Source: an uncultured Syntrophobacterales bacterium
GTDB lineage: Bacteria > Desulfobacterota > Syntrophia > Syntrophales > UBA5619
Assembly (NCBI GenBank): GCA_903928915.1
Contig: CAIYSL010000073.1
Location: forward strand, 1-49,217
Direction: 5' to 3'
DNA: 49,217 nt
Shown here: piece after piece, positions 1-49,217 of the stretch
How the letters are laid out: every line of letters begins with the position of its first letter
Numbering within the stretch: position 1 is the first letter of the stretch
The notes under the pieces: model-generated
Told to the model about the DNA's origin: nothing
The model's input: only the letters and a program-made list of their open reading frames with translations
The model's database searches: none
Program-made: the position numbers and the translations under genes

Positions 1-540
1 CCGGTAGACCGGGACCGACGCGATGCCGAGCCCGGCGAGCAGGCCGATCTCCGGGGGGGAGAGCCTTTTTCCGGCGGGGATGACCACCTCCCCGCAGGCT
101 ACGTCCTCAGCCCTGGCGAGGCAGTTTTCCCCGACGGTCACCGGCCGGCTGACCTCGATCGCCCCCTCCCCGGCAGGAGAGGTATACTCCACCATGACCA
201 CGGCGTCCGCGCCGGGCGGCAGGAACCCGCCCGTCGGGATCGCCGCCGCCTGGTTCCGGCCGACGCTGACCTCAGGGATCTGTCCCATGGCTACGGCGCC
301 GACCACTTCCAGAAACGCCGGGATCGAATCGGAGGCGCCGAAGGTGTCTGCGGCCCGCACGGCGAACCCGTCCATCGACGAGCGGGGCAGGGGAGGAAGG
401 TCCTCCGGCGAGGCGATATCGCTGCCACAGACCCTGGCGAGGGCCTCGGCGAGCGCCACGGTTTCGGTCGCGAGGCGGCTGAACCGGGAGAGCGCATCGA
501 ACACCTGCGCGGGTGTCACTACCTTCAAGAATTCTGACAC
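1..540 (-). CDS. moeA: Molybdopterin molybdenumtransferase MoeA (N-terminal part)
   Basis: Inserts molybdate (or tungstate) into adenylylated molybdopterin, the last common step of Mo/W cofactor synthesis, in the cytoplasm. Only the first 180 codons are present; the rest lies beyond the left edge. The chosen start is GTG at 540 (SEFLKVVTPAQVFDALSRF follows), with an AAGGGG ribosome site about 9 nt upstream. The family motif SSMDGFAVRA begins at residue 54 and PTGGFLPPGADAVV at residue 102. It is divergent from a molybdate/tungstate-type regulator and tupABC, which fits a metal uptake and cofactor block. Identification is firm; whether the enzyme prefers Mo or W cannot be seen. Confidence 0.93.
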   Translation of the reverse strand, partial: MSEFLKVVTPAQVFDALSRFSRLATETVALAEALARVCGSDIASPEDLPPLPRSSMDGFAVRAADTFGASDSIPAFLEVVGAVAMGQIPEVSVGRNQAAAIPTGGFLPPGADAVVMVEYTSPAGEGAIEVSRPVTVGENCLARAEDVACGEVVIPAGKRLSPPEIGLLAGLGIASVPVYR

Positions 541-1036
541 GGTACGTTCCCCTTCAAGGGGCGAGATGCCGGTGACGGTTACCCGCTGTCCGGGCCGGAC
601 GCTTCCGGAAGTCCGCCCTTGGGCAGCCCCCCGGCGGGAGCGGCGCCGATCCCCTCCATGACCGCGACTCCTATGACAAACACCGCATGCTGTCAAGCAA
701 ATGTTGGCCGGCCGCGGGGTATCGTACGCCCTGCCGTCCGCGGCGACCGGGAGCACATCCATACGTCCCGCCGCGGTGCGGGGAGCTTCCCATCCCCGGC
801 TGCCTGCGGTGCCGCCGTTGAGGGCCGGCAATCAACGGCACCGCGGCGTGGGGCGGGCGGGTCTCTAGTGCCGGGCATGGCTGTTCAGATCGCCCTCAAT
901 ATGTCATAATAAGTAATTATAAGTTAAAATGCGTTGCTTTTGACTTGAAATTTGCCTGTCCATCGCATATCATGCCGCCGTCTGCCGCGAGGGGGATGTC
1001 AGAGTCCATCGTATCGATATTCGGCAAGGAGGGGCC
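541..1036. promoter_or_regulatory. Divergent intergenic region between moeA and the tup regulator
   Basis: About 500 bases without a convincing gene. It holds a strong imperfect hairpin at 806-844 (13 paired bases, a 3-nt bulge and a 10-nt loop) and a sharply AT-rich patch at 903-930 in otherwise GC-rich DNA. The patch contains the inverted repeat ATAAT-N5-ATTAT (906-920) and the direct repeat ATAAGT at 909 and 919, spaced one helical turn. A TTGACT box at 940-945 could be the -35 of the regulator gene, but its -10 is weak. On the minus strand TTGACA (691-696) could serve moeA, also with a poor -10. The patch is a good operator candidate; this is inference. Confidence 0.4.
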
Positions 1037-1954
1037 ATGTCGGAAGAGCTGATGAACACCAAAGAAGTTGCCCGCTACCTGGACATCAACGAGAAGCAGG
1101 TGTACGCCCTGATCAAGTCCGGAAGGATGCCGTCGACGCGGGTCACGGGAAAATGGATCTTTCCGAAGCAGATGATCGATACCTGGATCGAGTCGAACGC
1201 GAAAACAGGGCTGGAGACGGCGCGGCAGAAGAGCAGCCGGATCGCCGGGGCGCTGCTCGCCTCGGGGAGTAACGATCCCGTCCTCGACATCCTCCAGACC
1301 TGCCTCCGGAAGGCGCATGATGATTTTTTTATCTTCTCAGCGAACACGGGCAGCATGGCGGGTCTGAACGCACTGGAGAAGGGGTACACCGACATCGCCT
1401 GGTCCCACCTGTTCGATCCCGAAACCGGCGAGTACAACATTCCCTATCTGGACAAGCGCGCGCCCCACGTCAAGGCCGTGGTCGTCAACCTCTTTTTCCG
1501 GGAGCTGGGTTTTCTCACGGCGCCGGGGAACCCCCGGAAAATCCGCGGGGTGGCGGACCTCGCCCAGGGCGGGATCCGCTTCCTGAACCGCCAGGCCGGC
1601 TCGGGGACGCGCCTCCTGCTCGACCATGAGTTGGATAAGAACGGGATCTCGCCCGACCAGATAGACGGATACGGCGATGAGGTGTTCACCCATATCGAGG
1701 TCGGTCTCGCGATCCTCTCCGGAGACGCCGATACGGGGATCGCCACTGCCGCCGTTTCGAGCATCCTCGGGCTCGATTTTGTCCCCCTCACCCGGGAGCG
1801 CTTCGACATGATCCTCGACCAGTCGGTCTTCTTTCAGAAGGGGGTGCAGGCCCTGATGGATGCGCTGACCGGTGAGGAGTTCCGCAAGCGGGTCAGGAAT
1901 CTGGGGAGTTACGATTTCCGGAGCGCCGGGAAGATCATGTATTCGGCGCAGTGA
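1037..1954 (+). CDS. Helix-turn-helix regulator with PBP-like ligand domain (probable molybdate/tungstate sensor)
   Basis: Probable transcription regulator. Residues 1-55 form an excisionase/MerR-like helix-turn-helix (NTKEVARYLDINEKQVYALI). Residues about 80-295 match the PBP_like (PF12727-type) periplasmic-binding-protein fold, with the hallmark RQAGSGTR at 185-192. There is no signal peptide, so the ligand domain is cytoplasmic. Start ATG 1037 follows a strong AAGGAGGGG site. In other bacteria this architecture sits beside molybdate and tungstate genes, and here it lies immediately before tupA and divergent from moeA. I infer that it senses oxyanion or cofactor and controls one or both units; the AT-rich patch at 903-930 is the likely binding site. 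Confidence 0.8.
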   Translation: MSEELMNTKEVARYLDINEKQVYALIKSGRMPSTRVTGKWIFPKQMIDTWIESNAKTGLETARQKSSRIAGALLASGSNDPVLDILQTCLRKAHDDFFIFSANTGSMAGLNALEKGYTDIAWSHLFDPETGEYNIPYLDKRAPHVKAVVVNLFFRELGFLTAPGNPRKIRGVADLAQGGIRFLNRQAGSGTRLLLDHELDKNGISPDQIDGYGDEVFTHIEVGLAILSGDADTGIATAAVSSILGLDFVPLTRERFDMILDQSVFFQKGVQALMDALTGEEFRKRVRNLGSYDFRSAGKIMYSAQ

Positions 1955-2023
1955 ATCGCGAAGTGGCTAGGCGGGTTCACCAGGGCGAGGCGCCGGGGTA
2001 CACAGCGGCATCCGGGACCGGAT

Positions 2024-2050
2024 CGAGCCGGGAGGGCACGTCCCGGCTCG
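2024..2050 (+). promoter_or_regulatory. 10-bp perfect stem-loop in the tupA leader
   Basis: CGAGCCGGGA pairs perfectly with TCCCGGCTCG across a 7-nt loop, about 30 nt before the tupA start. No T-run follows, so it is not a classical terminator. It may protect or separate the tupABC message from the regulator message, or bind a regulator. Confidence 0.45.
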
Positions 2051-2080
2051 TGATTTGACCCGAAAGGATAGGAGGGTGCG

Positions 2081-2944
2081 ATGAAGGGGTTTGCGAAAGA
2101 AGGGTTGCTGGCGGCGTTCCTTGCCGCGGCGATTGTATTGGCGACGGCAGCGCCCTCGTTGTCCGCGCCGGCACAGAAGAACATTATCCTGGCCACGACG
2201 ACCAGCACCCAGGACTCGGGGCTGCTCGACGTTCTGATCCCCGCGTTTGAGAAGAAGACGGGCTATTTCGTCAAGACGATCTCCGTCGGGTCGGGACAGG
2301 CGATGGCCATGGGACAGAAGGGCGAGGCGGATGTTCTTTTGGTCCATTCGCCCACCGCGGAAAAGAAGTTCATGGCCGAGGGGTTCGGCCTCGATCGCCT
2401 GCTGGTCATGCACAACGACTTCATCGTGCTCGGCGCTGCCGCGGATCCGGCGGCAATCAAGGCTGCCAAGACCACCCCCGAGGCCTTCAAGAAGATCGCC
2501 GCGGCCGGCGCCCTCTTCCTGTCCCGGGGAGACAACTCCGGGACCCACTCCAAGGAAAAGGGGATCTGGCAGGCAGCGGGCATCAGCCCTGCGGGCCAGA
2601 AGTGGTACCAGGAGACCGGTCTGGGGATGGGGCAGACCCTGAACGTTGCCAATGAGAAAAGCGGGTATACCCTTGCGGACCGGGGCACCTATCTGGCCTT
2701 GAAAAAGAACCTGAGCCTGAGTATCCTGAAGGAGGGCGATCCGATCCTCCTGAACATCTATCACGTGATCGGCGTCAACCCCGGCAAGTGGCCGAAGGTC
2801 AATGCCGAGGGGGCGAAGGCCTTCTCCGCCTTCATGGTCTCCGCCGAGGTTCAGGCGATCATCAAGACCTTCGGCCTGGACAAGTACGGTTCGCCGCTGT
2901 TCTTCCCCGATGCGGGCAAGAAAGAAGACGCCCTCGGCAAGTAG
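2081..2944 (+). CDS. tupA: Tungstate ABC transporter substrate-binding protein TupA
   Basis: Periplasmic oxyanion-binding component of the TupABC importer. A signal peptide covers about residues 1-29 (hydrophobic LLAAFLAAAIVLATAAPSLSA). The mature protein opens with ATTTSTQDSGLLD (38-50), the typical TupA phosphate-loop-like signature that separates this family from ModA. Length, 287 aa, is normal. Start ATG 2081 has GGAGGG upstream. tupB and tupC follow on the same strand, with about 100 bases between tupA and tupB. Family knowledge favours tungstate over molybdate; the sequence alone does not prove specificity. Confidence 0.9.
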   Translation: MKGFAKEGLLAAFLAAAIVLATAAPSLSAPAQKNIILATTTSTQDSGLLDVLIPAFEKKTGYFVKTISVGSGQAMAMGQKGEADVLLVHSPTAEKKFMAEGFGLDRLLVMHNDFIVLGAAADPAAIKAAKTTPEAFKKIAAAGALFLSRGDNSGTHSKEKGIWQAAGISPAGQKWYQETGLGMGQTLNVANEKSGYTLADRGTYLALKKNLSLSILKEGDPILLNIYHVIGVNPGKWPKVNAEGAKAFSAFMVSAEVQAIIKTFGLDKYGSPLFFPDAGKKEDALGK

Positions 2945-3048
2945 GAGATCGATATCCCGAAAACGCGATTCTCAGTAGAGGGAAGCGGGGGCGAGGGGAT
3001 TCCTTGCCCCCGCCGGCGTTCATCCCAACCGAAACGGGAGCGGCATGC

Positions 3049-3747
3049 ATGGATCTGATCATTGAGGGCGTCAAGCAGGCACTGTATCTCCTGTTCACGC
3101 TGGACCGGGAAGTCATCGGGATCACCCTCCTGTCGCTCCAGATTTCCGGGACAGCGACGCTGATCAGCCTGTTCATCGGGATCACCGCCGGCACGCTCGT
3201 TGCGCTGACCCGTTTCCCGGGCAGGCAGCTGGTCGTCAGCCTGATCAACACGGGCATGGGGCTTCCCCCCGTCGTGGTGGGCCTCTTCGTGACGATCTTC
3301 CTCTGGCGGAACGGGCCGTTCGGGTTCCTCGAGATCCTCTACACCCCGGCGGCGATCATCCTGGCCCAGGCCGTCATCGCCACCCCGATCGTGACCGGCA
3401 TCACCCTGGCGGCGATCCAGCACCTGCCGGCGAACCTGCGGCTCCAGATCCTCGCCCTGGGGGCGACGCGTGCCCAGATGATCTGGATCCTGGTGAAGGA
3501 GGCGCGCCTGCCGCTTCTGGCGGCGGTGATGGCCGGGTTCGGCGGCGTCATCTCCGAGGTCGGCGCTTCGATCATGGTGGGCGGAAACATCAAGGGCTAC
3601 TCCCGGGTGCTGACGACGGCTACGGTGATGGAGACGGGCCGCGGAAATTTCGACATTGCCATCGCCCTGTCGGTCATCCTGATGCTCCTGGCCTTTTGCA
3701 TCAACGCCATCCTGACCCAGATCCAGCAGCGGGAGCGGCCCCGATGA
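3049..3747 (+). CDS. tupB: Tungstate ABC transporter permease TupB
   Basis: Inner-membrane permease of the tungstate importer, 232 aa, with about five to six hydrophobic segments. The cytoplasmic EAA-type loop that docks on the ATPase is recognisable around residues 135-155 (LGATRAQMIWILVKEARLP). The frame is open far upstream, but ATG 3049 (MDLIIEGVKQ) is chosen. It has CGGGAG upstream, matches where TupB proteins begin, and avoids a long overlap with tupA. The stop overlaps the tupC start (ATGA), implying translational coupling. Confidence 0.9.
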   Translation: MDLIIEGVKQALYLLFTLDREVIGITLLSLQISGTATLISLFIGITAGTLVALTRFPGRQLVVSLINTGMGLPPVVVGLFVTIFLWRNGPFGFLEILYTPAAIILAQAVIATPIVTGITLAAIQHLPANLRLQILALGATRAQMIWILVKEARLPLLAAVMAGFGGVISEVGASIMVGGNIKGYSRVLTTATVMETGRGNFDIAIALSVILMLLAFCINAILTQIQQRERPR

Positions 3748-4859
3748 GCGCCACGATCCAACCGGAGATCCTGCTGAAGCTCGAAGACCTCCTCGTTCGC
3801 CGGGGGGGGGTGACGGTCCTGGATATTTCCCGCCTGGAGGTGTTTCAAGGGCAGGTGCTTTCCCTGATCGGGCCGAATGGCGCGGGAAAATCGACGCTCA
3901 TGCTGACCCTGGCGGGGCTGCTGAAGCCCAGCCGCGGCGCCATCTTCTTCCAGGGGGAGCGGATCGCCGATGGCGGGTTCGCCTACCGCCGTCACATCGC
4001 CATGGTGTTCCAGGAGCCGCTCCTGTTCGATGCGACCGTGTTCGAGAATGTCGCTACGGGCCTAAAGATTCGTGGCATGAGCCGGGGCGATATCGTCCGG
4101 GCGGTTCCCGGATACCTGGAGCGGTTCGGCATCGGCCACCTGGCAAAGCGATCGGCGAGGAAACTCTCGGGCGGTGAGGCGCAGCGGACGAGCCTCGCCC
4201 GGGCCTTCGTGACGAAACCGGAGATCGTTTTTCTCGACGAGCCCTTCTCGGCTCTTGACCCGCCCACCCGGGAAGCCCTGACGAACGACCTGGAGCGGAT
4301 CCTCCGGGAGACGCACACGACGGCCATCGCCTCCACTCATGACCAGACGGAGGCGCTCCGGCTGGCCGACCGGATCGCCGTCGTCATCGGCGGGAAGATC
4401 GCTCAGATCGGCCCGGTCGCCGAGGTGATGAACCGGCCGGCCGATGAATTCGTCGCCTCCTTCGTGGGGGTGGAGACGGTCCTGCCCGGGCGGGTCGTCC
4501 GGGTCTCCGCTGGCGCGTTCGCGGCGGCAGTCGCCGGGGGCAGGGAGGTCGAGGCAGTGGGGCAGGTGGAGCCCGGCGACGCCGTCCTCTGCTGCGTCCG
4601 GCCGGAGCAGGTGACCCTTTCCCCGAATCCCACGCCTCCCGGCAGCAGCGCCCGGAACGTTTTTGCGGGTACGATCCGCCAGATCACCCCGCTGGGGCTG
4701 TTCCAGCGGATACGGGTGGACTGCGGGTTCGAGCTGGTGGCCTATGTGACCCGCCAGTCCCTCGAAGAGCTGGGCCTCACCGAGGGGAAACCGGTCAGCG
4801 CCTCCTTCAAGGCGACAGCGGTCCATGTCATTCGCCGCAAGGAACCGCTGCCGCTGTGA
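3744..4859 (+). CDS. tupC: Tungstate ABC transporter ATP-binding protein TupC
   Basis: Cytoplasmic ATPase that powers TupB. Walker A GPNGAGKST is at 43-51, ABC signature LSGGEAQR at 141-148, Walker B IVFLDEPF at 161-168 and the switch His at 199. The tail after about residue 240 is a TOBE-like oxyanion-binding extension, which suggests trans-inhibition by intracellular oxyanion as in ModC (inference). The start ATG overlaps the tupB stop by 4 nt. At 371 aa it is longer than minimal TupC proteins because of the C-terminal domain. Confidence 0.9.
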   Translation: MSATIQPEILLKLEDLLVRRGGVTVLDISRLEVFQGQVLSLIGPNGAGKSTLMLTLAGLLKPSRGAIFFQGERIADGGFAYRRHIAMVFQEPLLFDATVFENVATGLKIRGMSRGDIVRAVPGYLERFGIGHLAKRSARKLSGGEAQRTSLARAFVTKPEIVFLDEPFSALDPPTREALTNDLERILRETHTTAIASTHDQTEALRLADRIAVVIGGKIAQIGPVAEVMNRPADEFVASFVGVETVLPGRVVRVSAGAFAAAVAGGREVEAVGQVEPGDAVLCCVRPEQVTLSPNPTPPGSSARNVFAGTIRQITPLGLFQRIRVDCGFELVAYVTRQSLEELGLTEGKPVSASFKATAVHVIRRKEPLPL

Positions 4860-4909
4860 ACCTTGGCCCGGACGCCCCCGGTAATGGCGCGGAGGACTCG
4901 CCGCAGCCC

Positions 4910-5119
4910 TTACTCCACGCCGATCATCACATTGGATGCCTTTATTATCGCGTAGACCTCCTTGCCGGGAGCCAGGCCGAGCCCTTCCGCTGATGACTTT
5001 GTGATGATCGATACGATCTCCGCCCCACCCGGCAGCTCGACGACGACTTCATCGTTGACGGCCCCGGTCTTCAGCGTCTTTACCTTACCCTTGAGTATGT
5101 TGCGCGCACTGATCTTCAT
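4910..5119 (-). CDS. mop: Molbindin (Mop/TOBE domain oxyanion-binding protein)
   Basis: A 69-aa stand-alone TOBE domain (MKISARNILKGKVKTLKTG...), the classic molbindin fold. Molbindins assemble into hexamers in the cytoplasm and store or buffer molybdate/tungstate. The family features are the ARN-GKV start, the middle segment VELPGGAEIVSIITKSSAEGLGL and the ending YAIIKASNVMIGV. It is convergent with tupC and has its own good promoter, so it may be expressed separately from the transporter. The functional link to the tup block is inference from position plus family. Confidence 0.88.
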   Translation of the reverse strand: MKISARNILKGKVKTLKTGAVNDEVVVELPGGAEIVSIITKSSAEGLGLAPGKEVYAIIKASNVMIGVE

Positions 5120-5146
5120 CGTATGCCCCCCGTTCGTATTTCGGTT

Positions 5147-5174
5147 AAGATATGCAGAACATTCGCCATGTCAA
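5147..5174 (-). promoter_or_regulatory. Sigma-70-type promoter of the molbindin gene
   Basis: On the minus strand TTGACA (5174-5169), a 16-bp spacer and TATCTT (5152-5147), about 28 nt before the mop ATG. The -35 is perfect and the -10 differs from consensus at two positions. Confidence 0.65.
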
Positions 5175-5290
5175 GAACGTGGACCAGCGGGTGAGTTGAG
5201 TCGGGAAGGTCGTCACGGGGGCATCGTTCCCGGCATTTCGGCGACCGCCGCGCACGGGAGCCGGTTCCCTCACCCCGGCCCGTCCGGGTC

Positions 5291-5317
5291 TTTACAAACG
5301 GGGACTGTTGGTATAAG
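5291..5317 (+). promoter_or_regulatory. Possible promoter of the XRE-cupin operon
   Basis: TTTACA (5291-5296) and TATAAG (5312-5317) are spaced 15 bp, slightly short, and lie about 70 nt before the ATG at 5388. Confidence 0.4.
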
Positions 5318-5387
5318 TAGGTACCCACTGCCTTTCGCTACACCCGAGCTCGCGGTTTCTTTCTTCCCGAAAACAAGGAGGTGCAGG

Positions 5388-5939
5388 ATGGCCCGCAAGA
5401 AAGGTGAGAAGACAACCCTCGGCCAGCGGATGAAGAGCGGCCGGGAGAAGATGGGAATGAGCGTCGCGGACCTCGCCCTGGAAACGGGATACCTGCCGGA
5501 ACTGCTGACCGAGGTGGAAGAAGACCGGGCGGTTCCCCCCGTGTCGCTCGTCCTGCAGGTAAGCCGGATCCTCAAACTGAACATGGATGAGCTGGAGACC
5601 GAGGAGGATGCGCAGGCGACCAAACGCAGGTCCCGGAGCCACAAGAAACGGGTCGATGCGTACGCCTACACCCCGCTGAGCAAACCGGGAGCGGACAAGC
5701 ACCTGCGGGGCTACCTGGTCGCAATCGATGGCCAGACCGTCCACAAGGGGGTGGAATACCACCATGAAGGGGAGGAGTTCGTCTTTGTCCTGAAGGGGGC
5801 CATCACGCTCCAGGTGGGTGCGAACGTCTCCACGCTGGCCAAGGGGGAGAGTCTCCATTTCAATTCCGCCCTCCACCATACCTTGAGCAACCCCCATCCC
5901 GAGGAGGCAAAACTGCTGGTCGTCGTCTACGTGCCCTGA
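5388..5939 (+). CDS. XRE-family transcription regulator with C-terminal cupin sensor
   Basis: A 183-aa protein with an XRE/Cro helix-turn-helix at about residues 10-68 (GQRMKSGREKMGMSVADLAL...) and a cupin_2 barrel at about 110-183 (HHEGEEFVFVLKGAITLQVG and the later FNSALHHTLSN). Such proteins bind DNA and sense a small ligand in the cupin. ATG 5388 has an AAGGAGGTG ribosome site; the same frame is open further upstream but without a good site. The acyl-CoA dehydrogenase starts 10 nt after its stop, so it probably regulates its own operon. The ligand is unknown. Confidence 0.85.
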   Translation: MARKKGEKTTLGQRMKSGREKMGMSVADLALETGYLPELLTEVEEDRAVPPVSLVLQVSRILKLNMDELETEEDAQATKRRSRSHKKRVDAYAYTPLSKPGADKHLRGYLVAIDGQTVHKGVEYHHEGEEFVFVLKGAITLQVGANVSTLAKGESLHFNSALHHTLSNPHPEEAKLLVVVYVP

Positions 5940-5949
5940 GGAGGACGCG

Positions 5950-7089
5950 ATGTCGTTTCAACTGACCTCGGAACAGGAGATGATCCGGCTGATGGCCCGA
6001 GACTTTGCCCGCCGGGAGCTGGAGCCCTTTGCCGGGCAGTGGGACCGGGAGAAACGGTTCCCCGCGGACGCGGTCGGGAAGATGGGGGGGCTCGGGCTGA
6101 TGGGGATGATGATTCCCGCGGAATACGGCGGCGCCGGGGCAGGGGCGGTCAGCTACTCGCTTGCCCTCCAGGAGATAGCCTACGCCTGCGCCTCCACGGC
6201 GGTGACCATGTCGGTAACCAACCTCTCCTCCGATCCGATTCTCCAGTTCGGGACCGGGGAGCAGAAATCCCGCTACCTGACGCCGCTCGCCCGGGGGGAG
6301 ATGCTCGGCGCCTTCGCCGTGACGGAACCGGAGGCGGGCTCCGATCCGGGCAGCATGACGACCCGCGCCGAGGAGCGCGGCGACCACTACCGGGTCAACG
6401 GCTCGAAGCTCTTCATCACCAATGGCTCCCGGGCCGACGTGGTCATCCTCATCACCCGGACCGGCTCGGACAAGGCCAACCGCGGCTTGTCCGCATTCCT
6501 GCTGACGCGGGAGACGCCGGGGTTCACCGTCGGCCGGAGCGAGGAGAAGATGGGGCTCTGCGCCTCCGATACGGTCGAACTGCTGTTCGACGACTGCCGG
6601 ATCCCCAGGGAGAACCTCCTGGGGAAGGAGGGCAGCGGGTTCAAGATCGCCATGGTCGCCCTCGACAGCGGCCGGATCGGGATCGCCTCCCAGTCGCTCG
6701 GGATCGCCCGGGCCTGCCTCGACGAGTCGATCGGGTATGCAAAGGCGCGCAGGCAGTTCGGCAGGAGCATCGCTTCCTTCCAGGCGATCCAGTGGATGAT
6801 CGCCGACACCGCTGCCGAGATCGAGGCGGCCGCCTGGCTCACCCTCGCCGCAGCCGACCGGAAGGACCAGGGGCTCCCCTTCACGAAGGAGGCGTCGATG
6901 GCGAAGCTCTTCGCCTCCGAGATGGCCAACCGCGCCGCCTACCGGGCCGTCCAGGTCCACGGCGGGTACGGATACATGAAGGAGTACAAGGTCGAGCGGC
7001 TGTACCGGGACGCCCGGGTGACCTCGATCTACGAAGGGACCTCCGAGGTCCAGCGGATCGTCATCGCCCGGGAGGTGATGCAGGAATGA
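5950..7089 (+). CDS. Acyl-CoA dehydrogenase
   Basis: A flavoenzyme that introduces a double bond into an acyl-CoA. The full-length 379-aa ACAD fold is present. The FAD/substrate motif FAVTEPEAGSDPGS starts near residue 124. The C-terminal hallmark YRAVQVHGGYGYMKEYKVER is followed by YEGTSE, whose Glu 362 sits at the usual catalytic-base position of short/branched-chain ACADs. ATG 5950 follows GAGGAGG. It lies between an XRE-cupin regulator and a GpsA-like dehydrogenase with almost no spacing. No electron-transfer flavoprotein gene is nearby. The acyl specificity cannot be read from the sequence. Confidence 0.92.
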   Translation: MSFQLTSEQEMIRLMARDFARRELEPFAGQWDREKRFPADAVGKMGGLGLMGMMIPAEYGGAGAGAVSYSLALQEIAYACASTAVTMSVTNLSSDPILQFGTGEQKSRYLTPLARGEMLGAFAVTEPEAGSDPGSMTTRAEERGDHYRVNGSKLFITNGSRADVVILITRTGSDKANRGLSAFLLTRETPGFTVGRSEEKMGLCASDTVELLFDDCRIPRENLLGKEGSGFKIAMVALDSGRIGIASQSLGIARACLDESIGYAKARRQFGRSIASFQAIQWMIADTAAEIEAAAWLTLAAADRKDQGLPFTKEASMAKLFASEMANRAAYRAVQVHGGYGYMKEYKVERLYRDARVTSIYEGTSEVQRIVIAREVMQE

Positions 7090-7092
7090 GCC

Positions 7093-8295
7093 ATGGTATT
7101 TAGCGCCCCCTTCGACACGAGCAGGATTGCCATCATCGGCCCGGGCAGGCTGGGGACGGCCTTCGCCTATAAATTCGGCCGGGACAACCGGCGGGTGATC
7201 ATGTACTACCATGACGTCGACGTGTGCAAGGCGATCAACCGGGAGCATCTGAACCCCCGCCATTTCACGGGGGACCTTGCCCGGCGGCTGGGCGGCATGG
7301 ACAAGGTCCCCCGCCTCTCGGCGAAGGTCTATGCGACCAATAACCTGGAGCGCGTCGTCGAGGACAACGACTTCATCCTCCTGTCCGTCACGATGGATCG
7401 GCTACCGGAGATCCTGAACCAGATAAAGCCGATCCTGGAGCGGAAGACCACCCGCACCTGTTTTCTGTCGGTGATCAAGGGGCTGACGGCCAGCGACATC
7501 AAGCGCACGCTCATCACCCCCTCGGGACTCATCCGCAGCGATTTCTTCTTCCAGAAGGACCTGTTCGACGTCGTCTCGATCGGCGGGCCCTTCTTCGATA
7601 TGGACATCGCCCTGGGCAATCCCGTCTGTCTCACCGTGGCCGGGAAGAGGTGGGTTTGCCGGATCGTCGGGAAGGAGCTGATCGGCACCAACCGGAAGGA
7701 ACTGACCTCCTTTTACCATTTCGACGCCGTGGGGACCGAGGTCTGCGGCGCCCTCAAGAATATCGCGGCCAACATCAAGGGGATCACCGACTGCCTCGAC
7801 CTCGGCGACTCCGTTCCGGGGACGATCTTCGCGCGCTCCGGCGTCGAGATACGCTCGCTCTCCCGTCTCCTCGGGGGAAGTTTCCAGGCGTTCCAGAGTC
7901 AGGCAGGGGTGGGGGACATGTACGTAACCCTTTCCTCGGACGCGAGCAAGAACCACCGGTACGGCCGTTTCTTCTACGAACTCTTCACCGGGAATTCGAT
8001 CGAGACCCACCTGAAGGTCCTCCAGCGGATCGACGGCAAACCGGAGGGGCCCAACACCATCATCAACGTCCACAAATTCCTGGAAAAACGAAACATGTAC
8101 AGTCCGCTGTTCCATTGCGCCTACAAGATCTTCAACGAGGACCGGAGCCGGGACGAGATCCGCGAGGAAATCCTGCGGGCGACCCAGTTCGACCGGCGGA
8201 CGAGGGAGTACATCGGCCCGGTTTCGCGTGTCCTGTACCGGTTGTTTCCAAACCTTTGGTACCGGCGTCACCGCGGTTGGCTGGCAAACCCGTGA
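7093..8295 (+). CDS. NAD(P)-dependent glycerol-3-phosphate dehydrogenase-like protein
   Basis: Starts 3 nt after the acyl-CoA dehydrogenase stop, so it is co-translated. The N-terminal Rossmann fold shows IAIIGPGRLGTAF (12-24). The middle and C-terminal part carries the substrate-domain features EVCGALKNIAANIKGI (with the conserved Lys) and GVGDMYVTLSS, as in GpsA. At 400 aa it is longer and quite divergent from housekeeping GpsA (about 330-340 aa), with an extended C-terminus (residues about 340-400). It may make glycerol-3-phosphate or act on another substrate; the operon with an acyl-CoA enzyme suggests lipid metabolism. Confidence 0.72.
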   Translation: MVFSAPFDTSRIAIIGPGRLGTAFAYKFGRDNRRVIMYYHDVDVCKAINREHLNPRHFTGDLARRLGGMDKVPRLSAKVYATNNLERVVEDNDFILLSVTMDRLPEILNQIKPILERKTTRTCFLSVIKGLTASDIKRTLITPSGLIRSDFFFQKDLFDVVSIGGPFFDMDIALGNPVCLTVAGKRWVCRIVGKELIGTNRKELTSFYHFDAVGTEVCGALKNIAANIKGITDCLDLGDSVPGTIFARSGVEIRSLSRLLGGSFQAFQSQAGVGDMYVTLSSDASKNHRYGRFFYELFTGNSIETHLKVLQRIDGKPEGPNTIINVHKFLEKRNMYSPLFHCAYKIFNEDRSRDEIREEILRATQFDRRTREYIGPVSRVLYRLFPNLWYRRHRGWLANP

Positions 8296-8346
8296 AGCAG
8301 CCGCGGCGCACCCACGCAGCGTGGCGCGGGGAGCTTCAATAATTCC

Positions 8347-8375
8347 TTGACAGCGGTTTTTCGCCTGTGTTACTC
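8347..8375 (+). promoter_or_regulatory. Promoter of the trpB2 leader
   Basis: Perfect TTGACA (8347-8352), 17-bp spacer, then a weaker TTACTC (8370-8375). It would start transcription near 8382, about 27 nt before the leader-peptide ATG. Confidence 0.5.
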
Positions 8376-8408
8376 AACGAACAACTTCGGCGTAGGGCAG
8401 GAACGAAC

Positions 8409-8471
8409 ATGGGTGCGCTGTCAGAATCAACGATCTGGTGGTGGCAGACCTTGACAGTCTGCCCACAGTAG
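8409..8471 (+). CDS. trpL: Trp leader peptide with three consecutive Trp codons
   Basis: A 20-codon reading frame, ATG at 8409 and TAG at 8469-8471, with an AGGA ribosome site 5-8 nt upstream. Codons 10-12 (8436-8444) are TGG TGG TGG, giving ...STIWWWQTL... . The Trp run overlaps the 5' arm of the first leader hairpin, and the stop lies just after its 3' arm. This is exactly the geometry needed for ribosome-mediated attenuation (compare trpL of enterobacteria, which has two Trp codons). The peptide itself is not expected to have a function beyond sensing charged tRNA-Trp. Confidence 0.85.
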   Translation: MGALSESTIWWWQTLTVCPQ

Positions 8472-8569
8472 CGCTCCGTGAGAGGAGCCGTGGGCGGGGC
8501 GGAACCCTTCCCATGGACTCGCGGATAAGCGGAGATGAAGCCATGGGAGGTCCCCATGGCTTTTTTTTT
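8441..8569 (+). promoter_or_regulatory. Tryptophan transcription attenuator upstream of trpB2
   Basis: Segments seen: 1 = GTGGCAGAC (8441-8449), 2 = GTCTGCCCAC (8457-8466), 3 = GTGGGCGGGGC (8490-8500), A = CCCATGG (8510-8516), B = CCATGGG (8541-8547), C = CCCATGG (8553-8559). Possible pairs are 1:2, 2:3, 3 with CCCTTCCCAT (8505-8514), A:B and B:C. Proposed logic: with scarce Trp the ribosome stalls on TGG TGG TGG, 2:3 forms, A is free and pairs with B, and terminator B:C cannot form. With ample Trp the ribosome covers 2, 3 captures A, and B:C terminates. The pairings are read directly; the switching order is inference. Confidence 0.75.
8539..8569 (+). terminator. Intrinsic terminator of the trp attenuator
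   Basis: AGCCATGGG pairs with CCCATGGCT across a 5-nt loop and is followed by a run of nine T. It lies 50 nt upstream of the trpB2 start, so it can only act as a leader attenuator. Confidence 0.88.
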
Positions 8570-8619
8570 GCCGCTGCGCAGCAGAGGGATACACTACTAC
8601 ACGCAAAAGGAGACGGATT

Positions 8620-9984
8620 ATGGAGCAGCAGAAGGTCGTTCTGGCGGATCAGGAGATTCCGAGACAGTGGTACAACATCCAGGCGGACTTGCCCAAGCCG
8701 ATGAGCCCCCCCCTCCATCCGGGGACGGGAAAGCCGGTCGGACCGGGGGATCTGGCGCCGATCTTCCCGATGAACCTGATCGAGCAGGAGGTAAGCCAGG
8801 AGCGCTGGATCGACATCCCCGGCGAGATCCTCGATAAATACCTGCTCTGGCGGCCGTCTCCCCTCTGCCGGGCGCGGAATTTCGAGAAGCTCCTGGACGC
8901 CCCGGTGAAGATCTACTACAAGTATGAAGGGTCGAGCCCCGCCGGCTCGCATAAGCCGAATACGGCCATCCCGCAGGCCTACTACAACAAAGCCTTCGGG
9001 GTGAAGCGGATCTCCACGGAGACCGGCGCCGGCCAGTGGGGGAGCGCCCTGTCGATGGCCTGCGCCATGTTCGGCCTGGAGTGCCGGGTGTTCATGGTCC
9101 GGGTGAGCTACGATCAGAAGCCCTACCGCCGGATGATGATGAACACCTGGGGCGCCGAGTGCATCCCCAGCCCCAGCAACCGGACCGCGGCGGGGCGGCA
9201 GGTCCTGGCCGAGCATCCCGACTCCCCGGGGAGCCTCGGGATCGCGATCAGCGAGGCGGTCGAAGACGCCGTCGCCGGGGGTGAGTTTTCGCGGTATTCG
9301 CTGGGAAGCGTCCTGAACCACGTATGCATGCACCAGACGATCATCGGCCTGGAGGCGCAGAAACAGCTCGAAAAGATCGATGTGTATCCCGACGTGGTGA
9401 TCGGCTGCGCCGGGGGAGGAAGCAATTTCGCCGGCATCTCGCTTCCCTTTGTCCGGGACAAGATCCACGGCAAGAGCCTGCGGATCATCGGCGCCGAGCC
9501 GGCCTCCTGTCCGACCATGACCCGGGGGCCTTTTGCCTACGATTTCGGCGATCTGGCGAAAATGACGCCGTTGCTGCCGATGTACACCCTGGGCCACGAC
9601 TATGTGCCCGCGCCGATCCACGCCGGGGGGCTCCGGTACCACGGGATGGCGCCGATCATCAGCCACCTGCTGCGGCTGGGGCTGCTCGAGGCGGCATCCT
9701 ATGACCAGCTCGAAACCTTCGACGCGGGCGTCAAGTGGGCGCGGACCGAAGGGATCATCCCCGCGCCGGAAACCAACCACGCCATTGCGGCGGTCGTCGC
9801 GGAGGCGCGGCGCGCGAAGGAAGAGGGGAAGGAGCGCACGATCCTGTTCAACTTCAGCGGCCACGGCATGGTCGATCTGGCGGCTTACGACGCCTACCTC
9901 GCCGGTAAGCTCGTCCCCTATCAGCTGCCCGACGAGGAGATCCAGCGGGCGCTGAAGGCGATTGCGGGATTCCCGAAGCCCTGA
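8620..9984 (+). CDS. trpB2: Tryptophan synthase beta-like subunit TrpB2
   Basis: PLP enzyme that condenses indole with serine to tryptophan. At 454 aa with the N-terminal extension and QGRPSPL-like segment [15 protein letters not shown], it is the TrpB2 class, not TrpB1. The PLP Lys is K112 in [12 protein letters not shown], and the phosphate-binding Gly loop is CAGGGSNF. The start has AAAGGAGA upstream. No trpA or other trp gene is adjacent, so it is a stand-alone copy, possibly for indole salvage. The Trp-codon attenuator in front shows that it is still under tryptophan feedback. Confidence 0.92.
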
Positions 9985-10047
9985 CCTGAGGTCCCTGGTC
10001 CGTTTCCCCTCCGCGGGCGGGGGCAGCACGGCTGATCCGTTCTCGCC

Positions 10048-10082
10048 CCGGGGTCCGTCCGTCCAGGCCGGGCGGACCCCGG
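10048..10082. terminator. 14-bp GC-rich stem-loop after trpB2
   Basis: CCGGGGTCCGTCCG pairs with CGGGCGGACCCCGG (one G-T wobble) around a 7-nt loop, 64 nt after the trpB2 stop. It has no T-run on either strand. It could be a U-less terminator or a 3'-end-protecting structure. It is the main feature in the 280-base gap 9985-10266. Confidence 0.4.
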
Positions 10083-10198
10083 AACGGCGCTGATCCTGTG
10101 CGGTTTTCGTCTGCCGGGCCCGCGGATGGCCGGGCCTGGCCCCCGAGCGCGCGGAACCCGGCGCAGCCTGAGCGGACCTGAGAAACTGCCGGCAAAGC

Positions 10199-10227
10199 TT
10201 GACAGCGGCGGCTGCGCTGGTTACTGT
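10199..10227 (+). promoter_or_regulatory. Promoter of the prenyltransferase operon
   Basis: TTGACA (10199-10204), 17-bp spacer and TACTGT (10222-10227), about 40 nt upstream of the GTG start at 10267. Confidence 0.6.
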
Positions 10228-10266
10228 ACGAGGAAGAGGCAGACAACTGAGGTCGGGAGCTGAGCT

Positions 10267-11163
10267 GTGCTGAAGCGTATCGGAAACTATGTCATCGCGA
10301 CCCGCCCCTGGTCGTTCACCATGTCGCTGATTTCCGTGTCGGTGGGGACCCTGCTGGCCTCCCAGACCGGTCCGATCTCCTGGACCTGGTACCTCGTCAC
10401 CGCGGTGGGCATTACCCTGTTCCATGCCGCGGCCAACGTGATCAACGACTACTTCGATACCCGGTATCAGATCGATCAGCACGATTCGCCGACGGCGAAA
10501 TACCGCCCCCAGCCGATCCTCTCGGGGATGCTGACCCCGCGCCAGCTGCTGGGCGAGGCCGTCGTCCTGTTCGCCCTGACCTTCTGCGTCGGGATGGCGG
10601 CGGCGGTGCTGATCTCCTGGCATATCCTGTGGATCGGCGTTGCCGGGTTCCTGCTCAGCGTCTACTATACGGCGGGTCCGGTCAAGTTCAAGTACCGCGC
10701 CCTCGGAGAGCTGGCCGTGTTTGTGGTCTGGGGACCGCTGATGGTGGAGGGGGCGTACGCGGTGCAGCGTCACAGCTTGTCCGGCAAGGCCCTCGCCATT
10801 TCGGTCCCCTTCGGGCTCTTGGTCAGTCTGGTCCTGTTCGCGAACAACATGCGCGATACGACGTATGATTCGCGCCAGAACGTCAAGACCCTCGGGACGA
10901 TACTCGGGCCCGAGCGGAGCTTTCATCTTTTTACCGGTCTGATCGTGATGGCCTATCTCTCCGTCCTCGTGATGATCCTGGCGGGCATCATGAGCCTCTG
11001 GGGACTCCTGATCTTCCTGTCCGTGCCCAGCGCGATCGGCCTGGTGAAGACCTTCCGGCGGGAGATCCCCGACATGGCAGACGCCCTGACGGCGCGGTAC
11101 GATACCGTCTTCGGGATCCTGCTCATCCTGGCGATTCTGCTCGAAGCGAGGTTCGGCCGTTGA
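10267..11163 (+). CDS. UbiA-family prenyltransferase (MenA-like)
   Basis: Polytopic inner-membrane enzyme, 298 aa with about eight or nine hydrophobic helices. It transfers a polyprenyl chain to an aromatic acceptor. The first Asp-rich motif is NVINDYFDTRYQID (57-70); the second, NNMRDTTYDSRQ, is near residue 200. The N-terminal ATRPWSFTMS and the second motif resemble 1,4-dihydroxy-2-naphthoate prenyltransferase MenA, but no other menaquinone gene is nearby, so the acceptor is left open. GTG start with a GGGAG site. The stop overlaps the next gene start. Confidence 0.85.
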   Translation: MLKRIGNYVIATRPWSFTMSLISVSVGTLLASQTGPISWTWYLVTAVGITLFHAAANVINDYFDTRYQIDQHDSPTAKYRPQPILSGMLTPRQLLGEAVVLFALTFCVGMAAAVLISWHILWIGVAGFLLSVYYTAGPVKFKYRALGELAVFVVWGPLMVEGAYAVQRHSLSGKALAISVPFGLLVSLVLFANNMRDTTYDSRQNVKTLGTILGPERSFHLFTGLIVMAYLSVLVMILAGIMSLWGLLIFLSVPSAIGLVKTFRREIPDMADALTARYDTVFGILLILAILLEARFGR

Positions 11164-11750
11164 TCGCCGGCGCCGTACTGCTGGCCTTCGCCTGCTGGGC
11201 CGTGACCTTCGGGGTCGCCTGGGGGAACTTCTGGGCCAAGATCGGCGCTTCCGTGGTGATCATCTGTCTGTATTCCCTCCGGTGGCAGCGGCCGAAATTC
11301 CGGCTGACCCTGAACGCGGCGCTCGGCGGCATCCTCTCGGCGGCGGTGCTGTACGGCCTGTTCTTCCTGGGAAACCTCCTGGCGCCCTACATCATCCCCG
11401 GGGCGGGGGGGCAGGTCGGCGGGATCTACGACCTGGGAACGGGAACGGACCGGGTCCTGATCTTTCTCTTGCTGTGCTTCATCACCGGCCCCGGCGAGGA
11501 GATCTTCTGGCGGGGATTCCTCCAGGAGAACCTGATGCGGCGGTACGGCGACCTCCGCGGGTTTGTGCTGGGGACCCTCGTCTACGGCGGGGTGCATCTG
11601 TTTTCGCTGAACCTGATGCTGATCCTGGCAGCCCTGGTTGCCGGCGCCTTCTGGGGGCTTCTGTACCTCTGGAGGCGGGACCTGGGGCTGGTCATCGTAT
11701 CGCACTCCCTCTGGAGCGCGTTCATTTTCGCCGTATTCCCCGTCCACTGA
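11160..11750 (+). CDS. CPBP-family intramembrane metalloprotease
   Basis: 196-aa membrane protein of the CPBP (CAAX protease/bacteriocin-processing, Abi) family. Motif 1 is EEIFWR at 113-118, motif 2 has His 146 (YGGVHLFSLN), and His 182 is in SHSLWS. These Glu and His residues are the expected metal ligands and catalytic residues. It begins with TTG overlapping the prenyltransferase TGA, so it is translationally coupled. The substrate is unknown; the coupling suggests a prenyl-lipid or membrane-related role. Confidence 0.82.
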   Translation: MIAGAVLLAFACWAVTFGVAWGNFWAKIGASVVIICLYSLRWQRPKFRLTLNAALGGILSAAVLYGLFFLGNLLAPYIIPGAGGQVGGIYDLGTGTDRVLIFLLLCFITGPGEEIFWRGFLQENLMRRYGDLRGFVLGTLVYGGVHLFSLNLMLILAALVAGAFWGLLYLWRRDLGLVIVSHSLWSAFIFAVFPVH

Positions 11751-11880
11751 GGTCAGCCGCCCGTCCCCGCAGCAGGGGCATCCGAACGGCCGGGGCCGAT
11801 GCGGGCCCGTGTACTGTTTCGCCGCTTGCTCCGGCCGAAGAAAGACGGTAGGATCACGGTCCAACGGAGAGGAGGGCAGG

Positions 11881-12147
11881 ATGGAATCCTATCGCGACCT
11901 GATGATCAGATGTCCGCGTCTCGGCGGCGAGGTCCCCTTTTCCTACTGTGAACGGGAGTCGGGTGAACTCCCCTGTCGGCAGATCGTTCGCTGCTGGGAG
12001 GCGGGGGTTCCGGTGGAGGCCTATCTCCGGGAAGCCCTGTCAGTCGAGGCCTGGGAGCGCTTTTGCAGCCAGGCCCCGCCGGACCGGATGGCGACGCTGA
12101 TCGACGCAGCCGCGGCGGCGAAACGGCGGAAAACGCCCCGGACATAG
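11881..12147 (+). CDS. Small four-cysteine protein, unknown function
   Basis: 88 aa, start ATG 11881 with a strong GGAGAGGAGGG site. Cys residues occur at about 11, 23, 32 and 38 in the pattern CPRLGGEVPFSYC...LPCRQIVRCW, suggesting a zinc or iron-sulfur site; the C-terminus is basic. No signal peptide or membrane helix. It lies about 100 nt upstream of rarA on the same strand and is probably co-transcribed. I do not recognise a named family. Confidence 0.6.
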   Translation: MESYRDLMIRCPRLGGEVPFSYCERESGELPCRQIVRCWEAGVPVEAYLREALSVEAWERFCSQAPPDRMATLIDAAAAAKRRKTPRT

Positions 12148-12246
12148 GGACGCTCCGCCGCAGGCGACGGCCCGTACCCGGGTGCTCCGCGGCCGGATGC
12201 GGCGGTTCCCCGGCTGGGGAAGGACGCGGGGCCGTGTGGAGGGGAG

Positions 12247-13593
12247 ATGGATCTCTTCGATCAGGACGACGACAGGAACGACAACCGGCCCCTGGCCGAG
12301 CGGATGCGGCCGCGGACCCTCGACGAGTACGTGGGACAGCGGCACCTCCTCGGTAGCGAGAGCCTCCTCCGGAGGGCCGTCGCGGAGGACCGCCTCTTCT
12401 CCGTTATCTTCTGGGGCCCCCCCGGATCGGGGAAGACGACGCTTGCCCGCATCATGGCCCGGGAGACGAAATCCCACTTCATCAGCTTTTCCGCGGTCCT
12501 CTCCGGGGTGAAGGAGATCAGGGCGGTCGTCGAGGAGGCCACCGGGCAGTGGCGCGACCAGCGGCGCAAGACGGTCCTGTTCGTCGACGAGATCCACCGG
12601 TTCAACAAGGCCCAGCAGGACGCCTTCCTTCCCCACGTGGAAAGCGGGCTGATCACCCTGATCGGCGCCACCACGGAGAACCCCTCCTTCGAGGTGATCG
12701 CCCCGCTCCTCTCGCGGATGCGGGTCCTGACGCTCCAGCCCTTCACGGAAGAGGATCTGGCCCGGATCGTCCGGAGCGCACTTGCCGACCGGGAACGGGG
12801 ATTGGGGGAGCTCGGCGTCGAGATCGAACCGGAGGCGGTACTGCACATCGTCCGGTCCGCCGACGGAGATGCCCGCTCGGCGCTCAACAGCCTCGAAGCG
12901 GCCGCATCGCTCGCGGTCAGGGCCGGGGAAACCGTGCGCCTGATCACCCGGCCGCTCGCCGAGGAGGCGATCCAGCGGAAGGCGCTCCGGTATGACAAGG
13001 ACGGCGAGGAACACTACAACCTCATCTCCGCCCTCCACAAGAGTCTCCGGGGCAGCGATCCCGATGCGGCGCTCTACTGGCTCGGCCGGATGCTGACGGC
13101 CGGAGAGGAGCCGCTGTACCTGGCACGGCGACTGGTGCGGTTTGCCTCCGAGGATATCGGGAATGCCGATCCGCGCGCCCTCGGTCTGGCAGTCGACGCC
13201 CTGCAGGCCTTTCATTTCCTCGGTTCGCCCGAGGGAGAACTGGCCCTGGCCCAGGCCGTCGTCTACCTCGCCACCGCTCCGAAGAGCAACGCCGTGTACG
13301 CAGGCTTCGGCCGGGTCCGCGCGACGATCGAGGCCACGGGGACCCTCCCCGTTCCGCTGCCGATCCGCAACGCCCCGACGAAGCTGATGCAGTCGCTGGA
13401 GTACGGCGAGGGATACCGCTATGCCCACGATTATGCCGACGCCTATGCTCCGCAGGAGTACCTTCCCGAGGAACTCCGGGGCGCGGAGCACCGCTTTTAC
13501 CGGCCGACCGACAGGGGGTACGAGAAGACGATCGGCGAACGGATGGAGTACTGGCGGAAACTCCGCGCTGCCGACCCGGGGAAAGAGACCTGA
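12247..13593 (+). CDS. rarA: Replication-associated recombination protein A (RarA/MgsA AAA+ ATPase)
   Basis: Clamp-loader-like AAA+ ATPase acting at stalled replication forks. Walker A GPPGSGKTT at 57-65, Walker B VLFVDEIHR at 110-117, sensor 1 GATTENPSFE, then the C-terminal tetramerisation domain including EDIGNADPRAL and the conserved ending region with YRYAHDY. 448 aa is the family norm. ATG 12247 has GGAGGGGAG upstream. Identification is firm. Confidence 0.93.
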   Translation: MDLFDQDDDRNDNRPLAERMRPRTLDEYVGQRHLLGSESLLRRAVAEDRLFSVIFWGPPGSGKTTLARIMARETKSHFISFSAVLSGVKEIRAVVEEATGQWRDQRRKTVLFVDEIHRFNKAQQDAFLPHVESGLITLIGATTENPSFEVIAPLLSRMRVLTLQPFTEEDLARIVRSALADRERGLGELGVEIEPEAVLHIVRSADGDARSALNSLEAAASLAVRAGETVRLITRPLAEEAIQRKALRYDKDGEEHYNLISALHKSLRGSDPDAALYWLGRMLTAGEEPLYLARRLVRFASEDIGNADPRALGLAVDALQAFHFLGSPEGELALAQAVVYLATAPKSNAVYAGFGRVRATIEATGTLPVPLPIRNAPTKLMQSLEYGEGYRYAHDYADAYAPQEYLPEELRGAEHRFYRPTDRGYEKTIGERMEYWRKLRAADPGKET

Positions 13594-13733
13594 GGGCAGA
13601 CTGCTGTCCTGCCCTTTCCCGCCGCAGCGGCAATAACGGGGAGGACGGGCCGTGCGGGATGCAGACCCGGTCGCGGCCGGTCCCAGGGGGCGGCGGCCGG
13701 CGGGGAGGGGCCGGGAGGGATGGGCATCGCCGG

Positions 13734-13769
13734 AAAGAAAAAGGGGAGGCTCCGAAGAACCCCCCCTTT
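13734..13769 (-). terminator. Intrinsic terminator with UUCG tetraloop (end of predicted small RNA)
   Basis: On the minus strand AAAGGGGGGGTTC pairs with GAGCCTCCCCTTT: 13 bp including two G-T wobbles, closed by a TTCG tetraloop and followed by TTCTTT. On the plus strand no T-run follows, so it terminates leftward transcription. No protein gene on the minus strand leads into it. Confidence 0.8.
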
Positions 13770-13872
13770 CCCCAGGAGTTGGGAATTGAGAAACCGTTGG
13801 ACTTTGCTAGGTCGTTTTACGTCGGCTGATCGTGCCCGCGTTCAGTCAACAAACTCACTAACTCGTTTCCGA
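13734..13872 (-). ncRNA. Predicted sigma-54-dependent small RNA (about 140 nt)
   Basis: The interval between a near-consensus sigma-54 promoter (13881-13899) and a strong terminator (13734-13769), both on the minus strand. The expected 5' end is near 13872. No start codon with a ribosome site and a plausible peptide lies within it. A GAAAC near the 5' end can pair with GTTTC near 13790, closing a multi-branch fold. A small hairpin just before the terminator (CCC-AACTCCT-GGG) exposes ACTCCT, complementary to Shine-Dalgarno sequences. The divergent neighbour is an NtrC-type two-component system, its likely activator. CrcZ/CbrAB and Qrr/LuxO are established parallels; the assignment here is inference. 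Confidence 0.6.
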
Positions 13873-13880
13873 TAGGCAGT

Positions 13881-13899
13881 CTTGCACCTACCGTGCCAA
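13881..13899 (-). promoter_or_regulatory. Sigma-54 (-24/-12) promoter
   Basis: Minus strand TTGGCACG-GTAG-GTGCA against consensus TTGGCACG-N4-TTGCA: one mismatch, with the invariant GG (13897-13896) and GC (13885-13884) exactly 10 nt apart. Transcription would start near 13872 and run left. Confidence 0.75.
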
Positions 13900-13919
13900 T
13901 TGCCGGGCATAGTATGCAA

Positions 13920-13991
13920 CACACTGAAATTATATGAATAGTGTGAACATAAACGATCCGCATATCCCGACGTCGGCCGGAATAGTCCGGC
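13920..13991. promoter_or_regulatory. Cluster of palindromes upstream of the sigma-54 promoter (candidate enhancer sites)
   Basis: Three inverted repeats: CACACT-N14-AGTGTG (13920-13945), the perfect palindrome CCGACGTCGG (13967-13976), and GCCGGA-ATAG-TCCGGC (13976-13991). Relative to the predicted start they centre near -60, -100 and -111, the zone where NtrC-family activators bind. Confidence 0.5.
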
Positions 13992-14056
13992 AATATTTGT
14001 CGCGCCGTTGAGCGGTGAAAGAAAAAACGCAAGTCTTATTTGGTGGTTAAACAACA

Positions 14057-14113
14057 GGAGCCGGAACGGTGCGGGATCGACAAAAATGTCGAAATCAGCC
14101 GCCCGCCGGCTCC
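14057..14113. repeat. Nested inverted repeats between the small RNA and the histidine kinase
   Basis: Outer arms GGAGCCGG (14057-14064) and CCGGCTCC (14106-14113) enclose a second hairpin, CGACA-AAAA-TGTCG (14078-14091). It lies upstream of the kinase promoter at 14201. It may be an operator or part of an unrecognised RNA. The rest of the 745-base gap 13594-14338 holds the small-RNA unit, a GC-rich hairpin near 14165-14187 and the kinase promoter. Confidence 0.4.
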
Positions 14114-14200
14114 ATCCGGAATTCTCGCGGAGGGAAACGGAAAAAATCCGCAGCGCCGGTCAAAAGCGGGCGGTTCCGCGGCCCGCCGGGAAAGTTACCA

Positions 14201-14228
14201 TTGACTTTCCATGCGAATCGCCTATGAT
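14201..14228 (+). promoter_or_regulatory. Promoter of the two-component operon
   Basis: TTGACT (14201-14206), 16-bp spacer, TATGAT (14223-14228): a near-consensus sigma-70-type promoter about 105 nt upstream of the kinase ATG. Confidence 0.65.
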
Positions 14229-14338
14229 GACGCCCACGATTTGCTTACGGATTTCCGGAGGGAGCGTGCGTTTGCGGTCCAACCCTGCGGGGCCTGCGTA
14301 CCCCCTGTCCCTCTGAACGGCAAGCGGGGAAAGGCGTC

Positions 14339-16156
14339 ATGAATCCTGAACGGGACATCATCTGGCAGCACACCACCCCCCACTATAACCGCTCTTTCCT
14401 CCAGCCGCTGGCGGTGGCCCTGGTCTGTGCCGTGCTCATCGGCCTCATCCTGACGATGGGCCTCATCGACCTGCGGCGGAGCGAGCAGACCCTCAGCGGT
14501 TTCATGGAAGCCCAGGGGATGCGCATCGTCGGGGTGATCGAGCGGCTCGCCGAGGAAAACATCAAGACGATGATTCAGGCATCGCAGAAGGCGGGCGGTA
14601 GCTCCTTTGTGCCGCTGACCGAACAGGTCATCTCGCCGCAGATCTTCCTGACCGACAAGATCGTCGCCATGGCCCGCGAGATCGATCACCACTGGAAGCG
14701 GGAACATCTGAGCAGGGCCTACATCCGCCAGTATGCCGAGGAGAAGAATCTCTGGCTGCTGGCGGTTCTCAATGCCTGGGGACAGGTCATCTTCATCAAC
14801 CGCAGCCTCCCGGAAGATGCGCCCCGGCCTGCCCGCAAATCCCTGACCAGGGAGCGCGGCCCGGCGAACGCCGCCGAATTGCTGGCCATCCTCAATGCCC
14901 TCAACCGGAGCAGGAAGATCGGGTTCATCGCCCTGAGCCGCGCGGACGGGAGCGGGACGATCGTGATCGGCCTGGACCAGGCGAGCGCGCGGTACTGGGG
15001 GACACGGGTCTCCGTGGAAAAGGCGATCGAGAAGCTCGGGGAGGGGCAGGGACAGGGGCTCGTCTACCTCACCGTCCGGGACACAAAGGGGAAGTCGCTC
15101 GGGAGCACCGGCCCGCTGCCCGCCGAAGGGGGGGGGGAGACCCCCTTGGTCGAGAGGATCCTCGCCGGGACCGCGCGGATCGAAAGCCGGAAGGTGATCC
15201 ACGACGGAAAGAGCGTTCTCGAGATCGTCGCCCCGCTGATGATGAGTGGCCAGATCGCCGGGGTGATCCGGCTGGGGCTGGAGCGGGGGAACACCGACCG
15301 GATCATCGATGAAAACCGGCGGAACATGTTTGTGTTCCTGGCCTTTGTCGTTCTGATCGCGCTGCTGTCGATGTGGCTGTTGTACCACGACCAGAACCGG
15401 CATCTCGCCGGGATCATCAAGATGGAGCGGCAGCTCGAGAAAGCGGAGCGGCTCTCGTCGCTCGGCCAGCTCGCCGCGGGCGTGGCCCACGAGATCCGCA
15501 ACCCGCTCAACGCGATCAGCATGGCCAGCCAGCGGCTGAAGCGGGAGTGCAGCCCCGCCGATGAGGAGAGGAGGAAGGAGTTCGAGACCCTGGCCGGCGT
15601 CATCCGCGACGAGATCCGCCGCCTCAACGGGATCATCGAGGAATTTCTCACCTTCTCGAAGAGCCGCCGCCTCGACCTCCGCGACTGCCCCGTTCAGGAG
15701 GTCCTCCAGAAGATCATCCACCTGATTTCCGCCGAAGCGGCCAGCCGGGGGGTTGCGCTCCGGACCGACTGGGAGCAGAAACCGATCGTCATCCCGATGG
15801 ATATGGACAAGCTCCAGCAGGCCTTTCTGAATTTCATCAAGAACGCGATGGAGTCGATCGCCGGCGAGGGCGCGGTGACCCTGAGCGTCCGCAGACTGGA
15901 GGAGTACGGGCAGGTGAGCGTCCGCATCAGCGATACGGGCTGCGGGATGACGACCGAGGAGGTGGAGCGGATCTTCAACCCCGAGTACACGACGAAGGAG
16001 AAGGGGCTGGGCCTCGGGCTGCCCCAGTCGCACGAGATCATCCGCGGGCATGGGGGGGAGATCCGCGTCCTGAGCAGGAAGGGGGAGGGAACGACCATCG
16101 AGATCCTGCTGCCCGCCGCGCCGCGCGGCAACGGTAAGGGGGCGAAGACGGAATGA
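14339..16156 (+). CDS. Membrane sensor histidine kinase
   Basis: 605-aa sensor kinase. A transmembrane helix at about 22-43, a periplasmic sensor domain at about 45-325 (unclassified, two-helix-hairpin/Cache-like) and a second helix at about 328-348. HisKA follows with the phospho-acceptor His 384 in AAGVAHEIRNPLNA. The HATPase domain ends the protein (DTGCGMT, then GLGLGLPQSHEIIRGHGG). Start ATG 14339 has GGGGAAAGG upstream. Its stop overlaps the response regulator start (ATGA), so the two are a cognate pair. The signal is unknown. It resembles ZraS/HydH-type kinases paired with sigma-54 activators. Confidence 0.88.
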   Translation: MNPERDIIWQHTTPHYNRSFLQPLAVALVCAVLIGLILTMGLIDLRRSEQTLSGFMEAQGMRIVGVIERLAEENIKTMIQASQKAGGSSFVPLTEQVISPQIFLTDKIVAMAREIDHHWKREHLSRAYIRQYAEEKNLWLLAVLNAWGQVIFINRSLPEDAPRPARKSLTRERGPANAAELLAILNALNRSRKIGFIALSRADGSGTIVIGLDQASARYWGTRVSVEKAIEKLGEGQGQGLVYLTVRDTKGKSLGSTGPLPAEGGGETPLVERILAGTARIESRKVIHDGKSVLEIVAPLMMSGQIAGVIRLGLERGNTDRIIDENRRNMFVFLAFVVLIALLSMWLLYHDQNRHLAGIIKMERQLEKAERLSSLGQLAAGVAHEIRNPLNAISMASQRLKRECSPADEERRKEFETLAGVIRDEIRRLNGIIEEFLTFSKSRRLDLRDCPVQEVLQKIIHLISAEAASRGVALRTDWEQKPIVIPMDMDKLQQAFLNFIKNAMESIAGEGAVTLSVRRLEEYGQVSVRISDTGCGMTTEEVERIFNPEYTTKEKGLGLGLPQSHEIIRGHGGEIRVLSRKGEGTTIEILLPAAPRGNGKGAKTE

Positions 16157-17523
16157 AGAAGCTCAGCATCCTCGTGGTGGAAGACGGCCAATCGCAGCGC
16201 GAAATGCTCCGCGATTTCCTCCGGAAGGAGGGGCACAGCGTCGGCGAGGCCGAGAACGGCGATCGCGCGCTCCAGCGGGTCCGCGAGGGGCATTATGACC
16301 TGATCCTCCTCGACTACAAGATGCCGGGGATGGACGGGATGCAGGTGCTGCAGGCCGTCAAGGGGATCAACCCGGAGATCGACATCGTCATCATCACCGC
16401 CTACGGAACGATCGAGACGGCCGTGGATGCGATGAAGGCGGGGGCCCTGGATTACATCACCAAGCCGGTGGAGTTCGAGGAGCTCCTGCTGCTCGTGGAC
16501 CGCGTTGCGGAACGGCGGACGCTGCTGAAGGAGAACGAGATCCTCCGGGAGCAGCTGGGCGAACAGGGGGTGACCACCGACCGGATCATCTACCGGAGTC
16601 CGAAGATGGCCGGCCTGCTCAACCTGGCGGGGCGGGTGGCGCCGTCCCGGACCACGGTCCTGCTCCAGGGGGAGAGCGGGACGGGAAAGGAGCTCCTGGC
16701 CCGGCTGATCCATCACCTGAGCCCGCGGTCCAGCCGGCCGATCATCGCGGTGAACTGCGGCGCGCTCAACGAAAACCTACTGGAGAGCGAACTGTTCGGC
16801 CACGAGAAGGGGGCCTTCACGGGGGCAACGGCCCGGAGGATCGGCCGGTTCGAGGAGGCGGACGGGGGGACCCTCTTCCTGGACGAGATCGGCGAGCTGT
16901 CGCCGGCCGTCCAGGTCAAACTCCTCCGTTTTCTCCAGGAGCACGAGTTCCAGCGCCTCGGCGGGAACCAGACCCTGCGCAGCGATGTCCGGGTGATCAG
17001 CGCGACCAACCGGAATCTGGAGCAGCGGGTGAAGGAGGGGGCGTTCCGGGAGGATCTCTTCTACCGGCTGAACGTCGTGGTGATGTCCCTCCCTCCGCTT
17101 AGGGAGCGGAAAGAGGACATCCTGCCGCTGATTGACCACTTCCTGCGGCGGTACGCCGCGGAAAACGACAAGGCGGTCGAGGGGCTCAGCCGCGAGGCCC
17201 AGGACGTGCTGCTAAAATACGACTACCCCGGGAACGTCCGCGAGCTGGAAAACATCATCGAACGGGCGGTCGTCATCGCCCGGGAGGAGGTCATCTCCGT
17301 CGAGGACCTCCCCTTCCGCGGGGCGCCGGAGGAGCGGGCGGAAGACCGGGCTGCCGGGGAAGGACTGCTGCGCGGTTCCGTCGAGGAGCTCGAACGAAAG
17401 CTGATCGTCGAGGCGCTGGAAAAGGCCGGCGACCACCAGACCCGCGCCGCCGAGCTGCTCGGGATCAGCGAACGGATGCTCCGCTACAAGCTGAAGAAGT
17501 ACGGCCTGAAGACGGCGGTATGA
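16153..17523 (+). CDS. Sigma-54-dependent response regulator (NtrC/ZraR family)
   Basis: 456 aa. Receiver domain at 1-120 with phospho-acceptor Asp 54 (LILLDYKMPGMD) and switch Lys (ITKPVEF). AAA+ domain at about 145-375 with Walker A GESGTGKE, the sigma-54 contact loop GAFTGA at 220-225 and DEIGELS. A Fis-type helix-turn-helix ends the protein (QTRAAELLGISERMLRYKLKKYG). All residues needed for sigma-54 activation are intact. It is co-translated with the upstream kinase. The only sigma-54 promoter I found nearby drives the predicted small RNA at 13734-13872, making that its prime candidate target. Confidence 0.92.
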   Translation: MKKLSILVVEDGQSQREMLRDFLRKEGHSVGEAENGDRALQRVREGHYDLILLDYKMPGMDGMQVLQAVKGINPEIDIVIITAYGTIETAVDAMKAGALDYITKPVEFEELLLLVDRVAERRTLLKENEILREQLGEQGVTTDRIIYRSPKMAGLLNLAGRVAPSRTTVLLQGESGTGKELLARLIHHLSPRSSRPIIAVNCGALNENLLESELFGHEKGAFTGATARRIGRFEEADGGTLFLDEIGELSPAVQVKLLRFLQEHEFQRLGGNQTLRSDVRVISATNRNLEQRVKEGAFREDLFYRLNVVVMSLPPLRERKEDILPLIDHFLRRYAAENDKAVEGLSREAQDVLLKYDYPGNVRELENIIERAVVIAREEVISVEDLPFRGAPEERAEDRAAGEGLLRGSVEELERKLIVEALEKAGDHQTRAAELLGISERMLRYKLKKYGLKTAV

Positions 17524-17596
17524 GGGGTGCCGCGCCGGGCGGCGATCCCCGTGAGACGTACCGCGCTGCCCTTCCCGAATCACGCCCGGCCGCCGC

Positions 17597-18076
17597 TCAG
17601 GGGCCGATTCGTTTCCGCAGGGCGGAGAGCCGGATGAAATGCTCCTTTTCCTCGGCGATGATCCGGTCGATTGCCGCGCATTCGCCCGCGGGCAGCATTT
17701 CCCGCATCTCCCGGTAGTAGTGGATCGAATCGAGTTCCCGCTGGATGGCGAAATCCAGGGCCGCTGCCTCGTTCCGAAGCTTGGCCAGCTCGGCGGCGAA
17801 GGCCTCGGCGGTGAAGACGAGATGGTTGTCCACGTAATCGTGGAGGTAGGCGGCGTACTCACCGTCGTATCCCTCGGGGGGGAGATTCCGGCTCATCCCC
17901 GCGAGGATCGCCGCAAAGGTCTGCCGATGCTTCACCTCCTCTTCCGCCAACCGCTGGAAGAGTGCCTTCACCTCTTCCTTCCCGGCCAGTTGCACCGCGT
18001 AGCGGTAAAAGTTCGCTCCGTTCTCTTCGATGCGGACCGCCACCTCGACGATGTCGCTTGCTTCAAAGACTGCCAT
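17597..18076 (-). CDS. Ferritin-like/rubrerythrin-type diiron protein
   Basis: 159-aa four-helix-bundle protein. The N-terminal VRIEENGANFYRYAV and EEEVKHRQTF supply the first Glu and the ExxH pair. The C-terminal half has LDFAIQRELDSIHYYREM and EEKEHFIRL, the second set. There is no rubredoxin tail. Start ATG 18076 is chosen because a perfect AGGAGGTTGAGA site precedes it; an in-frame TTG lies six bases further up. Expected roles in this family are peroxide reduction or iron handling in the cytoplasm of anaerobes. Convergent with the response regulator, downstream of corA on the same strand. Confidence 0.82.
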   Translation of the reverse strand: MAVFEASDIVEVAVRIEENGANFYRYAVQLAGKEEVKALFQRLAEEEVKHRQTFAAILAGMSRNLPPEGYDGEYAAYLHDYVDNHLVFTAEAFAAELAKLRNEAAALDFAIQRELDSIHYYREMREMLPAGECAAIDRIIAEEKEHFIRLSALRKRIGP

Positions 18077-18137
18077 TCTCAACCTCCTGATTATCGCTTT
18101 TCACCGACCGACGCTCCGCCGGAGCGGGCGATCGTCG

Positions 18138-19196
18138 TTACAGCCATTTTTTTCTCCTGAATACGATCAGCATGCCGCAGGCGACGGCCAGCATCACACC
18201 CCAGAGGGCGAAGTACCCCCAGCGCCACTCCAGCTCCGGCATGTACCGGAAATTCATCCCGTAGACCCCTGCCAGGAAGGTGAGCGGCATGAACAGGGTC
18301 GCGATGACGGTGAGGACCTTCATGACCTCGTTCAGCCGGTTGCTGAGCGACGAGAGGTAGATGTCCAGCATGCCCGAGAGCATCTCTCGGTAGGTCTCGA
18401 TCGTGTCGATCACCTGGACGGCGTGGTCGGTGATGTCGCGGAAGTAGAGGGCCGACTGTCCGTGGATGAGCGGCGACTCCGACCGGTCGAGGTTGCCGAG
18501 CAATTCGCGCAGCGGCCAGGCCGACTTGCGAAGCAGGAGCATCTCCCGCTTGAGCGTCTGGATGGACCGCAGGGTGGTCGGCGACGGCCGACCGATCAGC
18601 GCCGTTTCGAGCCCCTCGATCCTCTCGCCGATCCTGTCCAGGACGGTGAAGTAGCTGTCCACGATCACGTCGATCAGGGCGTGGGCGAGGTGATCCGTTC
18701 CCCCCTTCCGCAGGCGGCCCTTCTCGACGCGGAGCCTCTCCCGGATGGGTTCGAACAGTCTCCCCTCCCGCTCCCGGAGGGAGACGAGCCAGGTGCGGCC
18801 GAACACGATGCTGACCTGCTCGGGGATCAGAGCGCCGCCGGCGTCCTGATGGAAGACCTTGAGGACGATGTAGTGATACTCCCCGTGATCCTCGCTCTTC
18901 GGCCGCTGTTCCGTGTTGAGGATGTCTTCCAGGGTGAGCGGATGGAGGCCGAATGCCTTTCCGAGCTGTTCGAGGTGTCGAACCTCGTGCAGCCCGTCGA
19001 TGTGGATCCAGGTGACTGCCTCCCCCGCGGGGACGGCGACCCCCTCCAGGGTTTCGACCTCCCGTTCCTGGAAGCCGGTATCGTCGTACACGCAGAGGGT
19101 GATACGGGTCGTTGCGCTGTGCTGCTCGCCGATATGGATCAGGGAACCGGGCGGGAGGCCGGTCTTGGCCGATCTTCGTTTCACGTCGCCGGGCAT
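18138..19196 (-). CDS. corA: Magnesium/cobalt transporter CorA
   Basis: 352-aa CorA channel: a large cytoplasmic N-terminal domain, then two C-terminal helices with the signature YGMNF in the connecting loop after the first helix and a basic tail (FRRKKWL). Length matches Thermotoga CorA. Start ATG 19196 (MPGDVKRRSAK) is preferred because GCGGAGG lies 7 nt upstream; the frame stays open above it. It forms a homopentamer for Mg2+ (or Co2+/Ni2+) uptake. The ferritin-like gene follows about 60 nt downstream. Confidence 0.9.
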   Translation of the reverse strand: MPGDVKRRSAKTGLPPGSLIHIGEQHSATTRITLCVYDDTGFQEREVETLEGVAVPAGEAVTWIHIDGLHEVRHLEQLGKAFGLHPLTLEDILNTEQRPKSEDHGEYHYIVLKVFHQDAGGALIPEQVSIVFGRTWLVSLREREGRLFEPIRERLRVEKGRLRKGGTDHLAHALIDVIVDSYFTVLDRIGERIEGLETALIGRPSPTTLRSIQTLKREMLLLRKSAWPLRELLGNLDRSESPLIHGQSALYFRDITDHAVQVIDTIETYREMLSGMLDIYLSSLSNRLNEVMKVLTVIATLFMPLTFLAGVYGMNFRYMPELEWRWGYFALWGVMLAVACGMLIVFRRKKWL

Positions 19197-19402
19197 GGTG
19201 CCTGCCTCCGCACTGTGCATCTCCTGTCGGTTTCCTGATCCCCGGGGGGAACGGCGGTACTTTAGCCCATGGCCCCCGGAAATACAATGAAAAAGTCGGC
19301 TGCGGACCACCCGCCCTCCGCGCTTTTCCCTTGACAAGCGGCGGAGAATCACGGAGAAAAACGATCAGCGAAGCCCAGCGTGTTCGCATGACCGGAGGTC
19401 CG

Positions 19403-20794
19403 ATGCGCTCTATCCTTGCAGTGACCGAAGACCGGACGGCGGCGGAGATCATCCGGAGCGCCTTTCGCCGCCCCTTCCAGGTGGATGCGGTGGCGACCGT
19501 CCGGGACGGCCGCCACCTCTCCCGGAAGCGGCGGTACGAATTCCTGTTCGTCGATCTTGACCTGATCGACGCCCGGGAACGCGAGAGCGCCGAAACGCTG
19601 CGCAGCCTCAGGCAGGCCTTCCCGTCGGCCGAGATCATCGTCATGACCCCGTCCGAACGGATCCACGACGCGGTCGAGGCGGTGAAAGAGGGGGCCGCGA
19701 ATTACGTGACCTATCCTCTTAACGCGGACGAGGTGCGGTACGTCGTCGAGAGCATCCACGAGAGCATCCGGGCCCAGTCCGAGCTCGACTACCTCCGGGA
19801 CCGCTTCTGGCAGTCCGATTCGCTCGAGGTCGTCCAGACCAGGAACCCCGCCATGCGGGAGGTGTTCGAACAGGTCCGTCTGGTGGCGCCGACCAAGAGC
19901 ACCGTCCTGCTCACCGGCGAGACGGGCACCGGCAAAGGGATCCTGGCAAAGCTGATCCATCGACACAGCAACCGGCGCGAGGTGCAGTTCATCGGCGTCC
20001 ACTGCGGCGCCATCCCCGACACGCTCCTCGAAAGCGAACTCTTCGGGCATGAGAAGGGGGCCTTCACCGGCGCCGTCCGGCGCAAGCTGGGCAAGTTCGA
20101 ACTGGCCAGCGGGGGGACCATCTTCCTCGACGAGATCGGGACCATCACCCCGGCCGCTCAGATCAAGCTCCTGCAGGTCATCCAGGAGCGGACCTTTCAG
20201 CGGGTCGGGGGGGAGGCGCTCATCGAGACCGACGTGCGGATCATCGCCGCATCCAACCGGGATCTCGGCGAACTGGTGGAGAAGGACCTCTTCCGGAACG
20301 ACCTCTACTACCGCCTGAACGTCTTTCCGATCAACCTGCCGCCGCTCAGGGAGCGGCGCGAGGACATTCCCCAGCTCACCGAGCTTTTCCTGAAGCAGAC
20401 GAACCGCTTCAACCACCGGGGGATCCACTACATCCATCCCCGGGTGATGGAGGCCTTCGGGCGGTACCCCTGGCCGGGCAACATCCGCGAATTGCAGAAC
20501 CTCGTGGAGCGGGCCTGCATCCTGGAAACCTCCTCGACCCTGACGCCGGGAAGCTTTCCCGCCGAACTGTTCGCCGACAGCGCTGGGGCGGCGCCGATTC
20601 CGGCCGAACCGGGCTTCACCCTGGCGGAGGTGCGCCGCAGCGCTGTCGAGGATGCGGAGAAGCGCTACCTGCGTGAGGTCCTTGCCCGGAACGCCGGGAA
20701 GATCAACCGGACGGCCGAGACCTCCGGCATCACGGTCCGCCAGCTCAACAAATTGATGAACAGGTACGGCATGCGGAAGGAAGAGTTCCGGTGA
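19403..20794 (+). CDS. Sigma-54-dependent regulator with a degenerate receiver domain
   Basis: 463 aa. The receiver-like domain 1-120 keeps an Asp at the phosphorylation position (D51, FLFVDLDLI), but the usual acidic pair is only TED, and the conserved Lys-Pro is Tyr-Pro (VTYPLN), so phosphorylation switching is doubtful. The AAA+ domain has GETGTGKG (the usual Lys/Glu after Walker A differs), the intact GAFTGA at 219-224 and DEIGTIT. The tail has a Fis-like helix-turn-helix. Start ATG 19403 follows CCGGAGG. No kinase gene is adjacent, so this is an orphan activator. Confidence 0.87.
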   Translation: MRSILAVTEDRTAAEIIRSAFRRPFQVDAVATVRDGRHLSRKRRYEFLFVDLDLIDARERESAETLRSLRQAFPSAEIIVMTPSERIHDAVEAVKEGAANYVTYPLNADEVRYVVESIHESIRAQSELDYLRDRFWQSDSLEVVQTRNPAMREVFEQVRLVAPTKSTVLLTGETGTGKGILAKLIHRHSNRREVQFIGVHCGAIPDTLLESELFGHEKGAFTGAVRRKLGKFELASGGTIFLDEIGTITPAAQIKLLQVIQERTFQRVGGEALIETDVRIIAASNRDLGELVEKDLFRNDLYYRLNVFPINLPPLRERREDIPQLTELFLKQTNRFNHRGIHYIHPRVMEAFGRYPWPGNIRELQNLVERACILETSSTLTPGSFPAELFADSAGAAPIPAEPGFTLAEVRRSAVEDAEKRYLREVLARNAGKINRTAETSGITVRQLNKLMNRYGMRKEEFR

Positions 20795-20830
20795 CGCCCG
20801 GCCGGTCCGCGCGAAGGCGCAGGGTTCGGC

Positions 20831-22294
20831 TCAGCGCTGTGCGGGCGGCATGTCCAGGCGGGTCTTGACGATGACCCGGATCAGCGGCGGCTTTCCGCCG
20901 GGAAATTGGATGTCGGGTGGATACCGGAGGACCGGGGTAAAAACCTTCTGGACGTCGAGAAGCGACAGGTCGATCGGTTCGGTGAGGATGCGGATCCGCT
21001 TACCGCGGAGCCGGCGCGGGATCAGGACCTTGACCTCGGAAGGGTTGGCGGTGATGTTCTGAACCACCAGTCCCCGGGGAGGGGTACTCTCCGTCAGGAC
21101 CTCGATCGGCACGGTCAGCGGCAGGAGGCGCGACGTGACGACCCGGATCCGTTCCGGGTTGATGGCTGCCACGGTGAGGTTGGACGGGACCTTGACCATG
21201 TCGCGGGTCAGGGTGATATCCTGGGTGCCGGGCCGGAGCTGTTTCAGGTCGAGGGACACCTTGAGGCTTTCCTGATGCAGCAGCTGGAAGGCCTGGGCCG
21301 GCCCCATCAGCGTGACCTTGACCTCTGTGACCTTGGGTTCCTCGATCACCCATTCCACCGGGGCGTTCAGGTACAGGATCGGTACGGCGAAATCGCGACG
21401 GACCGTTTCGTGCTGATAGCCGAAAATCATCCAGAGGATACAGGCCAGGACGAGGGCGATCAGCTTTTCCCGCGGGTTTTGTCGCAGCCAGCTGCGAATC
21501 AGCCGTCGCTTGACGGGCGGCATCCGCTTGGCGAAGAAGGTCTCCAGCTCGATCCGGAGCGCCGAGGCGTTGGGGATCTCCTCGATCCTCTCGCCCCGTG
21601 CGAGGGAGATGGTACCCCGCTCCTCGGAGACGACGATACAGATGGCGTCCGAACGCTCCGAGAGTCCGAGCGCCGCTGTATGACGGAGACCGAGGTTGCC
21701 GTGCAGGGCGGCGTTTGCCGACAGCGGGAGATGAGAGCCGAAGCGCATCACCCGGTTGCCGTCGATCAGGACGGCGCCGTCGTGCCCGATCGAATGCGGA
21801 TCGAAGATGCTCTCCAGCAGGGGCTGGCTCAACAGGCCGTCCAGATTGCTGCCGCCGGTGAGGTGGCGGTCGAGGGGGTCTCCTCCCTGTAGGACGATTA
21901 GGGCGCCGATCTTCTTCCGCGCAAGATCGGCTGCGGTCTGGGCGATGATCTCGGCGCTTTCATTGAAGGCGGTAACGGCGAAGATCTTCTTCCGGAACCG
22001 TCCCAGCAGGGCCAGGCGCTCGAAAAAGCGGCGGAGGTCCTCCTGAAAGATCACGACGAGGACGAACAGCAGGATCGCGAAGAAGGCCTGCAGGACCACG
22101 GTCGTCAGGTAAAGCTGGAAGAAGTGGGCAAGCAGATAGATGACGCCCAGCAGACTGATGCCGAGAAAGACGAACCGGGACGCGCGGTCTTTGAACCAGA
22201 TCAGCAGGGCCGAGATCATGATCGCGATGATGGCGATGTCGAGGATGTCCGGAATCCGGAAGTTGCGAAACATCGTCAGGGCGTTTTCGATCAT
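20831..22294 (-). CDS. cdaA: Membrane diadenylate cyclase fused to YbbR repeats (CdaA-CdaR fusion)
   Basis: 487 aa. Three N-terminal helices (about 14-88) and a DAC domain (about 105-255) with catalytic DGA at 172-174 (SIGHDGAVLIDGN) and RHT at 204-206 where RHR is usual. A fourth helix (about 277-293) leads into a C-terminal YbbR-repeat region (about 300-480) that would face the periplasm. DAC makes cyclic di-AMP from two ATP; YbbR/CdaR normally is a separate regulator of CdaA. Here both are one polypeptide. The glmM gene often found after cdaR is absent. The upstream promoter is strong. Confidence 0.88.
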   Translation of the reverse strand: MIENALTMFRNFRIPDILDIAIIAIMISALLIWFKDRASRFVFLGISLLGVIYLLAHFFQLYLTTVVLQAFFAILLFVLVVIFQEDLRRFFERLALLGRFRKKIFAVTAFNESAEIIAQTAADLARKKIGALIVLQGGDPLDRHLTGGSNLDGLLSQPLLESIFDPHSIGHDGAVLIDGNRVMRFGSHLPLSANAALHGNLGLRHTAALGLSERSDAICIVVSEERGTISLARGERIEEIPNASALRIELETFFAKRMPPVKRRLIRSWLRQNPREKLIALVLACILWMIFGYQHETVRRDFAVPILYLNAPVEWVIEEPKVTEVKVTLMGPAQAFQLLHQESLKVSLDLKQLRPGTQDITLTRDMVKVPSNLTVAAINPERIRVVTSRLLPLTVPIEVLTESTPPRGLVVQNITANPSEVKVLIPRRLRGKRIRILTEPIDLSLLDVQKVFTPVLRYPPDIQFPGGKPPLIRVIVKTRLDMPPAQR

Positions 22295-22377
22295 GTCATA
22301 TTCTCATCTTTCCACCCGTCGGGGCCGGCCGGTTGCGCTGGTGTTCGTGAAAATACGAGAGAGGGACGCTTGCGGCC

Positions 22378-22407
22378 ACTATACGAAAAAGCGCGGCGGC
22401 GTGTCAA
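22378..22407 (-). promoter_or_regulatory. Promoter of the CdaA-YbbR gene
   Basis: Minus strand TTGACA (22407-22402), 18-bp spacer, TATAGT (22383-22378), about 83 nt before the ATG. Divergent from the sirtuin promoter, with the two -35 boxes about 37 bp apart. Confidence 0.65.
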
Positions 22408-22444
22408 GAACTTATCGGATTTTAATACGGTTCGCGCCGGCGGT

Positions 22445-22473
22445 TTGTCTTTTCCGTTCGCTTCGGCTATAGT
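22445..22473 (+). promoter_or_regulatory. Promoter of the sirtuin operon
   Basis: TTGTCT (22445-22450), 17-bp spacer, TATAGT (22468-22473), giving a short leader of about 36 nt before the GTG start. Confidence 0.6.
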
Positions 22474-22515
22474 TCGGTATCCCCGGTTCCGCACGGGGCC
22501 GGCTGAGGAGGCGGT

Positions 22516-23298
22516 GTGATCGCACGAGATGCAGAAGAGAAGATTCTCCGGACGGCGGACATGATCCGGAAGGCCCGTCGCGTCGTGGTGTTCACCGGCG
22601 CAGGCGTCAGCACCGAATCCGGCATCCCCGATTTCCGCAGCCCCGGCGGACTCTGGTCGCGGTTCGATCCGGAGGATTTCACCATCGAGCGATTCCTCGC
22701 GAGCCCCGAGACGCGGCGGAAGCAATGGCGTTTCCTGATCGCCGGCGGGTTCATCGCGGGGGCCGAACCGAACGCCGCGCATGCGGCGATCGCCGAACTG
22801 GAGGCATTGGGCAGGCTCGAGTGCGTCATCACCCAGAACATCGACGACCTCCACCAGAAGGCGGGCAACGACCCCGCGCGGGTCTACGAGCTGCACGGCA
22901 GCATGCGCTGGATCCGCTGCCTGGCCTGCGGCCAGCGGACCGCCCTGGAGGAGATCCTCGGGAGGCACCGGGCGGCTGACGATCCCCCGGCGTGCGAACG
23001 CTGCGGGGGAATCATGAAACCGGATGTGATCTTCTTCGGCGAGGCCCTTCCCGAGAAGACCCTGCAGGCGGCGATAGGGCATGCCGACCGCTGCGACCTC
23101 CTGATCGTCGTCGGGTCGTCGCTCGTCGTCTACCCGGCGGCGGGCATCCCCTTCGCCGCCGAGCAGGCGGGGGCAAAGCTCGTCATCGTCAACCTGAGCC
23201 CCACGCCGGCCGACCCGATCGCCGACGTCGTGATCAGCGCTTCGGCCGCGGAGGTCCTGCCGCGGATCGTCGCGGAAGTGAAACGGGGGCATGTCTGA
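22516..23298 (+). CDS. cobB: NAD-dependent protein deacylase (sirtuin, CobB/SIR2 family)
   Basis: Removes acyl groups from protein lysines using NAD+. GAGVSTESGIPDFR (28-41) binds NAD; TQNIDDLHQKAG and the catalytic His in ELHGSM follow. The zinc module has two CxxC pairs (CLACG and CERCG). 260 aa is typical. GTG 22516 has GAGGAGGCG upstream. The stop overlaps the next ATG. It lacks the Tyr/Arg pair wording of CobB desuccinylases near the active site as far as I can judge, so deacetylase is the safer reading. Confidence 0.9.
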   Translation: MIARDAEEKILRTADMIRKARRVVVFTGAGVSTESGIPDFRSPGGLWSRFDPEDFTIERFLASPETRRKQWRFLIAGGFIAGAEPNAAHAAIAELEALGRLECVITQNIDDLHQKAGNDPARVYELHGSMRWIRCLACGQRTALEEILGRHRAADDPPACERCGGIMKPDVIFFGEALPEKTLQAAIGHADRCDLLIVVGSSLVVYPAAGIPFAAEQAGAKLVIVNLSPTPADPIADVVISASAAEVLPRIVAEVKRGHV

Positions 23299-24074
23299 TG
23301 TGCCTGATCCTCTTTGCCTGGCGGGTGAACGAGCAGTTTCCCCTCATCCTCGCGGCGAACCGAGACGAGTTCACCGATCGCCCCGCGGCGGCTGCCGCCT
23401 TTTGGGAGGATGCACCGGATGTCCTGGCGGGGCGGGACCGGAAGCGGGGGGGGACGTGGCTCGGAGTGACACGCACCGGGAGGGTGGCGGCGGTCACCAA
23501 CTACCGCGATCCCGCCTCGCTCAAGGAGGATGCCCCGTCGCGGGGAGAACTGGTCAGCGACTACCTCCGCAGCCGGGAAACCGCGGAAACGTTCCTCGGC
23601 CGGCTCGAACCCCGCGCCCACCGGTATAACGGGTTCACTCTGCTCCTGGGGGATGCGGCGGGGCTTCTCATCTGCTCGAATCGGGGGGCAACGGTTCGCC
23701 CGGCGCCCGGGATCCACGGGATGAGCAACCATCTGCTCGACACCCCCTGGCCAAAGGTGGAGGAGGGGAAGCGGGCCCTGGCAGGGCTCCTCGCATCGAC
23801 CGGCGGCCCTTCGCCGGAGGCACTCCTCGCGCTGCTCGCATCGCGATCACGTCCCCCCGACGAACTCCTGCCCGATACGGGGGTGGGGCTGGAGTGGGAA
23901 CGGATCCTCTCGCCGCGTTTCATCGCGAGCCCGACCTACGGCACCCGCTGCTCAACGGTGCTGCTCGTCGATCGGGAGGGGAGGGTGACCTTCGTTGAGC
24001 GCGTATTCGACGGCGGTGCCGAGCCCTGGCTGACTTCGCGGTTCGATTTCCGCATCGCCGGCGTGGAGCCCTGA
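23298..24074 (+). CDS. NRDE-family protein (TANGO2-like)
   Basis: 258 aa beginning MCLILFAW, with the family-defining NRDE sequence in LAANRDEFTDRP and GGTWLGV further on. The family has an N-terminal-nucleophile-like fold in which Cys 2 could be exposed after Met removal. Its bacterial function is unknown; the eukaryotic TANGO2 relative has been linked to lipid or heme handling. The start overlaps the sirtuin stop (TGATG), so the two are coupled. Confidence 0.85.
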   Translation: MCLILFAWRVNEQFPLILAANRDEFTDRPAAAAAFWEDAPDVLAGRDRKRGGTWLGVTRTGRVAAVTNYRDPASLKEDAPSRGELVSDYLRSRETAETFLGRLEPRAHRYNGFTLLLGDAAGLLICSNRGATVRPAPGIHGMSNHLLDTPWPKVEEGKRALAGLLASTGGPSPEALLALLASRSRPPDELLPDTGVGLEWERILSPRFIASPTYGTRCSTVLLVDREGRVTFVERVFDGGAEPWLTSRFDFRIAGVEP

Positions 24075-24137
24075 AAGATCGGGAGCGGCGGCACATGGTC
24101 CTTGCGGCACGGGATGGGTAGGAGGGAAGGAGCGTGA

Positions 24138-24569
24138 ATGGCGAATCGTGAGTATCCGGACAGCCCGCGGGTCGGGGTAGGGGCGGTCGTGCTGCGGGAC
24201 GGCCGGGTTCTCCTGGTGAGGCGGGGTGTCGCACCGGCATTGGGATTGTGGGCCATACCGGGCGGCGGCCTCGAACTGGGAGAGAGTCTCCGGGAGGCCG
24301 CCGAGCGGGAGATCCGTGAGGAGACGGGAATCACCATTCGCGCCGGCGAGCCGGTGTTTACCTGCGATGTCTGCCACCGGGACAGTGACGGACGCGTCCG
24401 CTTCCACTACGTCATCGTCGACCTCGCGGCGGAATACGTGAGCGGCGAGATCGTGAGCGGCGATGACGCCCTGGAGGCCCGCTGGGTATCGCCCGCGGAA
24501 CTGGGTGAGCTTTCCGCGACGAAGAGCACCCTGAAGCTGCTCAGGCAGATCGGGTTCCTTCCGGAATAG
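24138..24569 (+). CDS. Nudix hydrolase
   Basis: 143-aa protein with a complete Nudix box at 42-64 (GGGLELGESLREAAEREIRE, then ETG), which binds Mg2+ and cleaves nucleoside diphosphates linked to another moiety. N-terminal VGVGAVVLRDGRVLLVRRG fits ADP-ribose/NADH-type Nudix enzymes. It sits 63 nt after the NRDE gene and near a sirtuin, whose reaction yields O-acetyl-ADP-ribose. A role in clearing ADP-ribose derivatives is therefore attractive, but inferred. ATG 24138 has GGAAGGAG upstream. Confidence 0.88.
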   Translation: MANREYPDSPRVGVGAVVLRDGRVLLVRRGVAPALGLWAIPGGGLELGESLREAAEREIREETGITIRAGEPVFTCDVCHRDSDGRVRFHYVIVDLAAEYVSGEIVSGDDALEARWVSPAELGELSATKSTLKLLRQIGFLPE

Positions 24570-24598
24570 CCGGGGGCCGTTGGGGAGGAGCGAAGGCG

Positions 24599-24883
24599 AT
24601 GAAGCGCTGTCATGCCTGCGGGAGGGAGGTTACCCCGCCCGAACCCGTCGGGAGAAAGGATGCCTGTCCGCACTGCCGGACGGAGTTGCGCTGCTGCCTG
24701 AATTGCCTGTTTCATGAACCTGCCGCGTACAACGAGTGCCGGGAATCGCAGGCGGACCGGGTCCTGGAAAAAGACCGGGCGAACTTTTGCGAATACTTCC
24801 GTTTCCGGGAGGGTGGACCGCAGTCCGCGCCGCAACCCACGGCATCGCCGCGCGGCTCGTTGGACTCGTTATTCAGGAAGTAA
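24599..24883 (+). CDS. Small cysteine-rich zinc-ribbon-like protein
   Basis: 94 aa with nine Cys. CHAC (4-7) and CPHC (23-26) form a typical zinc ribbon, followed by RCCLNCLFH and further Cys at 47 and 64. The C-terminal third is Pro/Ser-rich and ends in SLDSLFRK. There is no export signal. It follows the Nudix gene by 30 nt with a GGGGAGGAG site and is probably the last gene of the operon. Function unknown. Confidence 0.65.
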   Translation: MKRCHACGREVTPPEPVGRKDACPHCRTELRCCLNCLFHEPAAYNECRESQADRVLEKDRANFCEYFRFREGGPQSAPQPTASPRGSLDSLFRK

Positions 24884-24971
24884 CGACATCCGATTCATCC
24901 GGTTCCTGCGTACGTTCGGTTGAGAAAAGGGTTGTCCCGGGCGCCGGATTCATCGGGGCGACGCAGGGGGC

Positions 24972-25493
24972 TCACGCTGCACCTTCCGGATCCTCCCCGT
25001 GACCGGCCAGCGCCAGGAGGACCGAACCGACGGCCTGCTTGTGTTCCAGCATCAACAGGCGGGCGACGCTCCCGGGCCCGAACAGCAGTTCACCCAATCC
25101 CTGTTCGTCCAGTTCCAGACGCACCGCCAGAACGCGCTGCCCATGACGGCGCAGCAGTGCCTCAACCTGCCGATAAAAGCGTTCAGCCCCGTCATCCGCG
25201 AGGAGCAGCAGCCGGGAAACGCGGATACCGCGCGGCACGCCGAGGAGCCGGTCCGCCATCCGGAGGCCCCGTTCTTCGGCAGCCAAGGTGCGTTCCGTCT
25301 TCTCCAGGCTGCGTACCACCTGCCCGGAGCTGTATGCCGTCCTCAGGGCTTCCACCAGTTCCGAGGACATCCTGACCATCGGCACCCCGATCCCGCTTCC
25401 CTGCCACAGCGGCCGCGTGCGCAGGGTCAGGGTGCGGAGCACCTGCGGCCCGCGCGGATCGGACTCGACTGACTTCGGTAGTCGTAAGGACAT
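24972..25493 (-). CDS. Hypothetical protein
   Basis: 173 aa, no recognised family. Start ATG 25493 (MSLRLPKSVESDPRG) is chosen over an upstream in-frame ATG that would overlap the preceding gene; an AGAGG lies just upstream. The protein is rich in Leu, Arg and Glu, with a helical middle region (residues about 50-95) and a C-terminal segment like a small alpha/beta domain (SRLLLLADDGAERFYRQVEALL). No signal peptide or membrane helix. It lies 23 nt after the spermidine-synthase-like gene and is likely co-transcribed with it. Confidence 0.55.
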   Translation of the reverse strand: MSLRLPKSVESDPRGPQVLRTLTLRTRPLWQGSGIGVPMVRMSSELVEALRTAYSSGQVVRSLEKTERTLAAEERGLRMADRLLGVPRGIRVSRLLLLADDGAERFYRQVEALLRRHGQRVLAVRLELDEQGLGELLFGPGSVARLLMLEHKQAVGSVLLALAGHGEDPEGAA

Positions 25494-25516
25494 GCCTCTG
25501 TATCTTTCCTTCCCGA

Positions 25517-26194
25517 TCAGGCAGCGCGCCCGGCGATCCAAATCGTGTGGTATCCGCCCCCGGAACAGCCTCGCGCCCGGATCCGCTGCTCTGCAACAGC
25601 GAATCCTCTCCTGCGCAGCAGCGGGGCGAACGTTCGGTCGGGGCTTGCCGACCAGAGGGCGAAAACGCCCGCGGGCCGGAGTGCCCGAAAGACCGCATCC
25701 AGTCCGGCCGGGGTGTACAGCCAGTCGTTGCCCTGCCGGGTCAGCCCCCGGGGGCCGTTATCCACGTCCAGCAGGATGGCGTCGTACGCCTGCCGCTCTG
25801 CCCGGAGGACGTGCGCGACATCGACCTCCCGAACGGTGACCCGGTCGTCGGCAAGGGGATTGCCAGCCAGGGCTGCCAGCGGCCCCCGGTTCCATGCCAC
25901 CACCGCCGGCACGAGTTCGGCCACCACCACGCGGCTTTCGGCGCCGAGTCGGCTCAATGTCGCGGCCAGGGTGTACCCCATGCCCAATCCTCCGATCAGA
26001 ACCCGAGGGCAGGGGAGGGGGGCGATTCGTGCACAGGCGAGCTCGGCCAGGGCATCCTCCGATCCGTGGGCACGACTGTTCATCAGTTCGGAGGCGTTCA
26101 GCCGGAGCGAAAACTCTCCCCCGCGCCGGTAGAGACGAAGCTGTTCGTTTTCCCCGGTCACCTGCGCGCTGTCGACAAGCTGCCAGGGTAGCAT
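25517..26194 (-). CDS. Spermidine synthase-like SAM-dependent protein
   Basis: 225 aa. A Rossmann methyltransferase-type core with the nucleotide loop VLIGGLGMGYTLAA, the acidic VVVAELVPAVVAWNRG and the catalytic-region equivalent YDAILLDVDNGP, as in SpeE-related proteins. It lacks the full polyamine-binding N-terminal domain of true spermidine synthase, so product and substrate are open. Start ATG 26194 (MLPWQLVDSAQV) has GGAGGTG 5 nt upstream; an in-frame ATG nine codons earlier has a weaker site. Confidence 0.75.
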   Translation of the reverse strand: MLPWQLVDSAQVTGENEQLRLYRRGGEFSLRLNASELMNSRAHGSEDALAELACARIAPLPCPRVLIGGLGMGYTLAATLSRLGAESRVVVAELVPAVVAWNRGPLAALAGNPLADDRVTVREVDVAHVLRAERQAYDAILLDVDNGPRGLTRQGNDWLYTPAGLDAVFRALRPAGVFALWSASPDRTFAPLLRRRGFAVAEQRIRARGCSGGGYHTIWIAGRAA

Positions 26195-26285
26195 GGACAC
26201 CTCCAGGAGCGGAGCCTGCATCTTTTCGGAGCACCGACGAATGATCGCTGCCGGAGCCTAATCCCGCATCCCCCTCCGGGTGCTC

Positions 26286-27671
26286 CTACTTCCCGACGCA
26301 GAACCGCGTGAAAATCCGCTCGACGACCTCCTCCGGAGCATTCCCCCCCGTTATCTCGCCGAGCGCCTCAAGCGCCTCGCGCAGCTCCAGGGCCGCCAAC
26401 TCAGGGGCACGCCTGTCCCGGAGCGAATCCCGGGCCCGCGTGAGCCCTGCGGCCGCCCGCTCCAGGGCGGCCTTGTGGCGCAGATGGGCGATCATCGCCT
26501 CGGGTTCTTCTTCTGCGGGTGCGGCAAGGAGGGTGTCGCGGATCGCTGCGGTAAGTTCCTCGATTCCCGCTCCGTATTTGGCGGAGATCCGGATGGGGGG
26601 ACGGGCCGCTTCCGGCAGCAGCCCGGCAATCTCTCCGACGTCCAGGCGCTGGGGGAGGTCCGCCTTGTTGACCACGGCAAGCAGGGGCGTCCCCTCTTGG
26701 CCCGCCAGCAGTTCGCGATCCTCTGCGGTCAGCGTTGCGCTCCCGTCCAGGAGCAGGAGGACGGCATCCGCGGCGGCGAGACGTTCCCAGACGAGGGCGA
26801 TTCCCTCCTGTTCGATGGCATTTTCCGGCTGCCGGATCCCGGCGGTATCGGTCAGACGGACGGCGACGCCCCCGATATCCACGGTCTCTTCGATGAAATC
26901 CCGCGTCGTTCCCGGGATGGGGGTGACGATGGCCCGCTTCTCGCCCAACAGACGATTCAAGAGGCTCGATTTCCCTACGTTCGGCCTGCCCGCGATCACG
27001 ACGCGAACCCCCTCGCGGATGATGCGGCCGCGTCGGTAAGTCGCCGCGAGTGCAGTGATGGCGTCGATCAGGGGCTGAAACGCCTGAAGGGTGTCGCCGG
27101 GGAGAGACTCGACGCCGTCCTCTGCGGAGAAGTCGATCGAGGCCTCGACCACGGCCAGCAGGTCGATGACGGCGCTTCTGAAGTCTCCGATCCGATCGGA
27201 GAGGTCCCCCTTCAGGCGGCCGGCGGCGGCGGCCATCCCGCGTTGCGTCTGTGCCGTGATGAGGTCGAGGACGGCCTCGGCCTGGGAAAGGTCGAGGCGT
27301 TCGTTCAGAAAGGCCCGCTTCGTGAACTCACCCCGCTGGGCCGGACGAGCCCCGGCGGCCAGGATCTCCTCGAGGACGGTCCGGAGGATGAGCGGTCCGC
27401 CGTGGCAGCTGATCTCCAGGGTGTCTTCGCCGGTGTAGGTGTGGGGGCCTTTCATGAAGGCGACCAGGACGTCATCCAAGACGGCGCCCGTGCGCGGTGA
27501 GACGATCTCGCCGCGGATGAGGTGATGGGAGACGAACACGACAAGCCGCCGGGACGGTCTGAACAGACGACGGCCGATGGGTTCGGCAGCGGGCCCGCTG
27601 ACGCGGATCAGGCCGATCCCCCCCAACCCGGACGGCGTGGCTATGGCTGCGATGGTATCCCTGGAGGTCAT
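26286..27671 (-). CDS. mnmE: tRNA modification GTPase MnmE
   Basis: With MnmG, makes the 5-carboxymethylaminomethyl modification on wobble uridine of several tRNAs. The N-terminal tetrahydrofolate-binding domain starts MTSRDTIAAIATPSG. The G domain has GRPNVGKSSLLN and DTAG, with NKAD for guanine. The last five residues FCVGK contain the catalytic Cys. 461 aa is normal. ATG 27671 is chosen since the family begins there. It is the last gene of the rpmH-rnpA-yidD-yidC-jag-mnmE string; mnmG is not adjacent. Confidence 0.95.
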   Translation of the reverse strand: MTSRDTIAAIATPSGLGGIGLIRVSGPAAEPIGRRLFRPSRRLVVFVSHHLIRGEIVSPRTGAVLDDVLVAFMKGPHTYTGEDTLEISCHGGPLILRTVLEEILAAGARPAQRGEFTKRAFLNERLDLSQAEAVLDLITAQTQRGMAAAAGRLKGDLSDRIGDFRSAVIDLLAVVEASIDFSAEDGVESLPGDTLQAFQPLIDAITALAATYRRGRIIREGVRVVIAGRPNVGKSSLLNRLLGEKRAIVTPIPGTTRDFIEETVDIGGVAVRLTDTAGIRQPENAIEQEGIALVWERLAAADAVLLLLDGSATLTAEDRELLAGQEGTPLLAVVNKADLPQRLDVGEIAGLLPEAARPPIRISAKYGAGIEELTAAIRDTLLAAPAEEEPEAMIAHLRHKAALERAAAGLTRARDSLRDRRAPELAALELREALEALGEITGGNAPEEVVERIFTRFCVGK

Positions 27672-27703
27672 GGGGTCAGGGCCTCCCCTCACTCGGTTTG
27701 CCC

Positions 27704-28507
27704 TCAGGCCTCGGCCTCGGACCGGTCCGGGCCCTTGCGGGACGGGAGGATCAGTAACTTACGGTATTCGCCTTCGCCGCGGCTCTTGGTCGTCAGGCTT
27801 GCATCGTTCTGCATGGCCAGATGAATGATCCGGCGGTCGTGGGCGTTCATGTGCCCGACCGTGACCGGCTTCTTGGTCTTCTTGACCTTTTCGCCGAGCC
27901 GCACCGCCAGCGCGACGAGCGATTCCTCCCGCCGCTTGCGGTAATCCTCCGTGTCGATGATGATCACCTTATGGCCGTTCGCGGAGCGGTGGATCGCCTT
28001 GTTTATGAAGTACTGGATGGCGTCGAGGTTTTGTCCCCGTTTCCCGATCAGCAGGCCGCTTCCGTCTCCGCCGATGCTCAGAATGACCGCCTCTTCGGTC
28101 TCCTCCACTGCGATCGGTGAATCGATCTGCATCATGCGCAGCAGCCCGCCGAGAAGCCGCTTTGCCTTTTCGGCGGCAGGCTCCCCGTCGGATGCCGCAG
28201 GAAGTGGACACGGTGCCGCCGCCGGGGGCTCCCTCCGCTCACCCCGTTCGGCGGGAGGCGCCGGCGCCTGCGGCGCTCCGGCGCGGTCCTCCTGGTTCGA
28301 CCGTCCGCCGGCGGGCGCGTCGAACCCGATGTCGAAGCTCAGGAGGCTCGCGCGGATCAGGGCCTTCTTCGCCCCCATGCCGAGGAAGCCCGCTGTTCCC
28401 TCGGAGATGATTTCGATGTTCAATTTCTCACGGGGGACCCGCAGCGCCCGGCACGCATTCTCTATGGCTTCATCGATGGTCTTTCCCTCGATTTCCGTAC
28501 CTTCCAT
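27704..28507 (-). CDS. jag: Jag/KhpB RNA-binding protein
   Basis: 267 aa. N-terminal Jag domain (EGKTIDEAIENACRALRV), a low-complexity Ala/Pro/Arg linker at about 80-130, a KH domain with GLLIGKRGQNLDAIQY, and a C-terminal R3H domain (MNAHDRRIIHLAMQND). Binds RNA and is linked to cell envelope growth in other bacteria; always encoded near yidC. Start ATG 28507 (MEGTEIEGK) fits the family; an in-frame ATG at 28534, two bases after the yidC stop, is an alternative that would couple translation. Confidence 0.9.
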   Translation of the reverse strand: MEGTEIEGKTIDEAIENACRALRVPREKLNIEIISEGTAGFLGMGAKKALIRASLLSFDIGFDAPAGGRSNQEDRAGAPQAPAPPAERGERREPPAAAPCPLPAASDGEPAAEKAKRLLGGLLRMMQIDSPIAVEETEEAVILSIGGDGSGLLIGKRGQNLDAIQYFINKAIHRSANGHKVIIIDTEDYRKRREESLVALAVRLGEKVKKTKKPVTVGHMNAHDRRIIHLAMQNDASLTTKSRGEGEYRKLLILPSRKGPDRSEAEA

Positions 28508-28536
28508 TGGTGCTGTACCTCGGACCGTATTCATAC

Positions 28537-30243
28537 TTACGACGCCTGCCTGTTAATGTACACCTGCTGACCGATGCTGATGATGTTGTTGAACAGCCAG
28601 TAGATCACCAGGCCCGACGGAAAGTTGAGGAACATGAAGGTGAAGATCACCGGCATGAACAGCATGATCTTCGCCTGCATCGGGTCTGCTCCCGTGGGGG
28701 TCATCTTCTGTTGGATGAACATCGTTGCGCCCATGATGATCGGCGTGATGTAGTACGGATCCTTCGCCGAGAGGTCCTGTATCCACCAGACAAAGGGGGA
28801 GTGGCGCAATTCGATGGCGTACAGCAGAGCCTTGTAGAGGCCGAAGAAGACCGGGATCTGGACGAGCATCGGCAGGCAACCGCCGAGAGGGTTGACCTTG
28901 TGGGTCTTGTACAGGGCCATCGATTCCTGGCTGAGCCGGGTCTTGTCATCCTTGTATTTTTCCCGCAGGGCGGCCATCTTCGGCTGGAGTTTCTGCATCT
29001 CCTTCATCGACTGGTAACTCTTGTTTCCCAGCGGCCAGAAGATCACCTTGATCAGAATGGTCAGGATGATGATCGCGACTCCGTAGTTGTGGACGTATCC
29101 GTACAGGAATTTGAGGGCGATCAAGAGCGGCATGGCGAGCCATTTGAGCCAGTCGCCGAAGTCGATCGCGTTCTCCAGACCGACATTCTGGGCCTTGAGG
29201 ATAGTGTAATCCTTCGGCCCCAGGTAGAGGGAATAGCTGAATACGCCGGGTTGTCCGGGGGGGATCACGTGCTTCGGCCCCTTCAGGCTGACGGCGACGA
29301 GATTGCTGCCGTCCTTGCCCATCCGGAAGCTGGTCAGCGAAGGGTTCTGCGGGATCAGCGCGGCGATGAAATACTTGCTCTCGAATCCCCCCCAGGATAC
29401 GCCGGGGCCCAGGAGCTTATCCGCCTCGAGCGAAGCGACGTCGGGGCGATCGATGCTCTTGGCGATGTAGGAGACGGGGCCGTCGTGGCCGTAGCTATCG
29501 ACCGGTGCCTTGGGGTCGACATACTGGTACCACGTCAGGCCGCCGTTCTGGTTCAGGGGCACATCGGCGAGGTTATGGAGTCGCACCTCCATCTCGATGC
29601 TGTACGTATCCGGATGGAAGGTGAAGATCTTATCGACCCTCAATTCGCCCGGGGTGGTTTGAGTAAAGGTCAATTTTCGCGCGTCTGCCGCGCTCGTCAT
29701 GTCGAGCGAGGCGCCGTCCGCCTCGTAGAACCCGTCCGCGGGTATCGTTACCGTGGAGTCGGGAAAGGAGACGGCCAGCGGCCACGGCATCCCCCCCGAG
29801 ACATGAACGAGTTCGACCAGCTTCGACCGCCCCGCGGGCGGGGGTGTCCCCTTTCCGATGAGGCGGGTGAAGATGTCGACGAGGTCCTCCTCGTTCGGAA
29901 GCGCGGTCTGGTACTGTTTCAGTTGGAACGATTTCAGGGCCGCGCCCCGCGTCGTGAAGACGGCCCGGTAGAGGGGGGTTTCCACGACGACCTCCCGCTC
30001 CGTTCCGGCCGCCGCTTTTGCACCGACCAGCCGGCCCCCCGCCGTGCGGGCCGGGACTGCGGGCGTGGGTGCGGCCTGCCCCCCCGCGGGCGGAGTTGCC
30101 GTGACCGGCTGCGGCGCCACGGTTGTCTCCTGGTGGACCGGTGCTGCCTGCTGCGTCTTGACCGGCGGCTTGACGAAAAAAGTCTGGTAGATCAAGATGA
30201 CTACAATCGAGAGGACAACGGCGAGAAGCGTTCTCTTGTCCAT
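28537..30243 (-). CDS. yidC: Membrane protein insertase YidC
   Basis: 568-aa inner-membrane insertase for Sec-dependent and independent proteins. The N-terminal helix MDKRTLLAVVLSIVVILIYQ is followed by a Pro/Ala-rich linker, the large periplasmic P1 domain of Gram-negative YidC (about 70-340) and the conserved 60KD_IMP core with KSYQSMKEMQKLQPKM and the later GCLPMLVQIPVFFGLYKAL. The P1 domain marks a diderm host. It sits in the usual order between yidD and jag. Confidence 0.95.
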   Translation of the reverse strand: MDKRTLLAVVLSIVVILIYQTFFVKPPVKTQQAAPVHQETTVAPQPVTATPPAGGQAAPTPAVPARTAGGRLVGAKAAAGTEREVVVETPLYRAVFTTRGAALKSFQLKQYQTALPNEEDLVDIFTRLIGKGTPPPAGRSKLVELVHVSGGMPWPLAVSFPDSTVTIPADGFYEADGASLDMTSAADARKLTFTQTTPGELRVDKIFTFHPDTYSIEMEVRLHNLADVPLNQNGGLTWYQYVDPKAPVDSYGHDGPVSYIAKSIDRPDVASLEADKLLGPGVSWGGFESKYFIAALIPQNPSLTSFRMGKDGSNLVAVSLKGPKHVIPPGQPGVFSYSLYLGPKDYTILKAQNVGLENAIDFGDWLKWLAMPLLIALKFLYGYVHNYGVAIIILTILIKVIFWPLGNKSYQSMKEMQKLQPKMAALREKYKDDKTRLSQESMALYKTHKVNPLGGCLPMLVQIPVFFGLYKALLYAIELRHSPFVWWIQDLSAKDPYYITPIIMGATMFIQQKMTPTGADPMQAKIMLFMPVIFTFMFLNFPSGLVIYWLFNNIISIGQQVYINRQAS

Positions 30244-30270
30244 TCATTACCTCCACAGGATGGGTGTTTG

Positions 30271-30507
30271 TTACTTCACCGGATCGTATCCGCCGGGGTG
30301 AAAGGGGTGACAGCGAAGCAGGCGGGTCAGGGCCAGGTAAGACCCCTTGAGGGGGCCGTAACTGCTGATGGCGTCGATCGCGTATTCGGAACAACTCGGG
30401 ATGAACCGACAGCAGGGAAACAGAAAGGGAGATACGCAGATCTGATAAGCGCGGATGAGCGCTATGCAGAATCTTCCCGGGAGTCGCAGTACAGGACGTT
30501 CAGACAT
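30271..30507 (-). CDS. yidD: Membrane protein insertion efficiency factor YidD
   Basis: 78 aa with the invariant core [13 protein letters not shown] and the C-terminal [16 protein letters not shown]. Amphipathic N-terminus ([14 protein letters not shown]). Assists YidC at the inner membrane. The start overlaps the end of rnpA by 8 nt, so it is translationally coupled to it. Confidence 0.94.
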
Positions 30508-30847
30508 TGGCTCGGTCGATCAGGCGGCTTTCCAGGTCGGTGCACACATCGTGGTACGTCAAGGGCGGCATTCCTCTTTTTGCGATGATGACGATATCCT
30601 GGGATGCAGGGAGCCTGGATTTGTTCAGCCGGAAAAACTCGCGCAGGAGACGTTTGATCCTGTTTCGCTGTACCGCATTGCCCACTTTCTTGCTGACCGT
30701 CATCCCCAGTCTTCTGATCCCCGATTGATTCGGGCACAGGATGATGGTAAAACGCCCCGTATAGCTCCGAACCCCCTGGTGATAGATCCTCAAAAAGTCC
30801 TGCCGTTTGCGAATCCGCTCCTCTTTGCCAAAGGTTTTAGTTTCCAT
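30500..30847 (-). CDS. rnpA: Ribonuclease P protein component
   Basis: 115-aa basic protein that binds RNase P RNA for tRNA 5' maturation. Family features: [15 protein letters not shown] at the start, [20 protein letters not shown] in the middle and [10 protein letters not shown] (the RNR motif region). ATG 30847 ([12 protein letters not shown]). It lies 54 nt downstream of rpmH and overlaps yidD. Confidence 0.95.
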
Positions 30848-30901
30848 GCCGCACTGCCCCTTCCCGGGGTCTGCCCGACCTGCCTTTGGTTTGCCGGCGG
30901 A

Positions 30902-31039
30902 TTACACCGTCAGTCGCTTTCTGCCTTTCGCCCGCCTTCTGCTCAGGACCGCCCGCCCGCCCTTGGTGGCCATCCGGACGAGGAAGCCGTGGGTTCGCTT
31001 CATCTTTGTGTTGCTGAACGTCGTCAGTGTCTTTTTCAT
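30902..31039 (-). CDS. rpmH: Ribosomal protein bL34
   Basis: 45 codons plus stop: [19 protein letters not shown] at the start, then the invariant [20 protein letters not shown] and a basic end KRLTV. Very basic, the right length for L34, and directly upstream of rnpA as in most bacteria. The start differs from the common MKRTYQPS form but is in frame with everything conserved. No dnaA gene or clear DnaA-box cluster lies upstream, so this locus need not be the origin. Confidence 0.95.
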
Positions 31040-31073
31040 AATCTTGTCCCCGATAGAATGAATTGAGTCGTCC

Positions 31074-31102
31074 CACTAACCATAACCGCACTGGTTTGTC
31101 AA
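31074..31102 (-). promoter_or_regulatory. Probable promoter of the rpmH-rnpA operon
   Basis: Minus strand TTGACA (31102-31097) with a poorly conserved TTAGTG 17 bp downstream (31079-31074), about 35 nt before the rpmH ATG. The -35 is perfect and the -10 is weak. Confidence 0.45.
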
Positions 31103-31353
31103 GGCAAATATGGCCATATCGGGCGCAACGCATCACCGTCCCGGGCCGGTGGGCGGCGGTTCCCTTTGACAGGAGTCGCGGTTCATGCGACAGTACACAT
31201 AACAGGCGCGTTCTCCGCCGGCCGGGTACGACAGCCGCTCTTTCGGCCGGCCCGACCGCGGCGGCGGTACCCACGGCGCCGGCGTACCGCTGCCGACCCG
31301 TCTCGATTTTTTAGTGGCCGAGGCGTCGTTTCCTCCGCTCACGAGGCGTATGG

Positions 31354-32274
31354 ATGTACCGGATTGATGTGCTCTGCGTCGGGGCCAGTTCCTTTGATCT
31401 TGTGTTTCAGGTGGACCACCACCCCCTGCCCGACGAAAAGACCACCGCCGATGGTTTCATCGGCTGTGGTGGCGGACCGGCTGCCAATGCCTCGATCATG
31501 GTAGCACGGATGGGATTGCAGGCGGCCTTCGCCGGGTATCTCGGGTTGGATCTGTTCGGCAGGCTCCACCTTGAAGAGCTGCGGGCAGCGGGGGTAAACA
31601 CGGACCTTGTCGTCCGGGGAGAAGACCCGACCCCGGTTTCTTGCGTTCTCGTCAAACCGACGGGCGAACGGTCGCTCGTCAACTACCGGGCCGCTGATCC
31701 CCGCGGGAGACGGGGCAGCATCGCCACCGGTATTTCCCCCCGGGTGATGCTGTTCGACGGACATGAGCCGGACCTTTCCCTCGCCTTTCTCACCGGGGCC
31801 CGGGAAAGGGGAATACGGACCGTTCTTGACGCGGGCTCCCTGAATCGGGGCACCGCGCTGCTGTTCGACAGGGTGGAGTATCCCGTCTGTTCGGAGCGGT
31901 TCGCCTGCGATTTTACCGGTACGGCGTCGCCGGAGGCCGCGCTCGACCGACTGAACCCCCCCGGCCGGTGCGTCGTCGTGACGCTCGGGGAGAAGGGGGT
32001 GCTCTGGAAGAGGGACGGAAAGAAGGGGCGGGTGCCGGCGTTTCCGGTCAGGGCGGTGGACACGACCGGTGCCGGAGACGTGTTTCACGGCGCCTTTGCC
32101 GGTTCTCTCGCGGTCGGGAACTCCTGGGATGGGATGCTGGCGTACGCCTGTGCGGCGGCTGCCCTGTGCTGCACTCGGCTCGGCGCACGAACGGGCATCC
32201 CCACGGGGCCGGAAGTGGATCGGTTTCTCGGTGCGTTCCGGGACCGGGGGCTGCCGCCGCACCCTTCCGGATGA
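31354..32274 (+). CDS. PfkB-family carbohydrate kinase
   Basis: 306-aa ribokinase-like sugar or nucleoside kinase. Signature 1 is GCGGGPAANASIMVARMG (about 38-55). Signature 2 is DTTGAGDVFHGAF, containing the anion hole and catalytic Asp. The substrate cannot be told from sequence; the family includes ribokinase, fructokinase and KDG kinase. ATG 31354 has GAGG about 10 nt upstream; an out-of-frame ATG lies four bases earlier. It is monocistronic and divergent from rpmH. The 31040-31353 gap holds only the rpmH promoter and a TTGACA (31166-31171) with no clear -10. Confidence 0.85.
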   Translation: MYRIDVLCVGASSFDLVFQVDHHPLPDEKTTADGFIGCGGGPAANASIMVARMGLQAAFAGYLGLDLFGRLHLEELRAAGVNTDLVVRGEDPTPVSCVLVKPTGERSLVNYRAADPRGRRGSIATGISPRVMLFDGHEPDLSLAFLTGARERGIRTVLDAGSLNRGTALLFDRVEYPVCSERFACDFTGTASPEAALDRLNPPGRCVVVTLGEKGVLWKRDGKKGRVPAFPVRAVDTTGAGDVFHGAFAGSLAVGNSWDGMLAYACAAAALCCTRLGARTGIPTGPEVDRFLGAFRDRGLPPHPSG

Positions 32275-32298
32275 ATCATCCGGTACCGCGCCGTCAAT

Positions 32299-32327
32299 TT
32301 GACATTTGCCGGCTGCGTGACTATGTA
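32299..32327 (+). promoter_or_regulatory. Promoter of the envelope thiol-redox operon
   Basis: TTGACA (32299-32304), 17-bp spacer, TATGTA (32322-32327), about 70 nt upstream of the lipoprotein ATG. Both boxes are close to consensus. Confidence 0.65.
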
Positions 32328-32396
32328 AGCTAACCGGTTGCCCGCAGTTCGGTGGGAGGGGTGATTCGGCATACAGGTGAAGAGGAGGAAGCACCG

Positions 32397-33014
32397 ATGA
32401 ACAAGAAGATGAGTTGCGCGCTGTTTGCTCTCCTGATCGCGGTCGCTTCGCTGGTTTCCGCGTGCGCGACGACGGGAGGGGGGGAGGAGTGTCCGATTTC
32501 TCCCGATGGAGCCGTGAAAGCGATGCCCGCCGGCACGAAGGATTTTCCCATGTCCGAGCTTCCTCCGCCGGCAAACGAAGCCGACAGGAAGTATCTGGGA
32601 CTCTCCGGGGGAGGAAATTTCCCGGTGAGGCAGATCAAGGCCCAGGTTGTGATCGTCGAAGTGTTCAGCTTCTATTGTCCCCACTGTCAGCGAACGGCTG
32701 CCCAGATCAATGACCTCTACCGGATGATAGAGGCGCGTGCCGATCTGAAGGGAAAGGTGAAGCTGATCGGGATCGGTGCGAAGAACAGCGCCTTCGAGGT
32801 CGATGCGTATCGGGAGCGATACCATGTCCCCTTTCCTCTCTTCCCGGATGAGGAGATGGTACTGACGGAGAAACTGGGCGTGAAGGGGACCCCCACATTC
32901 ATCGGGATCAGGATGGCGGAAAACGGCGCGCCGCGGCAGTTCTATTTCGGCGAGGGCGGTTTTGCGGACAACCAGAAATTTCTGACGGAGATCATCCGCC
33001 TGTCGGGTTTATAG
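32397..33014 (+). CDS. Thioredoxin-fold lipoprotein
   Basis: 205 aa. Lipoprotein signal with lipobox LVSAC, Cys 23 the lipidated residue. A thioredoxin-like domain follows from about residue 75, with active site CPHC at 94-97 in VEVFSFYCPHCQRTA (DsbA/TlpA-like) and the cis-Pro segment VKGTPTFIGI. Expected to be anchored at the envelope and exchange disulfides with periplasmic proteins. ATG 32397 has GAGGAGG upstream. It heads an operon with a periplasmic peroxiredoxin and a CcdA-TlpA fusion that probably supplies it with electrons (inference). Confidence 0.82.
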   Translation: MNKKMSCALFALLIAVASLVSACATTGGGEECPISPDGAVKAMPAGTKDFPMSELPPPANEADRKYLGLSGGGNFPVRQIKAQVVIVEVFSFYCPHCQRTAAQINDLYRMIEARADLKGKVKLIGIGAKNSAFEVDAYRERYHVPFPLFPDEEMVLTEKLGVKGTPTFIGIRMAENGAPRQFYFGEGGFADNQKFLTEIIRLSGL

Positions 33015-33028
33015 CGAGGAGGGGACAG

Positions 33029-33658
33029 ATGAAAGGATGGAACAGAAGGGTAGGGGGCATGGTCTGCTGCCTCGGCGTGCTTGCGCTGATGGCAGGGGGG
33101 GGCGCAGCCTATGGTCAATCGACCGGTTTCACCGACAATATCTATCCGGTCGGAAAACTCAAACCGACGGACAGTGTGCCGAGGCTCAAGGTCGGCGACG
33201 TTGCGCCCGATTTCACCCTCCCCGCGGTCCAGGGCGGTACGGTGTCCCTGAGCCAGTTCAAGGGGAGGAGGAACGTGGTCATCTCCTTTGTCCCTGCCGC
33301 CTGGACCCCGGTGTGCTCGGATCAATGGCCGGGATACAACATCTCCCGGAAACTGTTCGATAAACACGAGGCGACCCTGATCGGCATTACCGTGGACAAT
33401 ATCCCCACGCTCTATGCGTGGACGAAGCAGATGTGCAATCCCGGCGAAAAGCTGTGGTTTCCCGTCCTCTCCGATTTTTTCCCCCACGGCGGCGTAGCCT
33501 CGCGATACGGTGTCCTCCGCTCAGACGGCGTGTCCGAGCGGGCCCTCTTCGTGATCAACAAGAAGGGTATCGTTACCTATATCGACGTCCACGACATCAA
33601 CCAGCGACCGTTCCTCGACGCACTCGCGCGGGCCCTCGAAGAGGCGAACAGGCAGTAG
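33029..33658 (+). CDS. Exported peroxiredoxin (AhpC/TSA family)
   Basis: 209 aa with a signal peptide (hydrophobic LGVLALMAGGGAAYG, cleavage near residue 29). The peroxiredoxin fold starts LKVGDVAPDFTLPAVQGG; the peroxidatic Cys is C96 in AAWTPVCSDQ, where the common PxxxTxxC reads PAAWTPVC. A second Cys near 140 (MCNPGEK) could resolve it. It should reduce peroxide in the periplasm. It starts 14 nt after the lipoprotein stop with a GAGGAGGGG site. A periplasmic location is less common than cytosolic for this family. Confidence 0.85.
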   Translation: MKGWNRRVGGMVCCLGVLALMAGGGAAYGQSTGFTDNIYPVGKLKPTDSVPRLKVGDVAPDFTLPAVQGGTVSLSQFKGRRNVVISFVPAAWTPVCSDQWPGYNISRKLFDKHEATLIGITVDNIPTLYAWTKQMCNPGEKLWFPVLSDFFPHGGVASRYGVLRSDGVSERALFVINKKGIVTYIDVHDINQRPFLDALARALEEANRQ

Positions 33659-33817
33659 ACATCGATAACGAGGGCACGATCTTTTTCCCGCAGATGATCG
33701 ATGTTCACCCCGTCGTTTCCCCGGGGCCGTGACGCCCCCGGCGGGCACCGCACCAGTCGGTGGAGGAAGGGTGTCCGCCGCTGCATCTGCACCAACTGGT
33801 TTTCTGGAGGTCTTACG

Positions 33818-35083
33818 ATGATCGAGCAGGTACAATTTCTGCTGGAGGAGGCGTTTCGGCAGGATTCACTCACCCTGTATGTTCTGATGTTCGGCGGCGG
33901 TCTCATCGCATCCCTGACGCCGTGTATGTACCCGGTGCTCCCGCTAACGGTCGGATACCTTGGCAGCCAGGCGGCCGATAACCGCCCGCGGATCTTTTTC
34001 CTGAGTCTGTCGCTCGTGACCGGCATGGCGATAGTGTATGCCGTTCTGGGCAGCACCGTCGCCGCGGTAGGGGGAACGTTCGGTTCAATCATGGGAAACG
34101 GCTACGTGATGTACGCGATCGCCCTTTTCTACCTCCTGATGGGACTTTTTCTGCTGGACGCATTCACTCTTCCCACTCCCCAATTCTTCTCCCGACTCCA
34201 GGCCAGGTCCGCAAACAGGAAAGGTCTTCTGGGCGCCTTCGTGATCGGGGGGGTCAGCGGTTTGATCGTCGGGCCCTGTACCGGCCCCATCCTGGCTGTT
34301 GCGATGGCGGCGATTACCCTGACCTTAAAGGACGTGCAGGGGACCGCGTATCTGCTGCAGGTGGTGAAGGGCGGTCTGCTGCTGTTTCTGTTCGGGTTCG
34401 GCCAAGGGGCGTTGATCATCCTGGCGGGGGCATTTGCCGGGTTTCTTTCCCGGCTGCCGAAAGCGGGAGCATGGATGGAGCGGGTGAAGAGGGGATTTGC
34501 CTTCGTGATCATCGTCATGGCGACGCTGTTGTTTGTCTTCGTGGGCCAGAATACCGATTTTCCCAGCCTCACCGGCGCCCTCGCGGGTGCGCACTCATCC
34601 GCGTCGTCGGTGCTGGTGCCGGAGGCTTCGGCGGCGTCGCTGCCCCGGTCGGCGGCGGATAGTTCGGGAAGTCCCGCACCGGATTTTACCCTCGCTGCAT
34701 TGGAGGGTCCGCAGGTTACCTTGAGCAGCTACCGGGAGAAAAAGGGCGTCGTCCTCGTATTCTTTGCCACCTGGTGTGTAAGCTGCATGAAGGAGGTACC
34801 GGAGATCAAGCGCTTCGCCGAGGCGGCGAAGAAAGAAAATGTCGAGGTCCTCGCCGTCAACTTCAAACAGCACAAGGAGATCGTGGAGCGCTTCAGCCGA
34901 TCGAACAAGATCCCCTACGGGATTCTCCTCGACACGGATGGAACGGTCACTGCCGGGAAATACGGCATCAAAGGACTGCCCCATATCGTCGGGATCAACG
35001 GGAAAGGCGAGGTGGTCTACCGGGCAGATGCGCTGCCGAAGGAAAAGACCGAATTTTTGGTTAAATTGAAGCACGGGCTGTAA
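33818..35083 (+). CDS. CcdA/DsbD-type transmembrane reductase fused to a thioredoxin domain
   Basis: 421 aa. A CcdA-like membrane domain of about six helices (20-245) has the two redox Cys, C36 in SLTPCMYPV and C154 in VGPCTGPIL. A Pro/Ser/Ala linker (about 255-285) leads to a TlpA-like domain with C320 and C323 in FATWCVSCMKEV. This carries electrons from cytoplasmic thioredoxin across the membrane to a periplasmic thioredoxin in one chain, like DsbD without its N-terminal domain. ATG 33818 has GGAGG upstream. It follows the peroxiredoxin and lipoprotein, its likely clients. Confidence 0.88.
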   Translation: MIEQVQFLLEEAFRQDSLTLYVLMFGGGLIASLTPCMYPVLPLTVGYLGSQAADNRPRIFFLSLSLVTGMAIVYAVLGSTVAAVGGTFGSIMGNGYVMYAIALFYLLMGLFLLDAFTLPTPQFFSRLQARSANRKGLLGAFVIGGVSGLIVGPCTGPILAVAMAAITLTLKDVQGTAYLLQVVKGGLLLFLFGFGQGALIILAGAFAGFLSRLPKAGAWMERVKRGFAFVIIVMATLLFVFVGQNTDFPSLTGALAGAHSSASSVLVPEASAASLPRSAADSSGSPAPDFTLAALEGPQVTLSSYREKKGVVLVFFATWCVSCMKEVPEIKRFAEAAKKENVEVLAVNFKQHKEIVERFSRSNKIPYGILLDTDGTVTAGKYGIKGLPHIVGINGKGEVVYRADALPKEKTEFLVKLKHGL

Positions 35084-35140
35084 TGTGCGCCCTCTTCGGG
35101 GTCGGGAGCCACACCGGTTGCTCCGGTCGCCGTAAAGAAC

Positions 35141-35172
35141 AAAAAACCCCCGGGAGAGCCCGGGGGTTTTTT
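35141..35172. terminator. Bidirectional intrinsic terminator
   Basis: AAAAAACCCCCGGG and CCCGGGGGTTTTTT are perfect arms around a 4-nt loop (AGAG), with A-run and T-run on both sides. It serves the CcdA-TlpA operon on the plus strand and the secreted-protein gene on the minus strand. Confidence 0.92.
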
Positions 35173-35196
35173 ACGTTCTGTGACTTCGGATGGAGA

Positions 35197-35616
35197 CTAG
35201 CTCCCTGACTGGAGCTTCCCGCCGAAGATGTCTTCGTAGATCTTGTCTTCGAGGTCGAGGGCCCAAGTCTTCTTCCAGTTCTTCTTAGCATCCATGACGT
35301 ACAGATTGGATGCCTTGATCGATTTCATCTTCGCGTTAATGGTACCCTCGACTTTTACCTGCTCGTTGATGTGCCGGGCCATGATGCCCCGATCGATGTT
35401 CGGGACGAAATAGTACTCTCCCTTCGCGGCGTCGACGAGGACGACGAACACCTGCTCTGCGGCAATGACCGGGTCTTCCATGCCGATGGGGCACACCTTA
35501 CCCTGGGTCACGCACTGGAATCCCTGGATGGATCCGGTGAGGCTCGCGCCGATTGCCATGACGGGTGCGGTCAGGATTACCATGCCGATGATGATCGGTG
35601 TCAAAAATCTCTTCAT
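35197..35616 (-). CDS. Exported protein with OB-fold-like domain, unknown function
   Basis: 139 aa. Signal peptide MKRFLTPIIIGMVILTAPVM..., cleaved near residue 24. The mature part has two Cys in GFQCVTQGKVCPIG, then GEYYFVPNIDRGIMARHINE and VKVEGTINAKMKSIKASNLYVM, resembling small bacterial OB-fold proteins that end in a strand plus metal or ligand site. A very strong GGAGGAGAGGAG ribosome site precedes ATG 35616. Its location next to a thiol-redox operon and its paired Cys suggest it may be a client of that system (inference). Confidence 0.6.
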   Translation of the reverse strand: MKRFLTPIIIGMVILTAPVMAIGASLTGSIQGFQCVTQGKVCPIGMEDPVIAAEQVFVVLVDAAKGEYYFVPNIDRGIMARHINEQVKVEGTINAKMKSIKASNLYVMDAKKNWKKTWALDLEDKIYEDIFGGKLQSGS

Positions 35617-36330
35617 ATTCTTTTCTCCTCTCCTCCGTTTTGGTTATTCTTGTTAGTGGGTTCGCTCCCATTCCGATCTGATTCTCAGTCCAATGTCAAA
35701 TCCAAACCAGGAATTCCTGCAAATTGAGATCTTACCACCTCCTTTCTTCGTTGCTGTCGTACTTCCGTCCTTTCGATGAATCATGGATGATCTCCTCTTT
35801 CGACCGTAAAATAATTGTCTTATTGCCGAAAGGCAATGAGAGTTGATCAACTGCCTAATGGTAGCTAAATACTACCATCAAATTTTACCCTCCACGGGGC
35901 GTCCAACCTGGGGAAGTCCCTGGACCGGCGCGGGTATGGGATGAATTGGCAGCGGGGCAGGAGTCATCGGAGGCGGGTTCGACCGCAGCGCCTCCGGCGA
36001 AACGCAAAGAAGCGATCAGGCACTGCCGCATCGGGCTGATGAACCGAAAGGACGTTCAATGCCGCTGGTGACCTTTTCTGACTCTCCGGGGAGGAGATGC
36101 AGCAGGGTGCAATGGGGGGGAATGATCGTCGGTATTTCGCCGTTTGGGCGGGTTTGGAAAGTATACTGCTGTTTTTAAAGTTTTGCTTTTTCGCTGCCGA
36201 AAAAGATTGTAACGGAGCGCATCGCGGTATTTCATCAGTGGGGTCGATCGCCGTTTTCGGGCATCTGCCGGATGGGTACGGTGAAAGAGGTCGTGCCGGT
36301 GGAAGGGATGACTGCGCTGGGGAGGAGCGT
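35617..36330. promoter_or_regulatory. 714-base gene-free region with hairpins and a palindrome
   Basis: No convincing gene. The left part (about 35640-35900) is markedly AT-richer than its surroundings. It holds the hairpin ATTGCC-GAAA-GGCAAT (35822-35837) and the perfect palindrome ATGGTAG-N7-CTACCAT (35858-35878), both operator-like. The right part has a hairpin GGAGGCG...CGCCTCC near 35970-35996. A minus-strand TTGACA (35699-35694) might be the -35 for the secreted-protein gene, but its -10 is poor. The region presumably carries the regulatory sites of the cytochrome-chemoreceptor operon to the right. Confidence 0.45.
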
Positions 36331-36828
36331 ATGAAATCGTTTTGGGTGTTGTTGGTATCGCTGCAACGGGCGACTGGCTTCTCGCTGCTGGTATTTATGC
36401 CGATTCTGTTTTCTGGCACCGTCCTGTTTGCCCAGGGAAAAGCGGAAACCTATGTGGGGATGGAGGCGTGCAAGGGGTGCCATGAGAAACAGTACGCACG
36501 GTTCACCACCCATTCCCGGATGAGCAGCTCCTTCAGCGGGATCAGCCGGATGAAGAAGGGACTCACGGGGGAAGAGGTGAAACGGTGCTACGAGTGCCAT
36601 ACCACCGGCTACGGGAAGCCGGGAGGGTTTACATCCGAGACCGAGACCCCCGGGTTGAAGAACCTGGGCTGCGAAGCGTGCCACGGACCCGGGAGCGGGC
36701 ATGTTTCGTCGGGCAATCCGAAAGAGATCAAGCGGCGCCTCGACACACCGGACTGCGATGCCTGTCACGCCAAGGAACGGGTAGCGGCGTTCAATTATCG
36801 CCCCCTGCTTTACGGAGGTGCCCATTGA
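36331..36828 (+). CDS. Exported tetraheme cytochrome c
   Basis: 165 aa. An N-terminal hydrophobic signal (about 5-34) precedes four CxxCH heme-binding motifs at 47-51 (CKGCH), 86-90 (CYECH), 114-118 (CEACH) and 142-146 (CDACH). The pattern resembles the cytochrome c554/multiheme family. It should act in the periplasm or at the membrane in electron transfer. ATG 36331 has GGGGAGGAG upstream. The stop TGA overlaps the TTG start of the next gene, a heme-containing chemoreceptor, so the two are made together and may touch functionally. Confidence 0.87.
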   Translation: MKSFWVLLVSLQRATGFSLLVFMPILFSGTVLFAQGKAETYVGMEACKGCHEKQYARFTTHSRMSSSFSGISRMKKGLTGEEVKRCYECHTTGYGKPGGFTSETETPGLKNLGCEACHGPGSGHVSSGNPKEIKRRLDTPDCDACHAKERVAAFNYRPLLYGGAH

Positions 36829-38285
36829 AAAAATTCAACGAGGTGAACCTGCAGGTAAAGATCGTCGGTGCCCTTGCCGTGATGTTCCTCATCGTCCTGG
36901 TTTCGATCGTCGTGGTGAACGGCCGCGATCAACGGCTGTACATAACGGCCGAGGTGCAAAACGCGGCCCGTACCCTGGGTAATACGGTGTACAACAGCAT
37001 CGTCCACCCGATGTCGATCGGTGACGACACGACCATCAAACAGCAGATGGCTGACCTCAAGGCGAGTGTCGAGGGCGTATCGGTGGCTATCTTCGGCGTC
37101 GACAGGTCGTGCACCTACTCCTCCGAAACGGCGATGATCGGCACCGATATTACGAAGGCCGCCGGTTCGCGCGAGCTTTCCGAGGCGCTCGAACAGCTGC
37201 TGCGCGACGGCACCGTATCCGGCCGGCCCTATGAAGAACGTCTCGGCGGGAAGCGGTACCTTGCCGTCATCCGTCCCCTGCGGAACGATCAGCGGTGCCA
37301 CCACTGCCATGGGGCGAGCAGGACCATTCTGGGGGGGGTGCTGGTTCGGCAGAACATCGATCAGATGACGAGTAACCTTGCCAGTCTCCGGAACAAGAAC
37401 ATCCTCATCGGGATGGCGGGATTCCTGATCGTCATGGGGGCGCTCGCCTTCCTCGTATGGGCGCTGGTGATCCAGCCGGTGAACGGCCTGATCGACGAGC
37501 TGGCGCAGAGTTCGGATCAGGTCGCCGCGGCGTCGTCTCAGATCGCGGCTGCCGGTCAATCCCTTGCAGAAGCGGCGTCCGAACAGGCTGCGGGTGTTGA
37601 AGAAACCTCGGCATCCGCCGAGGAGATTGCCGCGATGACCAGGAAAAATTCCGACAACGCGGAACAGGCGCGGACGATTGCCGGGGAAACCTGGACATTG
37701 ATCGGCAAGGCCGGGGAATCGATGAACGGGGTGATGTCCTCGATGCAGGAGATTTTTCGGGCGAGCGAGGAGACCGCGAAGATCGTCAAGACCATCGATG
37801 AGATCGCCTTCAAGACCAACCTCCTGGCGCTCAACGCCGCTGTCGAGGCGGCCCGTGCCGGAGAGGCCGGGGCGGGATTCGCCGTGGTCGCCGATGAGGT
37901 GCGCACCCTGGCCATCCAGGCGTCGGAGGCGGCCGGGAACACCGCATCCCTGATCCAGGGGACCGTGTCCAAAGTCAGGGGCGGCTACGAGGTGGTGCAG
38001 CAGACCGGCGAGGAGTTCAAAGCGGTGGGTACAGGGAGCAGCAGGGTTGTCGAACTGGTCGGGGAGATCGCGGCGGCGTCGGAAGAACAGTCCCAGGGGA
38101 TAGGGCAGATCAATACGGCCATCCAGGAGATGGACAAGACGATCCAGCAGAATGCCGCCAACGCCGAAGAGGCCGCATCGGCCGCCCAAGAGCTGAACGC
38201 CCAGGCTGTGCAACTGCGCTACTGCGTTGGAAAACTGGAAACCCTGGTGAGCGGAAAGAGCTCTACGGCCGTGGCGAAGCCGTGA
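36825..38285 (+). CDS. Methyl-accepting chemotaxis protein with periplasmic heme c motif
   Basis: 486 aa. TTG start (TTGAAAAAATTC) with ACGGAGG upstream, overlapping the cytochrome stop. Helix 1 at about 12-32; periplasmic domain about 35-185, containing CHHCH at 158-162 (QRCHHCHG), a covalent heme c site as in Desulfovibrio DcrA and Geobacter heme MCPs; helix 2 at about 190-212. Cytoplasmic signalling hairpin with the conserved tip NLLALNAAVEAARAGE and alanine-rich methylation helices; HAMP is very short or absent. Likely senses redox potential or oxygen and steers motility or another Che pathway. Confidence 0.88.
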   Translation: MKKFNEVNLQVKIVGALAVMFLIVLVSIVVVNGRDQRLYITAEVQNAARTLGNTVYNSIVHPMSIGDDTTIKQQMADLKASVEGVSVAIFGVDRSCTYSSETAMIGTDITKAAGSRELSEALEQLLRDGTVSGRPYEERLGGKRYLAVIRPLRNDQRCHHCHGASRTILGGVLVRQNIDQMTSNLASLRNKNILIGMAGFLIVMGALAFLVWALVIQPVNGLIDELAQSSDQVAAASSQIAAAGQSLAEAASEQAAGVEETSASAEEIAAMTRKNSDNAEQARTIAGETWTLIGKAGESMNGVMSSMQEIFRASEETAKIVKTIDEIAFKTNLLALNAAVEAARAGEAGAGFAVVADEVRTLAIQASEAAGNTASLIQGTVSKVRGGYEVVQQTGEEFKAVGTGSSRVVELVGEIAAASEEQSQGIGQINTAIQEMDKTIQQNAANAEEAASAAQELNAQAVQLRYCVGKLETLVSGKSSTAVAKP

Positions 38286-38301
38286 TCACCGCCGCCTAAG
38301 A

Positions 38302-39300
38302 TCAACCGCGGCCCGCTGCCCCTCCGGCCGCCGCCCTGGCCGGCAGCCCGGTTGCATCGAGGTCGGCGCGCAACTGTTTCTTAGCCTCCCCGGTCATCTC
38401 CCGGCAGGGCACCCGCACCGGCCCGCCGACCATTCCGATCAACTCCATCCAGTATTTCATCTCCGCCGCGGGTACATGCCCGGTCGGCCGCCCGTAGCCG
38501 GTGATCCACGTTGCATGCACCGCCCGCAGGGGGTTGACGGCGCGGGCGATCTCCGTGGCGCGACCCATGTCGCCGTCGAGTGCGGCGCGGGTGTAATCGT
38601 GCACTGGCAGATATCCGGGCACCTGGTAGAGATGGGGGCAGTAGTTGAGCAGCCAGCGGTCGCCCATGACGCTCAGGTTGTGCAGCCACGGCGTCTCATC
38701 GGCGACGCTGACGACCATATCGTCGCCGACTGCCCGGCGCAGAGAGATGGTCGCCGCCGGCGCCGGCCCGGCCTGCTTGAACCCGCAGATGTTCGGGATA
38801 GCGGCGAGCCGTTTGGCAAGATGTTCCGATAGGGGGTAATAGGTCTGGGGGATGTTGAACAGGACGATGCCGATGTCCACGCGGTCTGCGACGAAACGGT
38901 AGTAGTCGAACACGGCGTCGTCGCAGCGGACGGCGATGTAGGGGGTCAGGATGATCACGAAATCGAACCCGATCTCCTGGGCGTGCCGGGCCAGCGCCGC
39001 CGCTTCATAGGGGTTCTGATGGTGGCACCCGGCGATCAGCGGGATCCGCCCCTTTGCCGTTTCCACGTTGACCTCGTGGGCACGCATCCGCTCCTCGTTG
39101 GTCAGTGCCCAGAATTCGGCGACGTTTCCCGAGCAGTAGTGCCCGTCAATGCGTAACCGGGAGATGCAGTGCTCCAGGTTGGAGGCGATTCCCGCCTCGT
39201 CCAGCCGGTCGTCGGCGGTGAAATTGTACGGCAGCGCCGTCCAGACCCCCTTCAAGACCTCCCGGGCGTACTCCTTGGCTTCCCCCTTGCGATACTGCAT
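38302..39300 (-). CDS. Dihydrodipicolinate synthase (DapA)-family aldolase/lyase
   Basis: 332 aa TIM-barrel enzyme. The Schiff-base Lys is in [20 protein letters not shown] carries the Tyr region. It is longer than DapA and diverges at the substrate-binding loops, so it is probably not the lysine-pathway enzyme but one of the DHDPS-like lyases acting on a keto acid. Start ATG 39300 ([14 protein letters not shown]) has AAGGAGACGAGGAG upstream; the frame is open above it. It is convergent with the chemoreceptor and alone in its transcript. Confidence 0.75.
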
Positions 39301-39357
39301 GGCACGTCTCCTCGTCTCCTTGGCGGTTTTCGGCTGCTTGCCGTTTTTCCGCGGCGC

Positions 39358-39386
39358 AGGATACGAAGAATGTCCCTGCCTGTCAA
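39358..39386 (-). promoter_or_regulatory. Promoter of the DapA-family gene
   Basis: Minus strand TTGACA (39386-39381), 17-bp spacer, TATCCT (39363-39358), about 58 nt upstream of the ATG. Confidence 0.6.
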
Positions 39387-39470
39387 TCTCTTTTGCACCG
39401 GGAAGGGGTGGCAACTGCTCCCTTGTCATCGCCGGGGAATTGTGTCAGGATGCCGGCCGGGAGAAAGGGT

Positions 39471-41474
39471 ATGGGGGGGTTTCATCTGGTCAGCGACTTT
39501 CAGCCGCGGGGAGATCAACCGCAGGCTGTCGCCCGGCTCGCCGCCGGGCTGGAGAACGGGGACGACCATCAGGTTCTCCTCGGGGTGACCGGTTCCGGCA
39601 AGACCTTCACGATGGCGAACGTCATCGCCGCGGTAGATCGGCCCGCCCTGGTAATCGCCCACAACAAGACGCTGGCCGCCCAGCTGTACGGCGAGTTCAG
39701 GATGCTCTTTCCGGAAAACGCGGTCGAGTATTTTGTCAGCTACTACGACTACTACCAGCCCGAGGCATACCTTCCCACCACCGATACCTACATCGAGAAG
39801 GACTCCGCGATCAACGAGGCGATCGACAAACTCCGCCACGCGGCGACCCACTCCCTGCTGGAGCGGCGGGACGTGATCATCGTGGCGAGCGTCTCGTGCA
39901 TCTACGGCATCGGCTCCCCCGAGGCGTACCACGGGATGCTGCTGACCATCGAGGAAGGGCAGGAGATCCCCCGTGATGCCATGCTCGCCCGCCTGGTGGA
40001 AATCCAGTACGAGCGGAACGACGTCGACTTCCATCGGGGGACCTTCCGCGTCCGCGGGGACGTGGTGGAGATCTTTCCCCCCTATGAGGAAGAGCGGGCG
40101 CTCCGTGTGGAGTTCTTCGGCGACACGGTGGAGGCGATCTCGGTCGTCGATCCCCTGCGGGGCAGAAAGCTTGAGCGGCTGCGGCGCACGGCGGTCTACC
40201 CGGGCAGCCACTATGTGACCACCAAGGACAACCTCAAACGGGCGATCCTCGACATCCGCACCGAGCTCGGGGAGAGGCTCCGGGAGCTGCACGCGGAAAA
40301 CAAGCTCCTAGAGGCGCAGCGCCTCGAGCAGCGGACAAACTTCGACATCGAGATGATGGAGGAGATGGGGTACTGTTCGGGGATCGAAAACTACTCCCGC
40401 CATCTCACCGGCCGGAAACCCGGCGAGCCGCCGCCGACCTTGATGGAGTATTTCCCCCGGGACGCCGTCGTCTTCATCGACGAGAGCCATGCCACGATCC
40501 CGCAGCTGATCGGGATGTACCGGGGCGACCGCTCCCGGAAGGAGACCCTCGTCAACTACGGGTTCCGGCTCCCCTCGGCGCTTGACAACCGGCCGCTGCA
40601 CTTCGCAGAGTTCGAGGCGTTCGGACAGCAGCGGATCTACGTCTCGGCGACGCCGGCGGCCTACGAGATGGACCGTGCGCGGGGGCGGATCGTCGAGCAG
40701 GTCATCCGCCCCACCGGGCTGATGGACCCCGAGATCGTCATCCGGCCGGTGACCCATCAGGTCGACGACCTCCTGGGCGAGATCCGCGGCCGGGCGGAAA
40801 AAGGCGAGCGGGTCCTCGTGACGACGCTGACGAAGCGGATGGCGGAAAACCTGACGGCATACTACGAAGAATTGGGAGTGCGGGTGAAGTACCTCCACTC
40901 GGACATCCACACCCTGGAACGGGTGGGCATCATCCGCGACCTGCGGATGGGGGAGTTCGACGTCCTGATCGGCGTCAATCTGCTGCGCGAGGGGCTCGAC
41001 ATCCCCGAGGTCTCGCTGGTCGCGATCTTGGATGCCGATAAGGAAGGGTTCCTCCGTTCCGAACGATCGCTCATCCAGACGAGCGGCCGGGCGGCCCGGA
41101 ACGTGGCAGGGCAGGTGATCATGTACGCCGATACGCTCACCGCTTCGATCCGCGCCTGTCTCGAGGTGACCCGGCGCCGGCGGGAGCTCCAGGCGCGGTA
41201 CAACGCGGAGAACGGGATCACGCCGCAGAGCATCCGCAGCTCGATCCATCAGCTGCTCGGTTCGGTGTACGAGGCCGATTACGTGACCGTACAGACGGTT
41301 TCGGAGCAGGAAGCGGCCTACTCCGCGGACAAGGAGCTCCCCGTCGTCATCCGGAGGCTGAAGGAGGAGATGAAAACGGCCGCGAAAGAACTGGAGTTCG
41401 AGAAGGCCGCTGCTCTGCGGGACCGGATCCGCGACCTGACCAACCTGATGCTCGCGATGGAGGGCGAGGGATGA
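39471..41474 (+). CDS. uvrB: Excinuclease ABC subunit B
   Basis: Damage-verifying helicase of nucleotide excision repair. 667 aa. Walker [14 protein letters not shown], the beta-hairpin region [12 protein letters not shown], the DEAD-type box VFIDESHAT, helicase motif [11 protein letters not shown] and a C-terminal UVR motif ([20 protein letters not shown]) that binds UvrC. ATG 39471 ([18 protein letters not shown]) matches the family start. No SOS (LexA) box could be recognised. uvrC lies 2 kb downstream on the same strand. Confidence 0.96.
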
Positions 41475-41505
41475 ACGGGACCTTGACGATCGGCAGGAGG
41501 GGGTG

Positions 41506-42141
41506 ATGGCCGACAAACGGGACATTCGCGGGGAATTCCTTACGGCACGAAACGCCCTGACGGCGGAGGAGATCGCCGCGGGGAGTCGTCAGGTCGTGCG
41601 GAAGCTGATCGGTCTGGAGGCGATCCGCGGGGCCTCCACCGTGATGGTGTACCTTGCCTTCGGGAGCGAGGTGGTAGTCGACGACCTGATCCGTTGGGGA
41701 TGGAACGAGGGGAAAGGGATCGCCGTTCCGCGCTGTAGCCCTGCTGACCGGGAGCTGACCGCCTGCCGCGTCGAGGGATTCGACGAACTCGAACGCGGCC
41801 ACTATGGGATCCGCGAGCCGAAGGGGGATCGTTGCCGGCCGGTCCCGCCGGATAGAATCGATGCGGTCGTCGTTCCCGCGGTGGCCTTCGACCGGCGGGG
41901 CAATCGGCTCGGGTACGGCGGTGGGTATTACGACCGGTTTCTCCCGGCTGCGCCGCGGGCGGTGCGGGTCGGGGCGGCGTTTGCGCGCCAGATCGTGGCG
42001 GAGCTCCCGGCGGACCGCCACGACATCGGGATGGACTGCATCGTGACGGACCGGGAGGTCATCGTCCCCCCGCTGAGCGGACTCCGGGCGGGGCTGCGAT
42101 CCGCCTCAGGATGTCTGTCCGGGATGGTTGATTTGCCTTGA
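41506..42141 (+). CDS. 5-formyltetrahydrofolate cyclo-ligase
   Basis: 211 aa. Converts 5-formyl-THF to 5,10-methenyl-THF with ATP. The signature GYGGGYYDRFL (with the preceding RGNRLGYG) binds ATP, and the N-terminal KRDIRGEFLTARNAL supplies the basic patch. ATG 41506 has AGGAGG five nt upstream; a GTG immediately before it is possible. It lies 31 nt after uvrB, so it is probably in the same operon. The C-terminal 30 residues (GLRAGLRSASGCLSGMV) are less conserved. Confidence 0.88.
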   Translation: MADKRDIRGEFLTARNALTAEEIAAGSRQVVRKLIGLEAIRGASTVMVYLAFGSEVVVDDLIRWGWNEGKGIAVPRCSPADRELTACRVEGFDELERGHYGIREPKGDRCRPVPPDRIDAVVVPAVAFDRRGNRLGYGGGYYDRFLPAAPRAVRVGAAFARQIVAELPADRHDIGMDCIVTDREVIVPPLSGLRAGLRSASGCLSGMVDLP

Positions 42142-42167
42142 CAGGACGGCCGGATCGGAGGCATGAT
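42138..42167 (+). promoter_or_regulatory. Promoter of the S1-domain gene
   Basis: TTGACA (42138-42143), 18-bp spacer, CATGAT (42162-42167), overlapping the end of the preceding gene and about 35 nt before the ATG at 42201. Confidence 0.5.
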
Positions 42168-42200
42168 ACCCGATCTTTTATTTCACGCGCGAGGAGAACC

Positions 42201-43409
42201 ATGGAGGAAACAGATCGGAAACAGGAAGAAGGGGAAGGCGACGAGAAGAGCTTTGCCGAACTGCTCAACGAGAGCGAGCCCGAGCGCGGCCGGCTGAAAC
42301 CGGGTCAGCGCGTGGAGGCGGTCGTCGTGAAGATCACGCCGGAGTGGGTGTTCATCGACGTGGGAGGCAAGCACGAAGGGTATCTCGATCGACGGGAGTT
42401 TCTGGATGCGGAAGGGAATCTGACGATCACCGAGGGGCAGACCATCCGTTCCTATTTTCTGTCTTCGCAGCGCAACGAGCGGCTGTTTACGACGAAGGTC
42501 GGGGCCGGCGAGGCGGGCCGGGCGTATCTCGAAGACGCCTCGAAGAGCGGCATCCCCGTGGAGGGGACGGTTGAACGGGAGGTCAAGGGCGGGTTCGAGG
42601 TGAAGCTGGCCGGCGACATCCGGGGGTTCTGCCCCTTCTCCCAGATGGGGCTCTTCCGCGTGGAAACCCCCGCCGACTGGGTCGGCAAGCGCCTCACCTT
42701 TCGGATCATCGAGTACGGCGAGCGGGGAAGGAACATCATCGTATCCCATCGCGCGATTCTGGAAGAGGCGCAGGCAAAGCGGCGCGAGGAACTGAAGCTG
42801 TCGCTCACCGAGGGGATGACGGTCACCGGGACGGTCGTCTCCCTGCAGAAGTTCGGAGCCTTTGTCGACCTGGGCGGCATCCAGGGACTCATCCCCATCT
42901 CCGAGATCTGCTGGGAACACGTCGCCGACATCGCCGACCGGTTGAAGGTCGGCCAGGAGGTGGAGGCGGCCATCCTGAGGTTGGACTGGGAGCGGGACAG
43001 GATCTCCCTGAGCCTCCGGGCGAAGCTCCCCGACCCCTGGGAGCGCGTTACCACCGAATTCCCCGAAGGGTCTTCCTTTACCGGTACGGTCGCCCGCCTG
43101 ACGAAGTTCGGCGCCTTCGTTACGCTGATGCCCGGCGTGGACGGGCTGGTCCACATCTCCAAGCTGGGACGGGGGAAGCGGATAACCCATCCCTCCGAGG
43201 TGCTGACGGAGGGGCAGGACGTGGCGGTGACGATTGAGAAGATCGACCAGAGCGCCAAACGCATCTCCCTTGCGCTGCCGGGAGATGTGGAGGAGGAGAA
43301 GGCCGAGGAACTGGAGGATTTCCAGAAGTACGTCGGCAAAGCGCCCGGCTCGTTCGGTTCGCTCGGCGACGCCCTCCAGAAGAAGATGGCCGCCCCGGTC
43401 AAGAAGTAA
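42201..43409 (+). CDS. Protein with four S1 RNA-binding domains (RpsA-like)
   Basis: 402 aa. Four S1 repeats start at about residues 33, 115, 204 and 287, the third and fourth most typical (TGTVVSLQKFGAFVDLGG and TGTVARLTKFGAFVTLMPG). The N-terminus is acidic and the last 30 residues are basic. Full-length ribosomal S1 of Gram-negatives has six repeats, so this is either a short S1 or a paralogue resembling Firmicutes YpfD. It probably binds mRNA or the ribosome. ATG 42201 follows a GAGGAG site. Confidence 0.82.
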   Translation: MEETDRKQEEGEGDEKSFAELLNESEPERGRLKPGQRVEAVVVKITPEWVFIDVGGKHEGYLDRREFLDAEGNLTITEGQTIRSYFLSSQRNERLFTTKVGAGEAGRAYLEDASKSGIPVEGTVEREVKGGFEVKLAGDIRGFCPFSQMGLFRVETPADWVGKRLTFRIIEYGERGRNIIVSHRAILEEAQAKRREELKLSLTEGMTVTGTVVSLQKFGAFVDLGGIQGLIPISEICWEHVADIADRLKVGQEVEAAILRLDWERDRISLSLRAKLPDPWERVTTEFPEGSSFTGTVARLTKFGAFVTLMPGVDGLVHISKLGRGKRITHPSEVLTEGQDVAVTIEKIDQSAKRISLALPGDVEEEKAEELEDFQKYVGKAPGSFGSLGDALQKKMAAPVKK

Positions 43410-43422
43410 GCCGGAAGGAACG

Positions 43423-43460
43423 CGAGTCGCGCCGCTGCCTTGGGCAGCGGTGCGGACTCG
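43423..43460 (+). promoter_or_regulatory. Long stem-loop between the S1 gene and uvrC
   Basis: CGAGTC...CCGCTGCC and GGCAGCGG...GACTCG form about 18 paired bases with one bulge and a 3-nt loop, 13 nt after the S1 stop and 21 nt before the uvrC ATG. There is no T-run. It may uncouple uvrC expression from the S1 gene or act at the RNA level. Confidence 0.5.
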
Positions 43461-43481
43461 GGAGAACCACGCCCCATCCCG

Positions 43482-45437
43482 ATGAGTTGCGAGCTGGATG
43501 TAAAGATCGCCAATGCCCCCCGCAGTCCCGGCGTCTACCTGATGAAAGACGGAGAGGGGGAGATCCTGTATGTCGGTAAGGCGAAGGATCTGCGGGGGCG
43601 CGTTCGGGCCTATTTCGCCCGGACCGACGGCCGGGCGATGATCCCGTTTCTCCTCTCCCGGATCCGTGACATCGAGTTCATCATCACGACGACCGAGAAG
43701 GAGGCGCTGATCCTTGAGAACAACCTGATCAAGGAGCACCGTCCCCGGTACAACGTCGATTTCCGGGACGACAAGGCCTACTTCAGCATCCGCATCGATC
43801 CCCGGGAGCCCTTTGCCCGGTTCCACCTGGTGCGCCGTCCGCAATCCGACGGTGCCCGCTATTTCGGCCCCTATCCCTCCAGCGCGGCCGCCAAGGAAAC
43901 CGTCCGCTTCCTCCAGACGATCTTCCGGATCCGGAGCTGCCGGGATCCGGAGCTGAGGAACCGCCGCCGTCCCTGTCTCGAATACGAGATCGGCCGCTGC
44001 GGCGCCCCCTGCGTCGGCAAGATCGACCGTGGGGCCTACCAGGAGCTCGTGGGGGAGGGCATCGCCTTCCTCGAGGGACGGGGGAGGGCGTTGATCGATC
44101 AGCTTCGCACCCGGATGAACGCTGCGGCGGAGGAACTCCGTTTCGAGGAGGCGGCCGCCGTGCGCGACCGGATCGCGGCCGTTGAACAGACACTGGAAAA
44201 ACAGCGGATCGTTTCCCTGGCGGGCCGGAGCCGTGACGTATTCGGGCTCCACCGGGAAGAGGATCTGACGCAGGTTGCCGCACTGTTCATCCGGGACGGC
44301 CGGCTGATCGGCCAGAAGACTTTTCCGCTGGTCCGGCTCCGTGCCGCGAACGGCGAGATCCTCTCCGGCGTCGTGAAGCGGTACTACGACGGCGCGGCAG
44401 ACATCCCCGACGACATCGTCGTTCCCGAGGCGCTGGAAGACGCGACGGTAATCGCGGAATGGCTTGCTGAACGGCGGGGGAGGGCAGTGGCCGTGGTCAC
44501 GCCGAAGCGGGGAGAGGCCCGCGCACTCCTGGCGACCGCCGTGCGGAACGCCGAGAACGCCTTCCAGAGCGCCCGCCTGGTCGCCAACCGTCCGGAGGTG
44601 GCGCTGCCGCAGCTCGCGGAACGGCTCCAGCTCCGCAGGACGCCCCGCCGGATCGAATGCTTCGACATCTCTAACACCGGGGGGAAGCATGCCGTGGGTT
44701 CGCTGGTGGCCTTTGCGGACGGGCTGCCGCGCAGGGCAGGCTACCGCCGGTTCCGGATCCGGACGGTGGCCGGGGCGGACGACTACGCCATGCTGTACGA
44801 GGTCCTGAAACGGCGCTACGAAAAGCGCGAGAATATCCCGGAGCTGGTGATGGTGGACGGGGGAAAGGGGCAACTCGGCGTCGCCCTCGCTGCCCTGAAG
44901 GACTGCGGCATCGAAGGGATCGATGTGATCGGGCTGGCCAAGGAGCGGGATGGGGAGCGCCCGGCAGAGCCGCAGCAGGGAAAAAGGGTCTACCGTCTGT
45001 CGGCCGACGCCGGTACGGGAGCGGAGGGTGGCAGTGGGGCGCCACGGAGCGGGCGGGATGAACCTGCCGGAAACGAGACGGACCGTGTTTACCTGCCGGG
45101 ACGGAAGGACCCGGTGTACCTCAACCGCTGGCCAGCGGCCCTGTTTCTCCTGCAACGCGTCCGCGATGAGGCGCACCGCTTCGCCGTCACGTACCATCGG
45201 CGGGTGAAAGAGAAAGACGACCTCCGGTCGTTGTTGGACGGGATCCCCGGTATCGGCGCGGCGCGGAGGAAAGCGCTGCTCCTGTTCTTCGGGGATGTGC
45301 GGCGGATCAGGGCCGCGACCGTCGATGAACTGCAGCAGGTTGCAGGGGTCGGCGGAGAGATGGCCGAACGGATTCGCCGTTTCTTCGTTGGCGACGACTC
45401 CCCGTCCACCGCCGACGCGGACTCCGGACACGGTTGA
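43482..45437 (+). CDS. uvrC: Excinuclease ABC subunit C
   Basis: Dual-incision nuclease of nucleotide excision repair. 651 aa. GIY-YIG domain at about 15-95 (PGVYLMKDGEGEILYVGKAK), a Cys-rich region (CLEYEIGRCGAPCVG), a UVR motif at about 205-240, the C-terminal endonuclease (ECFDISNTGGKHAVGSLV; VMVDGGKGQL) and a helix-hairpin-helix pair at the end. A low-complexity insertion of about 45 residues (about 490-535) separates IGLAKERD from YLPGRKDPVYL, making it longer than usual. The ATG has no good ribosome site; the GGGAG before it overlaps the stem-loop at 43423-43460. Confidence 0.95.
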   Translation: MSCELDVKIANAPRSPGVYLMKDGEGEILYVGKAKDLRGRVRAYFARTDGRAMIPFLLSRIRDIEFIITTTEKEALILENNLIKEHRPRYNVDFRDDKAYFSIRIDPREPFARFHLVRRPQSDGARYFGPYPSSAAAKETVRFLQTIFRIRSCRDPELRNRRRPCLEYEIGRCGAPCVGKIDRGAYQELVGEGIAFLEGRGRALIDQLRTRMNAAAEELRFEEAAAVRDRIAAVEQTLEKQRIVSLAGRSRDVFGLHREEDLTQVAALFIRDGRLIGQKTFPLVRLRAANGEILSGVVKRYYDGAADIPDDIVVPEALEDATVIAEWLAERRGRAVAVVTPKRGEARALLATAVRNAENAFQSARLVANRPEVALPQLAERLQLRRTPRRIECFDISNTGGKHAVGSLVAFADGLPRRAGYRRFRIRTVAGADDYAMLYEVLKRRYEKRENIPELVMVDGGKGQLGVALAALKDCGIEGIDVIGLAKERDGERPAEPQQGKRVYRLSADAGTGAEGGSGAPRSGRDEPAGNETDRVYLPGRKDPVYLNRWPAALFLLQRVRDEAHRFAVTYHRRVKEKDDLRSLLDGIPGIGAARRKALLLFFGDVRRIRAATVDELQQVAGVGGEMAERIRRFFVGDDSPSTADADSGHG

Positions 45438-45458
45438 CCGCAACGGGGAGGCATCGGT

Positions 45459-46151
45459 ATGGTAGGCAGGTTTCGAGCACCGCGCAGCACCACTACCGCA
45501 GGGGACGCCCTCGCGCGTGCAGGGGACAGCCCTCGGGCCTCCGTTTCCCTCTACCGGATCATCCCCTCGGCCATCGGCGACGTGGGGGTGGTTCGATCCC
45601 GGCGAGGGGGGATGCTCCGGCGGATCTTTCTGCCGCGAAAAGGAGTTTCGCTGCGGGACGAGATCGCTGCCGCCTTCCCCGGGGCCGAAGCGGAGGAAGG
45701 CGAGGGCGACCTCCTCTGCCGCCGGCTGCGGGCCCTGCTCACCGGGCAGCCAGTCGAATTTTCTCTTGCCGGTCTGGACCTGACAGGCGTTGGCGGGTTC
45801 GCCCGGCGCGTCTTGACGCTGGACCACGCGATTCCTCGGGGGCGCGTCATGACCTATGCGGGGATGGCTGCGCGGCTGGGCGTTCCAGGCGGGGCCAGGG
45901 CGGTGGGGAACGCGATGGCGCGAAACCCTTTTCCCCTCGTCGTCCCGTGCCACCGCGTGGTGGGGAGCGACAGGGGGCTCCGGGGGTTTGGCGGCGGCCT
46001 CGCGATGAAACGGGCGCTTCTGGAGATGGAAGGGGTTGCCTTCGACCGGCGGGGACGCGTCCTGTCCGGGTATCTGCTGGAGGCGTGGCAGGTCGGGGCT
46101 ACGGTTTTACCGGTGGCTGGATCATCACGGCCAGGTTGTCGCGGTGGATGA
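45459..46151 (+). CDS. ogt: Methylated-DNA--protein-cysteine methyltransferase
   Basis: 230 aa. Suicide repair protein that moves O6-alkyl groups from guanine to its own Cys 164 in VVPCHRVV. The DNA-binding helix-turn-helix lies in RVMTYAGMAARLGVPGGARA, and NPFPLVVPCHRV is the family signature. The N-terminal half (1-115) is a divergent ribonuclease-H-like domain. ATG 45459 has GGGGAGG upstream, 21 nt after uvrC, so it may extend that repair operon. Its 3' end overlaps the 3' end of proB on the other strand by 53 nt. Confidence 0.9.
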   Translation: MVGRFRAPRSTTTAGDALARAGDSPRASVSLYRIIPSAIGDVGVVRSRRGGMLRRIFLPRKGVSLRDEIAAAFPGAEAEEGEGDLLCRRLRALLTGQPVEFSLAGLDLTGVGGFARRVLTLDHAIPRGRVMTYAGMAARLGVPGGARAVGNAMARNPFPLVVPCHRVVGSDRGLRGFGGGLAMKRALLEMEGVAFDRRGRVLSGYLLEAWQVGATVLPVAGSSRPGCRGG

Positions 46152-47241
46152 TCTCGTCGTAGTCCTTGTAGCCGAGCACCTGTTCTATCTTTGCGGTTTT
46201 CAGTCCCATGATCTTCCGAATCTCCTCGGCACTGTAGTTGACGAGCCCCTTGGCGATGGTAGCCCCCGCCTCGTCGACGCAGCTCACGGGATCTCCGATC
46301 GTAAAATCGCCTTCGACGTGCAGCACGCCCGAGGGAAGCAGGCTCTTCCCCTCTCCCACCAGCGCTTCTTTGGCCCCCGCATCGATGACCAGGTGCCCTC
46401 TGGCCCGCAGCGTGAAGGCGATCCAGTACTTGCGGCTCTTCAGGTGATCCGCCATCGGGAGGAAGAGCGTGCCGATCTCCTTCCCCGCCATGATATCCCG
46501 GAGGACACCCGGTCGCCGCCCGGGTGCGACGATGTAGGGAATGCCGAAGGCAGTGACCTTCTTCGCAGCCAGGACCTTACTCTTCATGCCGCCCAGGCCG
46601 ACCGTGCTGACCTCGTCGGTGGCTGCGGCCTCGATCTCCGGAGTGAACTCCGTGACCAGGGGGATGAGCTTCGCCTTCTTGGACGTTGCCGGGTTGCGGT
46701 CGTACAGACCATCGGTGCTCGTCAGGTTGACGACGAGATGCGCTCCGACGATGTTCGCGACCATCGCGGCGAGATGGTCGTTGTCGCCGAATTTGATCTC
46801 GTCGACGGCCACCGTGTCGTTCTCGTTGATGATCGTGATGACGCCCCATTCCAGGAGCGTGAACAGGGTATTGCGAATGTTCAGAAAACGCTTCCGGTCG
46901 GTGATGTCGCTCATCGTCAGGAGGACCTGTCCGACGAAGAGGCCGTGTTTTCCGAAGGCGTTGGAGTACACCCGCATCAGGCGGCCCTGTCCGACCGCGG
47001 CGGCGGCCTGCTTTTGGGGGATGCTCTTCAGCTTTCCGGGAATCCCCAACCGGTGTTTTCCCGAGGCGATGGCGCCGGAGCTTACTAGGACGACCTGAAA
47101 GCCCCGTTCCCTGAGTGCCGATATGTCGTCGACGAGCTGCTCGATGATCTGGAGGTCGAGACCATCCTCCCCCGTCAGCACCGCGCTGCCCACCTTGATC
47201 AGGATCTTCCGGGCATTGGCGAGCGCCTCTTTTCGTGTCAT
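46099..47241 (-). CDS. proB: Glutamate 5-kinase
   Basis: First enzyme of proline synthesis: phosphorylates glutamate. 380 aa with the amino-acid kinase domain (ILIKVGSAVLTG; VSSGAIASGKHRLG; INENDTVAVDEIKFGDND) and a C-terminal PUA domain (about 280-370). The start overlaps the obgE stop by 4 nt, so it is coupled to obgE. proA is not in the window. Confidence 0.95.
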   Translation of the reverse strand: MTRKEALANARKILIKVGSAVLTGEDGLDLQIIEQLVDDISALRERGFQVVLVSSGAIASGKHRLGIPGKLKSIPQKQAAAAVGQGRLMRVYSNAFGKHGLFVGQVLLTMSDITDRKRFLNIRNTLFTLLEWGVITIINENDTVAVDEIKFGDNDHLAAMVANIVGAHLVVNLTSTDGLYDRNPATSKKAKLIPLVTEFTPEIEAAATDEVSTVGLGGMKSKVLAAKKVTAFGIPYIVAPGRRPGVLRDIMAGKEIGTLFLPMADHLKSRKYWIAFTLRARGHLVIDAGAKEALVGEGKSLLPSGVLHVEGDFTIGDPVSCVDEAGATIAKGLVNYSAEEIRKIMGLKTAKIEQVLGYKDYDEIIHRDNLAVMIQPPVKP

Positions 47242-48293
47242 GGTGCAATCTCCTCGGGTTGATTCGCCCCGGTTCCTTCCGCCGCGGGGGGGCGCTTCGG
47301 GGGGATCAGGGAGATGAGTTCCCGGAGTAGTTCCGGGACCCCCTCCCCCGTTGCAGCAGAAAAAGCAAATAATTTTATGTCGTTTTGCGCGAAGGTGTCA
47401 ATAACCTTTTTCAACCGTCCCCGCGTTGCGGGGAGGTCGAGCTTGCCCGCCGCTACGACCTGCCGCTTTTTCCCCATCGCGGGGCTGAACAGCTCCAGTT
47501 CGCGGTTGATCAGGGTGAAGTCCTGCCAGGCGGAGCGAGGCGGTTCCTGCGATATATCCAAGAGATGCAGTAGGACTGCGCTCCGCTCGACATGGCGGAG
47601 GAACTGCATCCCCATGCCGTGCCCTTCGTGCGCCCCCTCGATCAGCCCCGGGATGTCGGCGATCACGAAGGATTCCTGCGCCCCGTACTGCACGACCCCC
47701 AGGTGGGGGACGAGGGTCGTGAAGGGGTAATCGGCGATCTTCGGCCGGGCTGCGGAAACCCGGGATACGAAGGTCGATTTGCCCACGTTCGGCAGGCCGA
47801 TAACCCCCACATCGGCAAGGAGCTTCAGCTCCAGCGTGACCCAGCGCTCCTCGCCGGGGATGCCGGGTTGGGCAAAGCGGGGGACCTGGCGGGTGGCGGT
47901 AGCGAAGCGCGCATTTCCCCGTCCGCCCATCCCTCCCCGGGCCGCGATGAAGACGGCTCCGTCTGCGGTCAAGTCGGACAGGGGTTCCCCGGTTTCCGCA
48001 TCGCGGACCATCGTGCCGACGGGAACGACGATCTCCACATCCGCGGAGTCCCGGCCGGTCCGTTTTGCCCCCTCGCCATGGCCGCCGTGTTTCGCCACGT
48101 AGTGCTGGCGGTATTTCAAGTCGAGGAGGGTCCTCCTGGCGAGTGAGGCGCGGATGACCACGTTTCCCCCATGACCGCCGTCGCCCCCGTCCGGTCCTCC
48201 GCGCGGGACAAACTTTTCCCGCCGGAAACTGACGCAGCCCCGTCCCCCGTCGCCTGCCTTGACGTAAATTTTTGCTTCGTCGATGAATTTCAT
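47238..48293 (-). CDS. obgE: GTPase Obg (ObgE/CgtA)
   Basis: Essential GTPase in ribosome 50S assembly and stress control. 351 aa. N-terminal glycine-rich Obg fold (AGDGGRGCVSFRREKFVPRG, then PDGGDGGHGG), G domain with GLPNVGKSTFVS and DIPGLIEGAHEG, and a short tail. ATG 48293. Usually directly follows rpmA; here a cold-shock gene and a 220-base gap lie between. The gap (48294-48514) is GC-rich and I see no promoter or terminator in it. Confidence 0.96.
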   Translation of the reverse strand: MKFIDEAKIYVKAGDGGRGCVSFRREKFVPRGGPDGGDGGHGGNVVIRASLARRTLLDLKYRQHYVAKHGGHGEGAKRTGRDSADVEIVVPVGTMVRDAETGEPLSDLTADGAVFIAARGGMGGRGNARFATATRQVPRFAQPGIPGEERWVTLELKLLADVGVIGLPNVGKSTFVSRVSAARPKIADYPFTTLVPHLGVVQYGAQESFVIADIPGLIEGAHEGHGMGMQFLRHVERSAVLLHLLDISQEPPRSAWQDFTLINRELELFSPAMGKKRQVVAAGKLDLPATRGRLKKVIDTFAQNDIKLFAFSAATGEGVPELLRELISLIPPKRPPAAEGTGANQPEEIAP

Positions 48294-48514
48294 TCTGTGA
48301 CCGTGAACCCTGTCCCCGGCTGGCTGGAAGAAACGCTCCCGGGGCGGACCGCCGCGGGTGTGGGGGAAGGGTGCCGCAGGCCCGGGCTGGATCGGTGCGG
48401 CGGCGCATGCAGCCTCCTCGCGCTCGGGGCTGTACGTTCGCCGATTATCGGGTGCACTGGTGTGGACGGCTGTCGATACGGGGGAGGGGTTCCGCCGCTT
48501 CGGGATGGGGAGCG

Positions 48515-48730
48515 CTAGATTTTACGCACATCCACGGCGGCCTGGCCTTTTGGATCCTGGGCGATCGCGAATTCCACCCGCTCTCCCTCCGCGAGGGAGC
48601 GAAATCCCTCCGCGACGATGGCGCTGTGATGGACGAACACGTCACCTCCTGATTCACGGGAAATGAAGCCGTACCCTTTCGTGTCATTGAACCACTTGAC
48701 AACCCCGGTTTCACGTCCGTTCTCAGTCAT
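48515..48730 (-). CDS. Cold-shock domain protein (CspA family)
   Basis: 71-aa OB-fold nucleic-acid chaperone. RNP-1 is KGYGFISRE and RNP-2 DVFVHHSAI, the family core [16 protein letters not shown] near the start. ATG 48730 has GGAGGAGGAAACCGGG upstream. It is inserted between rpmA and obgE, which are usually adjacent. It is likely an RNA chaperone; cold induction cannot be judged. Confidence 0.94.
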
Positions 48731-48767
48731 CTTCCCGGTTTCCTCCTCCGTTGATGAGAAAACATTC

Positions 48768-49025
48768 CTACGCCGCGGCGTACACGCTGACCTTCTTCCG
48801 CTTCTTGTCGAGCCTCTCGAATGTCACGGTACCGTCGATCTTCGCGTAGATGGTATAATCTTTCCCCAGTCCGACGTTGTTGCCGGGATGAAACACGGTT
48901 CCAACCTGACGGTCGATGATCGCCCCGGCCGTGATCTTCTCGCCGCCGAATGCCTTGACACCCCGCCGCTGGGAATTGCTGTCTCGTCCGTTTCGGGAGC
49001 TTCCCTGTCCCTTCTTGTGTGCCAT
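48768..49025 (-). CDS. rpmA: Ribosomal protein bL27
   Basis: 85 aa. [20 protein letters not shown] is the typical start, reaching toward the peptidyl transferase centre, followed by [19 protein letters not shown] and the conserved [16 protein letters not shown]. No N-terminal extension of the cleaved Firmicutes type is present. It follows rplU by 12 nt. Confidence 0.96.
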
Positions 49026-49037
49026 CGGAGCCTCCGC

Positions 49038-49217
49038 TTAAATCGTGATTTCCTTGATCTTCATGCTGGTCAGCAGCTGGCGGTGGCCGTTCTTTTTGCT
49101 GAAACCCTTACGCTTCTTCGTCTTGAAGACGATGAGTTTCGGGGCCTTCGTCTGGCTGACGATCTCGCCCAACACCTTGGCGCCGGCCACGACCGGCTGG
49201 CCGATGCGGACGTCGCC
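49038..49217 (-). CDS. rplU: Ribosomal protein bL21 (C-terminal part)
   Basis: The last 59 codons plus stop are in the window; the N-terminus lies beyond the right edge. The readable part ([20 protein letters not shown], then [16 protein letters not shown]) is the L21 C-terminal half, including the conserved KRRKxxxxxxGHRQ-like segment. First gene seen of the rplU-rpmA-csp-obgE-proB string. Confidence 0.93.

Follow-up and report, generated by a model that had tools for sequence, protein, structure and literature searches.

In enterobacteria, the response regulator ZraR controls the divergent sigma-54 promoters of zraSR and zraP (PMC4987338), and at a CpxP/ZraP-family locus the small RNA CpxQ is among the outputs of an envelope-stress two-component system (PMC4817254). 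Another regulator, GlrR, is listed with GlmY and GlmZ and has the site TGTC-N10-GACA (PMC4987338). In Desulfovibrio, Dv_sRNA2 is a target of the response regulator DVU0679 and lies near the regulator's own gene, downstream of it, with orthologues reported in Desulfovibrio, Desulfotomaculum and Symbiobacterium (PMC3333781).

The window analyzed here (the whole stretch of 49,217 nucleotides from an uncultured bacterium of the order Syntrophales) carries on its minus strand a predicted small RNA locus, flanked by the end of a rarA-type gene (13593) and the start of a plus-strand kinase gene (14339). Its features are as follows.

12247-13593, plus strand: rarA/mgsA-type AAA+ ATPase gene, convergent neighbor of the RNA and not a functional part
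13872-13734, minus strand: predicted small RNA gene of about 139 nt, its start at 13872 predicted 12 nt past the -12 C
13769-13734, minus strand: rho-independent terminator, AAAGGGGGGGTTC-TTCG-GAGCCTCCCCTTT plus a T-rich tail, with a UUCG loop
13774-13779, minus strand: ACTCCT, a putative anti-Shine-Dalgarno segment, within the loop of TTCCC-AACTCCT-GGGGAA
13820-13851, minus strand: stem-loop 1, TGTTGACTGAACG-CGGGCA-CGATCAGCCGACG, the conserved core with the GGGCA loop
13898-13883, minus strand: predicted sigma-54 promoter TGGCACGGTAGGTGCA, with -24 TGGCAC and -12 GTGCA
13917-13929, minus strand: IHF-like site TTTCAGTGTGTTG, with two mismatches to WATCAANNNNTTR and weak in the window
13989-14002, minus strand: activator-like site CGACAAATATTGCC (CGACA-N4-TTGCC), an imperfect palindrome CGRCA-N4/5-TGYCG
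14339-16156, plus strand: membrane sensor histidine kinase, AtoS/ZraS-like, with Pfam HisKA and HATPase_c
16153-17523, plus strand: NtrC-family response regulator, ZraR/AtoC-like, with GAFTGA intact

A first, sequence-only reading of the window had likened this arrangement to CbrAB-CrcZ. The likeness holds in that CrcZ is also a sigma-54 RNA under a two-component regulator, but the closest functional parallels are rather ZraSR/ZraP and CpxQ. Like ZraSR-ZraP, the window has a divergent sigma-54 promoter beside an NtrC-type pair; unlike it, the divergent gene in the window's clade is a predicted RNA and not a ZraP-family protein, the pair falls below the ZraR/ZraS equivalog cut-offs, and no sigma-54 box toward the kinase was found at the locus. 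With CpxQ the locus shares a small RNA as the output of a putative envelope-stress pair at a zraP/cpxP-type locus. However, CpxQ is derived from the 3' end of cpxP mRNA and works with Hfq, whereas the window RNA would be a separate gene behind a sigma-54 promoter of its own, without a chaperone reading frame, in genomes without detectable Hfq. The Qrr RNAs of Vibrio, under LuxO, are likewise sigma-54 RNAs controlled by an NtrC-type regulator, occur in several copies in some genomes and contain a base-pairing segment, but here the regulator belongs to another subfamily and no Hfq was found. CrcZ (CbrAB) and GlmY/GlmZ (GlrR) are similar as sigma-54 RNAs under two-component regulators, but the activator site here is unlike that of GlrR; as with Qrr, there is no Rfam match. 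Dv_sRNA2, compared by description only, offers a response regulator acting on a nearby small RNA in the same phylum, but it lies downstream of the regulator gene, whereas the window RNA is divergent from the pair.

The candidate RNA gene, its fold and its distribution

Judged by comparison with related genomes, the minus strand from 13872 to 13734 is very probably a real RNA gene. In blastn searches of 60 relatives with positions 13720-14010 as the query, E values reached down to 3.6e-18, the matching part was the predicted transcript, and the core of stem-loop 1 was 91-95% identical to that of relatives. Alignment (MAFFT) of 15 family loci recovered the sigma-54 box in all of them, together with a conserved core (TGTTGACTGAACGCGGGCACGATCAGCCGAC), a ACTCCTGAA segment, the terminator and an upstream block (CGACAATTCTTGCC). 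Across 58 loci, both sides of stem-loop 1 changed in 7 of 9 pairs, with 94% of cells paired, and 6 of 7 counted pairs of the terminator helix had changes on both sides. In a MAFFT alignment of the 58 sequences (A3), 85% of cells are paired, both sides have changed in 18 of the 22 pairs, and the covariation score is 0.354 (compared to 0.224 after shuffling and no more than 0.163 in slid controls). We read these changes as compensatory, that is, as covariation of RNA helices. The UUCG-loop terminator folds as first described; a simple terminator scan of the window did not list it. Folding z-scores range from about -2 to -4.8 in relatives and reach -1.9 in the window copy, whose fold is less distinctive than in most relatives, and this counts against our preferred explanation.

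Single genomes have short reading frames at this place, and the locus could instead encode a small peptide. No reading frame is kept among the relatives (73 loci), however, and the compensatory helix changes also argue against a coding role, which we regard as exceedingly unlikely. In the window's list of open reading frames, none between the end of rarA (13593) and the promoter is convincing, in agreement with the earlier claim that no gene lies between promoter and terminator. That no named RNA is known here likewise agrees with Rfam, which gave no match at the gathering score for the window and none in a permissive search for the relatives. Literature searches found no paper describing this RNA or small RNAs in Syntrophales or Syntrophus, and no titles pointing to ZraR control of an RNA.

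A first covariance model of the transcript (R1) already detected the RNA throughout Syntrophales. A second covariance model (R2), made from 58 loci, finds the RNA in 99 of 155 Syntrophales genomes across 13 families, the weakest matches including false or diverged ones, and in the 395 genomes of the phylum it gave no credible case beyond Syntrophales. We regard it as what appears to be a new RNA family that spans the order. The weak R2 matches beyond Syntrophales (G182, G231 and G397) look like plain terminators without box or site and were rejected, as were L134 and L181, both false matches. Since many genomes are draft bins, absence and copy number of the RNA are unsure; the sample holds one genome per species, and these are not independent. 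Second copies of the RNA occur in G014, G015, G019, G026 (in tandem) and G054, most with the same site and box; G054, of the genus Syntrophus, we take to be probably Syntrophus aciditrophicus, and its two loci lie at 1925217-1925340 and 813867-813994. Second copies without a kinase-regulator pair were found at L112, L170, L172, L175 and L176. The first of these (G068:C62:26852-26960) is an extra type A copy that has a sigma-54 box but lacks both a clear upstream site and an adjacent kinase pair.

Promoter, upstream site and the adjacent regulator

As first read, the promoter at 13898-13883 departs from TGGCACN5TTGCW by one mismatch and has exact GG-N10-GC spacing; a window-wide scan returned it as the sole match with one mismatch or fewer. 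Comparison shows the box TGGCAYN6TGC to be exact in 67 of 73 loci and to have one mismatch in the other 6, where dinucleotide shuffles would give about 1 locus in 73 within one mismatch. The covariance model R1 describes the transcript alone, without promoter columns. Among the 73 loci scored, the start of the 15 family loci was set partly from the box, and for this reason the independent evidence for the box is that of the other 58. The window's genome encodes rpoN (sigma-54).

The site at 13989-14002, about 104 bases from the box in the window, is a conserved block in the alignment of the 15 family loci. In 68 of 73 loci it is found with 0-2 mismatches to CGACANTTNTTGCC, compared to 0.55 of 73 expected, and in most of the 73 it lies 100-105 bases before the box. 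The enhancer-like palindromes of the sequence-only reading (13976-13991 and about 13919-13945) are present in the window but are not conserved in relatives, in which the conserved site is that at 13989-14002. The search for covariation that had been proposed therein found helices, promoter, terminator and kinase-regulator pair kept across relatives, but not the palindromes. The IHF-like site, weak in the window, is exact in 17 of 73 loci (0.35 expected). Taken as one pattern, site plus box occurs once in this 4.3-Mb genome, at this locus, and one to two times each in 63 of 154 genomes (reversed controls 0 in both cases); because the pattern is so rare per genome, the regulator looks dedicated. 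From sequence, the upstream site is probably the binding site of the adjacent response regulator.

Of 14 family loci, 13 have the kinase and regulator genes divergent from the RNA, and in the 14th the contig ends first; order-wide comparison places the pair about 260-540 bases from the RNA in nearly all loci with sequence available (exceptions are L131, with a kinase match 3.1 kb away, and the second copies that lack the pair). In relatives, rarA is usually convergent behind the RNA terminator. The initial proposal of a sigma-54-dependent small RNA divergent from an NtrC-type pair is therefore supported by the conserved transcript, covariation, terminator, promoter and synteny. NCBIfam scores of the kinase are 226 bits for AtoS and 200 of 479 bits for ZraS, both below cut-offs, and the regulator reaches 464 of 760 bits for ZraR, below the equivalog cut-off, as it is for AtoC. 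The regulator matches the ZraR structure 1ojl (E 1.3e-100), and its GAFTGA motif is intact, as had been noted. Because the pair scores below the ZraS/ZraR and AtoS/AtoC cut-offs, zinc or envelope sensing is proposed by analogy of output, which also counts against our preferred explanation. Farther along, the window has a second NtrC-type regulator (19112-20794), with rubrerythrin-like and CorA-like genes nearby (17597-18082 and 18138-19352); at L041, a second regulator, rubrerythrin-like and CorA-like genes likewise lie beyond the pair.

An alternative hypothesis is that the RNA is made but answers to another sigma-54 activator, for example the one at 19112-20794, as such proteins can act on distant genes and the window holds a second one. 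Against this, the upstream site accompanies the related pair both inside and outside the order and is rare in each genome, and we consider control from elsewhere improbable.

Promoters of the same type were also seen in other settings. In the genus Syntrophus, a further site-plus-box promoter (L425 in G113, L426 in G038, L427 in G114) drives a leader that looks like an RNA, contains ACGGGCATGTC, has a C/U-rich tail and lies directly upstream of a polytopic membrane protein (MAKYFGILSFQ...). In other deltaproteobacterial bins (L193, L217, L223, L227 and L268), site and box occur without a nearby kinase pair and are followed after the box by a conserved non-coding stretch, CGAGGCTnTTCATGCCTCACGAGGGTTCnGGGGTTACCCCTTCCTCCCCTGA, possibly a separate RNA family. 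Family f6 has a second promoter of this type away from the kinase pair (L377, L378, L379 and L382), leading into a stretch that resembles an RNA and contains AACGATCTCCTCCAGGGAGGCGACCC as well as two terminator-like hairpins. L381 (G120:C35) has two sigma-54-like boxes in near-tandem repeats (TGGCACAAATTATGCTAATAGGGG ... TGGCACGTGTTATGCGGATAGGGG), with one activator-like site upstream.

Possible modes of action

Our main reading, to which we give a probability of about 0.72, is that the RNA gene is the regulatory output of a ZraSR-like envelope-stress system and probably blocks ribosome binding without Hfq, in place of zraP. Beyond the comparisons, we infer binding by the regulator, an envelope signal, antisense action and the existence of targets. 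The membrane kinase (14339-16156) would sense a periplasmic signal and phosphorylate the NtrC-family regulator (16153-17523), which would bind CGACAAATATTGCC (13989-14002), possibly with IHF bending the DNA, and drive sigma-54 RNA polymerase from 13898-13883 to give an RNA of about 140 nt ending at 13734. In this transcript the 5' hairpin would expose the GGGCA loop, and a C/U-rich anti-Shine-Dalgarno segment would sit before the terminator; through this segment the RNA would probably keep ribosomes from binding to target mRNAs, with no need of Hfq.

The ACTCCT loop singled out at the start is part of a C/U-rich segment that nearly all relatives share: a C/U motif stands right before the terminator in 56 of 58 loci, compared to 2% in shuffles. 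Segments of the ACTCCT type are complementary to Shine-Dalgarno sequences, and CTCCT is present in 45 of the 58 loci, some lineages having CUCUUC instead of CUCCU. This varying identity, and a mean unpaired probability of 0.65 for the segment over the 58 loci, count against our explanation. Shine-Dalgarno sequences complementary to CACUCCUCCUGA were found in 12 of 154 genomes (reversed control 1), and we claim no target. Hfq (PF17209) was not found in six Syntrophales genomes (G000, G010, G035, G054, G099 and G150), and 5 of 14 control genomes were positive.

The main rival keeps the same sigma-54 RNA and lets it titrate a protein through the GGGCA loop, as a sponge like CrcZ or CsrB, with no pairing to ribosome sites. 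No other part of the RNA is as conserved or as exposed as this loop, which has a mean unpaired probability of 0.85 and exceeds the anti-Shine-Dalgarno segment in both respects; with no Hfq found, an antisense RNA would moreover lack its usual chaperone. However, each RNA has one GGGCA loop and known sponge RNAs carry repeats, and RNA types B to E, which were classed by eye, share the anti-Shine-Dalgarno-like feature, whereas GGGCA is clear only in type D among them (which also shares AGTAAACTCCAAAA with type A). Titration is thus the less likely mode, though one to be taken seriously, and blocking of ribosome sites the most likely one.

zraP outside the order and the divergent promoter within it

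Named genomes were scanned for site plus box, and among the matches listed outside the order (Desulforhabdus, Desulfosoma, Desulfobacteraceae, Syntrophorhabdus and others), these elements precede a small secreted protein, mostly with a divergent pair whose regulators are 62-70% identical where complete enough. All 9 proteins tested match PF13801 and PF07813, and ZraP is the best NCBIfam and PDB match where there is any, below the equivalog cut-off. Comparison thus places a ZraP/CpxP/Spy-like, periplasmic protein outside Syntrophales at the position taken by the RNA within the order, and because the RNA occupies the place of zraP in related bacteria, an RNA output seems to have replaced the chaperone.

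Within Syntrophales, 39 of 45 searched handles, chosen mainly as lacking the RNA, match the kinase (G004 only distantly). Relatives with the same kinase and without the RNA sequence mostly keep a sigma-54 box and another terminator-ended, RNA-like stretch, as the sequence-only reading would have it. Families f2, f6, f13, f15 and f18 mostly have the box, often along with the site, facing away from the kinase gene or from an operon of zraP and kinase, and behind the box come other stretches that end in a terminator, the majority of them containing CUCCUCC-type segments. In G032, what the box drives is a second zraP, and no strict box was found in L383, L389, L390, L391, L400, L401 and L405. Some lineages of the order retain zraP within the kinase operon, and their divergent RNA is a different one. 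In the kinase tree, every type A RNA locus belongs to a single clade of 34 (support 100/100), which includes one row of unknown output; zraP-keeping lineages fall outside it, and in the window's clade only the RNA is left at the locus.

A plausible history would lead from a divergent zraP, through zraP in the operon with a divergent RNA, to the RNA alone. The fuller proposal, that the ZraP output was exchanged for an Hfq-independent sigma-54 anti-Shine-Dalgarno RNA via intermediates with both, with unrelated-looking RNAs A-E at the same promoter, we rate at even odds. Since most Syntrophales encode a PF13801 protein elsewhere in the genome, zraP function may not be lost. The position shared with zraP would also suit a transcript that is merely the untranslated remnant of a lost zraP, its promoter a relic. 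Conservation and covariation across 13 families, and additional copies at other places behind promoters of this kind, make such a remnant very improbable, and the RNA has no similarity to zraP 3' regions. A derivation of the RNA from these regions was rejected, as R2 finds no match there.

The locus thus points to a new, order-wide RNA family in syntrophic bacteria, for which activator, promoter and mode of action are predicted. It yields a concrete and cheap prediction for a cultured organism, namely two copies of the RNA in G054, presumably S. aciditrophicus. If the main reading is true, the family would offer a setting in which to study antisense RNAs that act independently of Hfq, and a natural example of a stress system that has traded its protein effector for an RNA under one promoter.
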